A DNA stretch of 64,000 nt from Pseudoselenomonas ruminantium (GTDB lineage Bacteria > Bacillota > Negativicutes > Selenomonadales > Selenomonadaceae), in NCBI RefSeq assembly GCF_900104055.1, contig NZ_FNJQ01000018.1, forward strand, positions 1-64,000. The letters are read 5' to 3'. Shown in pieces: positions 1 through 64,000 of this stretch (the stretch's first letter is position 1; every line of letters starts with the position of its first letter). Made by a program: the position numbers and the translations under genes. The notes below the pieces were generated by a model, which did no database searches, was not told the DNA's origin, and saw only the letters and a program-made list of their open reading frames with translations.

Positions 1-130
1 ACAGCAAAAGCACTCCCCCGTGAACCCAAGAAACGGAATTGACAATCAGCATGAATCGTTGCTCCCGTAACAAGAACATCGATGTAATTGCGACTTCCAG
101 CCGGAACATATCTGCAGACACAAACGAAGC

Positions 131-336
131 TTTGGGTGGAGGCGGGGATGCTTATTCGCCGACGGAACGACTGCCTGAACGAAGTGAAGGCTGGCCCGCA
201 AACAGACGTTGCTAAAAATTGAGATGAACATACGCGCCGCCGGCCTGCCCGGCGCAGGTCGCTAGAAACTGCGTACTTCTGCTGGCGGGTCATTTAGTGG
301 AGCGGCGAAGAAGTATCCCCGCCTCCGCCCCACAAA
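131..336 (+). ncRNA. Long-stem structured element, copy A
   Basis: Non-coding. A left arm beginning TTTGGGTGGAGGCGGGGATG at 131 pairs with a right arm ending near 336 (core CCCCGCCTCCGCC). The arms enclose about 140 nt that contain a GC hairpin (GCGCCG...CGGCGC), a GGCCCGC/GCGGGTC stem and the motif GTCATTTAG at 289-297. The same architecture recurs at 14856-15035, 15148-15354, 22013-22184 and 22304-22481. A hairpin followed by T-rich DNA lies just downstream on the plus strand, which favours plus-strand transcription. Positions 1-35 match the right arm of the 14856-15035 element, so the window opens inside a second, divergent element. I do not recognise a described family. A mobile element is the alternative. 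Confidence 0.5.
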
Positions 337-388
337 TCTGTAACCAATTGCGTTTAAGCCTGCACTCACAAACTGCAATTCAGCACGA

Positions 389-427
389 AAGCCCGCTGAC
401 ATTTTCGTCAGCGGGCTTTGTTTTTGG
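389..427 (+). terminator. Rho-independent terminator after element A
   Basis: An 11-bp GC stem (GCCCGCTGAC / GTCAGCGGGC) with a short loop is followed by TTTGTTTTT on the plus strand. On the minus strand it also sits 3' of the fur-type gene ending at 434, so it may act in both directions. A near-identical hairpin follows element C at 15407-15437. Confidence 0.7.
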
Positions 428-433
428 AATATC

Positions 434-865
434 TCAGATTTCCTGACAGGCCGGGCAGATGCCGTAGAAGTAGTACTGCTGGCCGGTGAGCTGATAGCCG
501 GTTTCACCGGTGACCTGCTGGCTGAATGCCTCCGTAGGCAGTGTCTTCACATCATCCACCCGCCCGCATTTGATACAATGTATATGCGGATGCGGATGGA
601 CTCTGGCATCGTAGCGGAAAGAATCCTCCCCAACGTTGAGTTCCTGGGCAATGCCCACCTCGCAGAAGATCTTCAGCGATTTATAGACCGTAGCCAGACT
701 CATCGTGGGATAATCCGACAGGAGTTCCTGATAGATATTTTCGGCGCTGGGATGTACCGTCGTATGACCTAGCGCGCTGTACACCGCCAGACGCTGGGGC
801 GTGACCTTGAAACCGCGCTCCCGCAGGCGCGCAGTCACTTCCTTCGGCTTCAATGGTGGACGCAT
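434..865 (-). CDS. Fur/PerR-family transcriptional regulator
   Basis: A 143-aa metal-dependent repressor of the Fur superfamily. The N-terminal winged helix (about 1-80) includes the recognition region TMSLATVYKSLKIF. The C-terminal dimerisation and metal domain (about 85-143) carries HPHPHIHCIKCGRVDD and a second CPAC pair, consistent with a structural Zn site (two CxxC) plus a His-rich regulatory site. Family members sense iron (Fur) or peroxide (PerR). The length and HPHPHIHC region fit PerR as well as Fur, so I leave the subtype open. It has its own promoter at 915-943 and a palindrome at the expected transcription start, which suggests autoregulation. Confidence 0.88.
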   Translation of the reverse strand: MRPPLKPKEVTARLRERGFKVTPQRLAVYSALGHTTVHPSAENIYQELLSDYPTMSLATVYKSLKIFCEVGIAQELNVGEDSFRYDARVHPHPHIHCIKCGRVDDVKTLPTEAFSQQVTGETGYQLTGQQYYFYGICPACQEI

Positions 866-892
866 AAGATTCCTTCTTTCCGTAGCAACAAA

Positions 893-904
893 TAATAATT
901 ATTA
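893..904. promoter_or_regulatory. Palindromic operator candidate for the Fur/PerR gene
   Basis: TAATAATTATTA is a perfect 12-bp palindrome lying 11 bp downstream of the -10 box of the regulator promoter, over the expected transcription start. AT-rich palindromes of this look resemble Per/Fur boxes. Autoregulation is inference. Confidence 0.45.
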
Positions 905-914
905 GTTAGCATCT

Positions 915-943
915 ATTTTAATAATTTTACTCATCCCTGTCAA
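915..943 (-). promoter_or_regulatory. Sigma-A promoter of the Fur/PerR gene
   Basis: On the minus strand TTGACA (938-943) and TAAAAT (915-920) are separated by exactly 17 bp. It points at the gene starting at 865. Confidence 0.8.
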
Positions 944-950
944 TAAGCAG

Positions 951-991
951 GCAAAAAAATGAGGAAACCGTCTCCATGCGGTTTCCTCATT
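951..991 (-). terminator. Terminator of the secreted repeat-protein gene
   Basis: A 12-bp stem (ATGAGGAAACCG / CGGTTTCCTCAT) at 959-990 is followed on the minus strand by a run of seven T. It lies directly after the stop at 996. Confidence 0.85.
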
Positions 992-995
992 TGCT

Positions 996-1919
996 TTACT
1001 CAGCCGTCGTTGCAACGCCGTAAAGTGTCGTATCATTCTTGGTCTGAATGTAGAATTCCGTGCCAGCCGGCAGGTCAATGTTCTTGCCGTTGACAAAAGC
1101 ACCGCCAATCACGCCGATAGGCCCGAGGAGGACAATGCCGGCCAGGCTGGCCCCGGCAGCCATGGCCAGGTTCTTCATTTCCTTCTTGGATTCCTCACCC
1201 ATAAAGGTGGCCACATAGGTGCCATCAATGGACTTGGTCTGCTTGTAGTCGATGTCGAGCTTGGCATTGCGGCCGAAGTTCTTGGCCTGTTTCACATTGG
1301 TAACCGTGCCATCTCCCGGTTCGCCCTTGGCAAAGACCAGCTTGCCATCGACGATGACATCGGCAGCCACCTTATAGCGAATGGCATCGCCCTTCTTGAG
1401 GTTCTTCGTGTTCACAGGATCTACCAGTGCTACCTTGATCAGCGTATTCTTCGGCACGCTGACCTTTTCCATGGGCAGCTGCGTCGTGCCGAAGGAAGCA
1501 TTGGCCAGGTCGGAAATGCGTTTCTTGTAAGTGCCGTCGCTGGTCTGGCCGTTGATGGTCATCTCCATGTCCGCCACGCGTTTTTCCACGGAGTTCATGC
1601 TCGCTTCGTGGTCGATATTCCACTCGATGGCGTTGAGCTGGGCCAGGACAGAAGGCTGGCCATTGTTCTTGTATACTTCATCGTAAAGGGCATCCACGCG
1701 GGCCATCATACTGCCCGTGCGGTGCGTGCCGTCATAGTCCTTCTCAAGCTTATTGATGCGATCGAGGATGGCCCCGGTCTGCTCCGTGCCATAGGTATCC
1801 TTCTCCATGACAGCCAGCTTTGCCTGCACCGTTTCCGGGGTAGCGGCGCTGCCAATCCCCGTAGAGGTCAGGATTAACATAGCCGACAGGAAGCCGGCAC
1901 ATATCTTGCGGAATTTCAT
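996..1919 (-). CDS. Secreted protein with N-terminal ~23-aa repeats, function unknown
   Basis: A 307-aa protein starting at the ATG at 1919. Residues 1-26 form a signal peptide (MKFRKICAGFLSAMLILTS, then an SAA cleavage-like site). Residues about 27-140 hold four degenerate repeats with a pattern like YGTEQTGAILDRINKLEKDY, probably helical. From about 150, a domain reading PKNTLIKVALVDPVNTKNLK and KGDAIRYKVAADVIVDGKLV resembles beta-rich domains of exported bacterial proteins. A Gly/Ala hydrophobic stretch (about 245-275) could insert in a membrane. It is a single gene with its own terminator. The start was chosen to give a clean signal peptide. No function can be assigned. Confidence 0.75.
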   Translation of the reverse strand: MKFRKICAGFLSAMLILTSTGIGSAATPETVQAKLAVMEKDTYGTEQTGAILDRINKLEKDYDGTHRTGSMMARVDALYDEVYKNNGQPSVLAQLNAIEWNIDHEASMNSVEKRVADMEMTINGQTSDGTYKKRISDLANASFGTTQLPMEKVSVPKNTLIKVALVDPVNTKNLKKGDAIRYKVAADVIVDGKLVFAKGEPGDGTVTNVKQAKNFGRNAKLDIDYKQTKSIDGTYVATFMGEESKKEMKNLAMAAGASLAGIVLLGPIGVIGGAFVNGKNIDLPAGTEFYIQTKNDTTLYGVATTAE

Positions 1920-1993
1920 AAATGTTCCCCCATTCGTTTTTCTAAAAATCTCAGCTTTTATTCTACCATATTTTTGCATATTTTTCTTAAAAA

Positions 1994-2932
1994 CTAGTTA
2001 GAAGCCTCAAGTTTTTCCTGCTTTTTGGCCAGCTCATACTGCTCAGCCTTGGTTTCCGGGGCATGGTAGCCGGCCGGCTCGGGATGGATCAGGATATCGA
2101 AGGCACCGAATTCGGCGCGGATGGCCTCCTCGAGCTCATCGCAGATGGCATGGACCTGCGCCAGATGCATATTGCCGTCAAAGAGCACATGGACGTCCAG
2201 GAGCTTATAAGAACCGGACTTACGCGTGCGCAGGCAGTGGCAGCCCTTAACCTCCGGGATTGCATCGATGATGGCCATGATGCGGTTTTCCTGTTCCTCA
2301 GGCAGGCTCACGTCCGTAAGTTCCATGGTGGAATCCACGACCATCTTCCAGCCCTCGCGGAAGATGATCAGGGCCACGACAATGGCGATGGCCCCATCGA
2401 GCCAGGCCCAGCCCGTGAACTCCATGAGGATGAGGCCGGCCATGACGCCTACGGATGTCCAGACATCGGCCCGCAGGTGCAGTCCATCGGCCTCAAGGGC
2501 CTGCGATTCAGTGAGTTTGCCCACCTTGATCAGGCGGCGGGACACGATGAGGTTGATGACGATGGAAACCAGCATGATGGCCACGCCGAAATGCAATAGT
2601 TCAGGCACCTTGTCCTGCCCCAGATGTTCAAAGGCCTCATAGACGATTCCCCCGGCCGCGGCTACGATCAGCAGGGCCTCCACCGCCGCCGACAGGTTCT
2701 CGAACTTGCCATGACCGTAGTCATGCTCCATGTCCGGTGGCGTGACGGACTTTTTCACCGCCCAAAAGGCAATCAGGGAAGCCACGAGGTCCACGCTGGA
2801 ATGCAGGGCCTCGGAAATCAGGCTCACCGCCCCCACCCAGACGCCCACCAAGAGCTTCAGCAGCACCAGCACGGTGTTGGAAATAATGGACAAATAAGCA
2901 GTGTCTTTTTTCAGAACGTCTATCTCTGTCAT
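1994..2932 (-). CDS. Cation diffusion facilitator (CDF) family metal efflux protein
   Basis: A 312-aa inner-membrane transporter expected to exchange divalent metal (Zn, Fe, Mn or Co) for protons. About six membrane segments span residues 10-205, with CDF signatures SEALHSSVDLVAS early and ADGLHLRADVWTSVGV in the fifth segment, where paired Asp/His residues bind metal. The cytosolic C-terminal domain (about 210-300) contains HCLRTRKSGSYKLLDVHVLF, the usual dimerisation fold. The start at 2932 has GGAGG five bases upstream; an upstream in-frame start is less likely. Metal specificity cannot be read from sequence. The nearby Fur/PerR gene suggests a metal-homeostasis setting but is not co-transcribed. 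Confidence 0.9.
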   Translation of the reverse strand: MTEIDVLKKDTAYLSIISNTVLVLLKLLVGVWVGAVSLISEALHSSVDLVASLIAFWAVKKSVTPPDMEHDYGHGKFENLSAAVEALLIVAAAGGIVYEAFEHLGQDKVPELLHFGVAIMLVSIVINLIVSRRLIKVGKLTESQALEADGLHLRADVWTSVGVMAGLILMEFTGWAWLDGAIAIVVALIIFREGWKMVVDSTMELTDVSLPEEQENRIMAIIDAIPEVKGCHCLRTRKSGSYKLLDVHVLFDGNMHLAQVHAICDELEEAIRAEFGAFDILIHPEPAGYHAPETKAEQYELAKKQEKLEASN

Positions 2933-2953
2933 AGTAACCTCCAATCTATATAG

Positions 2954-2982
2954 CAAAAGCCTCTCCCCAATCGGGGAGAGAC
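2954..2982 (-). terminator. Terminator of the 2992-3420 gene
   Basis: CTCTCCCC (2961-2968) pairs with GGGGAGAG (2973-2980) and is followed by TTTT on the minus strand. It separates the small exported-protein gene from the CDF gene. Confidence 0.75.
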
Positions 2983-2991
2983 TTCAGACAT

Positions 2992-3420
2992 TCAATTTCC
3001 TTTGCGGGGCTGCTCGTAGATGAAGTCCACCACGGTCTGCATGGGAGAGGTCTCCACAAAGGGCAGTTCCGGGGATACGTCTTTATTCTCTTCTACGACC
3101 TTCTTGGTATCATAGGCCTGCACCTTGCAGGAAAGGGTACGATAGACCATCTTTTCCTTGTTGAATTCCATCAGATAGGTATAGCAGCGGTTCGTGCGTG
3201 CCTTGATGACAGCCACGCGAGCCCGCACGATCTCATAGTCCTTCTTCTTGCCATCCGGCTGCAGCTCTGCACGCGTGGCATAGTTGATGGATTTCGTGTC
3301 CACATAGTAGCCAGTCGGGCCCGTGGCATCCACAAACTCCATATTCTCCATGGCAAATGCCGCAGGCATGGCCAACAATAAAAGGCCGCACAGTAACGGC
3401 AAGATCCGCCCTAATTTCAT
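2992..3420 (-). CDS. Small exported protein, function unknown
   Basis: A 142-aa protein with a clear signal peptide (MKLGRILPLLCGLLLLAMPA, cleavage near AFA-ME). The mature part begins with a segment reading FVDATGPTGYYVDTKSINY and looks like a small beta-rich periplasmic domain. One Cys pair (NRCYTYL and SCKVQAY) could form a disulfide. Short exported proteins of this shape are common in Negativicutes, but I do not recognise a named family. It is transcribed alone from the promoter at 3474-3502 and ends at a hairpin. Confidence 0.7.
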   Translation of the reverse strand: MKLGRILPLLCGLLLLAMPAAFAMENMEFVDATGPTGYYVDTKSINYATRAELQPDGKKKDYEIVRARVAVIKARTNRCYTYLMEFNKEKMVYRTLSCKVQAYDTKKVVEENKDVSPELPFVETSPMQTVVDFIYEQPRKGN

Positions 3421-3473
3421 TGATTTCGCTTCTTTCTATAATTCGTGCTTTAATTTCTACTCGAACAAAACTC

Positions 3474-3502
3474 ATTATAGCGAAAAAGATTGCTTCATGC
3501 AA
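3474..3502 (-). promoter_or_regulatory. Sigma-A promoter for the 2992-3420 gene
   Basis: Minus-strand TTGCAT (3497-3502), a 17-bp spacer and TATAAT (3474-3479). The leader to the ATG at 3420 is about 45 nt. Confidence 0.75.
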
Positions 3503-3530
3503 GGTTGTTTACCATGAGCCACAAAACAGA

Positions 3531-4538
3531 CTAACAGATCCGCGGCACGATGTTTCCGAGCGGCATATCCACGACGCGGATGCCGCCGATGGCCGTACGC
3601 AGGCCGACAGTTCCAGGGGCCTCAGCCGTCACCTCGCCAATGACGCGTGCATCCTGGCCATAGGGACTGGTGCGCATGGCCTTGAGAACTTTTTCGGCGC
3701 TTTCGGCGGGCACAAAGGCCACACATTTGCCCTCGTTGGCCAGATACAAGGGATCGAAACCGAGCATGTCGCAGACGCCCTGCACCTCGGGATGGATGGG
3801 AATCTCATCCTCGTCGATCAGGATGCCGCAGTGCGAGGCCGCCGCGATCTCATTGAGCACCGCCGCCACGCCGCCGCGGGTGGGATCGCGCAGCACGGCG
3901 ATATCCGGTGCCGCCTCGAGCATGGCCTTCGTCATCTTGTTTAGCGGCGCGCAGTCCGTCTGCACGCTGGCGGGCAGGTTGATGTTATGCCGCCCGGCCA
4001 TGATGGCCGCCGCATGGTCGCCGATAAAGCCGGAGAGGATGACTTTCATGCCCGTTTTGACTTTTTCCGGACTGATATCCGTACCCGGAATCTTGTCGCC
4101 GATGCCGGCCGTGTTGATGAAGATGCCATCAGCCTTGCCCTTTTCCACGACCTTCGTATCGCCCGTGGCAATGACCACACCGGCTTCATCGGCCATCTTG
4201 CGCATGGTAGTCACGATGGTCTGCAGGTCTTTGATGGGGAAACCTTCCTCGATAATCATGCCCACGGAAATATAGCGCGGAACCGCGCCGGTCATCGCCA
4301 AATCATTGACCGTGCCGCAGATGGCGAGCTTGCCGATATTGCCGCCCGCGAAGAACAGCGGCTGCACCACATAGGAATCCGTGGTAAAGGCCACTTCCCC
4401 ACTCATCTTCACCAAAGCCCCATCATGGAGCGTATTGAGCACCGGATTGCCGTAAGCCGGCAGGATCACCTGCTCCATGAGTTCCTGACTCACCTTGCCC
4501 CCGGCACCATGGGCCAGGGTTACTCTATCATTTGCCAT
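3531..4538 (-). CDS. hypE: Hydrogenase maturation protein HypE
   Basis: A 335-aa member of the PurM/AIR-synthase-like family. HypE dehydrates the carbamoyl group on its C-terminal cysteine to a thiocyanate that supplies cyanide ligands to the Ni-Fe site. The protein starts MANDRVTLAHGAGGKVSQ, has the ATP-binding segments TDSYVVQPLFFAGGNIG and DPTRGGVAAVLNEIA, and ends exactly in PRIC, the terminal Cys that is modified. The ATG at 4538 was chosen because GGGAGG lies just upstream; it overlaps the end of hypD by 11 bp, so the two are translationally linked. It is the last gene of the hyp operon. The carbamoyl donor gene hypF is not in the window. Confidence 0.97.
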   Translation of the reverse strand: MANDRVTLAHGAGGKVSQELMEQVILPAYGNPVLNTLHDGALVKMSGEVAFTTDSYVVQPLFFAGGNIGKLAICGTVNDLAMTGAVPRYISVGMIIEEGFPIKDLQTIVTTMRKMADEAGVVIATGDTKVVEKGKADGIFINTAGIGDKIPGTDISPEKVKTGMKVILSGFIGDHAAAIMAGRHNINLPASVQTDCAPLNKMTKAMLEAAPDIAVLRDPTRGGVAAVLNEIAAASHCGILIDEDEIPIHPEVQGVCDMLGFDPLYLANEGKCVAFVPAESAEKVLKAMRTSPYGQDARVIGEVTAEAPGTVGLRTAIGGIRVVDMPLGNIVPRIC

Positions 4539-5652
4539 ATGCAAACCTCCCTTGACCATATTTATACCAGGCAGCACAGACGCCCTCCACCGACACCATG
4601 CAAGGGCCGATAGCATGCGTGGGCACACAGGCCTTGCCAAACAGCGGGCACTCCTTCGGCGTCACGATGCCTCTGAGCACCTCACCACAACGGCAGGCCG
4701 TCTTTTTCGTGATGGTCTCCACCTCAACAGGCAGGACCTGCTCGATATCGAAGCGGGCGTATTCGTCCCGCATCTTCAGCCCGGACAAGGGCACGACGCC
4801 CATGCCACGCCAGCCGGTATCACAGGGCTCATAGACCTTGTTCGTGATGGCCATGGATACCGGATTGCCCTCGGGCTTCACCACATCGGTGTACTCATTT
4901 TCCACTTTGGCCTCGCCCTTCACCACCTGCTGCACGAGACGGTAAAGCCCGCGCAGGATCTGCACCGGCTCAAAGCCCGTGACCACACCGGGCACATGAT
5001 ATTTCTCTATGACCGGCTTATAGACGCCAGTCCCCGTGACCACCGAAACATGCCCCGGCAGGATGAAGCCATCCACATGGACTTCTTCATCATTGAGCAG
5101 GACTTCCATCACCGGCGGCACGAGCTTCTGTGCCGAAAGCATAAAAAGATTCGTGATTCCCTGCTGCTCCGCGGCCAGCACCGTCGCGGCCGCCGTGGGC
5201 GCCGTGGTCTCAAAGCCCACGGCCAGGAAGATGACCTTCTTGTCGGGATTGTCTTTGGCAATCGCAATGCTGTCCATGGGGGAATAGACAATGCGAATAT
5301 CCGCCCCTCCCGTCTTGGCCTCGTTCAGGCTCGACTTGGAACCCGGCACTTTGAGCATATCCCCAAAGGTCGCAATGATCACATCATCACGCTGAGCATA
5401 GGCAATGGCCTTGTCCATATAATCATCCGGCGTCACGCAGACCGGGCACCCCGGCCCGGACACCAGCTCCACCGTTTCCGGCAGCATCTGCCGCAGGCCT
5501 GCGCGGAAAATCGCCACCGTGTGCGTGCCGCAGACTTCCATGAAGCGCAGTTTGCGCCCCGTGGTGACGGCCAGTTCCCCGATTTTCTGCACGAGTTCCT
5601 GAGCAAACTCCCGCTCCTCGGTTTTCGTCAATTTCTCCTTCATTTCCGTCAC
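4528..5652 (-). CDS. hypD: Hydrogenase maturation protein HypD
   Basis: A 374-aa Fe-S scaffold on which the Fe(CN)2CO unit is built together with HypC and HypE. The invariant motifs are present: FMEVCGTHTVAIFRAG, SGPGCPVCVTP, and the C-terminal cluster ligands TACRCGEVLRGIVTPKECPL followed by FGKACVPTHAIGPC. The GTG at 5652 overlaps the hypC stop (GTGA); the in-frame ATG at 5643 is an alternative that removes three residues. It lies between hypC and hypE, all overlapping, so HypC, D and E are made from one message. Confidence 0.97.
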   Translation of the reverse strand: MTEMKEKLTKTEEREFAQELVQKIGELAVTTGRKLRFMEVCGTHTVAIFRAGLRQMLPETVELVSGPGCPVCVTPDDYMDKAIAYAQRDDVIIATFGDMLKVPGSKSSLNEAKTGGADIRIVYSPMDSIAIAKDNPDKKVIFLAVGFETTAPTAAATVLAAEQQGITNLFMLSAQKLVPPVMEVLLNDEEVHVDGFILPGHVSVVTGTGVYKPVIEKYHVPGVVTGFEPVQILRGLYRLVQQVVKGEAKVENEYTDVVKPEGNPVSMAITNKVYEPCDTGWRGMGVVPLSGLKMRDEYARFDIEQVLPVEVETITKKTACRCGEVLRGIVTPKECPLFGKACVPTHAIGPCMVSVEGVCAAWYKYGQGRFAYGK

Positions 5653-5885
5653 AGCTTATCCACCGTCCTCGGCGCGCCACGCATCTCCGCCATCAGCGCA
5701 TAGGTCTCCTGCGCGTCCTTCTCCTCGACCTTCTGCATGGCAAAACCAGCATGCACGAGGACATAGTCCCCAATCTGCGTCTCCGGCAGCAGCATCAGGC
5801 TCACATCACGCGTAACCCCCGCAATATCCACCGTGCCCATGGCATCCTTTATCTCAATCACTTTGGCAGGAACAGCCAAACACAT
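5649..5885 (-). CDS. hypC: Hydrogenase maturation chaperone HypC
   Basis: A 78-aa HypC/HybG/HupF chaperone beginning MCLAVPAKVIEIKD. Cys2 carries iron to HypD and binds the large-subunit precursor. The ATG at 5885 follows GGGAGG by a normal spacing; a longer reading frame upstream runs into a 136-bp inverted repeat and lacks HypC homology. The conserved C-terminal stretch YVLVHAGFAMQKV is intact. It overlaps hypD by 4 bp. Confidence 0.96.
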   Translation of the reverse strand: MCLAVPAKVIEIKDAMGTVDIAGVTRDVSLMLLPETQIGDYVLVHAGFAMQKVEEKDAQETYALMAEMRGAPRTVDKL

Positions 5886-5924
5886 AAAACATACCTCCCA
5901 AAAAGAACTAGCTAAAAGTTGCTC

Positions 5925-6060
5925 GGCTGGTGGTGACGGATATATTGGGACGAAGCGTTTGACCGATAGCGTAAAGAAATTATTTTTTACGGACATAAGG
6001 CAAAAAATAATTTTAGCTATAGGTCTAAGCGCAGACACAATATATCCGTCACCACCAGCC
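5925..6060. repeat. 136-bp palindromic insertion (MITE-like) with perfect 23-bp ends
   Basis: GGCTGGTGGTGACGGATATA (start of the 23-bp left arm, 5925-5947) is perfectly complementary to 6038-6060. The interior continues as an imperfect hairpin (ATAGC...AAATTATTTTTT against AAAAAATAATTTTAGCTAT). It occupies nearly the whole gap between hypC and the protease gene. No reading frame with homology crosses it. I see no obvious target-site duplication. It may be a miniature transposon or an attenuator-like hairpin within the operon. Confidence 0.65.
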
Positions 6061-6067
6061 CAAAGCA

Positions 6068-6658
6068 TTATCTCGTAGCCGAGAAATCCTCTGCCACTTT
6101 ATTGTAGTCCATATCTTCAACGCCAGTCCGTAACTTCGGCACTATCCCCCATTTTTTGAGTTCAGAAAGTGCCTGTTCCACCATCTGTGGCAAAAGCTTC
6201 ATCATGCCGTCAGACAGTTCCACGCCGGCTTCCACATCGTAGGGCTGGGCGCCAATCACGATCACGTCGGGTATCTTATGCCCCGTGACCGTGAGCAGAC
6301 CGAGCACATCCTGAATGCCGACCTCATGGGCCGAGAGTTTGTCCTGAAAATGCTCCATCACATCATCGTTATGGAAGCGGAAAGTAGTACCCGGTTCAGC
6401 CCCGCCATTGATGGAGTCAATCACCAATAACTTTTCCGTCCCCGTCACATACTGCGTGAGCTCAATGCCGAGCGTTCCGCCGTCCACGATCTGCACGTTA
6501 TCAGGGAATTCATAATGCTTGTCGAGGTATTCTGCCACGCGCACGCCGAAGCCTTCATCCCGCAGGATGATATTACCGATGCCCAGGATCGTCACTTCAT
6601 TCTTATAGAGCACATTGTCCAAGGGCGATGTACCGCCTGCCGTAAAAATATCTGCCAT
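6068..6658 (-). CDS. Ni-Fe hydrogenase maturation endopeptidase (HyaD/HybD type)
   Basis: A 196-aa protease that clips the C-terminal tail of the hydrogenase large subunit after nickel insertion. It has the family signature ILGIGNIILRDEGFGVRVAE, in which the Glu binds nickel, then IDSINGG, and a His in LSAHEVGIQDVL. It is somewhat longer than E. coli HybD because of an N-terminal lead and about 35 extra C-terminal residues. The ATG at 6658 is preceded by GAGGAAG; an in-frame GTG at 6673 also exists. It lies downstream of hypB and matches the large subunit encoded at 9208-11115. Confidence 0.93.
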   Translation of the reverse strand: MADIFTAGGTSPLDNVLYKNEVTILGIGNIILRDEGFGVRVAEYLDKHYEFPDNVQIVDGGTLGIELTQYVTGTEKLLVIDSINGGAEPGTTFRFHNDDVMEHFQDKLSAHEVGIQDVLGLLTVTGHKIPDVIVIGAQPYDVEAGVELSDGMMKLLPQMVEQALSELKKWGIVPKLRTGVEDMDYNKVAEDFSATR

Positions 6659-6673
6659 TTCTTTCTTCCTCAC

Positions 6674-7330
6674 TTATCCCTGTTTTGCCGCAATCTTCCC
6701 CAGCAGCCAGTCGCACCAGGCATCAATGCCATCGCCTTTCGTGCAGGACACCTCCAGCACATCGATTCCCGGATGCAGGCTCGTGATATCCTTCTTGGCC
6801 GAATCCATATTGAAATTGCAATAGGGTGCCAGATCTACTTTGTTAATCAGCGCGATCTCGCTTTCCTTGAACATCAATGGGTATTTGAGCGGCTTGTCAT
6901 CACCTTCGGTCACCGAAAGCACCACGGCACGGGCATCCTCGCCCACGGGGAATTCTGCCGGGCACACGAGGTTGCCGACGTTTTCGACCACCAGCAGGTC
7001 CAGCTCGTCGAGGTTCATCTCCTTGACGGTCTTCTGCACCATGTTGGCATCGAGGTGGCAGCCACCCGCCGTATTGATCTGGATCACGGGCACGCCGTAC
7101 TTATCGATGCGCTCCGCATCCTTGCTCGTGAAGAGGTCACCTTCGATAACCGCCATATTGATCTTGTCCTTCAGGCGTTCCATGGTCTTTTCGAGCACGG
7201 AAGTCTTGCCGGCACCCGGCGAACCCATGAAATTCAGCACAAATACCTTCTTATCCGCAAACATGGCCTGATTCTCGGCAGCCAGCCGGTCGTTTTCCCC
7301 TAAGATATTCTTGATAACCTTGATTTCCAT
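6674..7330 (-). CDS. hypB: Hydrogenase nickel-insertion GTPase HypB, lacking the N-terminal metal motif
   Basis: A 218-aa SIMIBI-class GTPase that with HypA delivers Ni to the large subunit. Walker A is GSPGAGKTSVLEKTM; the Ni/Zn-binding Cys-His of the G-domain is at NTAGGCHLDA, with a further Cys in VGNLVCPAEF; the guanine motif NKVDL is present. The protein begins MEIKVIKNILGENDRLA, so the usual N-terminal CxxCGCG high-affinity nickel motif and His-rich stretch are both missing. A CKECGCGHEG motif is instead found at the start of the small protein at 8025-8270 in the same cluster. Start at 7330, immediately after hypA. Confidence 0.96.
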   Translation of the reverse strand: MEIKVIKNILGENDRLAAENQAMFADKKVFVLNFMGSPGAGKTSVLEKTMERLKDKINMAVIEGDLFTSKDAERIDKYGVPVIQINTAGGCHLDANMVQKTVKEMNLDELDLLVVENVGNLVCPAEFPVGEDARAVVLSVTEGDDKPLKYPLMFKESEIALINKVDLAPYCNFNMDSAKKDITSLHPGIDVLEVSCTKGDGIDAWCDWLLGKIAAKQG

Positions 7331-7332
7331 AT

Positions 7333-7674
7333 TCAGTCAACCTCCAGATATTCCACCTGCATCTCCCGGCCGCTGATGGTCGTAAGCACGCCATTCTCGC
7401 ATTCGGGACACCAGAAGTCATAATGTTCAATATGATATTCTTTGCCGCATTTGCTGCACCTGCCCACGAGTGGCACATGCTTTATCTTGAGCTGCGCGCC
7501 TTCGGCAATCGTGCCTTGCACCAGCATGTTGAAGGAAAATTCCAGGGAATCCACCTCCACGCCGGACATCTCTCCGAGCAGCAGACCGATCTCATTGATT
7601 TTTTTGGCATCGTTCTCCTTTGCATAGTCCAGAGCAATATCCAGGATGCCTTCGGCAATGGCCATTTCATGCAT
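7333..7674 (-). CDS. hypA: Hydrogenase nickel-insertion protein HypA
   Basis: A 113-aa nickel metallochaperone. It begins MHEMAIAEGILDIAL, in which His2 is the conserved Ni ligand, and carries the zinc site CSKCGKEYHIEHYDFWCPEC. The start at 7674 (GAGGTGG upstream) is required to place His2 at the N-terminus; the reading frame extends 12 codons further upstream without homology. It is followed closely by hypB. Confidence 0.96.
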   Translation of the reverse strand: MHEMAIAEGILDIALDYAKENDAKKINEIGLLLGEMSGVEVDSLEFSFNMLVQGTIAEGAQLKIKHVPLVGRCSKCGKEYHIEHYDFWCPECENGVLTTISGREMQVEYLEVD

Positions 7675-7699
7675 TTCTTCCACCTCATCCGTCAGCCTA

Positions 7700-7790
7700 T
7701 CGGCTGCCACTGCCCGGGGTGTCCACTGGACACCCGCGGCTTCGCCGCCCCCTCAAGGGGAAGGCTTTTAATTCGCATCTTTTTGGGAGA
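7700..7790. repeat. Cluster of short GC hairpins upstream of hypA
   Basis: Consecutive hairpins: GGGTGTCC / GGACACCC near 7718, GCGGC / GCCGC, and CCCCT / AGGGG. The first resembles the second stem of the dispersed repeat at 8300-8443 and 38423-38552. A related hairpin cluster (CCCCTCCCC / GGGGAGG) lies at about 38340-38375. No gene is seen. Confidence 0.45.
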
Positions 7791-7833
7791 GTTCCCCCAG
7801 CGGATACATAATGAAAACGCCTCCCCCGCCCTT

Positions 7834-7998
7834 GGGGGTGCCATCCTGCTGGCAATCACCATTTCGCGGCGAATATGCCGCCATCTGCTTCGTCATCGTC
7901 AGTCAGCATAGCAATCGCTATGCTTCCATCCTCTTCCTTGCATCTGACAACATCTTCACCACGAAATTTGGACAATTGCCAACAGGACGGCACCCCCC
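7834..7998. repeat. 165-bp long inverted repeat between hypA and the small Cys-motif gene
   Basis: A left arm starting GGGGGTGCCATCCTGCTGGC at 7834 pairs with a right arm ending GCCAACAGGACGGCACCCCC near 7998, with a few mismatches and a 4-nt bulge. A smaller hairpin (GCATAGCAATCGCTATGC) lies inside. Its arms are unlike those of elements A-E and it lacks the GTCATTTAG strand, so I treat it as separate. It could be a miniature mobile element or an RNA hairpin. Confidence 0.55.
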
Positions 7999-8024
7999 GG
8001 CAGGGAAGGCGTAATCCAAAGCTG

Positions 8025-8270
8025 TTACAGGATGGCATCCAATCCGCGATTGTTCAAAGCCTTCAGGATCTCTCCGAGCTTCGTCTTCTCCGGATTGTAA
8101 TCCACCGTCGTCTCACCATCGTGGGCATGGATGTGAACATACAGAACCCCGGGCATTCCCAAGAGCTCTTTTTCCACTTCCTGAGCAATCTCCTCAGTAT
8201 AACCATGCACCGTAAACTGCAGGCGGGTATTCGAAGCACCCTCATGCCCGCAACCACATTCTTTACACAT
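8025..8270 (-). CDS. Small HMA-like protein with HypB-type CxxCGCG N-terminus
   Basis: An 81-aa protein starting MCKECGCGHEGASNTRL. The N-terminal CxxCGCG motif is the type found at the start of many HypB proteins, where it binds nickel tightly. Residues about 18-81 look like a ferredoxin-fold heavy-metal-associated domain (FTVHGYTEEIAQEVEKELLG, then LYVHIHAHDGETTVDYNPEK), but the usual internal CxxC of that fold is absent. The ATG at 8270 follows AAAGGAGG by eight bases. It lies between the hydrogenase structural genes and hypA, and HypB here lacks this motif, so a nickel-handling role is likely but inferred. Confidence 0.8.
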   Translation of the reverse strand: MCKECGCGHEGASNTRLQFTVHGYTEEIAQEVEKELLGMPGVLYVHIHAHDGETTVDYNPEKTKLGEILKALNNRGLDAIL

Positions 8271-8299
8271 GGGCAAAGCCTCCTTTATTGAATCAAATC

Positions 8300-8443
8300 G
8301 TGCGTTATCGTTGCCCGGCGCTCAAGGAAGAGCGCCGGCGGACGTAAATCGCGTGATGCGATTTCAGTCCGCTGTTTCGCCTGTGCCCGTAAGGGTATTT
8401 GGTACTTTTCTTTGCACCAAAGAAAAGTACAGAAATTACGCAC
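8300..8443. repeat. Dispersed multi-hairpin repeat, copy 1
   Basis: Four stems: outer GTGCGT / ACGCAC (8300-8305, 8438-8443); CCGGCGCTC / GAGCGCCGG (8315-8323, 8330-8338); GCGGAC..AAATCGC, loop GTGAT, GCGATTT..GTCCGC; and GTACTTTTCTTT / AAAGAAAAGTAC (8402-8413, 8419-8430). Copy 2 at 38423-38552 keeps every stem with different paired bases, which argues for selection on structure. It lies between hydC and the small Cys-motif gene. Function unknown. Confidence 0.7.
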
Positions 8444-8491
8444 TAACTATAACCGCTAGCCAATCTTGCCCAGTGGTCAGTAACAAAAGAC

Positions 8492-9187
8492 TTATTTCAG
8501 CGTCCCATCGAGATGCCCAGCATCTCTCGGTTCATGCGCCAGAATCTTGCTGCCGGAGAACATCGAGGAAACCTCGCTTTCACCTTCCATGAATTCTGCA
8601 CGGATAACCATGTAGAGATGCCCGATGGCAAACAGGATAATCGCCCAGGCCACATAATGATGCACGAGATGCGCCATCATTTCGCCGCCGAGCAGCGGGA
8701 TTACCCAGCCGAACAAGGTGCCGCCGATGCCGAAAGGATCCGTCATGTAGTAGATGCCGAAACCCGTGAGAATCTCGATGAACACCAGTACATACAGGAA
8801 CGCATAGGAACAGCGTGCCAACGGGTTACGCAGATAAGAAGCATGCTCCGATCTCAGGAACATATAATGCAGTGCCACATCTACTGTATTGCTGTAGAAA
8901 TATCCCTTCCACACATGGGGGAACAGCCGATCACCAGGATTGATGATAAAGCCGTAGATTTTCAGGATAAACGCGGCACTAAACAGATAGGCTGCCAGGA
9001 AATGGATATTGCGGATGTTATCTACCGTCATGCCAGAGAACGTCGGCTCTGCGGAATAGATAATCCATGGGCTGGTGATCATCAGGCCTGTAGCGAACAG
9101 CACGCAGATGCTCACCACCATAATCCAGTGAAAAATCCGCAGCCAGGGACTAAACAGGTAATATTCCCTGCGAACTACTTGTTTCAT
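8492..9187 (-). CDS. hydC: Ni-Fe hydrogenase cytochrome b subunit
   Basis: A 231-aa integral-membrane di-heme cytochrome b that passes electrons from the periplasmic hydrogenase to the quinone pool. Four to five hydrophobic segments are visible. Candidate heme-ligating His residues lie in RIFHWIMVVSICVLFATGL, NIHFLAAYLFSAAF, and LVHHYVAWAIILFAIGHLYM. Length and His spacing match HyaC/HydC. It lies directly downstream of the large-subunit gene in the order small-large-cytochrome, the standard layout of membrane-bound group 1 hydrogenases. Confidence 0.94.
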   Translation of the reverse strand: MKQVVRREYYLFSPWLRIFHWIMVVSICVLFATGLMITSPWIIYSAEPTFSGMTVDNIRNIHFLAAYLFSAAFILKIYGFIINPGDRLFPHVWKGYFYSNTVDVALHYMFLRSEHASYLRNPLARCSYAFLYVLVFIEILTGFGIYYMTDPFGIGGTLFGWVIPLLGGEMMAHLVHHYVAWAIILFAIGHLYMVIRAEFMEGESEVSSMFSGSKILAHEPRDAGHLDGTLK

Positions 9188-9207
9188 AGCCTTTTCCTTT
9201 CTGCAGA

Positions 9208-11115
9208 TTACTTGTCAACGCGGGTACCAGAATAGGGATCCGTGGTAATGACATTGATCTTTTCACCCTTGGCATTGAACATATGAGTTGCACAAGCCAT
9301 GCAGGGGTCGAAGGAGCGGACAACCTTGACGATTTCCAGCGGTTTATCGGGAATCTTCACCTGGGTATCCTTCATGGCCATCTCATAGGCGCCATTGCCT
9401 GCATTATCGTCACGCGGGCAGGCATTCCAGGTCGTCGGCACGATGCACTGGTAATTGAACGTCTTGCCATCCTTGATATGGATGTAATGGGACAGTGCGC
9501 CGCGCGGTGCCTCATAGATACCAACGCCCTTGCAGTCCTTCGGCCAGGTGCTGATTTCCCATTTATCAGAGTTGGCAACCTTCGTATCGCCGGACTTGAT
9601 GTTGGCGATGAGCTTGTCAAAGAAGAACTTGTTGATTTCTGCAGCTAGCTGCGCATCAAGCGCACGAGCAGCCGTACGGCCAACCATGGTCGGCAGCCAG
9701 ACTTCCGGAGCCAGGCCGAGCACCTTGGAAACCGCATCGAGCTGGTCGAGCATCATCTTCTCTGCCCAGGTCATATCCGGCAGCAGGCCCTTCTTGGCCT
9801 TGGTGTAGATGATGATATAGCGGGCCAGCGGGCCGACTTCGCAGAGCTTGCCTTTCCATTTCGGCGTCTTCAGCCAGGAATATTTGCCGCTCTCATTGAG
9901 CGCCTTCCAATCCGTCGCCGTGCCCTCTTTAGGACCGGTGAACTTAGGCGAAGTAACGCCTTCCCAAGGATGCAGGTCTTTCTTCCCAGCAGGATACTCA
10001 TACCAAGAGTGCTCAACGCCCTCCGTAATATTTTCCGTCGTGACATCTTCTGCCGTTACCTCCGAGAACTTCGCAGCGGCCAGGCCCTTGCCAAAGTCTT
10101 CAACTACGCCGTTGCAGCGGATGAGCAGGTTCTTGAAGAAACCGCCATCGCTCGTGCCCGTGTAGCCTTCAATCGGGTAGGAACCATAGCCCAGCACGCA
10201 GGTCTTGGCCATGCCGCCGCCATCAACGCGGCCAGCCTTGACATAGGCTGCACCGATTGCCAAAAGATCCGGCAGATAGTAGTTGTTCACGAGGCTTCTG
10301 CCCATATTGATGGCGCGGTCCACAATCTCGAGGCGGGCCGTATTGACCGGTGCATTACCATCGTCGAGGGAAATGGAGCAGGGCATACCGCCGACCACAT
10401 AGTGCGGATGCGGGTTCTTGCCACCAAAGATAACATGCGGCGTAACGAGTTCACGCTGCTTGTCGAGCATCTCAAGATAATGTGCCACAGCCATCAGATG
10501 AACTTCCGGCGGCAGCAGTTTGTAATCAGGATGATCCCACCAGTTGGCGGAGAAGATACCGAGCTGACCGCTTTCCACGATAGCCTTTACCTTGCCTTTG
10601 ATCTGTTCAAAGTACTGAGGCGTAGCAGCCGGGAAATCATGCTCATAGGCTTCCGTCACGGAAGTCTCCGGCGCACGGAAAGGCAGTTTGTAAGCATTCA
10701 GCACCGTATTCTGGAGGTTGGCCGTAGCAATGGCATCAGCAGCCAGAGCCTCTACCGGGCTCACCCAGTCCAGCGCGTGCAGATGATAGAAATGCACGAT
10801 ATGGTCCTGTACGGTCAGCGTAGCGGCCATGATGTTACGGATATAGTTGGCATTTTTTGGAATGGCAATGCCCAGTGCATCTTCAACGGCACGGACAGCA
10901 CCCAGGGCATGTGCCGTGGTGCACACACCGCAGATGCGCTGGATATAAGCCCAGGCATCACGCGGATCGCGATCCTTCATGACCAGTTCCAGACCACGCC
11001 AGGCGGTACCGGAGGAAACGGCGTCTGTGACCTTGCCCGTTGCTTCATCAACCTGAACCTCGACACGAAGATGACCTTCGATGCGGGTTACGGGATCTAC
11101 TACTACATGTTTCAT
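9208..11115 (-). CDS. hydB: Ni-Fe hydrogenase large (catalytic) subunit
   Basis: A 635-aa catalytic subunit oxidising (or evolving) hydrogen. The N-terminal L1 motif is QRICGVCTTAHALGAVRAVE and the C-terminal L2 motif is SFDPCMACATH, together providing the four Cys ligands of the Ni-Fe centre. About 24 residues follow the conserved His; this tail should be removed by the protease encoded at 6068-6658. Other family segments include DPVTRIEGHLR at the N-terminus. It lacks its own export signal, as expected for a subunit carried across by the Tat-tagged small subunit. Co-transcribed with the small subunit (16-bp gap) and hydC. Confidence 0.98.
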   Translation of the reverse strand: MKHVVVDPVTRIEGHLRVEVQVDEATGKVTDAVSSGTAWRGLELVMKDRDPRDAWAYIQRICGVCTTAHALGAVRAVEDALGIAIPKNANYIRNIMAATLTVQDHIVHFYHLHALDWVSPVEALAADAIATANLQNTVLNAYKLPFRAPETSVTEAYEHDFPAATPQYFEQIKGKVKAIVESGQLGIFSANWWDHPDYKLLPPEVHLMAVAHYLEMLDKQRELVTPHVIFGGKNPHPHYVVGGMPCSISLDDGNAPVNTARLEIVDRAINMGRSLVNNYYLPDLLAIGAAYVKAGRVDGGGMAKTCVLGYGSYPIEGYTGTSDGGFFKNLLIRCNGVVEDFGKGLAAAKFSEVTAEDVTTENITEGVEHSWYEYPAGKKDLHPWEGVTSPKFTGPKEGTATDWKALNESGKYSWLKTPKWKGKLCEVGPLARYIIIYTKAKKGLLPDMTWAEKMMLDQLDAVSKVLGLAPEVWLPTMVGRTAARALDAQLAAEINKFFFDKLIANIKSGDTKVANSDKWEISTWPKDCKGVGIYEAPRGALSHYIHIKDGKTFNYQCIVPTTWNACPRDDNAGNGAYEMAMKDTQVKIPDKPLEIVKVVRSFDPCMACATHMFNAKGEKINVITTDPYSGTRVDK

Positions 11116-11131
11116 TTATTCACCTGCTCCC

Positions 11132-12205
11132 TTATTCCTTATGTTCTTCCGCTTCGCGTTTCTGCTTCTGGATGACGCTCATCGCACCGTGGACAGCTAC
11201 GCCGGCAGCCGTACCAACGGCCATAGCAGCACCAATCTTATCCACATTGCCCAGCGGTCCATACTCCGGCATCCGGGTGGTCATTGGATCTTCCTCCCAG
11301 AAATGCGCGTTGGAGCAGCCAATGCAGGGAGCACCGGACTGGATCGGATAGCTCATGCCCTGGAACCAGCGCAGATTGCCGCAGGAGTTGTAGGTCTCGG
11401 GGCCGCGGCAGCCCAGCTTGTAGAGACACCAGCCGGCTTTCGCACCGGCATCGTCGAAGCGTTCCGCAAACATCCCGGCATCGAAGAAGGGACGGCGGTA
11501 GCAGGTATCATGGATGCGGTTGCCATAGAACTGTTTGGGACGGCCTTCGTTGTCAAGCGGCGGCACCGTACCAAAGAGAGCGACATGCATCACGACGCCC
11601 GTCATGACTTCCGGAATCGGCGGGCAGCCCGGCACATTGATTACCGGCGTTTTGCCTGTAAAATGCGCGATACCAGAAGAACCCGTCGGATTCGGTTTGG
11701 CAGCCTGGATACCACCGGACACCGCACAGGTACCATAGGCGATAACTGCCGCTGCATTATGCGCAGCATGCTGCAGCGTTTCGATGAAAGGCTTGCCACC
11801 GGACATGCAGAAGACACCGTTGTCCTTCGTGCAGACAGCGCCCTCTACGCACAGAATGTACTGTCCCTTGTACTTGTTGATGGTTTCTTCCAAATGTGCC
11901 TCGAAAGGCTCGCCGCTGGCGGCACTCAGAAGGTGGTCATACTCCAGCGCGATCTGGCTCAGTACCAGATCGGATGCCAGAGGCGCACCGGAACGGATGA
12001 AGGACTCATCGCACCCCGTGCATTCATGGCCATGAATCCAGACTACTACCGGCAAAGGCTTCTTTTCGGCAGCTTCCACCACCTTGGACACCTGGTCCGT
12101 GCTGAGTCCCATAAGGGAAGTCAGAGCTACGCAAGATTTTACGAAGCTGCGGCGGCTCATGCCTTTTCTGAGATATACATCCCACATACTCTCCCGTTTG
12201 TCCAC
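11132..12205 (-). CDS. hydA: Ni-Fe hydrogenase small subunit, Tat-exported
   Basis: A 357-aa electron-transfer subunit holding three Fe-S clusters. The twin-arginine signal is MSRRSFVKSCVALTSLMGLS (from residue 16). The proximal cluster motif is HGHECTGCDESF; further ligands are in EGAVCTKDNG, VIAYGTCAVSGG, NVPGCPPIPE and the distal/medial region GCRGPETYNSCGNLRWF through GAPCIGCSNAHFWE. A hydrophobic helix near the C-terminus (about 322-345) would anchor it beside the cytochrome. The GTG at 12205 has a perfect AGGAGG seven bases upstream; ATG at residue 7 is an alternative. It is the first gene of the structural operon. Confidence 0.97.
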   Translation of the reverse strand: MDKRESMWDVYLRKGMSRRSFVKSCVALTSLMGLSTDQVSKVVEAAEKKPLPVVVWIHGHECTGCDESFIRSGAPLASDLVLSQIALEYDHLLSAASGEPFEAHLEETINKYKGQYILCVEGAVCTKDNGVFCMSGGKPFIETLQHAAHNAAAVIAYGTCAVSGGIQAAKPNPTGSSGIAHFTGKTPVINVPGCPPIPEVMTGVVMHVALFGTVPPLDNEGRPKQFYGNRIHDTCYRRPFFDAGMFAERFDDAGAKAGWCLYKLGCRGPETYNSCGNLRWFQGMSYPIQSGAPCIGCSNAHFWEEDPMTTRMPEYGPLGNVDKIGAAMAVGTAAGVAVHGAMSVIQKQKREAEEHKE

Positions 12206-12557
12206 TTTTTTACCTCCTCTTGATTATCCTTGCAATAATTGCTTTCGATTCAAACATACCACCGGCTCGTTTGTGGTATCATAAAGAAAATCTATTAGCG
12301 AACTCTTTTATTATACGCTGAAAAAATAATAAATGCTATATCCATAAGTATAATAATTCGCTATAAATTTAATTTATTTTGCTTATGCAATAAAGCAAGA
12401 ATATCCTTTGATAAACTGGACTAATAACGCCCATATTCCATAGGTCTACTGTTTTCCCTTTTCGCCAATGCCCATCCTTTTTCCTGCTACGAAAAAACAT
12501 TTTAAAATAAAATTATTACGAAATACAGATGATGAAACACAAATTTCTGCCGCACCC
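12206..12557. other. AT-rich intergenic region upstream of the hydrogenase operon
   Basis: No gene seen. A minus-strand TATAAT lies at 12312-12317 with a poor -35 box. An inverted repeat TTGCTT-N8-AAGCAA sits at 12379-12398 and a small hairpin ACCAC...GTGGT at about 12260-12280. One of these could be a regulator site for the hydrogenase operon, but none matches a known box well. Confidence 0.35.
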
Positions 12558-12586
12558 TTGTCAAACAATAACAAACGCGGTATACT
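12558..12586 (+). promoter_or_regulatory. Sigma-A promoter for tRNA-Ala
   Basis: TTGTCA (12558-12563), 17-bp spacer, TATACT (12581-12586). The tRNA begins about 40 nt downstream. Confidence 0.75.
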
Positions 12587-12625
12587 GAAAAAGGTTCAGA
12601 AATGAACTGCTATTATTATCAATTT

Positions 12626-12701
12626 GGGGACGTAGCTCAGCTGGGAGAGCACCAGGTTCGCAATCTGGGGGTCGAGGGTTCAATCCCCTTCGTCTCCACC
12701 A
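12626..12701 (+). tRNA. tRNA-Ala (anticodon CGC)
   Basis: A full cloverleaf: acceptor GGGGACG / CGTCTCC with the G3-U70 wobble that defines alanine tRNAs, D-arm GCTCAGCTGGGAGAGC, anticodon stem-loop CCAGGTTCGCAATCTGG with CGC at positions 34-36, T-arm GAGGGTTCAATCCCCTT, and encoded CCA. It reads codon GCG, useful in this GC-rich genome. Confidence 0.95.
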
Positions 12702-12715
12702 AAAAGAAACCTATA

Positions 12716-12746
12716 GGCTGTGAAGGAAATCTTCGCAGCCGTTTTT
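12716..12746 (+). terminator. Terminator between tRNA-Ala and the MFS gene
   Basis: GGCTGTGAAG pairs with CTTCGCAGCC around a GAAAT loop and is followed by GTTTTT. Partial read-through could still feed the MFS gene at 12766. Confidence 0.75.
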
Positions 12747-12765
12747 ACATATCGGAGAAACCATT

Positions 12766-14103
12766 ATGGAACGCAGAATCCTTTTCACCATCATGCTGAC
12801 CTCATTCCTCACGCCGTTTGCCGGCAGTGCCTTGAATCTGGCACTGCCTTCTTTGGGTGCAGCATATGGAGCGAGTCCGGCCCAACTGGGCTGGGTGCTC
12901 GGCAGTTTCCTGCTAGCGGCCATCGTGGTGCTCTTGCCGTTCGGCAAGCTGGCCGACCGCTATGGCAAGCGGCGATTCTTTATCATGGGCAATGGACTGT
13001 TTGCCCTGACTTCACTGCTCGCGGCTTTTGCCCCGAACCTGCCGCTATTGATTGCGGCCCGGAGCGCCCAGGGCATTGGCTCGGCCATGACCTTTGCGAC
13101 CTCCATGTCCATCCTGACCTTGGTAATCCCCAAAGCACGGCGGGGCTGGGCCATGGGCTGGAATGTGGCCGTCGTTTATACAGGGCTCACGCTTGGTCCG
13201 GTGATGGGCGGTTTCCTCAACTACTATTACGGCTGGCAGAGCATCTTCCTCGTGCTGGCCGTCATCGGTGCCACCGCGTTCCTGACCGCCCGCCGCTTCC
13301 TGCAGGAGGAATGGTACGAAGATACGAGCCCGCATTGGGACCAGAAAGGCGCCTTCCTTTACGGCGCCGCCATCCTCCTGCTTATCTACGGCCTGTCTCA
13401 GCTGAGCAGCCAGCCGCTGGCTCCCTATTTGCTGCTTGCCGGGCTCCTGCTCTTTTTCCTGTTCTGCCGCTATGAGCTCCAGCAGGAAAATCCCCTGCTG
13501 CCCATCACGCTATTGCGGGGCAATCTCCCCTTTTCCCTGTCCTGCCTGGCGGCGCTCCTGAATTACTGCGGCACCTTCGCCACGAGTTTCCTGCTCTCCT
13601 TGTACCTGCAATCCATTCTGGGGCTGACCTCCCGCAGTGCTGGGCTGATCCTGCTGTCCCAACCCATCATCATGGCCCTGCTGTCCCCGCTGATGGGCAA
13701 GCTTTCCGACAAATACGCACCGACGAAGCTGGCCGCGCTGGGCATGGCCGTTATCAGCGTGGGCCTTATGGGTTTTGCCTTTACCATCCATCACCTCGCC
13801 CTTTGGCTGATGATTCCCATGCTGATCATCACTGGCACGGGCTTTGCCCTGTTCGCCGCTCCCAACAACAATGCGATCATGAGCGCGGTGGAAAAGAAAC
13901 ATTACGGGCTGGCGGCCAGCCTCCTAAGTTCCACTCGGCTCGCGGGGCAGGTGCTCAGCGTCGCTTTGATGAATCTCATCCTCTCTTTGAACTGGGAAGG
14001 ACTCGGCCTGCAGGAAAACCTGTTGCAGAACCTGCAGCTTGCCCTGCTTATCTTCGCCCTGCTATCAGCTGCCGGCGTGATTCCGGCCAAGATCCGTAAA
14101 TAA
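12766..14103 (+). CDS. MFS multidrug-type transporter (DHA2-like)
   Basis: A 445-aa proton-driven antiporter of the major facilitator superfamily. Motif A appears as GKLADRYGKRRFF between the second and third helices, and the exporter-type motif C as GLTLGPVMGGFLN. Twelve to fourteen hydrophobic helices fill the sequence, which fits the EmrB/QacA (DHA2) group at a slightly short length. Substrate is unknown. It starts with ATG at 12766 after GGAGAAACC, and ends two bases before the promoter of the next gene. Confidence 0.88.
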   Translation: MERRILFTIMLTSFLTPFAGSALNLALPSLGAAYGASPAQLGWVLGSFLLAAIVVLLPFGKLADRYGKRRFFIMGNGLFALTSLLAAFAPNLPLLIAARSAQGIGSAMTFATSMSILTLVIPKARRGWAMGWNVAVVYTGLTLGPVMGGFLNYYYGWQSIFLVLAVIGATAFLTARRFLQEEWYEDTSPHWDQKGAFLYGAAILLLIYGLSQLSSQPLAPYLLLAGLLLFFLFCRYELQQENPLLPITLLRGNLPFSLSCLAALLNYCGTFATSFLLSLYLQSILGLTSRSAGLILLSQPIIMALLSPLMGKLSDKYAPTKLAALGMAVISVGLMGFAFTIHHLALWLMIPMLIITGTGFALFAAPNNNAIMSAVEKKHYGLAASLLSSTRLAGQVLSVALMNLILSLNWEGLGLQENLLQNLQLALLIFALLSAAGVIPAKIRK

Positions 14104-14104
14104 A

Positions 14105-14133
14105 TTGACATACTCAACCAATTGCTATATAAT
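14105..14133 (+). promoter_or_regulatory. Consensus sigma-A promoter
   Basis: TTGACA (14105-14110), 17-bp spacer, TATAAT (14128-14133): both boxes match consensus exactly. It drives the gene starting at 14180 with a leader of about 40 nt. Confidence 0.92.
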
Positions 14134-14179
14134 GAGGGCAAAAATCAGACGTTCTAATTTGTTGAAAGGAGTTTTTACG

Positions 14180-14707
14180 ATGCAGAAGAAAAGAATCGTC
14201 CTTGCCGCTGCCCTCTGCCTTGGCCTCAGTGCCAGCTTTGCGCAGGCAAAGCCCGCAGCCGTGGGGGTTCCCAATCCGATGGTGAGCTATGACACGGTAA
14301 GCGAGGCAAAAGCCGCCGCAGGTTTCACGCCGCTCTACCTGCCGTCCATGACGGGCTACCATGTGAGCCAGGTCTGGGTGATTGCTGGCGACACCATCGA
14401 CATCGAATACACCGCCGATGGCCAGGTTTCCACCAAATTCCGTCTGCGCACGGCCCGCTGCACGGAGCTGACCAACAACAACATCAGCGGCATCTACGGC
14501 GCAAAATGGCAGAAACAGGATATCGACGGCATTCCCGTAAATATCGCCCTGGTTCCCGCCGAAAGCAAAGCCTACCCCGACGGCTACGCCGCCCATTGGA
14601 CCTATAACAATATGCTGTTCTCCATCAGCGCTAAAAACATCGGCAAACCCGAATTCATGCACCTGCTTGAAACCGGGCTTGTGGAACTTTCCAAGAATTA
14701 TTTCTAA
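14180..14707 (+). CDS. Small secreted protein, possibly DUF4367-like
   Basis: A 175-aa exported protein. The signal peptide is MQKKRIVLAAALCLGLSASF with cleavage near AQA. The mature domain contains FTPLYLPSMTGYHVSQVWV, TIDIEYTADGQVSTKFRLR and a C-terminal helix SAKNIGKPEFMHLLETGLVE. This layout (a strand set probing a hydrophobic surface, then a helix) recalls DUF4367/outer-membrane-lipoprotein-carrier-like domains, but that is a weak resemblance. Start chosen at 14180 for the AAAGGAG site and signal peptide. It is strongly promoted (perfect consensus), suggesting abundant expression. Confidence 0.75.
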   Translation: MQKKRIVLAAALCLGLSASFAQAKPAAVGVPNPMVSYDTVSEAKAAAGFTPLYLPSMTGYHVSQVWVIAGDTIDIEYTADGQVSTKFRLRTARCTELTNNNISGIYGAKWQKQDIDGIPVNIALVPAESKAYPDGYAAHWTYNNMLFSISAKNIGKPEFMHLLETGLVELSKNYF

Positions 14708-14731
14708 AAGATACTGCCTCATCTGCTACTT

Positions 14732-14788
14732 TCAGCGGTTCAGCCAGTTCTTGAAAATTTCAAGCAGGATTCCCACCGCCAGCGGCAT
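14732..14788 (-). CDS. Possible 18-aa hydrophobic peptide, Fst-toxin-like
   Basis: Reading the minus strand, MPLAVGILLEIFKNWLNR ends in a stop at 14732. The pattern P-x-x-V-G-x-x-x-E-x-x-x-x-W-L is reminiscent of Fst/Ldr-type type I toxins, but the N-terminal third of those peptides is absent and I find no convincing ribosome site. It may be a decayed remnant or chance. Confidence 0.2.
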   Translation of the reverse strand: MPLAVGILLEIFKNWLNR

Positions 14789-14855
14789 CAGTAGATTGCA
14801 GTTTATCGGTTAGTTCGTGCTAAAGATATCCCGCCCATGCGTAGTCAGGGGTTCA

Positions 14856-15035
14856 CGGGGGAGTACTTTTTCTGGCTGCGCTAAACGACCCGCTCGGCAA
14901 GGTCAACATTCCTTAGTCTGAATGCGCCGGGCAGGCCAACGGCGCGTCTTTCAACGTGCTTCCCAGTAACTTTCTGCAACGGGCCGGTCTTCGCTATGCT
15001 CAGACTGTCGCTCCACCAGAAAAAGCACTCCCCCG
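14856..15035 (-). ncRNA. Long-stem structured element, copy B (minus orientation)
   Basis: The 20-bp arms CGGGGGAGTACTTTTTCTGG (14856-14875) and CCAGAAAAAGCACTCCCCCG (15016-15035) pair with one wobble-type difference. Read on the minus strand the interior has a GGCCCG / CGGGTC stem, the hairpin GCGCCGTTGGCCTGCCCGGCGC, and GTCGTTTAG (14881-14889) just before the closing arm. This matches copies A and C in order and spacing. It lies head-to-head with copy C, 112 nt away. Confidence 0.55.
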
Positions 15036-15147
15036 TTCGCCCCAAGGCACGGATTGGACAATTGGCACGAACCGTCTCTCTCGTAACAAGCACATCGATG
15101 TACTTGCGGCTTACAGCTGAGACTTAGCCGTTTGACACAGATATACC
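15036..15147. other. Linker between divergent elements B and C
   Basis: A 112-nt spacer without a gene. It contains the near-palindrome CAAGCACATCGATGTACTTG, also found at about 72-91 in the first copy (CAAGAACATCGATGTAATTG). A shared promoter or protein site between the divergent elements is possible. Confidence 0.4.
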
Positions 15148-15354
15148 TTTGGGCGGAGGCGGGGATGCTTATTCGCCGACGGAACGACTGCCTGAACGAA
15201 GTGAAGGCTGGCCCGCAAACAGACGTTACTGGAAACTGAGCTGAACATACGCGCCGCCGGCCTGCCCGGCGCAGGTAACTAAAATAGTACGCACTACTGC
15301 TGGCGGGTCATTTAGTGAAGTGACGAAGAAGTATCCCCACCTCCGCCCCACAAA
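15148..15354 (+). ncRNA. Long-stem structured element, copy C
   Basis: A near copy of element A: left arm beginning TTTGGGCGGAGGCGGGGATG at 15148, right arm ending CACCTCCGCCCCACAAA at 15354. The interior holds the GCGCCG...CGGCGC hairpin, the GGCCCGC / GCGGGTC stem and GTCATTTAG at 15307-15315. Differences from copy A fall mostly in loops or keep pairing through wobble. A small stem (AATTGC...GCAATT) and a terminator-like hairpin follow. Confidence 0.55.
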
Positions 15355-15406
15355 TCTGTAACCAATTGCGTTCAAGCACGCAACTACAAACTGCAATTTA
15401 TAGCGA

Positions 15407-15437
15407 AAGCCCGCTGACACTTTTGTCAGCGGGCTTT
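15407..15437. terminator. Terminator hairpin after element C and the fdh operon
   Basis: AAAGCCCGCTGAC pairs with GTCAGCGGGCTTT. It stands 3' of element C on the plus strand and 3' of the formate dehydrogenase operon (ending at 15463) on the minus strand, so it can serve both. The T-tract is short on each side. Confidence 0.6.
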
Positions 15438-15462
15438 CCGTCGTTTGATGTTTTTTAGCTTG

Positions 15463-16152
15463 TCAATCCTTCAACGCTTCATTGAGTTCTTTTTGCTTGA
15501 TTTTCCCTTCCCTCACCATATCGTCAATCCACTCGCCATGGTGGGCGTTGGCGTAGGCTGCTTTGATGGTGCCGTCCTGCATGCCGTGGACGGAGTCGGG
15601 GTTGGCTACGAGGGCCAGGTAGATATGGCCGATGGAGCCGGCAAAGCCGATGCCGGCGCAGAGGCTGTGCAGGGGAATCATCCAGGCGCGGAGGCTGTTA
15701 TCAATGATGCCTTCACCGAACCAGAGCAGGGCGCCGGAGCCGACGAGCACGGCCCAGGTGGCCAGCTGCAGGGCGATGTTCATGCGTTCGCCACCGTTGT
15801 AGAAGCCCTGTTTCGGGATGCCTTCGGGATGTTTGCCGATGAGTTCCAGCGGGAATTTGACGAGGAAAGTGATGTCCTTGCCGTTGAATTTGAATACTTC
15901 GGAGAACATGCGCCAAATGCCTTCGCGGGCCGTAATCAGACCGACAACGGGGTTCAGCACGAAGATGACCGCAAAGAAGCGGTGGGCGTTCTGCAGGGTT
16001 TTCGCGCCAAACATATCGTAGAGGAATTTAAACGTGTCGGCATAGAGGGGCAAAGCCGTCAAAAACAGCATGAAGAAGCAGACGGCATTGATCCAATGCA
16101 GGTACACGAATCCTTTGGCGTGGCGCTGGACGTATTTCTTGTTGACGATCAT
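15463..16152 (-). CDS. fdnI: Formate dehydrogenase cytochrome b (gamma) subunit
   Basis: A 229-aa di-heme integral-membrane subunit that passes electrons from the Fe-S subunit to the quinone pool. It has four main hydrophobic segments with likely heme ligands in YLHWINAVCFFMLFLTALPL, NAHRFFAVIFVLNPVVGL, MIPLHSLCAGIGFAGSIGHI. Length and His placement fit FdnI/FdoI. Its start (16152) abuts the stop of the Fe-S gene, and it ends the operon before a hairpin terminator. Confidence 0.92.
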   Translation of the reverse strand: MIVNKKYVQRHAKGFVYLHWINAVCFFMLFLTALPLYADTFKFLYDMFGAKTLQNAHRFFAVIFVLNPVVGLITAREGIWRMFSEVFKFNGKDITFLVKFPLELIGKHPEGIPKQGFYNGGERMNIALQLATWAVLVGSGALLWFGEGIIDNSLRAWMIPLHSLCAGIGFAGSIGHIYLALVANPDSVHGMQDGTIKAAYANAHHGEWIDDMVREGKIKQKELNEALKD

Positions 16153-16153
16153 C

Positions 16154-16933
16154 TTACTTGTCCCCCTTTCTGCGCATGGCCGTAAGGGCGGTCAGGCCTA
16201 ACACGCCAGCGATGGCACCGACGCTGGCCAGCTTGCCCACGGGGCGCACGACATCCTTCCAGAGATTGATGGAATCCGGCGTCCGGGGATTTTCCGGCAG
16301 GCCGTAGACCGCCGGCTTTTCCGGCAGGACATAGAGCATATGTACGCCGCCCACGCCCTGCGGGTTGTAGATATTCGCATCGGGATGGGTATCCTTGATC
16401 ATCGTGAGGCGTTCCTCCGCCTTTTTGAGCATTTCCTCCCGCGTGCCAAAGAGGATGGCATCGGCGGTGCAGGTCTTGGCACACGAGGGCTGCATGCCCT
16501 GTTCGATGCGGTCAAAGCAGAGGTCGCATTTGGTGGATTTGTTCCGCTCCGCATCGACCTTGGGAATGCCAAACGGGCAATTGGTCGTGCAATAGCCGCA
16601 GCCCACGCATTTATCCTCATCGATGACCACAGCGCCCGAAGGCTTTTTTTCGATGGCCTCTTCGGGGCAGCCGTTCAGGCAGGCCGGATCGCCACAGTGC
16701 ATGCATTGTTTCTTGAAGAAATCCCAATGGAATTTGCCCTTGCTGTCAATGCGCTCCTGCATCTGAATCAGGTTCAGGGTATGGGAGGTCAGGTCCTTGT
16801 GGGACTGATACTGTCCCTCAAAGGGCGTGGACATATCGGCGGGCAGGTCATGCCACTGTTTGCAGGCCACCATGCAGGCGCGGCAGGCACTGCAGCGCAC
16901 CACATCATGGAGCATCGTTATTTCTTGAGCCAT
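16154..16933 (-). CDS. fdnH: Formate dehydrogenase iron-sulfur (beta) subunit
   Basis: A 259-aa subunit with four [4Fe-4S] binding motifs in order: CSACRACMVACKQWHD, CMHCGDPACLNGCPEEAI, CVGCGYCTTNCPFGIP, and CDLCFDRIEQGMQPSCAKTC. It wires the catalytic subunit to the cytochrome. A hydrophobic C-terminal helix (VGAIAGVLGLTAL, about 238-252) would anchor it in the membrane as in FdnH. It follows fdhE by 18 bp. Confidence 0.95.
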   Translation of the reverse strand: MAQEITMLHDVVRCSACRACMVACKQWHDLPADMSTPFEGQYQSHKDLTSHTLNLIQMQERIDSKGKFHWDFFKKQCMHCGDPACLNGCPEEAIEKKPSGAVVIDEDKCVGCGYCTTNCPFGIPKVDAERNKSTKCDLCFDRIEQGMQPSCAKTCTADAILFGTREEMLKKAEERLTMIKDTHPDANIYNPQGVGGVHMLYVLPEKPAVYGLPENPRTPDSINLWKDVVRPVGKLASVGAIAGVLGLTALTAMRRKGDK

Positions 16934-16951
16934 ATTTGCTCTCCTCTCGTC

Positions 16952-17782
16952 TTAACTATTCTCCAGCAAAATGCTGCCTTTTTTCGTGAAGCCCGCTTCT
17001 TCCCCCAGCATATCGAGGTGCAGAGTGGCCCAGTCCGTAAGGTAGACATCCTCCTGCCCTTCCTCGTTGTAGGTCTTGATGTAGCTCTTGCAGGCATCGC
17101 AGACATCGATGCGCATGGCCGGCAGGCCTTCGGGCTCCAAGATATGCATCTGCGTGAGGTCCTCGTTGCCGCAGTAAGCGCAGCCAACCCGGGCAAAGGG
17201 CCATTCCGTATGGCAGCCATCGCAGGTCAGGAATCTTGCCCGGCCTTCCTTTTCCTTGCGCAGGTGAGCCAGCACGGGATGCCGCCCGCAGATGGGACAG
17301 CTGTTCTTCCGCCAGCTCGCTGCCTGCCAGAATTCATGCTCTTTCAGCTTGGCAGGAACCAAAGCTTCCAGAATCTGCCAGCCTAAAATTCCCAGCAAAG
17401 CAGGGTTAAGCTCCGGCAAATTACCGCCGCCCTGCAGCAGCTGGACGAAAAAGGCTTCCCGGGTATCTTTATCCGCCTTATGCCCCCATGTCCGGAAGGC
17501 AGCTACGGCCTCCACGAGCCGGGAAGGATATTCGATATCCCCCAGTGTCTCCAGCACGATCGGCAGGGCCAGTGCGGCCGCCTCGACCGCAGGCTGCTGC
17601 CACTTTTTCTGCTGCAGCAGCGGAGTTTGCATCGTTTTGGCCTCAGCTATGGTAAGCTCCCAATCCAGCGGTTTTACCACTTCTTTCACCCGCGCGGCCA
17701 CGGTCATATGCAGCAGAGCCGTTTCTGCCAGGAAGGGGTGTTTTTCCAGATGGGCATGTATGTTCTTTTCCATTGAAGTCAT
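16952..17782 (-). CDS. fdhE: Formate dehydrogenase accessory protein FdhE
   Basis: A 276-aa cytoplasmic protein needed for assembly of Tat-exported formate dehydrogenases; it binds iron through CxxC motifs. Four Cys pairs are seen: NSCPICGRHPVLAHL, LTCDGCHTEWPF, VGCAYCGNEDL and DVCDACKSYIKTY. The N-terminal half is helical. The ATG at 17782 has GAGGTGA upstream; a longer frame runs into the fdnG end. Placing fdhE between the catalytic and Fe-S subunit genes is unusual relative to E. coli, where it is last. Confidence 0.94.
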   Translation of the reverse strand: MTSMEKNIHAHLEKHPFLAETALLHMTVAARVKEVVKPLDWELTIAEAKTMQTPLLQQKKWQQPAVEAAALALPIVLETLGDIEYPSRLVEAVAAFRTWGHKADKDTREAFFVQLLQGGGNLPELNPALLGILGWQILEALVPAKLKEHEFWQAASWRKNSCPICGRHPVLAHLRKEKEGRARFLTCDGCHTEWPFARVGCAYCGNEDLTQMHILEPEGLPAMRIDVCDACKSYIKTYNEEGQEDVYLTDWATLHLDMLGEEAGFTKKGSILLENS

Positions 17783-17792
17783 AATAGTCACC

Positions 17793-20700
17793 TCAGGCCT
17801 TCGTGATATTGACGAGGCAGGCCTTGAATTCCTGTTCCTGCACATTGGGATCGAGGGCGTCGATGGTCAGGTAGTTCGTGGACGGGCCTTTAGACAGGCC
17901 CTTGAAGCCCCAGCTGTAGGGCATCCAGACCATATGCGTCTCCTCGCCGTTGATGGTCAAAGGCTGGGCACGGTCGGTAACCATGGCCTTGACCGTGACC
18001 TCACTGCGGGCCGAGCTGACCTTGACCTTATCGCCGAGCTTGACACCCAATTTATCTGCTAACTTGTGGCTCATTTCCACAAAAGGCTCTTTGACCAGCT
18101 CGTTGAGCCACGGAATATTGCGCGTGACCGTGCCGGAGCACCAATGCTCGGCAATGCCGGAACTGCAAAGCACGTAGGGGAACTCGTCCTTCGTGCCGAT
18201 GCGCTGTTTTTCCGGCAGGCGCGGATAGACCACGCAGGGGTTGAACTGCGCACGCTCGTCCGTATGCAGGGCGTTCTTGGTGGGGCTTTCCACCGGCTCG
18301 TAGAATTCCGGCAGCGGGCCGTCCACAGGCGTATAGGAATGGTCGCGCGTCATGCCGTCCGGATTGAGGTCGCTGTATTCGGCGGCAAACAGGCGGCCAT
18401 AGCCTTCGCCCGTCATGCGGAAGGGCTTATTGCCGTCCGGCGTGCCCGGAGCCGCTGCGCGGTTGCCCACGTCGGGCACATCGTAGCCTTCCCAGCGCCC
18501 CTTGGCCTGATCCCACCAGACGATCTTATGCTCGGGATCTACCGGCTGACCGTTCTCATCGCAGGAAGCGCGGTTGTAGAGCAGGTGGATATTGTCCGGC
18601 CAGGTCCAGCCAAAATTCGGATAGATGCCCAGGCCGCCTTCGTCCTCCTGTCCGCGGCGCTGGGCCTTGTGTTCGCCATCGCCATAGACACCGGCATAGA
18701 TCCACATGCCGGAGCTTGTCGTGCCGTCGTCTTTCAACTGCCCGATACCGGTCACCAGCTTGCCCGTGGTCAGGTCGTAACCGTTGATTTCCTTGAGGAT
18801 ATCCTCCACAGTCTGGTCGTCGGAATAATTCCAGGTCATGCGCTTGATGATTTCGTCTTTGGCCTCCGTGGAATCTTTATAAAGCTCACGAATCCTGCGC
18901 CACAGGAGATTATTGATTTCATAGTCCGGCTTGGAATCCCCCAAGGGCTTCGGCCCTTCCATGCGCCACTGGATCATGCGCATGGAGTTGGTGATCGTAC
19001 CGCGGCGCTCCAGATAGGAGCAGGCCGGCAGGAAGATGACCTCGGTCTGGATTTCCTTTGGATTATCACCGGGACGGTTCCAGAATTCCGCGGTTTCATT
19101 GACGAAGATATCCTGCACAATCACCGTATCCATCTTGCAGAGACCGTCATGCACCATGCCGGCGTTGGCGTTGGTCACATGAGGATTCTGGCCGCAGAGA
19201 TAGAGGCACTTGACCTTGCCGCGGTAAGCATCCTCGAACAGGCCATAGATGGAATCGTTATGGCTGCTGTTGCGCACGCCGATCAGGTTGAAGCCAAAGT
19301 CATTCTCCGGCGTTGCATAATCGCCAAACCACGCCTTGAGCATATTCTTGAGCCATTTGGCGCGGAACGTGCCCGAAGCCTTCGTCCATTTGGCCAATGT
19401 ATTGGTCTTTTCCGTCGGGAAGGAGAGATAGCCCGGGAAATACTGGAACATGATGCCAAAGTCCGTGGAAGCCTGCACATTGGGCTGGCCGCGCATGGCG
19501 TCGATGCCGCCCCCCGGCACGCCGATATTGCCGCGCAGGAGCTGCAGGATCGTGAAGCAGCGGATATTTTCCACGCCCACGGTATGCTGTGTCATGCCCA
19601 AAGCGTACATCATAACCGTCGGCGAATACTCGCAGAAAATCTTGGCCGCCAGCTCGATATTTTCCTTGCTCATGCCCGTGATGCCCGAAACCTTGTCCAG
19701 CGTATAGCGGGAGAAATGCTCCTTCATGCGGCTCATTACGGTATTCGGTGCAAAGAGATCATTGGCTTTCTGCGGCTTGCCATCCGCGCCCAAGGCATAG
19801 CCCCAGGTTTCCATGTTGTACTTGTGTTTTTCGGCATCATAGCCGGAGAAGATGCCTTCCTCGAACTTGTAATCGTCACGCAGGATGCAGTAGGCATTGG
19901 TATTGCGGCGGATGTAATTTTCATCATACTTCTTGTGCTCGATGATATGGCTGATGATATAACCCAGGAATGCGATATCCGTACCAGGGCGCAGCTGGAA
20001 GAAGTAGTCGGCGATCTTGGAAGTTCTCGTATAGCGCACATCCACATGCACGATCTTGGCACCGTTGTTCTTGGCCTTCATGACATTCTTGAGCCCCATG
20101 GGATGACATTCCGCGATATTGGAACCTTCAATCCAGATGAGCTTGGAGTGCTTGAGATCGCCCCAATGGTTGGTCATGGCGCCACGCCCAAAGGCTGCAT
20201 TCATAGCCGGCGGCGTGGTGGCATGGCAGACGCGGGTCTGATTGTCGATATAGGTCACGCCCAGGGCACGGGCCATCTTGATATTCTGGTAGCATTCCTC
20301 GTTGTTGATCTGGGAACCGCCCACAAAGCCCAGGGCATCTGTGCGGTGCACGTCCACCGTCTCGCCACCAATCACTTCCGTCTGCTTCCAGTTCTCGTCA
20401 CGGGCTTTCTTCATCGCACGGGCCGCCTTATCGATGGCCTCATCCCAGCTGATTTCCTCCCAATGGTCACTGCCCGGCGCGCGGTACAAGGGCTTGGTCG
20501 CACGCTGGTCGGAATTCGGGATCTGGCCGTAGCCCAGACCTTTGGAGCAAAGCGCACCGCGATTCACAGGGTTGTCGCTGGCCCCTTCGAGATTGATCAG
20601 CCTACCATCCTTCACATAGCCAATCACCCCGCAGCCGCAGGCGCAGAAATGGCAGATGGAGGTAAACTCCCGGGCCCCCTTGAGCTTGAACTCTTTGGCC

Positions 20701-20801
20701 GCCGCTTTTACCTTCGGCATATCCAGCCCGAGACTGGCCAGCGCCATTCCCACACCGGTAAGCCCCGTGGCTTTCAAGAAGTCGCGTCTGCTTAAATCCA
20801 T
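17793..20801 (-). CDS. fdnG: Formate dehydrogenase catalytic (alpha) subunit, Cys type, Tat-exported
   Basis: A 1002-aa molybdenum/tungsten bis-MGD enzyme oxidising formate to CO2 on the periplasmic side. Tat signal MDLSRRDFLKATGLTGVGMA; N-terminal [4Fe-4S] motif CHFCACGCGVIGYV with the last ligand in GALCSKGLGYG. The active-site residue is Cys, in DNQTRVCHATTPPAMNAAFG, where E. coli FdnG uses selenocysteine (UGA). No in-frame UGA or Sec element is needed. The molybdopterin domains are complete and the length is typical. Start at 20801 (GGAGGAAG upstream). First gene of the fdnG-fdhE-fdnH-fdnI operon. Confidence 0.96.
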   Translation of the reverse strand: MDLSRRDFLKATGLTGVGMALASLGLDMPKVKAAAKEFKLKGAREFTSICHFCACGCGVIGYVKDGRLINLEGASDNPVNRGALCSKGLGYGQIPNSDQRATKPLYRAPGSDHWEEISWDEAIDKAARAMKKARDENWKQTEVIGGETVDVHRTDALGFVGGSQINNEECYQNIKMARALGVTYIDNQTRVCHATTPPAMNAAFGRGAMTNHWGDLKHSKLIWIEGSNIAECHPMGLKNVMKAKNNGAKIVHVDVRYTRTSKIADYFFQLRPGTDIAFLGYIISHIIEHKKYDENYIRRNTNAYCILRDDYKFEEGIFSGYDAEKHKYNMETWGYALGADGKPQKANDLFAPNTVMSRMKEHFSRYTLDKVSGITGMSKENIELAAKIFCEYSPTVMMYALGMTQHTVGVENIRCFTILQLLRGNIGVPGGGIDAMRGQPNVQASTDFGIMFQYFPGYLSFPTEKTNTLAKWTKASGTFRAKWLKNMLKAWFGDYATPENDFGFNLIGVRNSSHNDSIYGLFEDAYRGKVKCLYLCGQNPHVTNANAGMVHDGLCKMDTVIVQDIFVNETAEFWNRPGDNPKEIQTEVIFLPACSYLERRGTITNSMRMIQWRMEGPKPLGDSKPDYEINNLLWRRIRELYKDSTEAKDEIIKRMTWNYSDDQTVEDILKEINGYDLTTGKLVTGIGQLKDDGTTSSGMWIYAGVYGDGEHKAQRRGQEDEGGLGIYPNFGWTWPDNIHLLYNRASCDENGQPVDPEHKIVWWDQAKGRWEGYDVPDVGNRAAAPGTPDGNKPFRMTGEGYGRLFAAEYSDLNPDGMTRDHSYTPVDGPLPEFYEPVESPTKNALHTDERAQFNPCVVYPRLPEKQRIGTKDEFPYVLCSSGIAEHWCSGTVTRNIPWLNELVKEPFVEMSHKLADKLGVKLGDKVKVSSARSEVTVKAMVTDRAQPLTINGEETHMVWMPYSWGFKGLSKGPSTNYLTIDALDPNVQEQEFKACLVNITKA

Positions 20802-20817
20802 CAAAACTTCCTCCTTC

Positions 20818-20835
20818 ATAAAACACAGTGTTTAT
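20818..20835. promoter_or_regulatory. Palindrome over the fdnG leader
   Basis: ATAAAACACAGTGTTTAT is a near-perfect inverted repeat (ATAAACAC arms with one extra A) about 17 bp upstream of the fdnG start. Its ATAAAC...GTTTAT halves recur in the palindrome at 21911-21925 upstream of fdhD. Possible shared operator. Confidence 0.35.
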
Positions 20836-20957
20836 CGCAAAATCATATGACCTTTATAGGTTTTACCATTTGCCTTATAAATTATTATCAACTAACCACA
20901 TAAAGATTATTTATGATTTTATGTAAAAAAAGTATCGGGAATCCATAATTTTTTTCT

Positions 20958-21740
20958 CTAACATACCCGTTCTGGGTGAGTGTAAACCGAAAATCCATCC
21001 CGCGTCAGCCGTGCCATCAGGGTGATCCCCAGCTTGTCAGCCAGCTCCAGCGAGAGCGTGGTGGGCACGGACTTGGCCAGCACCATCCTGCAGCCCATGC
21101 GCCAGAGCTTCAGCATCATCTCCGTGGAACAGCGGCCGCTGAAGACAATCATCTTCGAGGCCATATCCACCTCATGGCGGATAGCCCAGCCGTAGAGCTT
21201 GTCAAAGACGTTATGACGTCCGATGTCTTCCCGGAACACGAGGATCCTGTCCGCGGCCGGATCATAGAGCACGCCGCTATGCACGCCGTTGGTGCGCTCA
21301 TGGGTGGCGGCCAGCTCGCCCAAGAGCTTATTGGCAACCTGCAGCGCCCTGCCTGCCTCCACGCAGGTCTTATCCGCCCGCAGCACCGCCCCCGGCCAGG
21401 CTTGCAGGTGCGACAGGCTGTAGTAACGCGGCTCCACCTGACGATGTGCCGCCCGCGCCTGTGCCAGTGCCGTAGTCTCCAGCCGGGCCGTGCCATGGAA
21501 GATGCCCCAGCGGGCAATATCGGCTCGCCTCTGCAAAAGACCGCGCTGTGCCAGCATACCCACGGCCAGGTCCAGCCGGTCACCCGGAGAACAAAGCGCC
21601 TCCGCCACTGGCACACCATTGAGTTCCACTTTCAGGACCTGCTCAATGGAGGTAGCCTTCGTATCCTCCACCCAGCAGGCCTTCCCCGCCACAAAACGGC
21701 GCACGGCCATGATCTCATATTCCTCCCGGCGTGGCTCCAT
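20958..21740 (-). CDS. fdhD: Formate dehydrogenase sulfurtransferase-like protein FdhD, without CxxC loop
   Basis: A 260-aa FdhD-family protein. Canonical FdhD moves sulfur from a desulfurase to the Mo-bis-MGD cofactor. Family motifs FREDIGRHNVFDKLYGWAI and FSGRCSTEMMLKLW are intact. The central CGxCG loop that carries the two sulfur-relay cysteines in E. coli FdhD is missing; the matching region reads RYYSLSHLQAWPGAVLRADK. The partner enzyme uses Cys at the active site. ATG at 21740 gives GGAGGG a normal spacing; ATG at 21746 is possible. It is upstream of, and not closely coupled to, the fdnG operon (156-bp gap). Confidence 0.9.
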   Translation of the reverse strand: MEPRREEYEIMAVRRFVAGKACWVEDTKATSIEQVLKVELNGVPVAEALCSPGDRLDLAVGMLAQRGLLQRRADIARWGIFHGTARLETTALAQARAAHRQVEPRYYSLSHLQAWPGAVLRADKTCVEAGRALQVANKLLGELAATHERTNGVHSGVLYDPAADRILVFREDIGRHNVFDKLYGWAIRHEVDMASKMIVFSGRCSTEMMLKLWRMGCRMVLAKSVPTTLSLELADKLGITLMARLTRDGFSVYTHPERVC

Positions 21741-21910
21741 CTCCATCCCTCCGTTACGCTATTCGCAAGATTATGTCTATTGTAGTAGTTTTTCTTATTT
21801 ATATCGATGATTTATATCACAGAGACAAAACAATAAACCATCGATATGCACATAGTAACAAAGAAAAAAGCCCCTGACAAGTCCCCCAAAAATGGCCTAC
21901 CAAGAGCATT

Positions 21911-21925
21911 ATAAACATTGTTTAT
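21911..21925. promoter_or_regulatory. Palindrome upstream of fdhD
   Basis: ATAAACATTGTTTAT is a perfect 6-3-6 inverted repeat in an AT-rich stretch about 170 bp before fdhD. It shares half-sites with the palindrome before fdnG. Confidence 0.35.
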
Positions 21926-21974
21926 ACTTATTTTTAATGTTAATTATGAGGTTTCTCACAGTTTATTGCCAGGG

Positions 21975-22229
21975 GGCTGGTACATATTTTGCGGGCTTGT
22001 AGAGTATGTACTGCAGACGGGGAGATATTTTGTAGACTTCGCTAAATGTCTGGCATGAAAAATACACTCCTCGTTGTTACACGCGCCGGTTACCACGGCG
22101 CATTGACATCGTGGCATATTGTTTATACTCTTTGCCAGCCAGCGGAGCAGTCGCTCCGTTCTACAAAATATCCCCCCCGTCTGCAAGCGGCTTTCAGCAG
22201 CCATTCCGCCCGCAAAATATGCACCAGCC
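21975..22229 (-). ncRNA. Nested long-stem structured element, copy D (minus orientation)
   Basis: Two nested stems: outer GGCTGGTACATATTTTGCGG.. (21975-21996) with 22208-22229, one mismatch; inner GCAGACGGGGAGATATTTTG.. (22013-22036) with 22160-22184. Read on the minus strand, the interior has a GGAGCGACTGCTCC hairpin, CTGGCA / TGCCAG stem, hairpin GCGCCG...CGGCGC, and GACATTTAG (complement at 22042-22050) just before the closing arm. The layout equals copies A-C but the CTGGCA stem replaces GGCCCGC with paired changes. Confidence 0.5.
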
Positions 22230-22303
22230 ACCCAAAATACTACCAGCCTGACAACCACGATATGTGCCCCCACTCTGTAAGTCAGGTTGCAACGATTGTT
22301 CCT

Positions 22304-22481
22304 TGGGCGCAGGTGCTTGCTTTTTGTCCAGAGTGCGCTGCCGCAGGCTGGCTCCTGACAGAAAAAATCTGGACAGCTCGCTGAAAGCCGCGACGTGGTG
22401 ACCGGAGCATGCCGCTAAGTCAACGGCATTTCCGAGGGAGTCATTTAGCACGGCGGACAAAAAGCAAGTACCCGCGTCCCA
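22304..22481 (+). ncRNA. Long-stem structured element, copy E
   Basis: The left arm TGGGCGCAGGTGCTTGCTTT.. (22304-22329) pairs with 22455-22481. The interior shows GGCTGGCTCC / GGGAGTC pairing, a hairpin ATGCCG...CGGCAT in the place of GCGCCG...CGGCGC, and GTCATTTAG at 22440-22448. It lies head-to-head with copy D, separated by about 118 nt from D's inner stem. A second perfect partner for the left arm occurs at 22545-22566. Confidence 0.5.
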
Positions 22482-22544
22482 CCTCATTTCGTGCGGAAGT
22501 CAAAAAATAAGCCCCGGCGCCACAACACCGCATTCACGGCAGGG

Positions 22545-22566
22545 AAAAAGCAAGCACCTGCGCCCC
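22545..22566. repeat. Alternative right arm for element E
   Basis: AAAAAGCAAGCACCTGCGCC is perfectly complementary to the left arm of element E over 19 bases, better than the arm at 22455-22481. It permits two mutually exclusive foldings. Confidence 0.5.
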
Positions 22567-22574
22567 AGCGACCA

Positions 22575-22614
22575 CACAAAAAAACCGCGATGAAAGTTTT
22601 CTCTCATCGCGGTC
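22575..22614 (-). terminator. Flagellin gene terminator
   Basis: ACCGCGATGA / TCATCGCGGT stem followed on the minus strand by a run of seven T. It lies just after the flagellin stop. Confidence 0.9.
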
Positions 22615-22631
22615 TCTAACATTTTGCAATT

Positions 22632-23483
22632 TCAGCTCAGCATCCCAAATGCCGCCCCGCGGCTATGGTTGTTGAGCGTCCCCAGCATCTGCTGGCTCAT
22701 GGCCTGCATGCCCTGCTTCACGGCCCAGAGCGCCATCTGGCTCTGCGTCTTAGCACTGGCATTCGTCACCGATTCTGCGGCAATATCCGCATCATCATTC
22801 GTGGACAGGGACGCCTGCAGATTCTCCTCCATCGTGGTGTAGTTATCTGCCTGATAACCCAGTCCCTGCTGTGCTGCACCGATAGCGGTTGCCTGATCCA
22901 GAGCGGCATTCAAAGCGGAATCCACGGTCTCCAGCGCACTGGCAAGGGAATCGGGATTCGTCACATCCACATTGCTCTTGCCCTGACTGTCCGTGAGTCC
23001 CAGCCCCTTGGTGCTCATATCGCCCAAGGATACCGTCTCATAACCATCCGCACCGGCCACCGTCAAAGACTGCGTACCATCCAGCAGATTCTTGCCATTG
23101 TAATTCGCCTGCTGGGCATTGGTGTTGATCTGGGAAAGCGTCTGATTCACCGTCTCCTGCAAAGCCGCCCGGTCGTAATCACCATTGGTGCCGTTGGCGG
23201 CATTGAGCAACGTTTCTTTGAGGCTGGACAGGGAACTTACGGTGTTATTGATTGCTCCGCTGGCCACGTTCAGCATGGAATTAGCCGTCTGTGTGTTCGC
23301 GGTGGACTGCCGTACACTGCCCAGATTATACTGCATCTTTTGCGCAATCGCATAATCAGAGGCACCATTTGCCGCACTCGGCCGCTTGGAACCAGTCGCA
23401 ATGCGCTGCAAGCTGGCATTCTGCACGCTTTGGGCACGGTTCAGCTGATTCAGGGAGCTGTTCATCACACTGCCGATACTCAT
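22632..23483 (-). CDS. Flagellin
   Basis: A 283-aa flagellar filament subunit. The N-terminal D0/D1 region contains LQRIATGSKRPSAANGASDY and IAQKMQYNLGSVRQ; the C-terminal D1/D0 region contains SVTNASAKTQSQMALWAVKQ and LGTLNNHS. The central variable part is short (about 130-190), so the D2/D3 outer domains are small. The start at 23483 has AAAGGAG at a proper distance; ATG at 23489 is too close to it. The gene is alone here, with no other flagellar gene in the window. Exported through the flagellar type III system, not by a cleaved signal. Confidence 0.92.
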   Translation of the reverse strand: MSIGSVMNSSLNQLNRAQSVQNASLQRIATGSKRPSAANGASDYAIAQKMQYNLGSVRQSTANTQTANSMLNVASGAINNTVSSLSSLKETLLNAANGTNGDYDRAALQETVNQTLSQINTNAQQANYNGKNLLDGTQSLTVAGADGYETVSLGDMSTKGLGLTDSQGKSNVDVTNPDSLASALETVDSALNAALDQATAIGAAQQGLGYQADNYTTMEENLQASLSTNDDADIAAESVTNASAKTQSQMALWAVKQGMQAMSQQMLGTLNNHSRGAAFGMLS

Positions 23484-23578
23484 ACTCATCTCTCCTTTCC
23501 TCGTTATTGGAAATCCCATTTCCTTTGGTCTTGCTATCTATCGTACTGCCTTAAAAATGCGTCTATTTCTATAGCTAT

Positions 23579-23607
23579 ATTATACGGCATAAAAGCATGG
23601 GGAGCAA
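23579..23607 (-). promoter_or_regulatory. Promoter of the flagellin gene
   Basis: Minus strand: TTGCTC (23602-23607), 17 bp, TATAAT (23579-23584). The sequence GCCGTATAA overlapping the -10 also resembles the sigma-28 box GCCGATAA, with TAAA further upstream, so sigma-28 control is an open alternative. Confidence 0.55.
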
Positions 23608-23660
23608 CGTTTTTTTAGCACCTTAGGCAAATTTCTGCTCCTAAAAACTCCTGCTTCAGT

Positions 23661-24071
23661 TCACTTCGCTGCCCACTTTTCCTTTACGGCTTTCGGCACG
23701 AACTTCCAAAACTCGCTTTTCTCCGGCGGACACTCCGCCGCCCTGGCCGCTGCCCGTTCCTCATCGAGCCTGGCATAGGCTTCCTTCATCGCCTTTTCCT
23801 TTGCCAGCCCTCTCGCCTGCCGCATCTTCCCCTGCTTGTCCTTCACATACTCCGCATGAGGAATCTGCGGACTGTAGGAGAACTCGATGGCCCGCTTGAG
23901 CCACGCGGCCGGATAGCGGACCTCCTTATCGTATAGCTCCAGCCAGAGCACTATTAGCTCCCGGTCCACCATCACGAGCCCGTACCGCTCTACCAGTTTC
24001 CGGATGCTATCCGGCGTGATATGGCATTTGTTACCATGAAAAATACAGCTTTCCAGCGTAACCTCACTCAT
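23661..24071 (-). CDS. Uncharacterised protein in a replication-like cluster
   Basis: A 136-aa, charged, probably cytoplasmic protein. Residues 15-70 are helical (TPDSIRKLVERYGLVMVDRE, then YPAAWLKRAIEFS), resembling the helical lobe of DnaD-like or plasmid replication proteins; the C-terminal half is Ala/Glu/Arg-rich and ends FVPKAVKEKWAAK. It overlaps the preceding gene by 4 bp (ATGA), so the two are translationally coupled. No function is assigned. Confidence 0.6.
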   Translation of the reverse strand: MSEVTLESCIFHGNKCHITPDSIRKLVERYGLVMVDRELIVLWLELYDKEVRYPAAWLKRAIEFSYSPQIPHAEYVKDKQGKMRQARGLAKEKAMKEAYARLDEERAAARAAECPPEKSEFWKFVPKAVKEKWAAK

Positions 24072-24499
24072 GCTCCCGCCTCCGTTTCCGCATAGAGCTC
24101 ATCATCTGCCAGCGGCCGGTCCCAGGGATCAGCTGATGGCGTTTCCTGTCCGGCCACAAAGCCACGGCGGCCTCCAGGAAAACCCAGTCTGCCCAAAGCA
24201 TCATAACACACACTGTAACTGAGTGTCTGATCATAGGCCAGCCGGTTATGCCGCTGGCGCACAATCAAACCTTGGCGTTCCAGGCTTTGGGAAGCCCGAT
24301 GGATGCTCGACACTGACACGCCCAGCTGCCGGGCCCATTCTGCCTCCGTATTGTACACCCAGAAGCGCCCCGCCGCGAAATTATGGGTACGTTCCAGCCA
24401 ATAATCCAGCTGCGATAAAAGCAGCGCCTCCACGCGCCCGACTTTCGCCGCCAGATCTGTCCGCAATAAGAGAACCTGTTTGGGATTGCTGCTGATCAT
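24068..24499 (-). CDS. Winged-helix protein resembling phage/plasmid replication initiators
   Basis: A 143-aa protein. Residues about 20-95 form a winged helix: ALLLSQLDYWLERTHNFAAG, then RFWVYNTEAEWARQLGVSVS, then SIHRASQSLERQGLIVRQRH. The pattern of a Tyr-Trp helix, a wing with W-V-Y-N-T and a recognition helix is typical of N-terminal domains of replisome-organiser and RepA-like proteins of phages and plasmids in Firmicutes. It lies in a tight cluster with neighbours at both ends overlapping by 4 bp. A purely regulatory role is possible. Confidence 0.6.
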   Translation of the reverse strand: MISSNPKQVLLLRTDLAAKVGRVEALLLSQLDYWLERTHNFAAGRFWVYNTEAEWARQLGVSVSSIHRASQSLERQGLIVRQRHNRLAYDQTLSYSVCYDALGRLGFPGGRRGFVAGQETPSADPWDRPLADDELYAETEAGA

Positions 24500-25053
24500 C
24501 TGCCGCCACGCTCCTTTCGCTGCAAACGCTGCAGGATCACACGCAGTTTTTTCATTTCCATCCGGGCGGCAAATACATTGTCATATAAAAGCTTGCGTCC
24601 CCGTTCGATCTTCACCTGCAGCCGCCTGACCGTCAGCTGCACCGGCAGCACCTTTCCCGAGAGGAAGCGCACCTGCGCCTTGCCATGGGAACCCGGCTCA
24701 GCCATCACGACACGGCAGTTGTTGATGTAGGCCATCGTGCCATGATTGCTGTTGATACGTGAACGATAGGGAACGGCCATAAACAGCAGCAATAGGGAGA
24801 GTTCATAGTAGTCCATGTGCATATAGGGCCTGCCGGTCACTTGACAGCGATGGTCATGCAGTGATTTCAGGCTGCACCCCCGCAACCGCGCCAGGAACTC
24901 CAGCACCGACTCCACCTTGCAGTTTTCAAGCCGTATCGGTGTGTCCTTGCCTGTGTCGACAACAGTCGCATAACCACCGTCCGGTGAATCTGCCTCATAC
25001 AATGCTTCGATAACACGCAAAGATGCCAGCAGCCTCTGCTGCTCATTTGTCAT
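24496..25053 (-). CDS. Uncharacterised DNA-binding-like protein
   Basis: A 185-aa protein starting at ATG 25053 (GGAAGG upstream). The middle is Cys/His-rich (RLRGCSLKSLHDHRCQVTGR) and the C-terminal part reads NCRVVMAEPGSHGKAQVRFL followed by SGKVLPVQLTVRRLQV, which loosely recalls the strand pattern of LytTR DNA-binding domains. It ends with a basic helix rich in Lys/Arg. First gene of the three-gene cluster, divergent from the DUF1659 trio. The upstream DNA contains phased 10-bp repeats that it might bind; this is inference. Confidence 0.5.
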   Translation of the reverse strand: MTNEQQRLLASLRVIEALYEADSPDGGYATVVDTGKDTPIRLENCKVESVLEFLARLRGCSLKSLHDHRCQVTGRPYMHMDYYELSLLLLFMAVPYRSRINSNHGTMAYINNCRVVMAEPGSHGKAQVRFLSGKVLPVQLTVRRLQVKIERGRKLLYDNVFAARMEMKKLRVILQRLQRKERGGR

Positions 25054-25249
25054 AGACAGCGCCTTCCTTCGTTTGATACAAATTGCCTGCGATGTCATTT
25101 TATCCGGATAAACATAACCTCTTAATGCATATTTTAAACATTTTTGTGTAGAAGTCAAGGTGCCTGTGCAAAATTTATCCACTATGATTGAATACGTAAA
25201 ATCTTATTGAATCCGTTGTATTCTCTTTTTTTGCATTGTTATTTAAGGG

Positions 25250-25320
25250 TTATTTCGTGTTATATCGTTGCATTTCGTTACTTTTAGTGTCCGTAATGTT
25301 TTATATTGTGTTATTTCGTC
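25250..25320. repeat. Helically phased ~10-bp tandem repeats
   Basis: Units in 10-bp register: TTATTTCGTG, TTATATCGTT, GCATTTCGTT, two diverged units, TTTATATTGTG (11 bp) and TTATTTCGTC. They lie in the AT-rich gap between the gene starting at 25053 and the trio starting at 25567. Repeats on one DNA face suggest cooperative protein binding or intrinsic curvature. The rest of the 25054-25566 gap shows no gene. Confidence 0.5.
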
Positions 25321-25566
25321 CACCTGACACCCGGTCATTTTTATGCATAAATATGCATTTATACTCAAATACCTGATATCTGTATGCTCTCTGGTATTCT
25401 TTGGTATCGGTCCATGCAAAACGGCAATCCGAAAGCATCATAATGACAGATTGGAAGCGGGCAAAACTATTTTTACCCAAGAGGGAAATATCCGCCGGCC
25501 TGCATGCATGTATAAGGGTGAGCGGCCGCAAAGATAAAAACAGTCAGACAGAAAGGATGATGAATC

Positions 25567-25767
25567 ATGGCAACGCGTATGAATCCCGTCACGAAACTGC
25601 AGATCAAGGTAGTCACCGGCACCGATCCGGCCGCCACCCGCAGCTACACCGTAGCCGCAGCGCTCACCGATGCGGATATCCTCTCCATCGGCAGCAAGCT
25701 CGCCGCCCTGCAGAACTTCCCAGTCCGCGCCATCTGCCGCCAGGACGATGCCGCGCTGGCGGAATAA
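25567..25767 (+). CDS. DUF1659 family protein
   Basis: A 66-aa protein with the DUF1659 pattern: an N-terminal strand LQIKVVTGTDPAATRSYTV, then a helix with LTDADILSIGSKLAALQNFP, ending near the stop. DUF1659, DUF2922 and YvrJ proteins are commonly found together in Firmicutes; no function is known to me. It is followed 36 bp later by the DUF2922 gene. Confidence 0.8.
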   Translation: MATRMNPVTKLQIKVVTGTDPAATRSYTVAAALTDADILSIGSKLAALQNFPVRAICRQDDAALAE

Positions 25768-25803
25768 GACGTTCACCTGCCCATTTAGAAAGGAGCGATT
25801 CCC

Positions 25804-26016
25804 ATGAAATCCACGTTAAAAATGATCCTGACTCTGGAAAACGGCAAGAGCACCACTCTCTCGCTGGCAGATCCCCGCGAGGACATCACCAATGCCGAAG
25901 TGATGGAGGCCCTCGACGAGATCATCGCCAAAAAGGCCATCAGTGTCAGCGGCAGTCCGGTGACAGCCGTCAAGCGCATCTACGTTCAGGATGTAGCAGA
26001 CAAGGCGCTGGTCTGA
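25804..26016 (+). CDS. DUF2922 family protein
   Basis: A 70-aa protein: STLKMILTLENGKSTTLSLA, then DPREDITNAEVMEALDEIIA and a C-terminal strand VTAVKRIYVQDVADK. This matches the small beta-alpha-beta layout of DUF2922. AAAGGAG precedes the ATG. Part of the DUF1659-DUF2922-YvrJ set; function unknown. Confidence 0.8.
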   Translation: MKSTLKMILTLENGKSTTLSLADPREDITNAEVMEALDEIIAKKAISVSGSPVTAVKRIYVQDVADKALV

Positions 26017-26017
26017 T

Positions 26018-26164
26018 ATGGATGAGCCCCTCCTGACCGCCGTTTCCGCCGTCGGCTTCCCGATCGTGGTGACCTTCTACCTGCTGACCACCTTCCAGCG
26101 GTCCATGGACAGGCTCACCACCCAGCTCGGGGAGCTCACCCGCGAATTGCAGCGGTTGAAATAA
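26018..26164 (+). CDS. YvrJ family small membrane protein
   Basis: A 48-aa protein with one membrane helix (SAVGFPIVVTFYLLTTF) followed by an amphipathic helix with a heptad-like pattern (SMDRLTTQLGELTREL). The GFPI-V--F-L pattern and length match the YvrJ family. The start is 1 bp after the DUF2922 stop codon, so it is translationally coupled. The segment looks superficially like a holin but is too short for most. A terminator follows at once. Confidence 0.8.
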   Translation: MDEPLLTAVSAVGFPIVVTFYLLTTFQRSMDRLTTQLGELTRELQRLK

Positions 26165-26171
26165 CGCCAAG

Positions 26172-26226
26172 AAGCCCGTGGAAACTTACCCTGCATTCCT
26201 GCAGGATAAGCCCCACGGGCTTTTAT
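26172..26226 (+). terminator. Terminator of the DUF1659-DUF2922-YvrJ operon
   Basis: AAGCCCGTGG pairs with CCACGGGCTT, with an inner CTGC/GCAG hairpin, followed by TTTTATT. Confidence 0.85.
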
Positions 26227-26278
26227 TATGCCACTGACAGGCAGATACACAGATACGTCTTTGCTGCGAAATCATCCA

Positions 26279-26944
26279 TCATTCTTCGAGGCTGCTCTTG
26301 AGCTTCAGCAGGTCCGGACACAGATCACCGATGGAGCTGGCCAGGTCATCCTTGGGTTCGAGGATATCCAGCACGGGCTGCATCGTACGGCGGAATTTCT
26401 CATCATCCTGCATCAGCACCAGGATGGCACTGGTGTTTATGGCATCTGCCAGCGCTGTATGCTGGGTGCCCTCAAACTGATGGTCCATCGCGCCCAGCGC
26501 ATGCTTCAGGGCCAGACTGTTATGCAGGCCAAGGCGGTCGTCAAATTCCTGCTGCAGATCCCCCCAGCGTTCATCGAGCCATTTCACATCGAAATCCGGC
26601 AGCTTGAAGCGGCATTCCTTCCGGAGCTGCTTGATATCCGACATGCTCCAGGAATAGATCTTCGTCTCCTCCTCGCCAATCCAGTCCACGAACTTTTGGA
26701 AGGCCTCCGCATAATGCCCCTTGCCGGCCACCATTTCCTGCCTGATGCCCGTAAGCTCCACGATATGCTTCTTGATCTTGCCGTATTCCGGCTCCACATA
26801 GCATTGGAACTCGGCCTCCTGCCGGAAATTCTCATCCAGCCGCACGGCACCGAACTCGATGACCTCTTCCTTCATATGCCGTTTGACCTCCCGGAACTCC
26901 CGGTCCACAGGATTCATTTCCAAATCGATTACCACATATTTCAT
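26279..26944 (-). CDS. DEDDh-family 3'-5' exonuclease (KapD-like)
   Basis: A 221-aa nuclease with the RNase-T/DnaQ fold. Metal ligands: YVVIDLEMN at residues 3-11 (Asp and Glu), MSDIKQL in the second block, and HTALADA, in which His and Asp complete the DEDDh set. The spacing matches KapD/ERI-1-like exonucleases more than DnaQ. Substrate (RNA or DNA ends) cannot be told. It stands alone, with an AT-rich gap and a terminator of the next operon upstream. Confidence 0.85.
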   Translation of the reverse strand: MKYVVIDLEMNPVDREFREVKRHMKEEVIEFGAVRLDENFRQEAEFQCYVEPEYGKIKKHIVELTGIRQEMVAGKGHYAEAFQKFVDWIGEEETKIYSWSMSDIKQLRKECRFKLPDFDVKWLDERWGDLQQEFDDRLGLHNSLALKHALGAMDHQFEGTQHTALADAINTSAILVLMQDDEKFRRTMQPVLDILEPKDDLASSIGDLCPDLLKLKSSLEE

Positions 26945-27032
26945 ACGCTGTATCCCTGCGCTTTCTTCAATACTTTATCTTAATTATTCTACCGAAAAGC
27001 TCCGTTTCCTTCAAGAGCTTCCCGTGAAAAGG

Positions 27033-27086
27033 AAAAAACAAGAGGTAACTGCCGCAGACCGAGCTGCTGCCGAGTTACCTCTTTTC
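27033..27086 (-). terminator. Terminator of the wecA-mnaA-atpZ operon
   Basis: AGAGGTAACT (27041-27050) pairs with AGTTACCTCT (27073-27082), with an inner GC stem; six T follow on the minus strand. Confidence 0.85.
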
Positions 27087-27087
27087 A

Positions 27088-27327
27088 TTATATCAATTCA
27101 TTATGTTTCAGCTGACGGTAAAGCGTGTAGAAGGCGGCGGGAAAACCGGCGATGATGCCGATGATCCGGCCTGCGTTGCCCAGTCCCAGATAATCTCCGG
27201 CCAAAGCTCCCAAATAGCCGCAGATTCCCACGAAGACCACCAGATAGATGCCGACACCGCCCAGAATGGAGAAGGCCTTGATTGCCTGTCTCAGACCGCT
27301 TTCCTGATTTGGCTGCTGGCCGCTCAT
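27088..27327 (-). CDS. AtpZ/AtpI-like small membrane protein
   Basis: A 79-aa protein with two membrane helices (FSILGGVGIYLVVFVGICGY and AGRIIGIIAGFPAAFYTLYR) and the Gly-rich pattern of AtpZ/AtpI, a helper often encoded at the head of F-type ATP synthase operons. Here it is last in an operon with mnaA (4-bp ATGA overlap) and is followed by a terminator, so no atp genes lie directly downstream. Confidence 0.8.
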   Translation of the reverse strand: MSGQQPNQESGLRQAIKAFSILGGVGIYLVVFVGICGYLGALAGDYLGLGNAGRIIGIIAGFPAAFYTLYRQLKHNELI

Positions 27328-28487
27328 TTGCCCGCGAATACATCCGGACGGCCATCGGCCAGACCGTAATGATAGAGAATGGCCTGGATGATGCGCGCGG
27401 AAGCCTTGCCATCACCATAGGGATTGACGGATTCAGCCATGCGGTTATAAGCTTTCTCGTCCGTCAGCAACGTTTTGGCTTCACTGTAAACTACATCGCG
27501 GTCCGTTCCAATGAGCTTGACCGTACCGGCGGCAACGGCTTCAGGGCGCTCCGTGGTATCGCGCAGTACGAGGACCGGCTTGCCCAGCGCCGGAGCTTCT
27601 TCCTGCACTCCGCCGGAATCCGTGAGGATCAGATGCGCCTTGTGCATGAGGTTGGCGAACGGTTCATAGTCCAGCGGATCGATCAGATGGACTTTTTCGA
27701 GGCCGCCGAGTTCCTCACGCACCACTTCACGGACCTTCGGGTTCTTATGTACGGGGAAGACCACTTCCACATCGTCGAACTCTTCCGTGAGCTGGCGCAG
27801 GGCCTTATAGACATGGCGCATGGGCTCACCGAGGTTCTCGCGACGATGGGTGGTCACGAGTATGATGCGCTTGTGCTCGAAGTCGATGTTCTGCAGGAGT
27901 TCATCCTCGAACTGGAAATCGTCCTTGACTGTATGATGCAGGGCATCGATAACGGTGTTGCCCGTGACAAAGATGCTTTCCGGCTTAACGTTTTCCGCCA
28001 GCAGGTTGCTTTCGGAGGTTTCCGTCGGGGCAAAGTTGAGGTCAGCAATGCAGCCCGTGAGCTTGCGGTTCATTTCCTCCGGGAACGGGCTGTACTTATC
28101 ATGCGTTCTGAGGCCTGCTTCCACATGGCCCACCGTCGTCTGATGATAGTAAGCGGCCAAAGCGCCGGCGAAGGTCGTCGTCGTATCACCATGCACGAGC
28201 ACAATGTCCGGCTTTTCCTGTTCCAAAACCTTGTCGAGGCCCATCATGGCCTTGGAGGTGATATCAAAGAGGGTCTGTCCCTGTGCCATGATATCAAGGT
28301 CGTGATCCGGTGTGATATGGAAGAGCCCCAGCACCTGATCCAGCATTTCCCGATGCTGGGCCGTCACAGCCACCACCGGCGTGATCTTGTCCGGATGCTT
28401 CTGCAGCTCCAGCACGATAGGTGCCATCTTGATGGCCTCAGGACGAGTGCCGAACACCGTCATAACCTTGATTTTCTTTTTATCCAT
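27324..28487 (-). CDS. wecB: UDP-N-acetylglucosamine 2-epimerase (non-hydrolysing)
   Basis: A 387-aa cytoplasmic enzyme interconverting UDP-GlcNAc and UDP-ManNAc for cell-surface polymers. Key segments: FGTRPEAIKMAPIV at the N-terminus, VLVHGDTTTTFAGALAAYY, the catalytic region VTTHRRENLGEP, and TDSGGVQEEAPALGKPVLVL near the C-terminus. The ATG at 28487 with GAGGGGA upstream is preferred to the longer frame. Downstream of wecA in the same operon. Confidence 0.95.
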   Translation of the reverse strand: MDKKKIKVMTVFGTRPEAIKMAPIVLELQKHPDKITPVVAVTAQHREMLDQVLGLFHITPDHDLDIMAQGQTLFDITSKAMMGLDKVLEQEKPDIVLVHGDTTTTFAGALAAYYHQTTVGHVEAGLRTHDKYSPFPEEMNRKLTGCIADLNFAPTETSESNLLAENVKPESIFVTGNTVIDALHHTVKDDFQFEDELLQNIDFEHKRIILVTTHRRENLGEPMRHVYKALRQLTEEFDDVEVVFPVHKNPKVREVVREELGGLEKVHLIDPLDYEPFANLMHKAHLILTDSGGVQEEAPALGKPVLVLRDTTERPEAVAAGTVKLIGTDRDVVYSEAKTLLTDEKAYNRMAESVNPYGDGKASARIIQAILYHYGLADGRPDVFAGK

Positions 28488-28510
28488 TAATAGTCCCCTC
28501 TCTATGAATA

Positions 28511-28536
28511 AAGGCAGGAATCCCACCTGCCTTTTG
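28511..28536. terminator. Hairpin between wecA and wecB
   Basis: AAGGCAGG / CCTGCCTT stem in the 66-bp gap, with T-rich flanks on both strands. It may reduce transcription of wecB. Confidence 0.5.
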
Positions 28537-28553
28537 AGCTTACAATTATTTTC

Positions 28554-29606
28554 TTAATGCTGCTGCGCCGAATCGTTCATATGGAAGATGCCAATCTTCT
28601 TGGCACCGAACAGCACCAGAGCCACCACGAGACACACGATGGCAATGGCGAACTGATAGCTGACCTCGGTCAGAGCCACTGCACTGAGTCCAAGCAGCGC
28701 GCTGATCACATACATCAGCAGTACCGCCTGACGCTGGCTGAAGCCTAAGTCCATCAGACGATGATGGAGATGTCCCTTATCCGGCTTGAAGATGGGCACG
28801 CCCCCGCGATAGCGGCGCACGATGGCAAAGGTCGTATCGAGAATCGGCAGGCCTAACGCCAGAATCGGCACGATCAGGGCAATGGTCGCCGCACATTTCA
28901 CCGCGCCAATCACCGAGATCCCGGCCAGCATATAGCCCAGGAACAAGCTGCCGGAATCGCCCATGAAAATCCGGGCCGGATTGAAGTTGTAGTACAGGAA
29001 GCCAAAAGCTGCACCGGCAAGAGCTGCCGTGAGCACGGCCACCAGCAGGATATTCTGCTGCAAAGCCACCAGGAAGATCGTTACCGCGGCAATGGTGGAA
29101 ACACCAGCTGCCAGACCATCCAGGCCGTCAATCAGGTTCACCGTATTGGTGATGCCCACGATCCAGAAGATCGTCACAGGGATAGCCAGCCATTCTGTGT
29201 AGATGAAGTCACCAAAGGGATCGGTGATGAAGTCAATCCGCACATCGAAGGCGATGACAAGCACAGCGGCAGCCACGATCTGGCCTACCAGCTTCACCTT
29301 GGCCGGCAGATTCTTGTAATCATCGATAATACCGACCAGCACGATAAGCGAACCGCCCAAAAGCAGCCCGGTCACTTCAAAGAGCACTTCCGGTTCCACT
29401 TCCACGAACTGCAGAATCCCTAAGATCGCCACCATAAAGGCCGCATAAATACCGAGCCCGCCGATACGGGGAATCGGTCTTTTATGTACTTTTCTCGCAT
29501 CAGGAGCATCCATGGCCCCCGTCTTGGCCGCCAGGAAAATCACACCAGGCGTAACAGCCAGGGCCACACCTGCGGCAATGACGAACGCCAACATATACTC
29601 TGGCAT
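28554..29606 (-). CDS. wecA: Undecaprenyl-phosphate GlcNAc-1-phosphate transferase (WecA/TagO family)
   Basis: A 350-aa polytopic membrane enzyme that starts surface glycans by moving a sugar-1-phosphate onto the lipid carrier. Motifs: DAPDARKVHKRPIPRIGGLG, VGIIDDYKNLPAKVK, the catalytic NLIDGLDGLAAGVS, NPARIFMGDSGSLFLGYML, and HLHHRLMDLGFSQRQ. About eleven membrane helices. ATG at 29606 with GAGGTG upstream. First gene after the promoter at 29654-29682. Confidence 0.94.
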   Translation of the reverse strand: MPEYMLAFVIAAGVALAVTPGVIFLAAKTGAMDAPDARKVHKRPIPRIGGLGIYAAFMVAILGILQFVEVEPEVLFEVTGLLLGGSLIVLVGIIDDYKNLPAKVKLVGQIVAAAVLVIAFDVRIDFITDPFGDFIYTEWLAIPVTIFWIVGITNTVNLIDGLDGLAAGVSTIAAVTIFLVALQQNILLVAVLTAALAGAAFGFLYYNFNPARIFMGDSGSLFLGYMLAGISVIGAVKCAATIALIVPILALGLPILDTTFAIVRRYRGGVPIFKPDKGHLHHRLMDLGFSQRQAVLLMYVISALLGLSAVALTEVSYQFAIAIVCLVVALVLFGAKKIGIFHMNDSAQQH

Positions 29607-29653
29607 ACAAGTCGCACCTCTTTTTCTCAAAATCTTAATTTCATAACAAGCCT

Positions 29654-29682
29654 ATTTTAGCGCAGCAGGCCTGCAGTGTCAA
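29654..29682 (-). promoter_or_regulatory. Sigma-A promoter of the wecA operon
   Basis: Minus strand TTGACA (29677-29682), 17 bp, TAAAAT (29654-29659). Confidence 0.85.
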
Positions 29683-29717
29683 TGAAAATAAGCTGAAAGC
29701 AGGAGTTTATTTCCTGC

Positions 29718-30188
29718 TCAATCATGGATTTCATCGGGACGGCAGGTCACGATGCTGCCATCGGTTTCGTAATAAACCACCTGCGCGAGCTTGGCATTTC
29801 TGAGCATACGGCGGCAGAGCAGGCAGGGCTTGCCGGAGGCCAATGTACCATCGGCATTGATGCCCACGATGTAGATGGTCGCCCCTTCCATCGCCGCAGG
29901 ATCGGCATTGATGATGGCATTCTGTTCGGCATGAACGGCCACACAGAGTTCATAGTTCTGACCTTTCGGCACATGGAGCCGCTCACGCTCGCAGATGCCG
30001 GTGTCGATACAATTGGCCTCGCCGCGGGGTGCGCCGTTATAGCCCGTACTGATGATGATATGGTCCTTGACGATGATCGCCCCGTAACGGCGGCGCAGGC
30101 AGGTAGCCCGGCGGCCTACAGCTCTGGCGATATCCAGGAAATACTCCGTCCATTCAGGACGCTTTTGGGGTGCTTTGTTCTGCTCCAT
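29718..30188 (-). CDS. dCMP deaminase family protein (ComEB-like)
   Basis: A 156-aa zinc-dependent deaminase converting dCMP to dUMP, the precursor of dTMP. Zinc and catalytic motifs: CVAVHAEQNAIINAD (His and Glu) and SGKPCLLCRRMLRNA (Cys pair). An N-terminal helix and GAIIVKDHIIISTGYNGAPR fit the ComEB/dCMP deaminase group. It abuts the next gene by one base on its upstream side. Confidence 0.92.
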   Translation of the reverse strand: MEQNKAPQKRPEWTEYFLDIARAVGRRATCLRRRYGAIIVKDHIIISTGYNGAPRGEANCIDTGICERERLHVPKGQNYELCVAVHAEQNAIINADPAAMEGATIYIVGINADGTLASGKPCLLCRRMLRNAKLAQVVYYETDGSIVTCRPDEIHD

Positions 30189-30189
30189 G

Positions 30190-30597
30190 TCAGCTCTCCT
30201 CTTCCTCTTGTTCCTTTAAAAATCTCCGGGCGAGAATCACCGCCACGAAATCATCCACAGGCACCGGCGGCACCTGCATGGTGACCGGCAGCAGCCTGCG
30301 CCAGCCCTGCGGGGGATGGGCTTTCCAGTATTCCCCGCGGGCCATCTCCGTCGTACGGTATTCATCCCGGACAATCAGCTCTAAATCCGGCACCGCGCCC
30401 AAACGCTTATGGGCGGTCTTGCTTGTGGTGCCATTGCCCATAATGAGACGGCTAAAGCCGTATTCAGCTTTAGCCGCAGTCACTTCCATAATCAAGTTTT
30501 TTGTTTCGATAACCCTTTGGCAGAGGACTACGCCGCCCGCGTCGAGGACTGCGAAGCCGCATTTGTCCCTGCCGGGATCCAGGGCTGCAATGTTCAT
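30190..30597 (-). CDS. RNase H-fold protein (YqgF/RuvX-like)
   Basis: A 135-aa protein with an RNase H-like fold: MNIAALDPGRDKCGFAVLD supplies the first Asp, FSRLIMGNGTTSKT the second block, and VPVDDFVAVILARRFL the C-terminal Asp pair. This layout fits YqgF/RuvX resolvase-like proteins, but it is divergent, so the substrate is uncertain. Its start overlaps the end of the upstream DUF3084 gene by 4 bp. Confidence 0.7.
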   Translation of the reverse strand: MNIAALDPGRDKCGFAVLDAGGVVLCQRVIETKNLIMEVTAAKAEYGFSRLIMGNGTTSKTAHKRLGAVPDLELIVRDEYRTTEMARGEYWKAHPPQGWRRLLPVTMQVPPVPVDDFVAVILARRFLKEQEEEES

Positions 30598-31808
30598 TGT
30601 GTCACGTTCTTTTCCACATTTATTTTGAGCCGCAGCGGGCCGGAAGCATCGGTATCCCCGTTGGCATAGGCCGAAAGGATCACGCGGCCGCGCTGTCCTT
30701 TGAGCTTCGCCACTACATCGTAGAACTGGGCGCCTTCCATCACGCCGACCGTGCCCCGCAGGGGATCGGGCAGGATGCCCTTGGTCGTCGCAGCAAAGTT
30801 GACGTCCTTCAGGAAGTTCATCACCGTTTCCTCGGCTTCGCTGTCATCCCCGGTTTCAAACTCGTAGGGACGGGCGATGATGAACTCATTGTTCCGGAAG
30901 ATGATACTGTTGGGGTATAGCTCCAAATTGGTGCGGACATCCTCGCCGCGCACCAGATTGCCTGCCGCCACGATGCGCACCACCATGTCCTGCGGACTCT
31001 TGGCAATGGTTTCCACCGCCGCATCATGCTCGGGCCGGTAGATCCAGATATCCTGATCGGAACGGTCCTGGCCGAAGCGGGTGGACACATTACGGTTGGC
31101 CAATGCGGCCAGCGAGGCCAGATCGGCCGCCACTTCCTCCTGCGGACGATTGCCGCGGATCACACCGCTGGCAATGATCTCACCCGCCCGGAAGGCAATA
31201 TCTCCCTCCCGCATGGTTATGAGGCCATCCCGCAGCTTATTGGAACGCTCCTCGAGCGCTTTATTGTCAGCGGTCAGATTCTCATTTTTGGCCGTCAGAT
31301 CGCTGTTGCGGCCGGCCAGTTCTTCATTGCGGCTGCTGAGCTCACCATTCCGGGCAGAGAGCTCGCTGTTGTCAGCCAGCAGGGCCTCATTGCCCGCCTG
31401 CAGCCGGGCAGATTCTGCCTGCAGTTCCTGCTGCTGCTGATTGAGTTTGTCGATATCGGCCTTGGACTGCTGCAGGGCCGCATCGGTCTTTTCCTGTTCG
31501 GATTTGGCCGTCAGCAGGGCCTCTTCCGCATTCTGCAGGCTCTGCTTCGTTTCCCGCATACTGCGGTTGAGCTGCTCCATGCCAAAAAGTGCCGTGCGCA
31601 CGTTCTGTGAAGCCGCTGCCATCACGCCGAAGGTCAGGGCGGTGATCACGACACCTGTGAAGATCGTTATGACGATGGACGTGTGCCGGGGCCGCAGGCC
31701 GAAGATCGACAGGCGTTTCTTGCCGATCTTCGTGCCCAGCCGGTCGCCGATGAAGGCAATGGCCCCACCGGCAATCACCAGCACCGTTATCAAGAGGATT
31801 CCATCCAA
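30594..31808 (-). CDS. DUF3084 family membrane protein with coiled coil
   Basis: A 404-aa protein. Two N-terminal membrane helices (ILLITVLVIAGGAIAFIGDR and SIVITIFTGVVITALTFGVM) precede a long heptad coiled coil (about 80-195) with repeated pattern NSELSARNGELSSRNEELAG. The C-terminal half (about 200-404) is a soluble DUF3084-type domain. The frame opens with TTG at 31808 behind AGGAAGG; no ATG fits. Function unknown. It lies directly before lptF and may be co-transcribed with it. Confidence 0.8.
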   Translation of the reverse strand: MDGILLITVLVIAGGAIAFIGDRLGTKIGKKRLSIFGLRPRHTSIVITIFTGVVITALTFGVMAAASQNVRTALFGMEQLNRSMRETKQSLQNAEEALLTAKSEQEKTDAALQQSKADIDKLNQQQQELQAESARLQAGNEALLADNSELSARNGELSSRNEELAGRNSDLTAKNENLTADNKALEERSNKLRDGLITMREGDIAFRAGEIIASGVIRGNRPQEEVAADLASLAALANRNVSTRFGQDRSDQDIWIYRPEHDAAVETIAKSPQDMVVRIVAAGNLVRGEDVRTNLELYPNSIIFRNNEFIIARPYEFETGDDSEAEETVMNFLKDVNFAATTKGILPDPLRGTVGVMEGAQFYDVVAKLKGQRGRVILSAYANGDTDASGPLRLKINVEKNVTQ

Positions 31809-31834
31809 CCTGCATCCGTCCTTCCTAAGATAGT

Positions 31835-32935
31835 TTAACGGGAAGCCCGTTTAATGAGATATGCACCAGCCACGAGGCCGATCAGATTCGGCATCCAGAC
31901 CGCCAGCATGGGCGGCAGGGCCCCGCTGCGGGCCAGTGCATTGCCCATGGTCATCAGGGCATAGTAGAAAAAGATGATGATGACGCTGATGGCAAAGCCC
32001 GCCGACGACGAATTACGCGTAGGCTGCAAGCCGAGCGGCACGCCGATCAGGGCAAAGACGAGACTGGCCATCGGCACGGTCACGCGCTGATAGAGCTCGG
32101 CTTCGAGCTTGTTGGTATTGACGTACTGCGTCTTCATGATATCGATCTGCGCCCGCAGTTCCTTCATCGTGAGTTCCTCGGAATCCTTCTGCTCACGGAC
32201 AATCTGCTTGGGACCTGCGCTAATCGGCAGTACCTGCGTCTTGAAGCGCACGGTATGCTCGCTCTTGCCATCGCCCTCGCTGATATCGTAGATCATGCCA
32301 TTGTGCATGGTCCATATATTGCCATTCCATTCGGCATAGTCGGCATTCTCCACATGGGTTACCTTGCCATCGTCACCGAATTCCTGCAGGGTGATGCCCT
32401 GCAGCTGCTGGGTTTCCGCATCATACTGGCGGGCATAGGCCAGCCGCTGGATCTTGTCTTTATGGATTTCCTTCAGGATGATATGTTCCTGGGATTTCAT
32501 GCCGCTGTTGCCTTCGATCTCGTAGTAGACCACATTCTTATAAGCCGTATTAGCCCAGGGCACCACGTATTCATTGAAGGCAATCGCCATGAGGCTCACG
32601 ATGAAGCCCATGATGATGGCCGGCATCGCAATGCGGGAAAAGCTGATGCCGCAGGACTTCATGGCCGTGATCTCGCTGTTGCTGGACAGGCGGCCAAAAG
32701 TCAGGAGTGTGGCCAGCAGCATGGACATCGGGAAGGTCCAGATGACTACCTTGGGCAGGCCGAAGATGAAGATCTTCACCACGGCCTGCAAAGAAGCACC
32801 ATAGTCCGTGATATATTTGGCAATCTTGAAAAGGGTACCGGAACCGATAAACACCGCGGAGAAAGCACAGATGCCAAAGACAAAGGCCAGCGTCACCTCG
32901 CGGAATATATATTTGTCTAAAATTCGCAAACGCAT
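31835..32935 (-). CDS. LPS export ABC permease, LptF/LptG family
   Basis: A 366-aa permease that pulls LPS from the inner membrane together with LptB. N-terminal helices begin LDKYIFREVTLAFVFGICAF; a periplasmic beta-jellyroll domain occupies about 135-270 (VVYYEIEGNSGMKSQEHIIL); the C-terminal helices include LVFALIGVPLGLQPTRNSSS. Only one such gene is present in the cluster, whereas E. coli has an LptF-LptG pair. It follows lptB in the operon. A second permease could lie elsewhere. Confidence 0.93.
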   Translation of the reverse strand: MRLRILDKYIFREVTLAFVFGICAFSAVFIGSGTLFKIAKYITDYGASLQAVVKIFIFGLPKVVIWTFPMSMLLATLLTFGRLSSNSEITAMKSCGISFSRIAMPAIIMGFIVSLMAIAFNEYVVPWANTAYKNVVYYEIEGNSGMKSQEHIILKEIHKDKIQRLAYARQYDAETQQLQGITLQEFGDDGKVTHVENADYAEWNGNIWTMHNGMIYDISEGDGKSEHTVRFKTQVLPISAGPKQIVREQKDSEELTMKELRAQIDIMKTQYVNTNKLEAELYQRVTVPMASLVFALIGVPLGLQPTRNSSSAGFAISVIIIFFYYALMTMGNALARSGALPPMLAVWMPNLIGLVAGAYLIKRASR

Positions 32936-32946
32936 CGTAAATCTCC

Positions 32947-33681
32947 TTACAGGGTGAAGTTCTCGCCTAAATAGAATTTCCGGGCAATGGGGCTTTCCGC
33001 AATGGTCCGGCTGTCGCCTTCCAGCAAAATCTTACCCTCGCTCAGGATATAAGCCCGGTCCACAATCTGCAGGGTTTCCCGCACATTGTGGTCGGTGATC
33101 AGGATGCCCATTCCGCGCTGCCGCAGGTACTGGATGATTTCCTGGATATCGGCCACGGCCAGCGGGTCGACGCCGGCAAAGGGTTCGTCAAGCAGGATGA
33201 ACTGTGGCTCGAGGGCCAGACAGCGGGCGATTTCCACGCGGCGGCGCTCACCACCGGACAGCTCCGTTCCCTTGCGGTTACGCACATGCGTGATGTGGAA
33301 TTCAGCCAGGAGCTCCTCAAACTTCGTACGCTGTTCCGCTTTGGACAGCCCCGTAGTCTCCAGGATGGCCATGATGTTTTCTTCCACCGTCAGCTTGCGG
33401 AAGATGGAGGACTCCTGTGTCAGATAGCTGATGCCGAGCGAAGCCCGCCGGTACATGGGCATTTTCGTGATATTCACATCGGAAAGGAATACTTCCCCGG
33501 AAGTGGGCTGTTCAAGCCCCACAATCATGTAGAAGGATGTGGTCTTGCCCGCACCGTTAGGGCCTAAGAGCCCCACGATCTCCCCCTTCTCCACGCGCAG
33601 GGATACCCGGTCCACCGCCGTATGTTCTTTGAATCGTTTTACCAGATTTTTCGCCTCGATATGCAAGGTCCTGTCCTCCAT
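32947..33681 (-). CDS. lptB: LPS export ABC ATPase LptB
   Basis: A 244-aa ATPase. Walker [18 protein letters not shown]-loop [16 protein letters not shown], signature [16 protein letters not shown], Walker [19 protein letters not shown], and switch His in [14 protein letters not shown]. The sequence is a close LptB match. It lies between lptA and the permease gene. ATG at 33681. Confidence 0.97.
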
Positions 33682-33688
33682 CTATGTT

Positions 33689-34372
33689 TCACTTCACCTT
33701 GGCGCGTCCGTTCGGATCAAGGTAAAGCGTCAGTTTGTTGCTCTTCATGGTATTGTTTTCCTGTACGGCCCAGGCATTGCCCGTGAGTACCACACGGCCC
33801 TCCTGCTTGCCCACATAGTCGGCATTGTCGCCGCCGGCTTCCATCTGCCGGGAGGGGCTGACCACATGGACATTCCCCTTGCCGATGTAATGTTCATCAT
33901 CGAGCCAGCCTTCCATGTAGTTGGCCGTGAATGTGCCATCGGCATTGGAAATCGTGCCGCCGCCCGGGATCTTCACGTATTTGTTCGCGTTAGGATAGTA
34001 ATCCACCTGCTCGCCGGCAAAGGATTTATCCCCGTCCGTGCCCCGGACGCTGCCCGTAGCCTGCATGTGGCTCTGGGCATCCATGATGATCTTGTTGCAG
34101 GTCACGCGCAGGGTATCGCGCACAGCGATGACACTGCCTTCAATCGTGGCCAGCTGTGTCTTGGAATTATAAGTGGCCTTGGCGCCCGTAACCTTGGCAT
34201 TGCCCTGCTTTAAAAGCACGTCGCCCGTGGCCACGGCCTGACCACTCTGCATATCATATTCCACGGTATCTGCGTTGAGCTCTGCCGGCTCACCCGCTGC
34301 AGAAATATGGCCCAAGGGTAGAGCCAGACTGAGTGCCATTGCCAGCGTTATCTTCTTCATTCGACTTGTCAT
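33689..34372 (-). CDS. lptA: LptA/OstA-like periplasmic LPS bridge protein
   Basis: A 227-aa exported protein. After a signal peptide (KKITLAMALSLALPLGHISA) come OstA-type beta-jellyroll repeats: LNADTVEYDMQSGQAVATGD, VTGAKATYNSKTQLATIEGS, IMDAQSHMQATGSVRG and YKVK-like ends. It forms the periplasmic bridge carrying LPS between LptC and LptD. It is slightly longer than E. coli LptA (185 aa). It overlaps lptC by 4 bp (ATGA). Confidence 0.92.
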   Translation of the reverse strand: MTSRMKKITLAMALSLALPLGHISAAGEPAELNADTVEYDMQSGQAVATGDVLLKQGNAKVTGAKATYNSKTQLATIEGSVIAVRDTLRVTCNKIIMDAQSHMQATGSVRGTDGDKSFAGEQVDYYPNANKYVKIPGGGTISNADGTFTANYMEGWLDDEHYIGKGNVHVVSPSRQMEAGGDNADYVGKQEGRVVLTGNAWAVQENNTMKSNKLTLYLDPNGRAKVK

Positions 34373-34923
34373 TTTGTTTCTCCTCCCTTGGCCAGATGTG
34401 CCTTGCCAATAATCTTGATCTTATTGAAGCCATCCGAACTTTCAATGCGGTCGCCGGTGGCCAGCAGATCATCTTTCGTTGCCTTTGCACTGCCAATAGC
34501 CGCCAGGATTTCCTTGGCTGCATCCCAGCGCAGTTCATCGCTCGTGAGTTCCGTGCCATCGCTGTTCTTCACCGTGACATTACCGGTGATTGCGATATCC
34601 TTGCTCTCATTGGCGTAAGTTCCCTTGTCGGCCTTGACTTCGACCACGCGTCCATCTTCCATATAGAAATGGCCGGAGAGCTTCTCCAAGGATGCATCCT
34701 TGGTATCGATATTGACTTCGATATGCTCAGCCGTGAGATCCCAGATCTTGCGGCCGTTCTTTTCCTCGCTGATCTCATTGCCGTCATAGCTCATGACCTT
34801 GCTGTCCACCTGCGGTGTTTCCGGCATGTCCGGACGCTCCGGCACAGTAGTCACGGCCCAGACGACCAGCGCGGCAAACAGGGCGATACCTGCTGCCAGC
34901 AGCAGTTTGCGTTTTTTGTCCAT
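34369..34923 (-). CDS. lptC: LPS export inner-membrane anchor LptC
   Basis: A 184-aa protein with one N-terminal helix (LLLAAGIALFAALVVWAVTT) and a periplasmic OstA-like domain: MSYDGNEISEEKNGRKIWDL, HFYMEDGRVVEVKADKGTYA, IAITGNVTVKNSDGTELTSD. It docks LptA to the LptB-permease complex. ATG at 34923 with AGGAGG upstream; the start overlaps the acyltransferase stop. Confidence 0.92.
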   Translation of the reverse strand: MDKKRKLLLAAGIALFAALVVWAVTTVPERPDMPETPQVDSKVMSYDGNEISEEKNGRKIWDLTAEHIEVNIDTKDASLEKLSGHFYMEDGRVVEVKADKGTYANESKDIAITGNVTVKNSDGTELTSDELRWDAAKEILAAIGSAKATKDDLLATGDRIESSDGFNKIKIIGKAHLAKGGETK

Positions 34924-35834
34924 CAGGCTTCCTCCTGTGCTTTGACCGTGTGATGCTTGCCTACGTTCTGCTTCTCCACGGGGGTATTCCAGCGCTTCTG
35001 GAACCAGAGCCACTGGGTGGGATTCTCACGGATGATGTCTTCGATGATCTTCGTCATCCGCACCGTGAAGTCATAGAGATCCTTGTCCGTATCCCCCGTA
35101 TCCTCATAGCGCATGACCTCGCCAATCACGACCTTGTGTTTGCCGTTCGGCTGACGCAGGATGAACGCCGGCAGCACCGGCGCATTGAACTTGCAGGCGA
35201 ACACAGCCGGTCCCATGGGCGTTGCCGCCATCTTGCCGAAGAAGGGCAGGAAAGCCCCGTTGGGGCCGCCGTCCTGATCGGCCAGGAAGCCTAAGATCTT
35301 GCCCTTCTTGAGCGCCTTGGCTGCGGCCAGGAGCTCACTGGTTCCCCGGGAGAAAATCTCCACATTGATGGTTTTTCTGAGATCATTGAGCGCATTGGTG
35401 TACTGCATGTTGGGCTGCGGTTTGGCAATGGCCGTAACCGGCAGTCCGTTCATGGTGAAGGAAGCCGAGAGCCACTCCCAGGTACCGATATGGCCCGTGA
35501 GCACCACTACGCCATGGCCTTCGGCCAGCGCATCAGTCATGCGCTCGAGATGGTCGATCTCGATGTACTCATGAAAGTTTTCCGGCGTGATATTGGGCAT
35601 ATAGAGGATTTCCAGTACATTCCGTGCCAGATTCACAAAGGACGCGCGAATCGTCCTGCGGGCTTCCGCCTCCGTCAGATCCAGCGAGCGCTTGATCTGC
35701 TTTACGGCCAGCTCCCGCTGTTTCTTGATCAGCAGATAGTAAAGCTGTCCGAGCACCCAGCCAGCGGCCATCACAAGTTTGTAGGGGGTATGACACACCA
35801 CCCAGCTCATGAACATCACGAATTTATACTGCAT
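34923..35834 (-). CDS. Lysophospholipid/lipid A late acyltransferase (LpxL/LpxM family)
   Basis: A 303-aa membrane-bound acyltransferase expected to add secondary acyl chains to Kdo-lipid A. The catalytic box is LTGHIGTWEWLSASF (H-x4-E), followed by GFLADQDGGPNGAFLPFFG and a substrate-binding stretch CKFNAPVLPAFILRQPN. N-terminal membrane anchor about residues 5-35. A second family member is at 47946-48845. Which one acts first cannot be told. Confidence 0.93.
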   Translation of the reverse strand: MQYKFVMFMSWVVCHTPYKLVMAAGWVLGQLYYLLIKKQRELAVKQIKRSLDLTEAEARRTIRASFVNLARNVLEILYMPNITPENFHEYIEIDHLERMTDALAEGHGVVVLTGHIGTWEWLSASFTMNGLPVTAIAKPQPNMQYTNALNDLRKTINVEIFSRGTSELLAAAKALKKGKILGFLADQDGGPNGAFLPFFGKMAATPMGPAVFACKFNAPVLPAFILRQPNGKHKVVIGEVMRYEDTGDTDKDLYDFTVRMTKIIEDIIRENPTQWLWFQKRWNTPVEKQNVGKHHTVKAQEEA

Positions 35835-35868
35835 TAATCTTCTTCCCCCAAATAATTCCTATTGGGGC

Positions 35869-36438
35869 TTACTGCACAAGCCCCGCATTTTCTTCAAGTT
35901 TCACCGGCACCAGGAAGCTGGCGATGATTTCCTCCCATTTTCCCTGCGCCTTAAAAATGAATTCCAGCAGGTCACGGACAGCCCCATGGCCGCCCGTGCA
36001 GTCGGAAACCACCAGCGAATGCATGCGCACGGCCGGCACGGCATCGGCCACAGCCATGGGCAGGCCGACCTGCAGCATGATGGGCAGGTCGATGAGATCA
36101 TCGCCGATATAGGCGATCTCCTCATCGGCAAGGCCTGTATGTTTCTTCAGCTCATTGTAGGCCTCACGCTTATCCGAATTTCCCTGGAACACCTCACTGA
36201 TGTTGAGTTCACGAGCCCGATAGGCCACCTGCTTGGACTGACGGCCCGTAATAATGGCCGTCTTGAGCCCCAGGCGATGCGCCAGCGTGATGCCCAAACC
36301 GTCACGGCAGTTGAAGGGCTTATAGAGCTCGCCCTGCTCGCCGATATAGATGCCGCCATCCGTCAGCACACCATCCACATCCAGGATGATGAGCTTGATC
36401 TTCTTGGCAGCCCGCAAAGCATTGCTGTGAATTTCCAT
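35869..36438 (-). CDS. kdsC: 3-deoxy-D-manno-octulosonate 8-phosphate phosphatase KdsC
   Basis: A 189-aa HAD-family phosphatase giving free Kdo. Nucleophile motif LIILDVDGVLTDGGIYIG, motif II AIITGRQSKQV, and motif III YIGDDLIDLPIMLQVGLPMA. It is C1-type (no cap domain), as KdsC is. Overlaps the end of kdsD by 1 bp. Confidence 0.95.
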   Translation of the reverse strand: MEIHSNALRAAKKIKLIILDVDGVLTDGGIYIGEQGELYKPFNCRDGLGITLAHRLGLKTAIITGRQSKQVAYRARELNISEVFQGNSDKREAYNELKKHTGLADEEIAYIGDDLIDLPIMLQVGLPMAVADAVPAVRMHSLVVSDCTGGHGAVRDLLEFIFKAQGKWEEIIASFLVPVKLEENAGLVQ

Positions 36439-37415
36439 TATACCACTCCTTGCCGCAGCAAATCTGTCAGATGAATGATACCTACAGGAACATTGTTTTC
36501 GTCAATAACCGGCAGCACCGTAACCGGACGCGGTTTATGCTTCTCCATGACGGAGAGCGCCGAGGAAGCCATGGCCTCCTGCTTGATGGTCAAAGGCGTT
36601 GCGAACATGATATTGCCCACGGCCTCGTCGAGGAACTTGTAATCCTTGGCCAGCGCCCGGCGGATGATACCATCGGTGATGATACCCACCAGTCTGCCGC
36701 TGTCGTCGATAACCGAAGCCGCGCCCAGGCCCTTGTCCGTCATGATGAACAGCGCATCTTTGGCTGTCTTGTCCTTATGCACAATGGGATTCTCGTCCCC
36801 GGTATGCATGACGTTCTTGACCGTGAGCAGCAGTTTCCTGCCTAGAGCGCCGCCCGGATGGAACAATGCAAAGTCCTGACTCGTGAAATCGCGGACGCTC
36901 ATCAGCGCAATGGCCATCGCATCGCCCATGGCCAGCGTCGCCGTCGTGCTGGCGGTCGGAGCCAGCCCTAAGGGACAGGCTTCCTTTTCCACGCCGATAT
37001 CCACGAAGTAGTCGCTATTCTGCCCGAGCTGGGAATCACGGCGGCCGCACATGGCAATGATCTTCGCACCGATGCGGTGGATGATTGGCAGGATATTGAC
37101 GACTTCCGTAGATTCACCGCTGTTGGAAATGGCGATGACTACATCGTTTTCCGTGACCATGCCCAGATCCCCGTGAAACGCTTCACCGGGATGCATAAAG
37201 AAAGCCGGCGTTCCCGTGCTGGCAAAGGTGGCCGCCATCTTGCGGCCGATATGACCGGACTTGCCCATACCGGTCACCACAACGCGGGCCTTGCAGTCCA
37301 GGATGCACTGCACAGCTGCGACGAATTCCTCATCAATACGGGATTTTAACTTTTCCACGGCATCCGCTTCAATGACGAGCGTTTCCAGCGCCGCTTTTTT
37401 AATCTGTTCTATCAA
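36438..37415 (-). CDS. kdsD: Arabinose-5-phosphate isomerase KdsD/KpsF
   Basis: A 325-aa enzyme making arabinose 5-phosphate, the substrate of KdsA. N-terminal SIS domain (about 1-195) with GMGKSGHIGRKMAATFASTG and VIAISNSGESTEVVNI; two CBS domains follow (VMHTGDENPIVHKDKTAKDA and IKQEAMASSALSVMEKHKPR). The frame starts with TTG at 37415 behind GAGGGGA; I see no ATG option. Directly downstream of kdsA. Confidence 0.95.
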   Translation of the reverse strand: MIEQIKKAALETLVIEADAVEKLKSRIDEEFVAAVQCILDCKARVVVTGMGKSGHIGRKMAATFASTGTPAFFMHPGEAFHGDLGMVTENDVVIAISNSGESTEVVNILPIIHRIGAKIIAMCGRRDSQLGQNSDYFVDIGVEKEACPLGLAPTASTTATLAMGDAMAIALMSVRDFTSQDFALFHPGGALGRKLLLTVKNVMHTGDENPIVHKDKTAKDALFIMTDKGLGAASVIDDSGRLVGIITDGIIRRALAKDYKFLDEAVGNIMFATPLTIKQEAMASSALSVMEKHKPRPVTVLPVIDENNVPVGIIHLTDLLRQGVV

Positions 37416-37443
37416 TCTTATCCCCTCATTATAACACAGGCAG

Positions 37444-38271
37444 TTATTTTACTTTATGGCGCACGATCTCGTGGATAGCCACAGCATCCTTCAGCAGTTC
37501 TTCGAGCTTGTCGAGGTAAACCATATTGGCACCATCGGACAGGGCCTCTTCCGGATTGTCATGAACTTCGAGGAACAACGCATCAACGCCGGCGCCCACA
37601 GCTGCCCGCACGAGGTATTCCACATACTCGCGGTTGCCTGCAGACGTCGTGCCATTGCCGCCCGGCAGCTGCACAGAGTGCGTGCCATCCATCACCACGG
37701 GATAGCCGAAGGAACGCATGATCGGCAGCGACCGCATATCCACCACGAGGTTGTGATAGCCGAAGGACGCACCGCGCTCGGTCAGCATGATCTGATCGCA
37801 GCCGCTTTCATGGAGCTTGTCCACCACATTGCGCATGTCCTCCGGCGCCAGGAACTGCCCCTTCTTGACATTGACCACACGCCCCGTCTGGGCAGCGGCA
37901 TGCAGAAGATCCGTCTGGCGGCACAGGAACGCCGGAATCTGCAGGATGTCCACGACTTCGGCCACAGGCTTCGCCTGCGCAGCCTCATGAATATCCGTCA
38001 CCACCGGCACGCCCAGTTCTTCCTTGATGGTCCTCAGCATCTCGAGGCCCTTCTTGAGGCCCGGGCCACGGAAGCTGTGATAGGACGAACGATTGGCCTT
38101 GTCAAAAGAAGCCTTGAATACATAGTTGATATCCAAGCGCTCACAGATTTCCTTGATGGTGCGGCCAATCAACAGGCAGCGATCCAAACCTTCCAGCACG
38201 CACGGCCCAGCGAGTAACGTCAGCTTCTCCCCGCCACCAATCACATAATTACCAACTTTAACCTGATTCAT
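37444..38271 (-). CDS. kdsA: 3-deoxy-D-manno-octulosonate 8-phosphate synthase KdsA
   Basis: A 275-aa aldol-type synthase joining arabinose 5-phosphate and phosphoenolpyruvate. Motifs: [60 protein letters not shown], and [20 protein letters not shown]. Start at 38271 with AAAGGAG upstream. Its upstream gap (38272-38548) carries hairpin repeats. Confidence 0.97.
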
Positions 38272-38339
38272 ATTCAAGCTCCTTTCACCTTTCCACAAAC
38301 ATGTTCGCGTCAACAACCCCTCCACCGCTAATGCGATTC

Positions 38340-38375
38340 CCCTCCCCTTTCAGGGGAGGCTGGGGAACCAGAATC
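38340..38375. repeat. GC hairpin upstream of kdsA
   Basis: CCCCTCCCC / GGGGAGG around TTTCA, then CTGGGGAACCAG. It resembles the hairpin cluster before hypA at 7700-7790. No gene. Confidence 0.4.
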
Positions 38376-38422
38376 TCTTTTTATTTAACGAGTATAACTT
38401 CTTACCACCCGAAAAAATAATG

Positions 38423-38552
38423 GTAAATCGTTGCCCGGTGTCCATGGATGGACACCGGTGGCTTTAAATCCCGTGATGGGATTTTGAGCCACGTTTTCTT
38501 TTTGGTACTTTTTCTTTGCGCCAAAGAAAAAGTACAGAAACAACGCATTTAC
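38423..38552. repeat. Dispersed multi-hairpin repeat, copy 2
   Basis: Same four stems as copy 1 with different paired bases: outer GTAAAT / ATTTAC; CCGGTGTCC / GGACACCGG (38435-38443, 38450-38458); GTGGCT..AAATCCC, loop GTGAT, GGGATTT..AGCCAC; and GTACTTTTTCTTT / AAAGAAAAAGTAC. It sits between kdsB and kdsA, its outer stem touching the kdsB stop. Confidence 0.7.
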
Positions 38553-39277
38553 TTTAACGAGTTATATATTTCGTTGACCTTTGCAAGGTCTTCAGCCGTA
38601 TCAACGCCCACAAACTTGGCTTTCGTCTCAACCACCTTGATGCGGTACCCATTCTCCAGCGCCCGCAGCTGCTCAAGCGACTCCGACTGCTCCAGCGGTG
38701 TCGACTCCATCTTCGCATACTGCAGCAGGAAATCCCGCTTATACGCGTAGATCCCGATATGCTTATATACCGGGCAGCCTGCATTACGCGGGTACGGCAG
38801 CACCGACCGCGAGAAGTACAAGGCATAGCCCTGCTTATCCGTCACAACCTTCACATTGTTGGGATTCTCAATCTCCGCACGGTCTGACATCTCAGTCTTG
38901 ACCGTCGCCATCTGCAGCTCGTTGTCCACTGCGAATACCGCTGCCAGTTCATCGATCAGCGAGGGCTCGATCAGCGGCTCATCTCCCTGTACATTGATGA
39001 TGAGGTCCGCATCAGGGAAGGCCGCAGCAACTTCTGCCAGCCGGTCCGTGCCTGTGGGATGATCTTTCCGCGTCATCATGGCCTTGCCGCCATTGGCTTC
39101 CACGGCCGCCAGGATGCGTTCATCATCCGTCGCCACGATGGTGTCGGATACCAGCTTTGCCTGGGAAGCCCGGTCATACACCCGGCACACCATGGGTTTG
39201 CCGGCAATATCTTTAAGCGGCTTGCCCGGCAGGCGCGTGGACGCATAACGGGCGGGAATCACACAAAGTACCTTCAT
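38549..39277 (-). CDS. kdsB: CMP-Kdo synthetase (3-deoxy-manno-octulosonate cytidylyltransferase)
   Basis: A 242-aa nucleotidyltransferase activating Kdo with CTP. It has VIPARYASTRLPGKPLKDIA at the N-terminus, DHPTGTDRLAEVAA, NVQGDEPLIEPSLID and SRSVLPYPRNAG. All are standard KdsB blocks. It directly follows the waaA-lpxK gene, which uses its product. Confidence 0.97.
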   Translation of the reverse strand: MKVLCVIPARYASTRLPGKPLKDIAGKPMVCRVYDRASQAKLVSDTIVATDDERILAAVEANGGKAMMTRKDHPTGTDRLAEVAAAFPDADLIINVQGDEPLIEPSLIDELAAVFAVDNELQMATVKTEMSDRAEIENPNNVKVVTDKQGYALYFSRSVLPYPRNAGCPVYKHIGIYAYKRDFLLQYAKMESTPLEQSESLEQLRALENGYRIKVVETKAKFVGVDTAEDLAKVNEIYNSLK

Positions 39278-39289
39278 AATCTCTGCCTC

Positions 39290-41788
39290 TTATCTTTCTG
39301 CTCTCTTGCCCAGTTTATTTTCCAACCGCTGGGCCAGCAGTTCCTGGAATTCTTGTTTGCCCTGCTGGAAGTTGACTTCCACACAGATCACATAGACGGG
39401 AATCGAGATGCCCGAATGGATGACCTCCATGGGGATCTTCACCGCATCCTTCTCTGTGATGACGATGGCCTCAGCGCCCATGCGTGCTGCCTGATGGAGG
39501 ATGTCCGCCATCTCCTGCATGCTGTAGTCATGGTGGTCCGGATAGCGCAGGCTTTCCAAAATCACCACGCCCAGATCCGACAGCGTCTGTTCGAAGGACG
39601 CGGGGTTGCCGATGGCCGATACCGCCATGATCTTCCGGCCCCGCATCTGATTGACATCGATGCCGTCACCGGCGATATCCACATACCAATCAGCCAGCGG
39701 GATGAAGCGGCGTGGCTCATGGATGCTTTCCACGATCTGCGCCGCCTCATTATAGCGGTGCACCGTATCGCGGATGTATTCCCGGGAGCCTGCCGCAGCC
39801 TGATCCACCTTGGTCATCAGGCACACATCGGCCCGGCTGATATGGGAAATCGGCTCGCGCAGGGTTCCGCGCGGCAGCATGTAGCCATTGCCAAAGACAT
39901 TGACCGCATCCACCAGCAGGATGTCCATATCGCGCTCGAGCTGCCAATGCTGGAAGCCATCGTCAAGGATCGCCACTTCCGCACCGAAGTTCTCGATGGC
40001 ATACTGGCCTGTAACGGAACGATCCGCACCAATCAGCACGGGGACCTCCGGCAGATGCTTGGCCAGCATGAAAGCCTCGTCACCGGCATCTGCTGCCGTC
40101 ATATGCAGGCGCTGGCCATCGGATACGATGCCGACACGGCCATGCCATTTGGCCCGGTAGCCGCGGTTCAGGATTACGACCTTGTAACCCATATCGCGGA
40201 TATCGCTGGCCAGACGCTGAGCCGTCGGCGTCTTGCCCGTGCCGCCCACCGTGACATTACCCAGACTGATCACAAAGCAGTCAAGCCGCCTGCGGCTGAA
40301 GATGCCATGGCGGTAGCCCCAGAGCTTGATATCCACGAGCAGCGCGTAGATCCTGGAAAACACATAGAGGATGGCCGTCAGGATATGCATCCCGAAGCCA
40401 TCGACCTCTTTCTGATGCACAAGATCGATGAAATAGGTCTGGAAATTGTCGATTTTCTGCGTCGAGCGGGCCCGCTGCCGGTTCTCCGGCTTGCTTTCGT
40501 AGTTTTCCAGCATCTCCCGCAGGATGATGGCGGACTTGCGCGATGCACCCTTGTTCTCACCCACAATGGCCAGCGTTTCCGCCTCCAGCCGATGGCGGTG
40601 TGCCGCATCGTCAAAGAGTCTGGCCGTCTCCTGTGCCAGTTCCTGTTCATTGTTGACGGTGATGCAGGCATCCCGCTTCTTGAACAGGGCATGGGTGTCC
40701 TTGAAATTGAACATATAATGACCGACGATGATGGCCTTGCCATGCGCCGCCGGCTCGAGGATATTGTGCCCGCCATGCGGGATCAGGCTGCCGCCTACAT
40801 AGACCACATCGCCGACACTGTAGACCTTGCCCAGTTCGCCGATGGTATCGAGAATCACGATATCGGCATCCTGCGGGCCGCTCTCCTGCTGTTTCGTGCG
40901 GGTAGTCACCGTAAAGCCTGCCCGCTTGCAGAGGTGGATGACCTCCTGGGTACGCAGAAGTTCCCGGGGCGCGATGACCAATTTGGCCTGCGCATGTTTT
41001 TCGCGCACGGCTTTGAAAGCCTTGAGCACGAAATCTTCTTCCCCGCGGTGGGTGGAACCGGCCAGCAGGATGCCCTTGGCATTTGCCAGCCCCATCTCAT
41101 GGATGATGTTCTCTTTTTCAGCGGGGCTCACATCGGTATAGGTCTGGTCAAATTTCGTGTTGCCCGTGACCGTCACGAGTTCCGGCGGAGCGCCCAGACG
41201 CTTGATATAGTCTGCATCGATATCCGACTGCATGGCGAACTTGGTCACCGTGCCGATCATATCGGTCAGCAGGCTGTTGAGGTACTTGTACTGCTTAACG
41301 CTGCGGTCACTGATACGGCCGTTGACCATCATAACCGGAATATGCAGCTGCCGGGCTGTCTTCAAAAAGTTCGGCCAGAGTTCCGTCTCCACGGGCAGGA
41401 ACACCCGCGGATGGATCCGGCGCAACACCCGGCCGGACAGGATGGGCAGGTCCAGCGGGAAATAGATGATGGCATCAGCATCCTTGATGATGCGGTTGGC
41501 CATCTCATAACCGCTGGTTGTTACCACAGACACCAGGATCGGCGTCATCGGGAATTCCCGATGAAACTCCTTGATCAGCGGGCTTGTCGCTACGATTTCA
41601 CCCACAGAAGCCGCATGCACCCAGATGCAGTGCTTTTTAGCCACCTTGTCCAGCGTATGCTCCGGGAAGATGCCCAGGCTTTGCCGGATGCGTTCCACGA
41701 AGCCCTTTTCCCGGACCGAGCGGATCATAAACACCGGTATGATCAGAATGACGACTAATATCGCCGCTAAATTGTAGAGGATCTGCAT
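39290..41788 (-). CDS. Fused Kdo transferase (WaaA) and tetraacyldisaccharide 4'-kinase (LpxK)
   Basis: An 832-aa two-enzyme protein. Residues 1-about 430 are WaaA: an N-terminal membrane helix, CIWVHAASVGEIVATSPLIK with the catalytic Glu, PVETELWPNF, and SLIPHGGHNILEPAAHGKAI of the C-terminal Rossmann lobe. Residues about 470-832 are LpxK: membrane helix ILTAILYVFSRIYALLVDIK, P-loop LGNVTVGGTGKTPTAQRLAS, ILNRGYRAKWHGR, and ILDDGFQHWQLERDMDIL. The two are normally separate; here there is no stop or frameshift between them. One polypeptide would phosphorylate lipid IVA precursor and then add Kdo. ATG at 41788. Confidence 0.93.
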   Translation of the reverse strand: MQILYNLAAILVVILIIPVFMIRSVREKGFVERIRQSLGIFPEHTLDKVAKKHCIWVHAASVGEIVATSPLIKEFHREFPMTPILVSVVTTSGYEMANRIIKDADAIIYFPLDLPILSGRVLRRIHPRVFLPVETELWPNFLKTARQLHIPVMMVNGRISDRSVKQYKYLNSLLTDMIGTVTKFAMQSDIDADYIKRLGAPPELVTVTGNTKFDQTYTDVSPAEKENIIHEMGLANAKGILLAGSTHRGEEDFVLKAFKAVREKHAQAKLVIAPRELLRTQEVIHLCKRAGFTVTTRTKQQESGPQDADIVILDTIGELGKVYSVGDVVYVGGSLIPHGGHNILEPAAHGKAIIVGHYMFNFKDTHALFKKRDACITVNNEQELAQETARLFDDAAHRHRLEAETLAIVGENKGASRKSAIILREMLENYESKPENRQRARSTQKIDNFQTYFIDLVHQKEVDGFGMHILTAILYVFSRIYALLVDIKLWGYRHGIFSRRRLDCFVISLGNVTVGGTGKTPTAQRLASDIRDMGYKVVILNRGYRAKWHGRVGIVSDGQRLHMTAADAGDEAFMLAKHLPEVPVLIGADRSVTGQYAIENFGAEVAILDDGFQHWQLERDMDILLVDAVNVFGNGYMLPRGTLREPISHISRADVCLMTKVDQAAAGSREYIRDTVHRYNEAAQIVESIHEPRRFIPLADWYVDIAGDGIDVNQMRGRKIMAVSAIGNPASFEQTLSDLGVVILESLRYPDHHDYSMQEMADILHQAARMGAEAIVITEKDAVKIPMEVIHSGISIPVYVICVEVNFQQGKQEFQELLAQRLENKLGKRAER

Positions 41789-41792
41789 TATC

Positions 41793-43535
41793 TTAAGCCC
41801 CTTCTAACACGGCATTCTTCTTGAACTGGATGTTGTAGAGATGACTGTAGAGGCCATCCTTTGCCAGCAGTTCTTCATGCGTGCCATGTTCTTTTATCTT
41901 GCCGCCATCGATCACGTAAATCTGATCGGCGTTGAATATTGTCGAAAGCCGGTGCGCGATAACAAAGGAAGTCCTGCCCACCATGAGGCTGTCCAGCGCT
42001 GCCTGTACGATCTTCTCACTCTCCGTATCGAGCGCGGAAGTCGCCTCGTCCAGGATCAGGATGCGCGGATTCTTGAGGATGGCCCGGGCAATGGACATGC
42101 GCTGCCGCTGGCCGCCAGAGAGGTTCAGCCCCCGCTCGCCGATCGGCGTATCATAGCCCTGAGGCAGTTCACGGATAAAGATATCGGCATTGGCCGCCTT
42201 TGCCGCTTCGATGACCTCTTCATCCGTAGCATCAAGACGTCCATAACGGATGTTTTCCATAACCGTTGTGGAAAACAACATCGTCTCCTGCGGTACGATA
42301 CCGATCTGTTCCCGCAAAGAAGCCACGGTCACATCCCGGATATCATGCCCATCGATGGAAATGGATCCGTCGTTTATCTCATAGAAACGGGGAATCAGGT
42401 TGGCGATGGTGGACTTGCCGGCACCACTGGGGCCAACGAAGGCAATCATCTGTCCCGGCTTCACCTCAAGGCTCACATTCTCCAGTGCATTGATGCCTTT
42501 CTTATAACCAAAGGTCACATCCTTTACTTCCACATGACCTTCGATTTTCGGCAGGGGCTGGGCGCCTTCCTTGTCGGAGATGGTTTCCGGCAGGTCGATG
42601 ACCGCAAAGACACGATCCACTGCCGCCATCGCTTTCTGCAAGCTGCCATAGACACGGGCCAGACGCTTGACCGGGTTGGCCAAGTTGACCGCATAAGTCA
42701 GGAACGCCACGAGAGCACCAGCCGTCATATCACCGTTAACCACTTCATAGCCGCCAAAACCCACGATGAAGGTCACAGACACAGCCGCCAGGAATTCCAC
42801 CGTCGGCGTAAGCAAACTCGTGAGTTGTACATTCTTCATGGCGGCCTGGAAGTTCAGGATATTCTGATTGATAAAACGCTTAATCTCATATTCCTCACGC
42901 ACGAAGGATTTGACCACGCGGATGGAGGAAATGCTTTCCTGCAGGAGCGAAGTGATATCAGCGGCCCGTTCCTGAATCACAGTACCATTGCGCTTGAGCT
43001 TGCGGCCAAAGATCTTCATAGCCTGACCGACCAACGGGATAACCACAAGCGTCAACAGGGAAAGCTTCCAGTCCAGATAGAGCATCATGGCGATAGAACC
43101 GATCAGGATGGAACCTTCCGTGACCATTTCAATGAGCTGATCCACAAGGGCCGACTGAATGGCGCCCACATCATTGGTGATATAGCTCATGGTCTCACCG
43201 GTCTGATGCTTATCGAAATAGGCCATCGGCATGCGCTGGAATTTGCGGAACATCACTTCCCGCACATCGATGACCACTTTCTGCCCGATATAGGACACGA
43301 GGTAGGACTGCCCATAGTAAAAAACACCACGAATCAGGAAGACCACCACTATGCTGACACAGATAAGATATAGCATCGTCATATCTTTGTCCGCCAGCAC
43401 CTGATCCACCATGTCTTTGATGATCCATGGCAGGTACAGGTTGCAGGCCGCTGCCACCACGATGCAGACAATGGCCAGCCCCAGACGCTTCAGATACGGC
43501 CTGATGTATTGCAAGAGCCGTGTATAATTCTTCAT
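41793..43535 (-). CDS. msbA: Lipid A flippase MsbA (ABC transporter)
   Basis: A 580-aa half-transporter: six membrane helices (1-about 320) then an ATPase domain with Walker A FVGPSGAGKSTIANLIPRFY, signature GLNLSGGQRQRMSIARAIL, Walker B RILILDEATSALDTESE and switch HRLSTIF. Context between lpxB and waaA-lpxK makes lipid A flipping the likely role. A general exporter role is less likely. Confidence 0.93.
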   Translation of the reverse strand: MKNYTRLLQYIRPYLKRLGLAIVCIVVAAACNLYLPWIIKDMVDQVLADKDMTMLYLICVSIVVVFLIRGVFYYGQSYLVSYIGQKVVIDVREVMFRKFQRMPMAYFDKHQTGETMSYITNDVGAIQSALVDQLIEMVTEGSILIGSIAMMLYLDWKLSLLTLVVIPLVGQAMKIFGRKLKRNGTVIQERAADITSLLQESISSIRVVKSFVREEYEIKRFINQNILNFQAAMKNVQLTSLLTPTVEFLAAVSVTFIVGFGGYEVVNGDMTAGALVAFLTYAVNLANPVKRLARVYGSLQKAMAAVDRVFAVIDLPETISDKEGAQPLPKIEGHVEVKDVTFGYKKGINALENVSLEVKPGQMIAFVGPSGAGKSTIANLIPRFYEINDGSISIDGHDIRDVTVASLREQIGIVPQETMLFSTTVMENIRYGRLDATDEEVIEAAKAANADIFIRELPQGYDTPIGERGLNLSGGQRQRMSIARAILKNPRILILDEATSALDTESEKIVQAALDSLMVGRTSFVIAHRLSTIFNADQIYVIDGGKIKEHGTHEELLAKDGLYSHLYNIQFKKNAVLEGA

Positions 43536-43547
43536 TTATTTCCCTCT

Positions 43548-44696
43548 CTATCGCTTCGCTGCGGCATACTCCCGCGCCGCATTCAAAATTCTCTCTGCTA
43601 CCCGGCCTGAGGCCCCCGGTGCCCCGAGTTTGCTGCAGGCCAGTTTCAGTTTCTCCACTACTTCCCGGCGATGCTGTTCACCGGGGTATAGCCTTGCCAC
43701 TTCCCGCGCGATGTTGTCCGCTGTGACAGCATCCTGCAGGAGCTCCGTCTGGAAACCTTCATTCAGCAGGATATTGGGCAGGCTGAAATTCTCGACATGT
43801 ACCAGCAATTTCCCAATAGCATAGGAAATCGGTGACAGGCGGTAAAGCACCACACAGGGCAGGCCTAAGATCGCCGCCTCCATGACCACAGTGCCCGAGG
43901 TCGCCATAGCGGCATCCGCCGCCGCCATCAGGCTGTAGCGCTTCTCATTCGTCAATGTGACCGGTACACCGGCCGCAGCAATCATTTCCTCGATGCGTTC
44001 CCGGCTCACCGTATCCGCCACGGGCAGATAGAAGACCGTAGCCGGCCGTTCCTGCAGGAGCTTCTTAGCCCCTTCCAGCATGGACGGCAGCAGAAGCTCA
44101 ATCTCCTGCCTGCGGCTGCCCGGCAGCAGCAGGACAGCCGTCTTATCCTCCGGCATCCGGAAAAAACGACGTGCCCTCTCTCTTGGCATCTCAGGCCTTA
44201 CCGCATCCACCAGCGGATTGCCTACAAAGGAAATCTTCGCGCCGGCCTGTTCATAGACCTGCAGTTCATGCGGAAAGATAGCGATGAATTCATCGGCAAT
44301 CTTCGCGCAGGACTTCGCCCTTCCCTTGCGCCAGGCCCAGGCCGATGGCGGGATATAGGAAAAGACGGGTATGCCTAAAGCCTTGGCCTTTTTCGCCAGC
44401 CGCCAGTTGAAGTCCGGATAGTCAATCAGCACGAGCATATCCGGCTTTTCCTCCCGCATAAACTCCGTCAGATCTGCCAGCAGCTTGAAAATGCGGCGGA
44501 TATTCACAAGGACTTCCCAGATCCCCATCACACTGTAATCGGCAAAGTTCTGCCGCAGGCGCACGCCCGCATCTTCCATGCGGCTGCCCCCGAAGCCGAT
44601 AAGCTCGGTTTCGGGCGCCATGGCAAGGATGGCCCGGGCGATATTCTCACCATGTACATCCCCTGACGCCTCGCCAGCGGAAAGCATTATCTTCAT
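43548..44696 (-). CDS. lpxB: Lipid-A-disaccharide synthase LpxB
   Basis: A 382-aa GT19 glycosyltransferase joining UDP-2,3-diacylglucosamine and lipid X. N-terminus MKIMLSAGEASGDVHGENIA; further motifs YIPPSAWAWRKGRAKSCAKI, LLPGSRRQEIELLLPSMLEG, and SGTVVMEAAILGLPCVVLYR. ATG at 44696 with AGGAGG upstream. Its donor comes from LpxI upstream. Confidence 0.97.
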   Translation of the reverse strand: MKIMLSAGEASGDVHGENIARAILAMAPETELIGFGGSRMEDAGVRLRQNFADYSVMGIWEVLVNIRRIFKLLADLTEFMREEKPDMLVLIDYPDFNWRLAKKAKALGIPVFSYIPPSAWAWRKGRAKSCAKIADEFIAIFPHELQVYEQAGAKISFVGNPLVDAVRPEMPRERARRFFRMPEDKTAVLLLPGSRRQEIELLLPSMLEGAKKLLQERPATVFYLPVADTVSRERIEEMIAAAGVPVTLTNEKRYSLMAAADAAMATSGTVVMEAAILGLPCVVLYRLSPISYAIGKLLVHVENFSLPNILLNEGFQTELLQDAVTADNIAREVARLYPGEQHRREVVEKLKLACSKLGAPGASGRVAERILNAAREYAAAKR

Positions 44697-44765
44697 GGGT
44701 TGTCCTCCTAACATTCAATACTAAGCCAAATTACATTATAACATCTTATCGGACTGATATAAAGA

Positions 44766-44804
44766 GAAAAAACGCCGGGCATACGATTTGCATCCCCGAC
44801 GTTC
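44766..44804 (-). terminator. Terminator-like hairpin after lpxI
   Basis: AACGTCGGGGAT / ATGCCCGGCGTT (imperfect) followed by TTTTTT on the minus strand. It lies between lpxI and lpxB, so it would split or attenuate the cluster. Confidence 0.7.
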
Positions 44805-44812
44805 CTATTGGA

Positions 44813-45616
44813 TTACATAGCCATAATGGTAATCCCATTGGCCTCTGCCAACGCGATAACCTCATCCTGTTCCACGAACAGCGTAGCATCGGCTTCAATC
44901 GCCAGTGCCTTAGCCCCTGTCTCCACCATCATCTGCATGGTCTTCAGGCCAACCGTGGGCACATCGAAGCGGCTGTCCTGCTCAGGCTTAGCCACCTTGG
45001 CTACCACGGCACCGCCGCCAGCCAGCTTGCCGCCCCGCAGGATGCAGGCATCCGTACCCTCAATGGCTTCCAGTGCCATCACAGCCATATCCTTGACTAC
45101 TACCGTCTGCCCCACATCCATCCGGCCGATTTCCTTGGCCATCCTGAAGCCGAACTCCATATCCTTCAGCTCTTCTGCCGTAGGCTGGCGTTTGGTGAGC
45201 ACGCCCTTGCCCGGCATAAGCTTGCGGATGAGTTCCGTCTGGTCAAAGACCTCCACATCGATTTTCTTGAGTTCATCGATGATGGCCAGCATGATGGTGT
45301 CGTCCTTTCGGTCCGGCACCCGCATCAGTATCTGCATGGCCTTGAGATCCGGCAGCGTCTTCTTGGCAAAAAGCACTTCCTTCGTGACCTTGCCAATCAT
45401 CGTGACCTTATGGATATCATTCTTTTTCAGGTGTTTGAGGATCTTTCCCACCTTCATGACATGGATTTCCTGATAGTCATCAGCATAATCCTTGAGACGG
45501 GAATCCGTATCCGGCAGGAGCGCCACCGCATAGACCTCGTAGCCCAGTTCCTTTGCCGCCCGGGCAATCTCCACCGGCAGGGCACCAATGCCTGCCAAAA
45601 GTCCAATCCGCTCCAT
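44813..45616 (-). CDS. lpxI: UDP-2,3-diacylglucosamine diphosphatase LpxI
   Basis: A 267-aa LpxI enzyme (formerly DUF1009), which replaces LpxH in many lineages and yields lipid X. Blocks: MERIGLLAGIGALPVEIARA, KVTMIGKVTKEVLFAKKTL, DDTIMLAIIDELKK, GKLAGGGAVVAKVAKPEQDS, and RFDVPTVGLKTMQMM. ATG at 45616 with GGAGG upstream. It lies between lpxA and lpxB. Confidence 0.96.
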   Translation of the reverse strand: MERIGLLAGIGALPVEIARAAKELGYEVYAVALLPDTDSRLKDYADDYQEIHVMKVGKILKHLKKNDIHKVTMIGKVTKEVLFAKKTLPDLKAMQILMRVPDRKDDTIMLAIIDELKKIDVEVFDQTELIRKLMPGKGVLTKRQPTAEELKDMEFGFRMAKEIGRMDVGQTVVVKDMAVMALEAIEGTDACILRGGKLAGGGAVVAKVAKPEQDSRFDVPTVGLKTMQMMVETGAKALAIEADATLFVEQDEVIALAEANGITIMAM

Positions 45617-45643
45617 AAAAACCTCCACACCTCAAAATCTTAC

Positions 45644-46459
45644 TTACTTGTCTTCCCGGCGTTCCCGGCAAATACCGCGCTCTGCATTGCGCAGGAAGCG
45701 CAGCAGATGATCCACTTCCTCACAGGCCGGCACTTCCTGTTCGATGATGCCGATAGCCTGCTGCAGGCTCAGCCCCGAACGGTAGAGAATCCGATAAGCC
45801 TGCTTGAGGCTGCGGCGGGCTGCCGGTTCAATGCCTGCGCGGGCAATGCCCACCGTATTGAGCCCTGCCACCTTGGCCGGCTGGCCAGCCACGATCGTAA
45901 AGGGCACCACATCCTGCACGAGACGGCTCATGCCGCCGATCATCGCATTGCGGCCGATCTTGACGAACTGATGTACGCCGGTCATCCCGCCGATAACAGC
46001 CCGGTCTTCTACAATGGCATGGCCGGCCAGGCTGGCCACATTACTCATGATCACCCGGTTGCCGATCACGCAGTTATGCGCAACATGCGTGAGCGCCATC
46101 AGCAGGCAGTCATTGCCGATGCGGGTTTCTTCCCCCTCACCGGTAGCCCGGTGCACCGTAGCACCTTCGCGGATGACCGTACGGTCGCCAATGGTGGTAT
46201 AGCTCTTCTCACCCTTGAACTTCAGATCCTGAGGTTCTTCACCGATGGAAGCGCCCTGGAAGATATGGCAGTCCTTGCCAATCTTCGTCCAGCCGGTAAT
46301 CACCACATGGGGACCGATGATCGTGCCTTCACCAATTTCCACATTGGCACCAATCACACTGTAGGGGCCGATCTTTGCTCCAGCGGCGACCTTGGCTCCC
46401 TCTTCAATAATCGCCGTGGGATGTATCTGTGCTTCTGCACTAATATTTTCCGCACTCAT
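45644..46459 (-). CDS. lpxA: UDP-N-acetylglucosamine acyltransferase LpxA
   Basis: A 271-aa left-handed beta-helix acyltransferase starting lipid A synthesis. Hexapeptide repeats begin [20 protein letters not shown]; the catalytic His is in [20 protein letters not shown]; the region [16 protein letters not shown] follows. The C-terminal helical domain (about 195-260) is complete. The 170-nt gap upstream to fabZ has no gene. Confidence 0.97.
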
Positions 46460-46629
46460 CTCTACAACTCCTTATAACGCCACAGGCAGTTCCTGCGGTA
46501 AAACCATTCTCTTTGCTCTGTCTTTCCTATATACTCCCAAACTAACCTCTAATCCTCACAAATCATCTGACAGCAAATTCAGGCGTTATCTGAGTTGAAC
46601 AAAGATTATCGTTCATTTTCACCATCAAA

Positions 46630-47070
46630 TCACATATTTTCTTCTTTTCTCATGGCAAACTTAAAGTCTGCAGAGGCTACCAGCTGATCGTTTACATAAC
46701 CATCGCAGTGCAGCAGGCCGAAATCGCCGCGTACCTTGACGATATGCGCTTTAGTCACGAGCTGGTCACCAGGCACTACCGGGCGCTTGAATTTGATGTT
46801 TTCCATGCCGCCGAACATAGCGATCTTGCCGCGGTGTTCCTCCGGGTAGAGCATAGCCACACCACCGACCTGAGCCATAGCCTCTAAGATGAGTACGCCC
46901 GGCATGATGGGATGCCCTGGGAAATGACCGGCAAACTGCGGCTCATTCATCGTGATGTTTTTGACACCCGTAGCAGACTTGAACGGCTCAATCTCCAAGA
47001 TGCGGTCCACTAGCAGCATCGGCGGACGATGGGGCAGAATCTTCATGATATCCGTAATTTCCAAAACCAT
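46630..47070 (-). CDS. fabZ: 3-hydroxyacyl-ACP dehydratase FabZ
   Basis: A 146-aa hotdog-fold dehydratase of fatty acid synthesis; it competes with LpxA/LpxD for 3-hydroxyacyl-ACP. PHRPPMLLVDRILEIEP and GHFPGHPIMPGVLILEAMAQ give the catalytic His and Glu. Clustered with lpxA and lpxC as in many Gram-negatives. Confidence 0.97.
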   Translation of the reverse strand: MVLEITDIMKILPHRPPMLLVDRILEIEPFKSATGVKNITMNEPQFAGHFPGHPIMPGVLILEAMAQVGGVAMLYPEEHRGKIAMFGGMENIKFKRPVVPGDQLVTKAHIVKVRGDFGLLHCDGYVNDQLVASADFKFAMRKEENM

Positions 47071-47098
47071 TTTTTATTCCCTCTTCCTATTCAGTATC

Positions 47099-47926
47099 TT
47101 AACCTAAATTCTTCTGCAGTTCCTTGGCCAGAGCCGTATTAAGCGCATGACCGGAGGCCACCGCAATCACATGACCGCGGATGGGGCCGGCCAAGCGCAG
47201 ATCCCCGATGACATCCAGGATCTTATGGCGCACCAGCTCGTCCTCGAAATGCAGGGGATTGAGCCAGCCTTCATCATTGTAGACAATAACGCTTTCCAGC
47301 GTGCCGCCCAGACCTAACCCCATGCTGCGCAGCGCTTCGATTTCCTTCTCATAGGCAATGGTACGCGCCGGCGCAATCTCTGCTTCATAAAGTTCTGGCG
47401 TGACTTCAAAATTCTCATACTGGATGCCGATCAGCTTATGCGGGTTCACCGAGGTGAAGCTCACGCGGAAGCCGTCGTAGGGAACGACCATCACAAAGCG
47501 GTTCTTTTCGTCATCATCAATGCGGTAAGCTTTGTCGATGACGATTTCCCTGCGCTCTGCCTCAAGTTCCCTGATGCCGGCCTGCTTCATGGTCCGGAAG
47601 AAGGCCAGGGCAGAACCGTCCGCCACAGGCGGCTCTTCGGCATCGATCTCGATATAGCAGTTATCGATGCCCATAGCATGGAATGCACTCATCAGATGCT
47701 CAATCGTGAACACCTTGCAGCCATTTTCCTCCACAGTGGTTGCCCGCATGGTCGAGGTAACATTGGCTGCCGCGGCATGGATCTGCGGTCTGCCCTCCAG
47801 ATCCGTACGCACGAACACCAAGCCCGTATCAGCCGGTGCCGGTTTCAATGTCATATGCACTTCGCGGCCGGAATGCAGGCCGATACCGTTATAGATGGCC
47901 TCTGCCGCCAGTGTTGTCTGTTGCAA
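47099..47926 (-). CDS. lpxC: UDP-3-O-acyl-GlcNAc deacetylase LpxC
   Basis: A 275-aa zinc hydrolase, committed step of lipid A. Motifs: AIYNGIGLHSGREVHMTLKP, FTIEHLMSAFHAMGIDNCYI with zinc His, ELVRHKILDVIGDLRLAG and ASGHALNTALAKEL. The true start is almost surely TTG at 47926: AGGAGG lies seven bases upstream, and the longer frame overlaps the acyltransferase gene without homology. Confidence 0.95.
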   Translation of the reverse strand: MQQTTLAAEAIYNGIGLHSGREVHMTLKPAPADTGLVFVRTDLEGRPQIHAAAANVTSTMRATTVEENGCKVFTIEHLMSAFHAMGIDNCYIEIDAEEPPVADGSALAFFRTMKQAGIRELEAERREIVIDKAYRIDDDEKNRFVMVVPYDGFRVSFTSVNPHKLIGIQYENFEVTPELYEAEIAPARTIAYEKEIEALRSMGLGLGGTLESVIVYNDEGWLNPLHFEDELVRHKILDVIGDLRLAGPIRGHVIAVASGHALNTALAKELQKNLG

Positions 47927-47945
47927 ATTAATTCCTCCTGCAAAT

Positions 47946-48845
47946 TCATTCTTGCTTATTTTTTTCGATTTCCTGCGGTAAGAATTCCTCCCGCACGGAT
48001 TTCCAGCGGTCATGGAGCCAGAACCACTCTTCCGGGTATTTCCTCACATGCGCTTCGATGATGTCGTTGATCTGCTGTGTCGTGCGTTTGATATCCGCAC
48101 GCTTGTCTGCCGTCTTTTCCACATACAGGGGATCATGCACCACGAGCGTATGCCGTCCCTGTTCATCCCGATGCATGAATACCGGGAAGATCGGCACATC
48201 CTGGAAACGGGCCATAGATGCCGCCCCCGGCGTGCAGTTCGTAGGCCGGCCAAAGAAATCCAGGATGATGCCATCATGACGGTTGGTATCCTGGTCCATG
48301 ATCAGGCCGATAGCCCATCCCTGTTTCAGCATCGCAAACATCTCCCGCACGCCGGTCTTATAGGTGATATGCATGCCGATCAGCGTGCGGTATTCATTGA
48401 TGAAGCGGTCTGCCGCTGAATCCTTCTGCTTCATGGCCACGCCCACAAGCGGGATGCCCGCCATGGCAAAAGCACCGCCCATCAGCTCCCAGTTGCCGCT
48501 ATGGGCGGCAGCAAAAATAGCGCCACGGCCATCTGCCATCCCCTGCTGCAGTTTTTCCAAGCCTTCTATGCGCACGTACCGTTCCGGATGTTTCTTGATC
48601 ACCGGGAAGCGCAGGACCTCAAAGAGCATGGGCCCAAAGCGCACAGCACTGGCCTTGGCAATGCGCAGGGCCTCAACATCATCCACCCCTAAGCACATCC
48701 TGACCTGATCCACCGCCAGCTTTTTCCGCTTTTGGGGTACCACCAGCCAGGCCAGATTGCCCAAAGCGCGGCCTAGTAATTCACAAAGGCCGCGTGGCAG
48801 GGTGCAGGCAATCAGGCTGATTGCCTTCAAAACATAGTACAACAA
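47946..48845 (-). CDS. Second LpxL/LpxM-family acyltransferase
   Basis: A 299-aa lipid A late acyltransferase. Catalytic box AAAHSGNWELMGGAF (H-x4-E), then LIMDQDTNRHDGIILDFFGR and MARFQDVPIFPVFMHR. N-terminal hydrophobic anchor. It starts with TTG at 48845 (GAGGG upstream). It is a paralogue of the product of 34923-35834; two such enzymes are needed to make a hexaacyl lipid A. Confidence 0.92.
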   Translation of the reverse strand: MLYYVLKAISLIACTLPRGLCELLGRALGNLAWLVVPQKRKKLAVDQVRMCLGVDDVEALRIAKASAVRFGPMLFEVLRFPVIKKHPERYVRIEGLEKLQQGMADGRGAIFAAAHSGNWELMGGAFAMAGIPLVGVAMKQKDSAADRFINEYRTLIGMHITYKTGVREMFAMLKQGWAIGLIMDQDTNRHDGIILDFFGRPTNCTPGAASMARFQDVPIFPVFMHRDEQGRHTLVVHDPLYVEKTADKRADIKRTTQQINDIIEAHVRKYPEEWFWLHDRWKSVREEFLPQEIEKNKQE

Positions 48846-48849
48846 CGTC

Positions 48850-49866
48850 TCAGCCCTCGTACTTAGCTAATTTCTTTTCCAGCTGCTTGATTTTCTTGTT
48901 CATTTCCGGCAGGCGTTTCATCAGCGCCTGCATGCGCAGCCATTCTGCATGCGGCTGCACGGGGAAACCGGCACAGAAAACACCTTCCGGCATATCGCCG
49001 ATGATACCGGAACGGCCGCCATAGACGGAATTAGCTCCGATATTGATATGGCCGACCGTAGCGGACTGGCCGCCAAAGGTCACGTTATGCCCCACCGTCG
49101 TAGAACCGGAAATACCCGTCTGCGCCACGATCAGGCAGTTCGCGCCAATCTTGCAGTTATGGCCGATATGGACGAGATTGTCGATCTTCGTACCCTTGCC
49201 GATGACCGTTGCGCCCATAGCGGCCCGGTCGATACCATCATGGGCACCGATTTCCACATCATCTTCCACGACCACGATGCCCACCTGCGGTACCTTGGTG
49301 TGAACGCCGTCTTTCGTCGTGAAGCCGAAGCCATCGGAACCGATCACAGCCGAGCTGTGGATCACGCAGCGCTTGCCCACCCGGCAGTATTCCCGCACCG
49401 TAGCGCTGGAATAGATCACTGTATCGTCCCCGATCTCGGCATACTGACCGATATAGGTATGGGGATAGAGCACGACGTTGTCTCCGATGACGGCATGGTC
49501 GTCCACCATGGCAAAAGGCATGATGGTCACGTTCCTGCCGAGCTTCACATCCTTGCCGATATGTGCCTTATCGCTGACTTCCACAGCCCGCTCAAGCTTC
49601 GGCGTGAAGATGGAGAGCAGTTTAGCAAAGGCCGCACGGGGATCTTCCACATAGAGAGCCGTCTTCGGGAAATTCTCTGTGCCCTCCGGCAGCATCACAG
49701 CTGCCGCCTTGCAGGTCTTTGCCTTCTCGATATGGGGTTCCACGGCAAAGGTCAGATCACTGCTTCCGGCACCGTCGATATTATCGAGGCCCTCTATCTC
49801 CACGGCAGCGTCACCAGCAATGCGGCCGCCGACCAGATCTGCGATTTCCTGTAATGTCTTTTTCAT
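48850..49866 (-). CDS. lpxD: UDP-3-O-acylglucosamine N-acyltransferase LpxD
   Basis: A 338-aa acyltransferase: an N-terminal uridine-binding domain ([20 protein letters not shown]), a left-handed beta-helix of hexapeptide repeats with the catalytic-type segment [20 protein letters not shown], and a C-terminal helical coil ending in [15 protein letters not shown]. It catalyses the third lipid A step, after LpxC. Confidence 0.97.
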
Positions 49867-49881
49867 CCTGCCACTCCGATC

Positions 49882-50331
49882 TTACTGCAACTGGGCGATA
49901 ACTTCATCCGTCACGTCGATAGCCCCGGTAACGGCCACCGGCTGATCGGCGCTGTTGTTGACCACCGCATCGAGTTTCTTTTCCTTGCTTACAGCAGCCA
50001 GTGCCACATCCATCTTCTGGCGCAGCTGCAGGGAGTAGGACTGGTTGAGTCCCTGAATCTTGCGCTGGCTGTCCATCTGGGCTTTCTGCAGCTCTTCCTG
50101 CGTCATGTTCGGGTTCTCCTGCATCTTCTTCTGCAGTTCTTCTCCGGCCTGCGTCTGGGCTTCCTGAATCTTCTGATTGCCCTCTTCCACGAGGCTGCTG
50201 ATCTGCGGTGCCTCCTTGGACACCCGTTCACCGTCTATATAGCCGATTTTCGTCTGGCCGCAGCCGCTGGCCAAAGTGGCACAAAGCAGAGCCATAATCA
50301 TGGCAGCGGTTGTTTTCTTGCGTAATTTCAT
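49882..50331 (-). CDS. OmpH/Skp-like lipoprotein
   Basis: A 149-aa Skp-family chaperone-like protein. The N-terminus ends in LATLASGCGQTK, a lipobox, so it is likely lipid-anchored, unlike soluble E. coli Skp. The body is a helical hairpin rich in Gln/Glu/Lys (VEEGNQKIQEAQTQAGEELQ) between short strands (KIGYIDGERVSK and KLDAVVNNSADQ). One of three adjacent Skp-like genes between bamA and lpxD. Confidence 0.85.
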   Translation of the reverse strand: MKLRKKTTAAMIMALLCATLASGCGQTKIGYIDGERVSKEAPQISSLVEEGNQKIQEAQTQAGEELQKKMQENPNMTQEELQKAQMDSQRKIQGLNQSYSLQLRQKMDVALAAVSKEKKLDAVVNNSADQPVAVTGAIDVTDEVIAQLQ

Positions 50332-50376
50332 GATAACTTCGCTTCTTTCTTTTCAATATTGATAGGATCTTGGTTA

Positions 50377-51465
50377 TTACAGATTTTTCATTTCCTGCAC
50401 GATCTCATCCGTGACATCCTGCGTTGTGATGCCGAGAGCAATGCTGTCCCGCGGACCGATATCCGTCACCCCGTCTGTCTGCGGCAGGAAAGAACGGATA
50501 TTCTGCGGATGATGCACGAGAATCAGGGTGAAATGGTGCAGGATGGCTATTTTGGCCGCCTTGCCCGCCACATCGTTCAGGATATGGGCTTCAAGGGCGG
50601 AGAGCTCGCTCTTCTTTTCCGCCAGCTGCTGGCGCTTTTCCAGCCGCTGCTGGACCTTCAAAGCCATTTCCTGCTGTTTCTGCAGCGCCTCGGCATTGCG
50701 GGCCTCGGCCTCGCTTTTGGTCTTCAGCGCCTCAGACATCTGCTGTTCTTGGAGCTGCGGCAGGCTTGCCTGCCATTTGGCCAGTTCCGGGCCCAGCTCT
50801 TTCTGCACATAGGCTTCGATCTCCGACTTGTAAGACTGCCAAAGTTCGTACTGGCGGCGCCCGCGCTCAGACTGCAGGCGGCTGCGCTGCTGCAGCCAGT
50901 CCTCGCGTTCTGCAGCGATGCTCTCCTTGGAATCCAGCGGATTGTGCATGGATGCCTGATTGTCCAGCTTGATATTGAGGTTCAGGATGGCATTGAGGTA
51001 TTCTTCATCGATTGCCTGCCGCCGGGCCTGAAAATCAGCCTCGGTGTTCTTCTTATAAGTCTCCCGCAGGCGCTGGGCCTTGCGCTCGAGCTCCGCCCGG
51101 CCGCCGATGATGTCAGCGGCATTCTTCTGCCAGACGGATTCCTTGAAAGTTTCTTCGAGCAGCTGGGGATTCTTCACCGCGAGCAGATCGCCCACATCAT
51201 TGGTTTCCAACGACAGGAGCTCACATTCCGCCTGCAGGTCCTTAAACTTTTCGTAATCCGGATGAGCCTCGATCACCTGCTGCCAATTGATGATACCGGT
51301 ATCGGCCTCAGCGGCAGCCGGTGGCGGCTCGGCCTTGGGCAGGATGAACTCCCTTGCCAGCCAGGCACCTAACAAGACAAAAGCGAGAGCCACCACTGCT
51401 CCCACAAAGATATGGCGGCCTCGCTGCCTTTTCTCTTTTACTTCTTCCTTGCCGGACTCTGCCAT
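50377..51465 (-). CDS. Membrane-anchored coiled-coil protein with OmpH-like end
   Basis: A 362-aa protein: basic cytosolic tail, one membrane helix (HIFVGAVVALAFVLLGAWLA), then a long periplasmic coiled coil (about 65-300) rich in Glu/Gln/Arg, and a C-terminal segment that resembles the end of the Skp-like neighbours (ITTQDVTDEIVQEMKNL). It looks like an extended Skp paralogue fixed to the inner membrane. Function inferred from position. Confidence 0.65.
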   Translation of the reverse strand: MAESGKEEVKEKRQRGRHIFVGAVVALAFVLLGAWLAREFILPKAEPPPAAAEADTGIINWQQVIEAHPDYEKFKDLQAECELLSLETNDVGDLLAVKNPQLLEETFKESVWQKNAADIIGGRAELERKAQRLRETYKKNTEADFQARRQAIDEEYLNAILNLNIKLDNQASMHNPLDSKESIAAEREDWLQQRSRLQSERGRRQYELWQSYKSEIEAYVQKELGPELAKWQASLPQLQEQQMSEALKTKSEAEARNAEALQKQQEMALKVQQRLEKRQQLAEKKSELSALEAHILNDVAGKAAKIAILHHFTLILVHHPQNIRSFLPQTDGVTDIGPRDSIALGITTQDVTDEIVQEMKNL

Positions 51466-51493
51466 GGTGACACCTCACTTTTAAGCTTAAAAG

Positions 51494-51523
51494 TAGTACC
51501 GAGCAGATTATGCTCGGTACTTA
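51494..51523. terminator. Hairpin between Skp-like genes
   Basis: AGTACCGAGCA / TGCTCGGTACT, a perfect 11-bp stem followed on the minus strand by ACTTTT. Partial terminator or mRNA-processing structure inside the cluster. Confidence 0.55.
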
Positions 51524-51556
51524 CCTTTCTATTCTAATCAGTGTAGCACCTGACTA

Positions 51557-52021
51557 TTATTTGCTGACCTGCTTCAGGACATCCTGAGTGATGTCCACGC
51601 CGCCGTAAACCACAGCGCCCTTGTCGAGGACAACGGACAGCCCCTTCTGTTCAGCGACCTTCTTCACGGAATCTTCCACGCTCTTGGTGATGGGTTCCAT
51701 GAGTTCCTGATTCTTCTGCTGCAGGCGCTGCTGCGTCTGCGTGTAGTAATCACGCTTTTCATTATCGTTCATGTTAGCGGATTTGGTCTCAAATTCCTTC
51801 TGGGCAGCCGTGACAGCTTCCTGCATTTCCTTGGAAGCTTCCTGAACCTTCGGATGCTGGCTCATGATCTGGCTGTAATCAACCACGCCCACATTGGAGC
51901 TGGCTGCACTGGCCATGTTCGGGCCGAACTGCGTGAGAGCCATCGCTACCACAGAACCCACGAAAGCCAGCGCGATGAGAATGCTAACAATCTTAACCTG
52001 TTTTTTCTGCAATTTAACCAT
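51557..52021 (-). CDS. OmpH/Skp-like periplasmic chaperone
   Basis: A 154-aa protein. Hydrophobic N-terminal helix (IVSILIALAFVGSVVAMALT) as signal or anchor, then NVGVVDYSQIMSQHPKVQEA and helical arms, ending in LSVVLDKGAVVYGGVDITQD, the standard Skp/OmpH finish. It should hold unfolded outer-membrane proteins. ATG at 52021 with AAGGAG upstream; the longer frame is unsupported. It follows the outer-membrane protein gene. Confidence 0.9.
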   Translation of the reverse strand: MVKLQKKQVKIVSILIALAFVGSVVAMALTQFGPNMASAASSNVGVVDYSQIMSQHPKVQEASKEMQEAVTAAQKEFETKSANMNDNEKRDYYTQTQQRLQQKNQELMEPITKSVEDSVKKVAEQKGLSVVLDKGAVVYGGVDITQDVLKQVSK

Positions 52022-52138
52022 TTCAAAATCTCCTTTTCCCCTGAGGGGATTTTCGTTGAATTTATAAATGCCGTATACGATAGACATTATAACTCTATGG
52101 AACAAATTTTGCAATGACAAAATCTGTCCCGCACACAC

Positions 52139-53428
52139 CTAAAAATTGCCAATCAGACGCAGCCAGTTCTGCTCATTGTCCACCACATACTCCAATCCCA
52201 TAAAGTCGTGAAGCTGATAGCGCAGGGCTGCCTCTCCGAGCCGGTCTGCCCGGCGGTATTCATAACGCAGGAGCCAGCGCGGCCCGAGCTTCTGGGCAGC
52301 ATCGTAGATAAAGCCATGCCGGCGGATATCATAGCGCATCCCCAGCAGGCGCCCGCCGGGAAGGTCATGATGCCAGCCCAGTTGCCAGCCCCAGCGCACT
52401 TCTTCCGGACGGAAATCCACCTGTGCAAAGAGCTCATCCCGCGCCCCGAGCTTCTGTCCGCCATGCAGTCGGAAGAGCAGGTTCCTGTCGGAATCATGTT
52501 TGCCCTTGTCCTTGCGCCCCAGATCCAGCCAGCCGGTAAGGCGCAGACGATAGCGGCTGCTGTCCGAACGGCTCATGACATGGCTGCGCTCGTCCGGATC
52601 GATTTCCACCTGCGTCTGCATCCTGAGCCGCCGGAAATCCGGGCCATCATCCAGCTCCCGGGCAAACTGCGTGGCCAGCTCCTCCCGGTGACGGCTGACA
52701 AAGCCCACCGGCACGCCCACGATATCATTGACCTGATTCTGCATGCGCTCACGATGCGTGAGCAGGGAAGAACTGGGTATCGTCCCCGAGCGCATGGATA
52801 AATCCACCGTCCGCACCACTGGCAGCCGGGGATAGACCGTAAGCCGGACGCTTGCCGCAGATTCCGGGCTCAAATCAAAATCGCCCCGGAACTCCGGCAG
52901 ATGCTCCTGCAGATAGGCATTGAGCTGCTGCTTCAGGATGCCATTAGTCCAATCGGCTGCTGCAGTCGGCAGCCCTGTCAAGGCATGGGCAAAGACCTGT
53001 TCCACGCCGGCCAGGTCCTGCCGCACCAGCTTTTCAATGCGGGGCGGCATGCCCTCCACGGTGGTTTCCACCGCCACCGTCTGAATGGTCTCCGACCAGG
53101 GCAGGAGCTCTACCTGCACCGCCGTATGCTCCCCGGGCTGTAGGTGGACGGAACTGACCGTATAGCCGACCAGCACTTTGTCAAAGACCTCATGGATCAA
53201 ATTCTCATAAGTCACCTGCTGGCTGCGAACTGCCGCGATCTCCCTGCCTTCCAGCAGCTGCTCGGCGATAGCCGCCACACTGCGGTTCATGCGTTCTGCC
53301 ACCGGCGGTGGCAGGTTGCTGCGGGCAGTGGTGACCGCCGTTATCTGCACCACCCGTTCTGCTGCCGCCACCGGCCCGGCTGGTATGAGCAGCAGCACGG
53401 CCAGCAGGACAGCAACGAAATTTCTCAT
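52139..53428 (-). CDS. Probable outer-membrane protein, function unknown
   Basis: A 429-aa exported protein. Signal peptide MRNFVAVLLAVLLLIPAGPV, cleaved near AAA. Residues about 25-250 have POTRA-like strand-helix patterns (VGYTVSSVHLQPGEHTAVQV); residues about 260-429 show alternating strands (SSRYRLRLTGWLDLGRKDK, EEVRWGWQLGWHHDLPGGRL) and end in WLRLIGNF with the terminal aromatic residue typical of Bam substrates. Sits between bamA and a skp-like gene; its stop abuts the upstream leader of that gene. Confidence 0.7.
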   Translation of the reverse strand: MRNFVAVLLAVLLLIPAGPVAAAERVVQITAVTTARSNLPPPVAERMNRSVAAIAEQLLEGREIAAVRSQQVTYENLIHEVFDKVLVGYTVSSVHLQPGEHTAVQVELLPWSETIQTVAVETTVEGMPPRIEKLVRQDLAGVEQVFAHALTGLPTAAADWTNGILKQQLNAYLQEHLPEFRGDFDLSPESAASVRLTVYPRLPVVRTVDLSMRSGTIPSSSLLTHRERMQNQVNDIVGVPVGFVSRHREELATQFARELDDGPDFRRLRMQTQVEIDPDERSHVMSRSDSSRYRLRLTGWLDLGRKDKGKHDSDRNLLFRLHGGQKLGARDELFAQVDFRPEEVRWGWQLGWHHDLPGGRLLGMRYDIRRHGFIYDAAQKLGPRWLLRYEYRRADRLGEAALRYQLHDFMGLEYVVDNEQNWLRLIGNF

Positions 53429-55426
53429 TTAGAACGTGCCACCCACGGAGAAGTGTACGCGGCCGCCCTTATCGCCACGGCCATAGTCCAGACGCAGCGG
53501 ACCGATCGGCGTATTCAGGGACAGGCCTACACCGACACTGCCGTGGATATCGCCGCTCTTCGGCATGAAGTCCTTGCTCCAGGCCGCACCCCAGTCCGTG
53601 AAGACCGCCCCCTGTACCTTGGTGACAATCGGGAAACGGTATTCCACCGTAGCCAGGCCCATGCGGCTGCCGCGGTACTGATCTTCGCGGTAACCGCGCA
53701 GGCTGTTCTGGCCACCGACCTTGTACTGGTTGAATTCGGAGATATGGCCGCGTCCCAGGCCATACTGGCCGCGCAGCGCAATAACCTGTGCATGGCCGAC
53801 CTTGAAATAGCGCTGATCCTCAATGGTTGCCTTCTGGAAATCGAAGTCACCGCCCAGACCGGCCACCTCTGCCGACAGGCTGACCTTGCCTCCTTCGGTC
53901 GGGTTATAGATATTGTCGCGGGTATCAGTCACATGCTCCAGCGTCACACTGCGGGTGGTGCCGAAGTTATACTTACGCCAGGCTGCACCGGCATCACCGC
54001 TGCGGTCAGCAACATTACCGGTTTCCGTATGACGCTTGTAGCTGTCCTTACGGTTCTTCAGCGTGATATAGTTTGTAGAATACTCACTGACCGGGCGGCC
54101 CAGGGTAATCTCACCACCGGCGTATTTACGCATATAGCTTTCTTTCAGATTACCATCGGTATCGTAGTCATCATATTCATAGGTACGGTTATAAATGCGC
54201 AGCGTACCCACGGTTTCCTTTTTATCGATGTACGGGTGGCGCCAGGAGAAGGAATAGCCCTGGGCATCGGTCTCGTCACCGCTCTTTTCATAGGTGATGC
54301 TCACGGCATCGCCCGTGCCGCGGAAGTTAGTATCGCCGATGCTGACCATTCCCAGCACGCCGTCGGCCGTGCTGTAACCGGCACCGATACCGAAGGAACC
54401 CGTACGTTTTTCCTTGACATCCAGTTCCATGACCACGGCGTTTGGTTCCACGCCCGGGTTCATCTTGATGTTGACATCTTCAAAGAAGCCCAGGTTGTAA
54501 ACGCGCTGCATGCTGCGGCGGGCCTGCTTGGAGTTGAAGGGCTCTCCCGGTTTCTGGCGCATCTCGCGCAGGATGACATAGTCCTTGGTCTTCTTGTTGC
54601 CTTTGACCTTGAAGCCTTCGAGCTTGCCCTCGTTGATCTTCAGCGTCAGATTGCCTTCTTTATCGATGTTCATATCTGTGACCTTGGCCAGGATATAACC
54701 GTCCTTGCGGTACACCTCCTTGATGGCCTGGATATTCTGCTGCAGATTGCGGCTGTTCAGGATCTCACCGGGCTTCACCGTAACGCAGGAAGCCAGAAGT
54801 TCCGTCTTGATCACCGTATTGCCCGTGATGTTCACGCTCTTGAGCACCGGATTTTCCAGCACATGATAGGTCAGGACCACGCCTTCCGGCACCTTCTGGA
54901 AGGTCGGGAACAGATCATAGAAATAACCTGTATTATAGATGGCCTCACGGTCTGCGTTCATGCCCTTCAGCGTGAACATATCGCCGGTCTTCATGCCCAA
55001 GGCTGCCTTGGCCGTGTTTTCCGTCAGCGGCGTCGTGCCCTCGAAGACGGTATCCACAATGGTTTGGCCTTCGTATTCCTTGCCGAATTTCTCGATTGCA
55101 TCTTCCTGCGGACGGTTCTTGGCCCATTCACTGGTACGGGGATCCACATTTACGGCATCCTCTTTCTTCTCAGCCGCAGGCTGTGCCTGTGCATCCTTAT
55201 CGGCAGCGGCGGCTTCTGCCGGCTGTGCCTGCGCAGCCTCTGCAGCAGCAGCATTCTCAGCCGGTTTTGTCTCAGCAGCGGCCACAGTCTGTTCTGCCGC
55301 TGCCGGTGCAGCTGCGGCCGCATCAGCAGTTGCTGCCTGCGCCATCCCCGGCACCACTGCGAAACTCGTGGCCATAGCCACGGCATAAGCTAAAAATCGT
55401 CTGTTCTTCTGTTTGGAATCGTACAA
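53429..55426 (-). CDS. bamA: Outer-membrane assembly factor BamA (Omp85), three POTRA
   Basis: A 665-aa insertase of outer-membrane beta-barrels. A signal peptide (SFAVVPGMAQA) is followed by an Ala/Glu/Pro-rich spacer (about 32-90), then three POTRA domains (about 105-330; e.g. VNITGNTVIKTELLASCVTV and FKVKGNKKTKDYVILREMRQ) instead of the five in E. coli, and a 16-strand barrel with VGVGLSLNTPIGPLRLDYGR near the end, final residues GTF. The start is TTG at 55426, with GGGAGG seven bases before it. Confidence 0.95.
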   Translation of the reverse strand: MYDSKQKNRRFLAYAVAMATSFAVVPGMAQAATADAAAAAPAAAEQTVAAAETKPAENAAAAEAAQAQPAEAAAADKDAQAQPAAEKKEDAVNVDPRTSEWAKNRPQEDAIEKFGKEYEGQTIVDTVFEGTTPLTENTAKAALGMKTGDMFTLKGMNADREAIYNTGYFYDLFPTFQKVPEGVVLTYHVLENPVLKSVNITGNTVIKTELLASCVTVKPGEILNSRNLQQNIQAIKEVYRKDGYILAKVTDMNIDKEGNLTLKINEGKLEGFKVKGNKKTKDYVILREMRQKPGEPFNSKQARRSMQRVYNLGFFEDVNIKMNPGVEPNAVVMELDVKEKRTGSFGIGAGYSTADGVLGMVSIGDTNFRGTGDAVSITYEKSGDETDAQGYSFSWRHPYIDKKETVGTLRIYNRTYEYDDYDTDGNLKESYMRKYAGGEITLGRPVSEYSTNYITLKNRKDSYKRHTETGNVADRSGDAGAAWRKYNFGTTRSVTLEHVTDTRDNIYNPTEGGKVSLSAEVAGLGGDFDFQKATIEDQRYFKVGHAQVIALRGQYGLGRGHISEFNQYKVGGQNSLRGYREDQYRGSRMGLATVEYRFPIVTKVQGAVFTDWGAAWSKDFMPKSGDIHGSVGVGLSLNTPIGPLRLDYGRGDKGGRVHFSVGGTF

Positions 55427-55454
55427 AGGTCAAACCTCCCAAAATCGTTTTCTT

Positions 55455-56000
55455 TCATTGACGCAGGATCTTACCTGCAGATTGCATGAGTTGTTGTTTT
55501 TCCATATCCGGTGGCTGCGGAACCGGCTTCACCGCCGGCGCATGAGCCTGCTCCGGCACCGGCACGGCAGGCCGTGCGGCCTGCTCAGGTTCATGCGCCG
55601 CCTGCGGCTGCGGGGCAGCATTTTTCTCCCTTACAGTTGCCCCCACCGCCTGCGGCAGTTTCTCTGCCGCAGGCTCTGCTTCTGCAGGCGCTGCCGGATG
55701 TTCGGCCGCAGCCTGCTGTGGCAGGGCAGGAACAGCCTCCTCCACCTGAGCAGGAATGGGGCCGCTTTTCCACAAAACGCCCCCCGCCAGGGCAAACGCC
55801 AATAATAAGGCCGCGCCCCGTCTTCCCCATAGGGACAGGAAGCGGCTGCGGGAACTCTGTCCCACATGGGCCAGCTCCGCTTTGGCCAGCATCAGCTTCA
55901 GATCTCCCTGCACATCGTCTTCACGCGCCAGGGAATCCTCTGCCCTGCCCAGCCAGTCCCGGGCGGCCCGGATATGATTCTGCTGTGAACGCCTGTCCAT
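55455..56000 (-). CDS. Single-pass membrane protein, possible sigma-factor partner
   Basis: A 181-aa protein: N-terminal cytosolic helical part (AARDWLGRAEDSLAREDDVQ), one membrane helix (GAALLLAFALAGGVLWKSG, about 60-80), and a Pro/Ala/Glu-rich periplasmic tail ending in MEKQQLMQSAGKILRQ. No named family. It lies 175 bp downstream of a sigma-factor gene and upstream of bamA, the position and topology of an anti-sigma factor; this is inference. Confidence 0.55.
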   Translation of the reverse strand: MDRRSQQNHIRAARDWLGRAEDSLAREDDVQGDLKLMLAKAELAHVGQSSRSRFLSLWGRRGAALLLAFALAGGVLWKSGPIPAQVEEAVPALPQQAAAEHPAAPAEAEPAAEKLPQAVGATVREKNAAPQPQAAHEPEQAARPAVPVPEQAHAPAVKPVPQPPDMEKQQLMQSAGKILRQ

Positions 56001-56175
56001 CTGCGCCCCTCCGTCTTACCTGAAATTCCTGAAACTACTCTGTCGTTATAATCGGCAGCACAGGACAAACATTCACACAGCATATAGCACTATATAAGAT
56101 GATAATATAAGTCTAGCACCATTTTTCAGCGTTTTTCAAGGTATTTTTACTTATTTTTGCTTATTTGCAAACAAT

Positions 56176-56808
56176 TTACCAATTCTGCATAAAGCGGGAA
56201 AGCATCCCGCGGATCCTTCGGATCCCCGTCTGCTGCAGGCGATAGACATGGCCGGTGCTCAGCTCCATATCCTCCGCCACAGCCGCTACATCCCGGCTGG
56301 CCAGAAAGACGTTTTCCAGCACGGCCTTTTCCTTGGCCGGAAGCCGGTCCATAGCCGTGCGCAAGCGGCCTACTAGTTCATGTGTCTCCGCCTGCTCCGC
56401 CACCGTGGGCGCAGTATCCACGAGGTTCTCCTTATAGGTCACACTCCCATCCTCCTGCAGCGCATCCATGCAGGGACTGTCGGAGCGCCCCTCTTTTTGC
56501 AGGAAATCCAGCATCCGTCCCCGGATGCGGTGGATGGCAAAGAGGCTAAAGGCTACGCCTCGCTCCGGTTCATAACGCTCCACCGCTTCAATCAGGCCTA
56601 TAGTCCCTTCCTGCACCACATCCATGATGTTCTGCAGATTGTGATAGGGCAGGGCCTGCTTGAAGACCAGCGGCTGATAGGCTTCAATCAGCTGCCGGCG
56701 GGCATCTTCATCCCCGCCGCGCTTGTACGCCAGCCAAAGCCTGTCCTCCCGCTCCCGCGTCAAAGGTTTCACTTTCTGTAATTCCGCCACATATTGGGCA
56801 AAGCGCAA
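56176..56808 (-). CDS. Sigma-70 family (group 3-like) sigma factor
   Basis: A 210-aa sigma factor. Region 2 reads LIEAYQPLVFKQALPYHNLQ, then DVVQEGTIGLIEAVERYEPE and FSLFAIHRIRGRMLDFLQKE; region 4 reads LPAKEKAVLENVFLASRDVA with helix-turn-helix STGHVYRLQQTGIRRIRGML. There is no region 1.1. Resembles SigF/FliA-type factors in length. The start is TTG at 56808 behind AGGGAGGTG; an upstream TTG adds eight residues. It lies inside the envelope cluster, just after tamB. Confidence 0.88.
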   Translation of the reverse strand: MRFAQYVAELQKVKPLTREREDRLWLAYKRGGDEDARRQLIEAYQPLVFKQALPYHNLQNIMDVVQEGTIGLIEAVERYEPERGVAFSLFAIHRIRGRMLDFLQKEGRSDSPCMDALQEDGSVTYKENLVDTAPTVAEQAETHELVGRLRTAMDRLPAKEKAVLENVFLASRDVAAVAEDMELSTGHVYRLQQTGIRRIRGMLSRFMQNW

Positions 56809-56844
56809 CGCCTCCACCTCCCTTCTAAACAAATCCGTATAAAC

Positions 56845-59800
56845 TCAGAACGTCACCCGGGCTTCCACGCCGAAGATATACTTGCTGGCTTCCCGTTCCA
56901 CGGTCACGCCCCAATGATCATTGACATCGTACTGGACGCCATAGCGATTGATATTATCGCCGCCAAAACCATGGGTATAACGGAGCATGACCTTGTCCGT
57001 TATATATTTTCCCATAGAAACATTAAAATCATATTTGTTTTCACGATTTTCTTTTTCGGCTTCATGCGTATCAAACGCCGAACCGCTGCCACGCGAGATG
57101 GAGAACTTGTCCAGATAGAGATACTGGCGCATGATACCCTCCACTTCCGACAGGAAACTCATCTGCAGCCCCACGGCCAGCAGATCCCCCATATCCATGG
57201 TGGTCTTGCCATCCTTATAGGCATCGCGCAGCGTCAGCAGCTGAATGATCTGCGTCTGGCTCATTTCGGGCGAAGATGTGAGCTTCATCTCCGCTGCCCC
57301 CAAAGGCCCTTTCACCGACAGGAATACCTTGGCCTGGGAAAGCTTGGTATCGGCAAAGAAATCAATACTGGGCATAAAGGATGCCACCTGATTGAAATTG
57401 GCCGTGCCCTCCCGGATCTTGAACTCGGTCTTCAGATAATTGATCGTGCCGCCCCGTTTCACCTGCAGGCTGCCGCTCATCTTGGGATGGCTCATGATGC
57501 CGCCCACATGGAAGCCGCCGGTAAGATAGAGGTCATAGAGGTATGGGCTGTAGAAATGCACCTTGTCGCCTGCATTGACCTGCACATCGAAGACCATTTC
57601 CGGCATTTCCCCTTCGCTGTCAGGAATCGTGGGCACGGAAACCTTGCATTTGTTGAAATCGATGCGGCCGGAAATCTTGGGCAGATGCTGTCCGTAAAAA
57701 TCCGTATCCGTCAGATGCAGTTCGCCATTCAGGGGACCTTCAAAGAACTTGCTCTTGATGCCCAGTTTCTCCACATACAGGGAAAAGTCATAATGTTCCG
57801 GTTCCAGTCCGTTCATCAGCAATTTACCGCTGCCGTTATAGGAACCACCGCCCATTTTACCAGAAAATTCTTCAACTGTCACTTGATTGCCATTGAACTT
57901 CAGACGAGCCGTCATATCGGTGACCGGCTCTTTCAAAGTCTTTAGTTTCACCGCACCATTGGGGATCGTCACACTGCCGTCCATCAGGGGATGGGCCAGG
58001 GTGCCGTGAATCTTTACTTCCCCTTCGGTAGCCCCCAGCGCCCAGTCGATTTCCTTGGAAATCGTGGGCAGCAGCGACAGGTCCGCATCCTGCAGGCCAA
58101 TGCTCAACTGGATCTGTTCCATATCATCCAGCCACTCATCCTTGCCGGCAGTCAGAGCCCGCAAGGGCACGATGCCCTTGGCCGTAGCAGCGCAGTTCTT
58201 CGTCCCCACGGCTTTTTCCACCCGCAGTTCCGTCAGATCGATCAGACCGTTCTTCAGATGCGCTTCTCCCGTGAGGCTGTCAAAATCAGCCCCCTGTATG
58301 CCGCCCTTGATGGCTTTGACCTTCACATCGGCAGCAGGATTATGGGTATAACCGCCCAGCACTGCTTCAATATCCGCCGTGCCGGTCACGCCCCGGGCCT
58401 TAATGCCCGCCAGTCCGGTGAACATCCCGAAGTCCAGCTGGCTGGCATTGAAGCGGGCGTCGATGGCCCCGCCGATTTCCACCGTGCCGCTGGCGGTAAA
58501 GGTACCATGTTCTCCCTGACTGCCTTGTAATTTATTGATATAAACGACATTGTTGTTCAGATTGAGATCCAGTTCCACGCCGCGCACATCGTAGCCGCCA
58601 GCCTTGCCGCTCTCAATCCTGCCATTGATACTGGCGCTGGGATTATGCGCCGTACCGCTCAGGCTGGCTGTCAGATCTGCCCGGCCGCTGATCACCTCAG
58701 TCTTCTGGTTCAGCAATGCTGCCACAGCGGCGATATCGGCATTCTGCAGCACCACATCGCCACGGATGCCATCCGTGTCGGTATCATAGGCCAGCTCCAT
58801 ATCATAGGTGCCGCCATTCTGCTCAAAGCCAAAATGATCGATATCAAAGCTATGGCCTTTGAACTTGACCATGCCCCGCAGGTTGTTGACCGTCTGCCCA
58901 TTCATGACGATCTCCGGTGCCTCGAGAACACCGTGGAATTCTGGCGCATTGATGGTCCCGTCAATCTTGCCCTTGAACGTGCCATGACCGCTGACCTCAT
59001 AAGGCAGTTTATGTTCCACCCGCTTGAGGTCGATATCCTTGGCCACTACTTCCATATCCAATGCCTGGGTGGCCGTAGTTATCGTACCGTTCAGTACCAT
59101 ATCGATCATCGGCGAATAAGCATGGAAATCCTGCAGGCGCAGTTTCCCATTCTCAAGGAAATAGTCGCCATCCATACCGGAAAGCAGTACACCATGATAG
59201 CTGCCCCGGTAGAAATGGATATAGCCCGTAGCCTGCGGGTTGTCCAGCGTGCCCGTCAGCTTGATGATGTTATCCACATTACCGGTCAATGGCTGATCCG
59301 GTGCAATAAGGGCCACGATGTCCTCCATGCGTGCGCCCATGGTGTCCAGCTGCAGGTTGACCTTCTTTTCTCCGGTGAAACCCACCGAACCGGCAGCGCG
59401 CCATACTTCCTTCCCATCCTTTTCCATGAGGAAATCATCGATGCCAACACCATCCAGGCTGCCACTAGCGGCAAATTTCAGGCTGTCAAACGGCTGCTTA
59501 AAGATCTTGCCTTTAAGGCCCGAGAACTTGATCTCCACCTGCGGATTGGCCTTCGCACCACGAATCGTGCCCTTGAAATCCGAGAGGCCGGACAGTTCCA
59601 GACGGCTGTCCAGATTCTGCAGCAGGGACAGATCGAAATGACCGCCATAATAGGCCAGATCCATATTGCATGCCCCCCGCATATCACGGATGGAGCCTTC
59701 CAGCCCCAGACTGCTGTGATTGGGCATCTTCACACTCAGATAGTCAATGAGCAGGTCATCATCTGCCAGATAAAACGAGGTGCTGGCCTTGTCGATCTTG

Positions 59801-61188
59801 ATTCCCTGATAAGCCGCATTGACGACCTTGGCGCTGCCATAAAGCTGCAGCGTGGAAAGGTCGCTGCCAATGCCATTGCCGCCCATATCCGCATATACAC
59901 GCCCCGTAAGACCGGCCAGCTGCGGCAGGAAGCGATTTCCCTGCGCCGCATCGATATCGTCCAGCTTCACATGCGCCGTATAACCAAGGTTCTCCGTGGA
60001 CAGAACGGCTTCACCGCTGACCTTGCCGCCAAATACCTGCGCGGAAAAGCCCCTTACAAAGAGGTTCTTGTCCTGATAGCGCACATCAGCCTGTGCCCCC
60101 GTAAAGGGAATATCCAGCACCTGGCCTTCCGCCACCTGCACCTTGCCATCCACGCTGGGGTTGCTTATGGCGCCCGTCACCTTGACGGTGAATTTTGCCG
60201 CTCCCTGATAGGGGATATTCGTGAGTATCCGGCTTGGATCAAAGGAATCCGAGCTGGCTTCCAGTTCCAGATACGGCGTTGTCGTCAGGTTCTTGATCTT
60301 ACCATGGACGTTGACTTTCTGCTCTGCCGCCTCTGCATCTACGCTGAGCAGGACCTCTTCATTGGTAAAGGAGGCATGGCCGGCGATATTTTCAATCTCC
60401 GTGCCTTCCACCTGCACTCTGCCATCCTTCAGGTCGCCTTCACCGCTGAAGGAAAGATCACCATCCCGGCGATAGGCATGGATGTCGGCGGACTCCAGCC
60501 GCCCGCCTTCAATCTTTATATTCTCCGGAATCAGCCCCTGCGGTACGAAGGCCAGATATTTTTCGATATCCACTCCGTCCAAATGGGCATTGACAATCTG
60601 CCGTGTATCAGAGAGCGTTGCTGTCCCCGTTATGCCCGTCCCCTGATTTTGGGCGGCAAACTCCACCTTCGATACGGGATAATCGGCCAGATCCACCGTA
60701 CCACTCACTTCTTCGAGTGCGAGTTCCTGTCCCTGCCGGCGCACAAGCACATGGGCATTATCGACCAGTATCCGGCCATGGAATTCCTGAGAGGTCTTTT
60801 CCTTGCTGAGCAGATCCTCCACATTCCAGCTGCCATCCGCACGCTCGGAAAGCACCGCTTCCACACCACTGACGCGAACCTCACCCACGGCATTGGCAGG
60901 ATCAGAAAACGCCGCAAGCAGGCGGCAGCTAACCCGGGCCGTATCGGCACGGGCAATCAGCTCCGCCTGCTTGTCATAGATTGCTACGTTATGCAGTTCC
61001 AGATCCCTCAGGGATTTTATTTCGATTTCACCAATCTCCACATTTGTTCCCAGAGCCTGGGTGGCCAGAGAAGAGACTTCTCCCCCGGCTCTTTCCATGA
61101 AGTTTTGCGTTTGTACATAGTACCAGAGACTGGTGATGGCGATCAGCGCCATCACCACCGCCCCGATTATCCATGTTTTCCCCTTCAT
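56845..61188 (-). CDS. tamB: TamB/YhdP-type AsmA-like bridge protein (DUF490)
   Basis: A 1447-aa periplasmic protein with an N-terminal inner-membrane helix (WIIGAVVMALIAITSLWYYV) and a very long beta-taco of repeated strands, ending in a DUF490 domain (GGTINYLKTEFKIREGTANF, IIQLLTLRDAYKDG) with final FGVEARVTF. TamB-family proteins bridge the two membranes and move phospholipids or help outer-membrane proteins. No TamA gene is seen in the window; BamA is nearby and may be the partner. Confidence 0.93.
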   Translation of the reverse strand: MKGKTWIIGAVVMALIAITSLWYYVQTQNFMERAGGEVSSLATQALGTNVEIGEIEIKSLRDLELHNVAIYDKQAELIARADTARVSCRLLAAFSDPANAVGEVRVSGVEAVLSERADGSWNVEDLLSKEKTSQEFHGRILVDNAHVLVRRQGQELALEEVSGTVDLADYPVSKVEFAAQNQGTGITGTATLSDTRQIVNAHLDGVDIEKYLAFVPQGLIPENIKIEGGRLESADIHAYRRDGDLSFSGEGDLKDGRVQVEGTEIENIAGHASFTNEEVLLSVDAEAAEQKVNVHGKIKNLTTTPYLELEASSDSFDPSRILTNIPYQGAAKFTVKVTGAISNPSVDGKVQVAEGQVLDIPFTGAQADVRYQDKNLFVRGFSAQVFGGKVSGEAVLSTENLGYTAHVKLDDIDAAQGNRFLPQLAGLTGRVYADMGGNGIGSDLSTLQLYGSAKVVNAAYQGIKIDKASTSFYLADDDLLIDYLSVKMPNHSSLGLEGSIRDMRGACNMDLAYYGGHFDLSLLQNLDSRLELSGLSDFKGTIRGAKANPQVEIKFSGLKGKIFKQPFDSLKFAASGSLDGVGIDDFLMEKDGKEVWRAAGSVGFTGEKKVNLQLDTMGARMEDIVALIAPDQPLTGNVDNIIKLTGTLDNPQATGYIHFYRGSYHGVLLSGMDGDYFLENGKLRLQDFHAYSPMIDMVLNGTITTATQALDMEVVAKDIDLKRVEHKLPYEVSGHGTFKGKIDGTINAPEFHGVLEAPEIVMNGQTVNNLRGMVKFKGHSFDIDHFGFEQNGGTYDMELAYDTDTDGIRGDVVLQNADIAAVAALLNQKTEVISGRADLTASLSGTAHNPSASINGRIESGKAGGYDVRGVELDLNLNNNVVYINKLQGSQGEHGTFTASGTVEIGGAIDARFNASQLDFGMFTGLAGIKARGVTGTADIEAVLGGYTHNPAADVKVKAIKGGIQGADFDSLTGEAHLKNGLIDLTELRVEKAVGTKNCAATAKGIVPLRALTAGKDEWLDDMEQIQLSIGLQDADLSLLPTISKEIDWALGATEGEVKIHGTLAHPLMDGSVTIPNGAVKLKTLKEPVTDMTARLKFNGNQVTVEEFSGKMGGGSYNGSGKLLMNGLEPEHYDFSLYVEKLGIKSKFFEGPLNGELHLTDTDFYGQHLPKISGRIDFNKCKVSVPTIPDSEGEMPEMVFDVQVNAGDKVHFYSPYLYDLYLTGGFHVGGIMSHPKMSGSLQVKRGGTINYLKTEFKIREGTANFNQVASFMPSIDFFADTKLSQAKVFLSVKGPLGAAEMKLTSSPEMSQTQIIQLLTLRDAYKDGKTTMDMGDLLAVGLQMSFLSEVEGIMRQYLYLDKFSISRGSGSAFDTHEAEKENRENKYDFNVSMGKYITDKVMLRYTHGFGGDNINRYGVQYDVNDHWGVTVEREASKYIFGVEARVTF

Positions 61189-61234
61189 TACGTTCTCCCT
61201 GTCGGCCCTTCATGGGCAGTGAATTACAATCCCT

Positions 61235-62848
61235 TTAATTGGCCATCTCGCTGGCTACCGTCCCCGCGCTGGCAGCTGCTTCCGTGGCTGCTGGTGCCGC
61301 AGTTTCGGCACTCTTTTCTGCTGATTCTGCTTTAGCGGCCTTTCTTTCAGCCTTGTCCTTGCGTCTGCTTTCCTTGGCGGCTTTACGGGCTTCCCGTTCC
61401 GCCTTGCGCATGGCCTTCGCTTCATCCTTGGATGCTTTCTTGGCTTCCGGCGTAAGTTCGAGTACCGGATTTTCCGTTACCTTGGCATCCTCGCGGACCT
61501 TCTTGACCTTGTTGCCTTCCATCTGGGAAGCCTTATACTTAGCCACATCGATATCCACGGGAATGCCCATAGCCTTATCAAGCGCTGCCTTGTAAACGTT
61601 ATAATTGTAAAGCGCATTGTTATAGTTCGTACGGGCAGCAGTCATTTTTTCCGTTGCATCCATTACATCGAGGTTCGTGCCGACACCAGCAGCATAACGG
61701 ACATTGGCAATCTTGAGGTCCTCTTCAGCCTGAAGCACAGCTGTCTCCGTAGTAGCAATATTCTTTTCCGCAGCCTGCAGGTTCAGCAAAGCCGTGCGCA
61801 CATCGAGTTTGATGGTATCATCCTGATTGCGCAGATTTTCCTGTGCCTGTACCAGACCTGCCTCAGCATTATGCACACTGGCGGAAGTCGCACCGTTGTC
61901 AAAAACATTCCAATTGGCGCTGGCACCGAAATACCATACATTGGAATGATCGGTCCGGAATGCATCCTTGCCTTCAATGGATTTGACCGCCGAAGCTGTC
62001 ACCTTGGGATACCAGCCGGCTTTGGCACTGTTGATGCCAGCTTCTGCCTGCTTGACCTGATAGTAGGCCGCCGCACCGTCAGCACGGTTGTTCAGGGCAT
62101 AATTCGTGCAATCTTCCAGATTCAGGTCATAGGCGGGATGCTTGAGCTGCTCATCAATGACCAGCACCGTATCCGTCGGTAAGCCAATGACATTATTGAG
62201 GGTAGCCACAGCAATATCGTAATTGTTCTGTGCCGTGGTCAGTGCCTGCTGGGCATTGGCCAGGTTTACCTGCGAGGACAGCACGTCGGATTTGGCCACG
62301 GTCCCCACCCGATACTGCGCATTTACATTGTCGAGATGTTCCTGATAAGCCTTGACCGTATCTTCCTGCACCTTGATATTATTCTTGCAGTTCAGGATGT
62401 TATAATAATCTGCCGTTGCTGTATAACGAATGGACTGCTTCGTATTCTCCAGCTTCACATCTGCTTCATTGAGCGCATAGCCCGCGGATTCAATGCCACT
62501 GCGCAGCGAGAAATTGTACAGAGGTATCGACGCCTGTGCACCATTAGTAAAATAAGTATTATCCCCGCCATGAGAAGCTCTGGCATAAAAATCATTGGCA
62601 TGGTCCACTTCCGTAGACAGTGAAAGCGTCACGCCCGTCTGGCGGCGATAGTTGGACAGATTCCACTTGGCCGCATCTACGCTGGCCAGCGCCATCTTGA
62701 TGTTATGGTTGTTCTCGAGTGCCATCTGCACGGCATCCTGCAGGTTCAGCTGTACCGTATTGGCCGCCGAAGCCGAGCCAAAGGAAACCGTCATCAGACT
62801 GCCCAATACGAGAGCCGTCAATCTTTTATAAAAATGCTGTTTGTTCAT
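61235..62848 (-). CDS. tolC: TolC-family outer-membrane efflux protein
   Basis: A 537-aa outer-membrane channel. Signal peptide (LTALVLGSLMTVSFGSASAA), then the two helical/strand repeats of TolC (LQDAVQMALENNHNIKMALA and NLEDCTNYALNNRADGAAAY). The C-terminal 70 residues are unusual: Lys/Arg/Ala-rich (KASKDEAKAMRKAEREARKA) then Ala/Glu-rich, not found in E. coli TolC. It lies between tamB and mlaD, suggesting a role tied to envelope lipid or drug export. Confidence 0.92.
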   Translation of the reverse strand: MNKQHFYKRLTALVLGSLMTVSFGSASAANTVQLNLQDAVQMALENNHNIKMALASVDAAKWNLSNYRRQTGVTLSLSTEVDHANDFYARASHGGDNTYFTNGAQASIPLYNFSLRSGIESAGYALNEADVKLENTKQSIRYTATADYYNILNCKNNIKVQEDTVKAYQEHLDNVNAQYRVGTVAKSDVLSSQVNLANAQQALTTAQNNYDIAVATLNNVIGLPTDTVLVIDEQLKHPAYDLNLEDCTNYALNNRADGAAAYYQVKQAEAGINSAKAGWYPKVTASAVKSIEGKDAFRTDHSNVWYFGASANWNVFDNGATSASVHNAEAGLVQAQENLRNQDDTIKLDVRTALLNLQAAEKNIATTETAVLQAEEDLKIANVRYAAGVGTNLDVMDATEKMTAARTNYNNALYNYNVYKAALDKAMGIPVDIDVAKYKASQMEGNKVKKVREDAKVTENPVLELTPEAKKASKDEAKAMRKAEREARKAAKESRRKDKAERKAAKAESAEKSAETAAPAATEAAASAGTVASEMAN

Positions 62849-62910
62849 GTTAAATCCTCCTTAGCAAAGGTAATTTATATATCAGCCGCCCCGCGGCCGG
62901 AATTATCCTG

Positions 62911-64000
62911 TCAAAAAGCCTGTCTGAGCCCCACATAGGCTGCCCGGCGATCTCTGTCATTGACATTCTGCCACTGCCCCATCAGCCAGGTATTGTCCTT
63001 CAGACGCAGCTGCGCGCCAAGGCGTACATCCACATCATCGAAGTCATAGGCCTCAGCCGAAAACTTGAAATTCTTGCCCGCATAGGCATCCAAGCCCACA
63101 CCGGCTTCACCATGGATGGCCCCAACTCTGGCCGCCAGATTTCCCTGACGCTTGCCCAGCTGGAAATTCACCCGGTTGCTCTCGCCCATATCCTCCAGGC
63201 CAAAGGTCATAAACGGCCCCTTATCCAACGCGGCCGTAAAATTCCAATTGGTATCCCAGTCATGGGCACTGCCGCTGTATAGCACGGACATTTCACCGGA
63301 AGTCTTGATGGCCTCTAATTTTTCTTTGGTTTTCTTCGCCTTTTCCGTAAGTTTCCGGGCATTATGGATGGTGGCTTTGACATCCTCCACAGTCTTTTCA
63401 TCCCCGGCCACCTTGGCCAGTCCTTCGGACACGACGCGAATCTTCTCACTGGTTTGGGCGATATTATCGAGCGTCAGGCGCAGGTTCTCCGCTGTCTGCG
63501 GATCTGCCCCCACCGTGGCCAGATTTGCCATCATGGCCTCTACATTATTCATGGTACGGTTGAGGCTGCCCGTTATCATATTCATATTGGCGAGCATCTG
63601 ATTGATATTGCCCTGATTGGTATTGATGGTGGATTCGAGTGCCGCCATCATGCCATTGATATGGGCCGTCGTCTCCCGCATATTCACCACCATCTGCACG
63701 ATGGATGTCTGGAAGGCTTCATTGCCCAGGATGTTGTTCATGCTGGCCAGCATCTCCTGTGCTTCCTGGATGACCTTGCTGGCATTCTGCATCATATCAT
63801 CCATGCTCGCTTCATCGACACCCGTAAGGTAATCTCCATCCGCGACCAAAGCACTGTCACTGCCAGGCGTAATATTGATGAACTTATCACTCATGATGCC
63901 CGAAGAACCGATGGATACCCTCGAACCTTTGGGAATCTGTACGCCCTCATTGATCTGCAGGGTAACGGTAACCCCCTGACCATCATTGGCCACAGATTTC
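62911..64000 (-). CDS. mlaD: MlaD-type MCE protein fused to an outer-membrane beta-barrel (5' partial)
   Basis: At least 363 aa; the start is beyond the window edge (the codon at 63993 is GTG within the frame, preceded by ..KSV). The visible N-terminal part is the end of an MCE domain (EGVQIPKGSRVSIGSSGIMS, DKFINITPGS). A long helical middle (about residues 60-210; TVEDVKATIHNARKLTEKAK) is followed by a strand-rich end (WNFTAALDKGPFMTFGLEDM, WLMGQWQNVNDRDRRAAYVG) finishing in GLRQAF, a Bam-type aromatic end. E. coli MlaD lacks the barrel. Such a fused, envelope-spanning MlaD is described in Veillonella. Confidence 0.9.
   Translation of the reverse strand, partial: KSVANDGQGVTVTLQINEGVQIPKGSRVSIGSSGIMSDKFINITPGSDSALVADGDYLTGVDEASMDDMMQNASKVIQEAQEMLASMNNILGNEAFQTSIVQMVVNMRETTAHINGMMAALESTINTNQGNINQMLANMNMITGSLNRTMNNVEAMMANLATVGADPQTAENLRLTLDNIAQTSEKIRVVSEGLAKVAGDEKTVEDVKATIHNARKLTEKAKKTKEKLEAIKTSGEMSVLYSGSAHDWDTNWNFTAALDKGPFMTFGLEDMGESNRVNFQLGKRQGNLAARVGAIHGEAGVGLDAYAGKNFKFSAEAYDFDDVDVRLGAQLRLKDNTWLMGQWQNVNDRDRRAAYVGLRQAF

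Follow-up and report, generated by a model that had tools for sequence, protein, structure and literature searches.

What are the five structured elements in the window, the whole 64-kb stretch of DNA analysed here, and do they act as RNA or as DNA? An earlier note had described them as one family of non-coding elements with a common plan, and had read the matching changes in their stems as selection on RNA structure. All five were found again at the positions and on the strands given there, each with one G[AT]C[AG]TTTAG motif at the expected place, five in the whole window. The elements are arranged in three divergent pairs and are listed with the evidence in brackets.

131-336, plus strand: structured element, B type, in unit 1; motif start at 289 (sequence, fold, covariance model)
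14856-15035, minus strand: structured element, A type, in unit 2; motif start at 14889 (sequence, fold, covariance model)
15148-15354, plus strand: structured element, B type, in unit 2; motif start at 15307 (sequence, covariance model)
22013-22184, minus strand: structured element, C type, in pair 3; motif start at 22050 (sequence, fold, covariance model)
22304-22481, plus strand: structured element, D type, in pair 3; motif start at 22440 (sequence, fold, covariance model)
21973-22233, no strand: outer arms (21973-21999 with 22207-22233) of an element that apparently hosts the nested C element (read from the sequence)
22543-22566, no strand: extra 3' arm able to pair with the 5' arm of the D element (read from the sequence)

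The outer arm around the C element resembles the element at locus L042. The extra arm at 22543-22566 is a degenerate repeat of the 3' end of the D element; similar 3'-end repeats occur in L032 and in genome G010.

The postulated common plan was borne out. A single element is a branched hairpin of 140-200 nt, composed of a long closing stem, a helix P2 in which a tandem G.A pair is frequent, a helix P3 ending at GTCRTTTAG and a hairpin P4. The sequence of the closing stem varies by subfamily and its arms still pair. Most closing stems measure 21-36 bp with mismatches counted (183 of 207 distinct copies; range 4-48). In 147 of the 165 stems holding the motif TG[CAT]TT, which belong to related copies, a G.T mismatch is kept. 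The inner helices indeed change together, with 332 both-side changes in an alignment of 147 distinct copies versus 104.6 in shuffles. Helix P3, which reads TGGCCCGC/GCGGGTCA or a variant of it, is among the covarying helices. The R of GTCRTTTAG takes part in pairing too, as U-A in 86 rows and as C-G in 60. The comparison of GCGCCG/CGGCGC with ATGCCG/CGGCAT was wrong, as it did not compare like with like: helix P4 was matched with another, local hairpin in the copy at 22304. This local hairpin is missing from some other copies of the same type (L032, L035).

Folding was compared with 200 shuffles each for four of the five window elements. This revealed z values of -5.81 for 120-340, -5.51 for 14845-15048, -7.50 for 22005-22190 and -4.45 for 22300-22485, and none of the 200 shuffles was as good in any case. 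A covariance model built from 26 cores, which included three of the window elements and not those at 131 and 14856, matched all five. As claimed before, no described RNA family was recognized: at the gathering score Rfam gave only a tRNA in the whole window, and relaxed searches gave nothing overlapping any element.

The description as a family of five was correct as far as it went and overlooked a larger architecture. Two of the three pairs sit inside a DNA repeat of about 605 bp that is bounded by 15-bp inverted repeats (TAAATTGCAGTTTGT) and occurs in both orientations. In this unit two head-to-head elements flank a 20-bp palindrome, and the terminal inverted repeats close both ends. Its features in the window are the following.

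1-380, no strand: unit 1, incomplete (starting at contig base 2, 361 bp match unit 2 at 85%; covariance-model match at 153-311, plus strand)
367-380, no strand: right terminal inverted repeat of unit 1, ACAAACTGCAATT (sequence, consensus)
14792-15400, no strand: unit 2, a complete unit of about 609 bp with two divergent elements between terminal inverted repeats (alignments)
14792-14806, no strand: left terminal inverted repeat of unit 2, TAGATTGCAGTTTAT (sequence, consensus)
15087-15106, no strand: central palindrome of unit 2, CAAGCACATCGATGTACTTG (sequence)
15386-15400, no strand: right terminal inverted repeat of unit 2, ACAAACTGCAATTTA (sequence, consensus)
15402-15440, no strand: terminator-type hairpin adjoining unit 2, AAAGCCCGCTGAC...GTCAGCGGGCTTT (sequence)

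Base 1 of contig C68 is also the first base of the window, and unit 1 is therefore truncated: the contig start cuts it inside its minus (A) half and leaves the plus (B) half complete. As single-stranded DNA unit 2 folds with a z value of -6.93. The unit boundaries were set by alignments of 6 copies and then of 30 rows, two loci being entered twice. The ends are fixed, 78 distinct full units were obtained from 15 genomes, and 75 of these carry ATCGAT in the middle. Terminators adjoin 45 of 150 unit ends compared with 2-7 of 150 in controls; frequently they point toward the unit, which lies just behind. Pair 3 showed no such terminal repeats in its sequence. Thus, the model covers units and not every element.

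The covariance-model search of Negativicutes genomes, which had been proposed earlier, found matches in 26 of 380 genomes; all 26 belong to a single family, for which 189 genomes were searched. The genome of the window contains 52 full-length copies, and diverged copies in other genera keep the structural plan. Viral contigs contained no copies of one exact pattern, phage records contained none, and the literature on Selenomonas repeats or invertible segments yielded nothing relevant. A search for orthologs of the two window loci met a different neighbourhood in the relatives that were read, and so gave no information on them.

Comparison between genomes showed that units occupy orthologous sites in different species in either orientation. 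Where both flanks matched, the unit was inverted in 9 of 22 cross-genome pairs. The left flank of the window's own unit matches for just 29 bp; leaving this unit out gave 8 of 21, or 6 of 14 by site. At five of these sites both junctions could be read base by base. In the pair L070/L114 a flank-linked variant (CTGCAAGTTA), also seen in G005, keeps its side though the unit is flipped. Consequently, the crossover lies inside the terminal repeat, a position taken from this one readable case. One site was sampled via a neighbouring gene rather than via the element: G000 and G016 carried the unit in one orientation, G008 and G005 in the opposite one, and in G006 the unit was absent with both flanks still present. 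Most genomes are drafts, and repeats of 600 bp may be misassembled; orientation was, however, established from two junctions, and the G010 assembly consists of one contig.

Units also appear to be exchanged between sites, of which one clear case was observed. Units with 99.2% identity were found at two different sites, X in G000 (L108) and Y in G013 (L155); each genome has both sites filled, and the identity ends at the terminal repeats. Units at the same site were mutual best matches in only 3 of 26 pairs examined; these 26 include the discounted window pair and 5 pairs supported by a single flank. In the one 200-kb stretch compared between two near relatives, 4 units were common to both, one of them having lost half, and none was new. 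A clean empty site between G010 and G011 was sought and rejected, as the differences at 388 kb in G010 and at 78 kb in G011 are neither of them clean insertions.

On balance, we think it probable that the elements are a REPIN- and MITE-like dispersed non-coding DNA hairpin repeat of the Selenomonas family, preserved as a structured single-strand substrate, and that its unit is invertible in place. A trans-acting, host-encoded recombinase would bring both terminal repeats together. This pairing may be helped by the hairpins in folded form and possibly also by a protein bound at the central palindrome, and the recombinase would then invert or swap the unit. It probably recognises the motif strand when this is folded. 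The unit may merely persist in its host, as REPINs do. Only tentatively do we consider a further reading, in which rumen Selenomonas possess docking sites throughout the genome, many beside terminators, where interchangeable hairpin cassettes of about 580 bp are inverted and swapped by a recombinase reading folded DNA. If this were true, the 150-nt covarying fold of the cassettes would be a recombination substrate much larger than the known kinds. Substrates of this folded-DNA kind have so far been described chiefly for integron attC sites and REP-like hairpins.

Covariation of stems alone does not establish that a bacterial repeat works as RNA. Selection on RNA is not a necessary reading here: outside the conserved wobble positions the closing stems show no strand bias, no promoter-like site was found around unit 2, and template switching offers an alternative. 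We regard it as unlikely that the fold acts as RNA, in a functional family, free-standing or part of the 3'-UTRs of neighbouring mRNAs, that spread on the repeat. The covariation of P2, P3 and P4, the tandem G.A motifs, the plan retained in other genera and a fixed G.U pair in P3 with another in the closing stem all speak for it. However, no sigma-70-like promoter was detected around unit 2, the units frequently lie just behind terminators aimed at them, and their orientation relative to the neighbours varies among strains. An excess of G.U (196 versus 83 per distinct arm) at first seemed to prove RNA and was gone outside the conserved wobble positions, where 164 distinct closing stems contain 82 G.U and 107 A.C; thus, no transcribed strand stands out. 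Among the pairs of the covariance model G.U also exceeds A.C (131 versus 40), but one pair supplies 113 of the 131, leaving 18.

We consider it quite improbable that structural selection is absent and that the repeats are inert debris whose arms are homogenised and whose spacers are inverted by template switching. Polymerase template switching homogenises inverted-repeat arms without selection and inverts spacers, according to the portion of PMC8604942 available to us, and the closing stems vary among copies, remain paired and lack strand bias. Nevertheless, this process would erase the kept G.T mismatch, the inner helices covary across long loops, the core plan is conserved across several genera, and the inverted spacers in that portion comprise a few bases instead of about 580.

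Finally, it is highly improbable that a REPIN/RAYT system, in which a Y1 (HUH) transposase spreads hairpin doublets, explains the repeats: inverted, dispersed, extragenic doublets beside single hairpins match the REPIN plan as outlined in PMC3116915, but the elements are several times REP length and no Y1 match was found in the unit carriers G010, G017, G011, G001, G002 and G005 or in G014, which holds diverged elements only.

For the DNA repeat favoured here, a mover was sought among several enzymes. PF01797 (Y1) was not found in 9 of 22 genus genomes, including the six unit carriers, of which G005 is a draft of 86% completeness, and was found in 13, the window's genome included. The RAYT/Y1 transposase was rejected on this distribution; since none was found in six unit-carrying genomes, it is unlikely as mover of the unit. 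The conserved 197-aa serine recombinase is an unlikely driver, as it also occurs in G009 and G018, which show no element; an element was present at only 1 of 40 recombinase loci checked, and the survey found no link to units. A group IIC intron was considered as well, these introns being known to target terminators. Its marks, domain V or a reverse transcriptase, were not found: Rfam gave no intron match, and unit 2 contains no ORF of at least 100 aa.

No consistent flanking direct repeat was found in 57 unit readings, which include many units counted twice as the two strands of one; some had 2-4 matching bases. Among 60 matches to the exact end motif in G010 and G017, 11 loci were fetched; all 11 hold the element, and none has an autonomous relative sharing these ends. 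In G017 the 2.3-kb elements, a candidate autonomous transposon, proved to be units whose spacer has taken up a DDE insertion sequence. Its DDE domains are Pfam matches, and we take it to be IS1182. It has the same orientation in L307 and L308 and the opposite one in L313. Its copies in L307 and L313 both match the L308 copy at 100% identity, whereas the unit parts compared are 92-96% identical, except for two 99% stretches between L307 and L308. Thus, we read the insertion sequence as one that targets the unit and does not move it.

Scattered palindromic repeats are common. Back-to-back elements in a block of 600 bases, in the same place but turned around in related strains, are unusual. Genomes with many copies, an unusually large fold that covaries and units turned opposite ways at one site in close strains make the mechanism of movement without a RAYT directly testable.

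Among known systems, MITEs are likewise short, non-coding, multicopy and bounded by terminal inverted repeats; in contrast, the Selenomonas unit has no consistent target duplication and no autonomous relative among the 11 loci. The repeats bcr1-bcr18 of the Bacillus cereus group are also group-restricted and intergenic, some MITE-like and some with conserved secondary structure, as stated in the passages of PMC3446304 used here, which do not mention divergent pairing, a central palindrome, inversion or exchange. They belong to a different host group. REPs and REPINs are hairpins scattered through extragenic DNA, some single and some in inverted doublets, the doublet behaving as the unit (PMC3116915), and inverted doublets of dispersed extragenic hairpins are what was found here. 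However, REPs measure 20-40 bp (PMC3733652) compared with the branched hairpins of 140-200 nt described above, and the Selenomonas unit has 15-bp terminal repeats, both orientations at one site and six carrier genomes without a Y1 match. Invertons, as described in PMC11892184, are segments between inverted repeats present in both orientations, with a median of 11 per genome in the Negativicutes-like Firmicutes_C. Between genomes the unit was likewise found in both orientations at one site. According to the same paper intergenic invertons often flip a promoter, whereas no promoter-like site was found in the surroundings of unit 2. Unlike invertons, Selenomonas genomes hold many copies of one family, and one unit changed its site.

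The earlier note had described five structured elements in the window, and reading of the sequence located all of them. Four lie in two divergent pairs, one of which belongs to a larger repeat.
131–336, plus strand: folded element
14792–15400: unit 2, a copy of a repeat of about 605 bp in which divergent A-type and B-type elements stand between 15-bp terminal inverted repeats
14856–15035, minus strand: element of unit 2
15148–15354, plus strand: element of unit 2
22013–22184, minus strand: element of pair 3 (C-type plus D-type)
22304–22481, plus strand: element of pair 3

Each of the five elements contains the motif G[AT]C[AG]TTTAG once, and the rest of the window lacks it. Folds of four elements were each better than all 200 shuffles (z −4.45 to −7.50). 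In an alignment of 26 cores that covered helix P1 (the inner pairs of the closing stem) and helices P2, P3 and P4, 93.4% of the pairs were standard (shuffles, 84.7%), and both-side changes numbered 57 as against 14.6. A model-based alignment of 147 distinct copies, biased towards structure and composed of kin, gave 96.0% versus 88.3% standard pairs and 332 versus 104.6 both-side changes, values reached by none of 500 shuffles; the covarying stems of the earlier note were borne out. Further pair types showed no excess in this alignment (22 versus 21.8), and in slid controls pairing dropped to 39–48%. The variable R of GTCRTTTAG pairs with the T/C preceding GGCC (U-A 86, C-G 60). One proposed covariation was abandoned: ATGCCG/CGGCAT is a local hairpin and not the homologue of GCGCCG/CGGCGC.

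The window and many further copies show the elements in divergent pairs. The repeat to which unit 2 belongs is sharp-ended: agreement runs from TAAATTGCAGTTTGT to its inverse and stops there (6 copies; 30 rows, counting two loci twice). The fetched loci yielded 78 distinct full units, which come from 15 genomes. Terminal repeat positions 0–11 are at least 81% identical among ends scoring at least 10 of 14 against the motif, namely 63 of 78 ends beside the A element and 76 of 78 beside the B element. The palindrome CAAG.ACATCGATGT.CTTG lies at the spacer centre, with ATCGAT at the middle in 75 of 78 units. Folded as a single DNA strand, the whole unit had a z of −6.93 (20 shuffles). Of 150 unit ends, 45 had a terminator-like hairpin reading towards the unit no more than 25 bp away, compared to 7, 3, 2 and 6 of 150 at control distances further out, and 41 of 72 units had at least one. 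A scan of the same 75 bp in the opposite direction, under a looser position rule, gave 42, as would be expected of two-way terminators. Pair 3 is a separate subfamily with nested and repeated arms and 18 matching places in the genome, itself counted; no unit-type terminal repeats were seen around it. Elsewhere in the window, a weak SECIS_3 match (20173–20231, minus strand; 26.7 bits, gathering threshold 63) lies within a molybdopterin oxidoreductase ORF adjoining an fdhD-like gene.

The unit was inverted in 9 of 22 cross-genome pairs in which both 400-bp flanks matched. Discounting the window's own unit (left match of 29 bp, near flanks failing to align) left 8 of 21 pairs, which are not independent, in 6 of 14 site groups. 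In the locus pairs L100/L155, L068/L071, L070/L114, L054/L317 and L178/L190, reading of single bases led to an identical position at both junctions; the left junction of L183/L304 was less clean. L071, from the single-contig genome G010, is opposite to the drafts L068 and L163, which agree with each other. In L070/L114 a variant base of the outer terminal repeat, also found in G005, keeps to its flank although the unit is flipped, which places the crossover inside the terminal repeat. One site was sampled via a neighbouring gene present in 17 of 22 genomes. Four of these carried the unit, two in each orientation, and G006 had both flanks without it; in the other 12 neither a unit beside the gene nor the far flank was found.

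Units at shared sites were mutual best matches in only 3 of 26 pairs. The unit at site X of the window's genome is 99.2% identical to that at site Y of G013, the identity ending in the terminal repeats, and each of the two genomes has a unit at X as well as at Y. This is the single clear case of exchange. Both flanks were present on one locus at 216 places, 197 with a unit-sized gap and 19 with another size. None was empty, with self matches counted and most loci collected for containing elements. Between G010 (about 297.5 kb) and G011 (97.5–98.1 kb) half a unit was deleted between short matches, and three G017 loci (L311, L312, L314) hold short fused palindromes, deletion derivatives matched by the model on both strands.

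In our view, what is maintained is a structured strand. This part of the earlier note's claim of selection on RNA stood; the RNA itself did not find support. Selection as RNA on the motif strand predicts that G.U is tolerated over A.C. Overall, 196 G.U faced 83 A.C mismatches; 158 G.T pairs sit at conserved positions, however, and outside them the counts were 82 and 107. Model pairs gave 131 versus 40 (A3) and 71 versus 27 (A4), a single pair supplying 113 of the 131. Beyond the fixed wobbles nothing in the mismatches points to a transcribed strand, and a search around unit 2 gave no promoter-like site. That the elements are functional RNAs is the less probable reading. Because the inner G.U excess comes from one pair, this explanation is rated slightly lower and another marginally higher, that template switching homogenises arms and inverts spacers with no selection on structure. 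According to excerpts of PMC8604942, spacers between short inverted repeats can be inverted in this way, but those spacers are a few bases long. Mere homogenisation is also at odds with the closing-stem G.T, fixed in 147 of 165 stems that have the motif, and we consider template switching somewhat less probable still. Given the inversions between genomes, DNA is the more economical reading of the maintained strand.

The covariance model R1 matched 64 places in the window's genome, 52 of them full-length. Many contigs of this assembly begin or end within a unit, window position 1 included, and the repeat is apparently among the chief reasons why the assembly is fragmented. The class-wide search proposed in the earlier note matched 26 of 380 genomes, all in one family (26 of 189 genomes, 6 of 30 genera, one of these by a partial match only). 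As the large searches scored 7–15 candidates per genome under stricter filters, copy numbers are to be taken as minima, and weak family members may have escaped. Within the genus 18 of 22 genomes had at least one match; G009, G018, G019 and G021 had none. A DNA similarity search detected the unit in 15 of 100 relatives, every one in this genus, the Selenomonas ruminantium group. Other genera hold one or two diverged copies each, except g11 with 10 and 14, built on the same plan with different stems. At the diverged loci examined neighbouring genes vary, and none was seen that would belong to the element itself. At a G031 locus (L128, 1493–2128) about three elements follow one another in tandem with a period of 223 bp, each closed by a separate stem, upstream of an ORF without identification by search. 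Viral contigs did not match the P4 pattern and phage records did not match the element; plasmid records gave one match. In the 4.7 kb plasmid pSR1 (NC_002139.1), radical SAM genes match chromosome adjoining a unit, and a HAMP gene is fused, at the short common stretch TTCAGCGTGCT, to the A hairpin of the unit in its middle. From its sequence, pSR1 looks like a circularised piece of chromosome, either a real circle or a cloning artefact.

Candidate enzymes were also considered. A Y1 transposase was rejected, as none was detected in 9 of the 22 genomes of the genus, six of which carry the unit. Serine recombinases are present in 21 of 22 genomes with no link to the element seen. G010 and G017 together have 60 exact end-motif matches, and all 11 loci fetched from these contained the element, some in fused or half forms. 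An insertion sequence with DDE domains lies in the spacer of three G017 units (L307, L308, L313) in differing relative orientations. It encodes a 491-aa transposase and is flanked in L307 (1871–4205) by repeated CGTTCGCCCC. Apparently, it uses the repeat as target.

Within the open-access literature searched, nothing relevant was found on Selenomonas. Judged by excerpts of their descriptions, the nearest known kinds are REPINs, bcr repeats and invertons. By analogy, the element may work like an outsized REPIN that inverts in the manner of an inverton. The RAYT criterion sets it apart from REPIN/RAYT systems, and its likeness to invertons lies in both orientations occurring between genomes. If the flipping is active, it would be of considerable interest.
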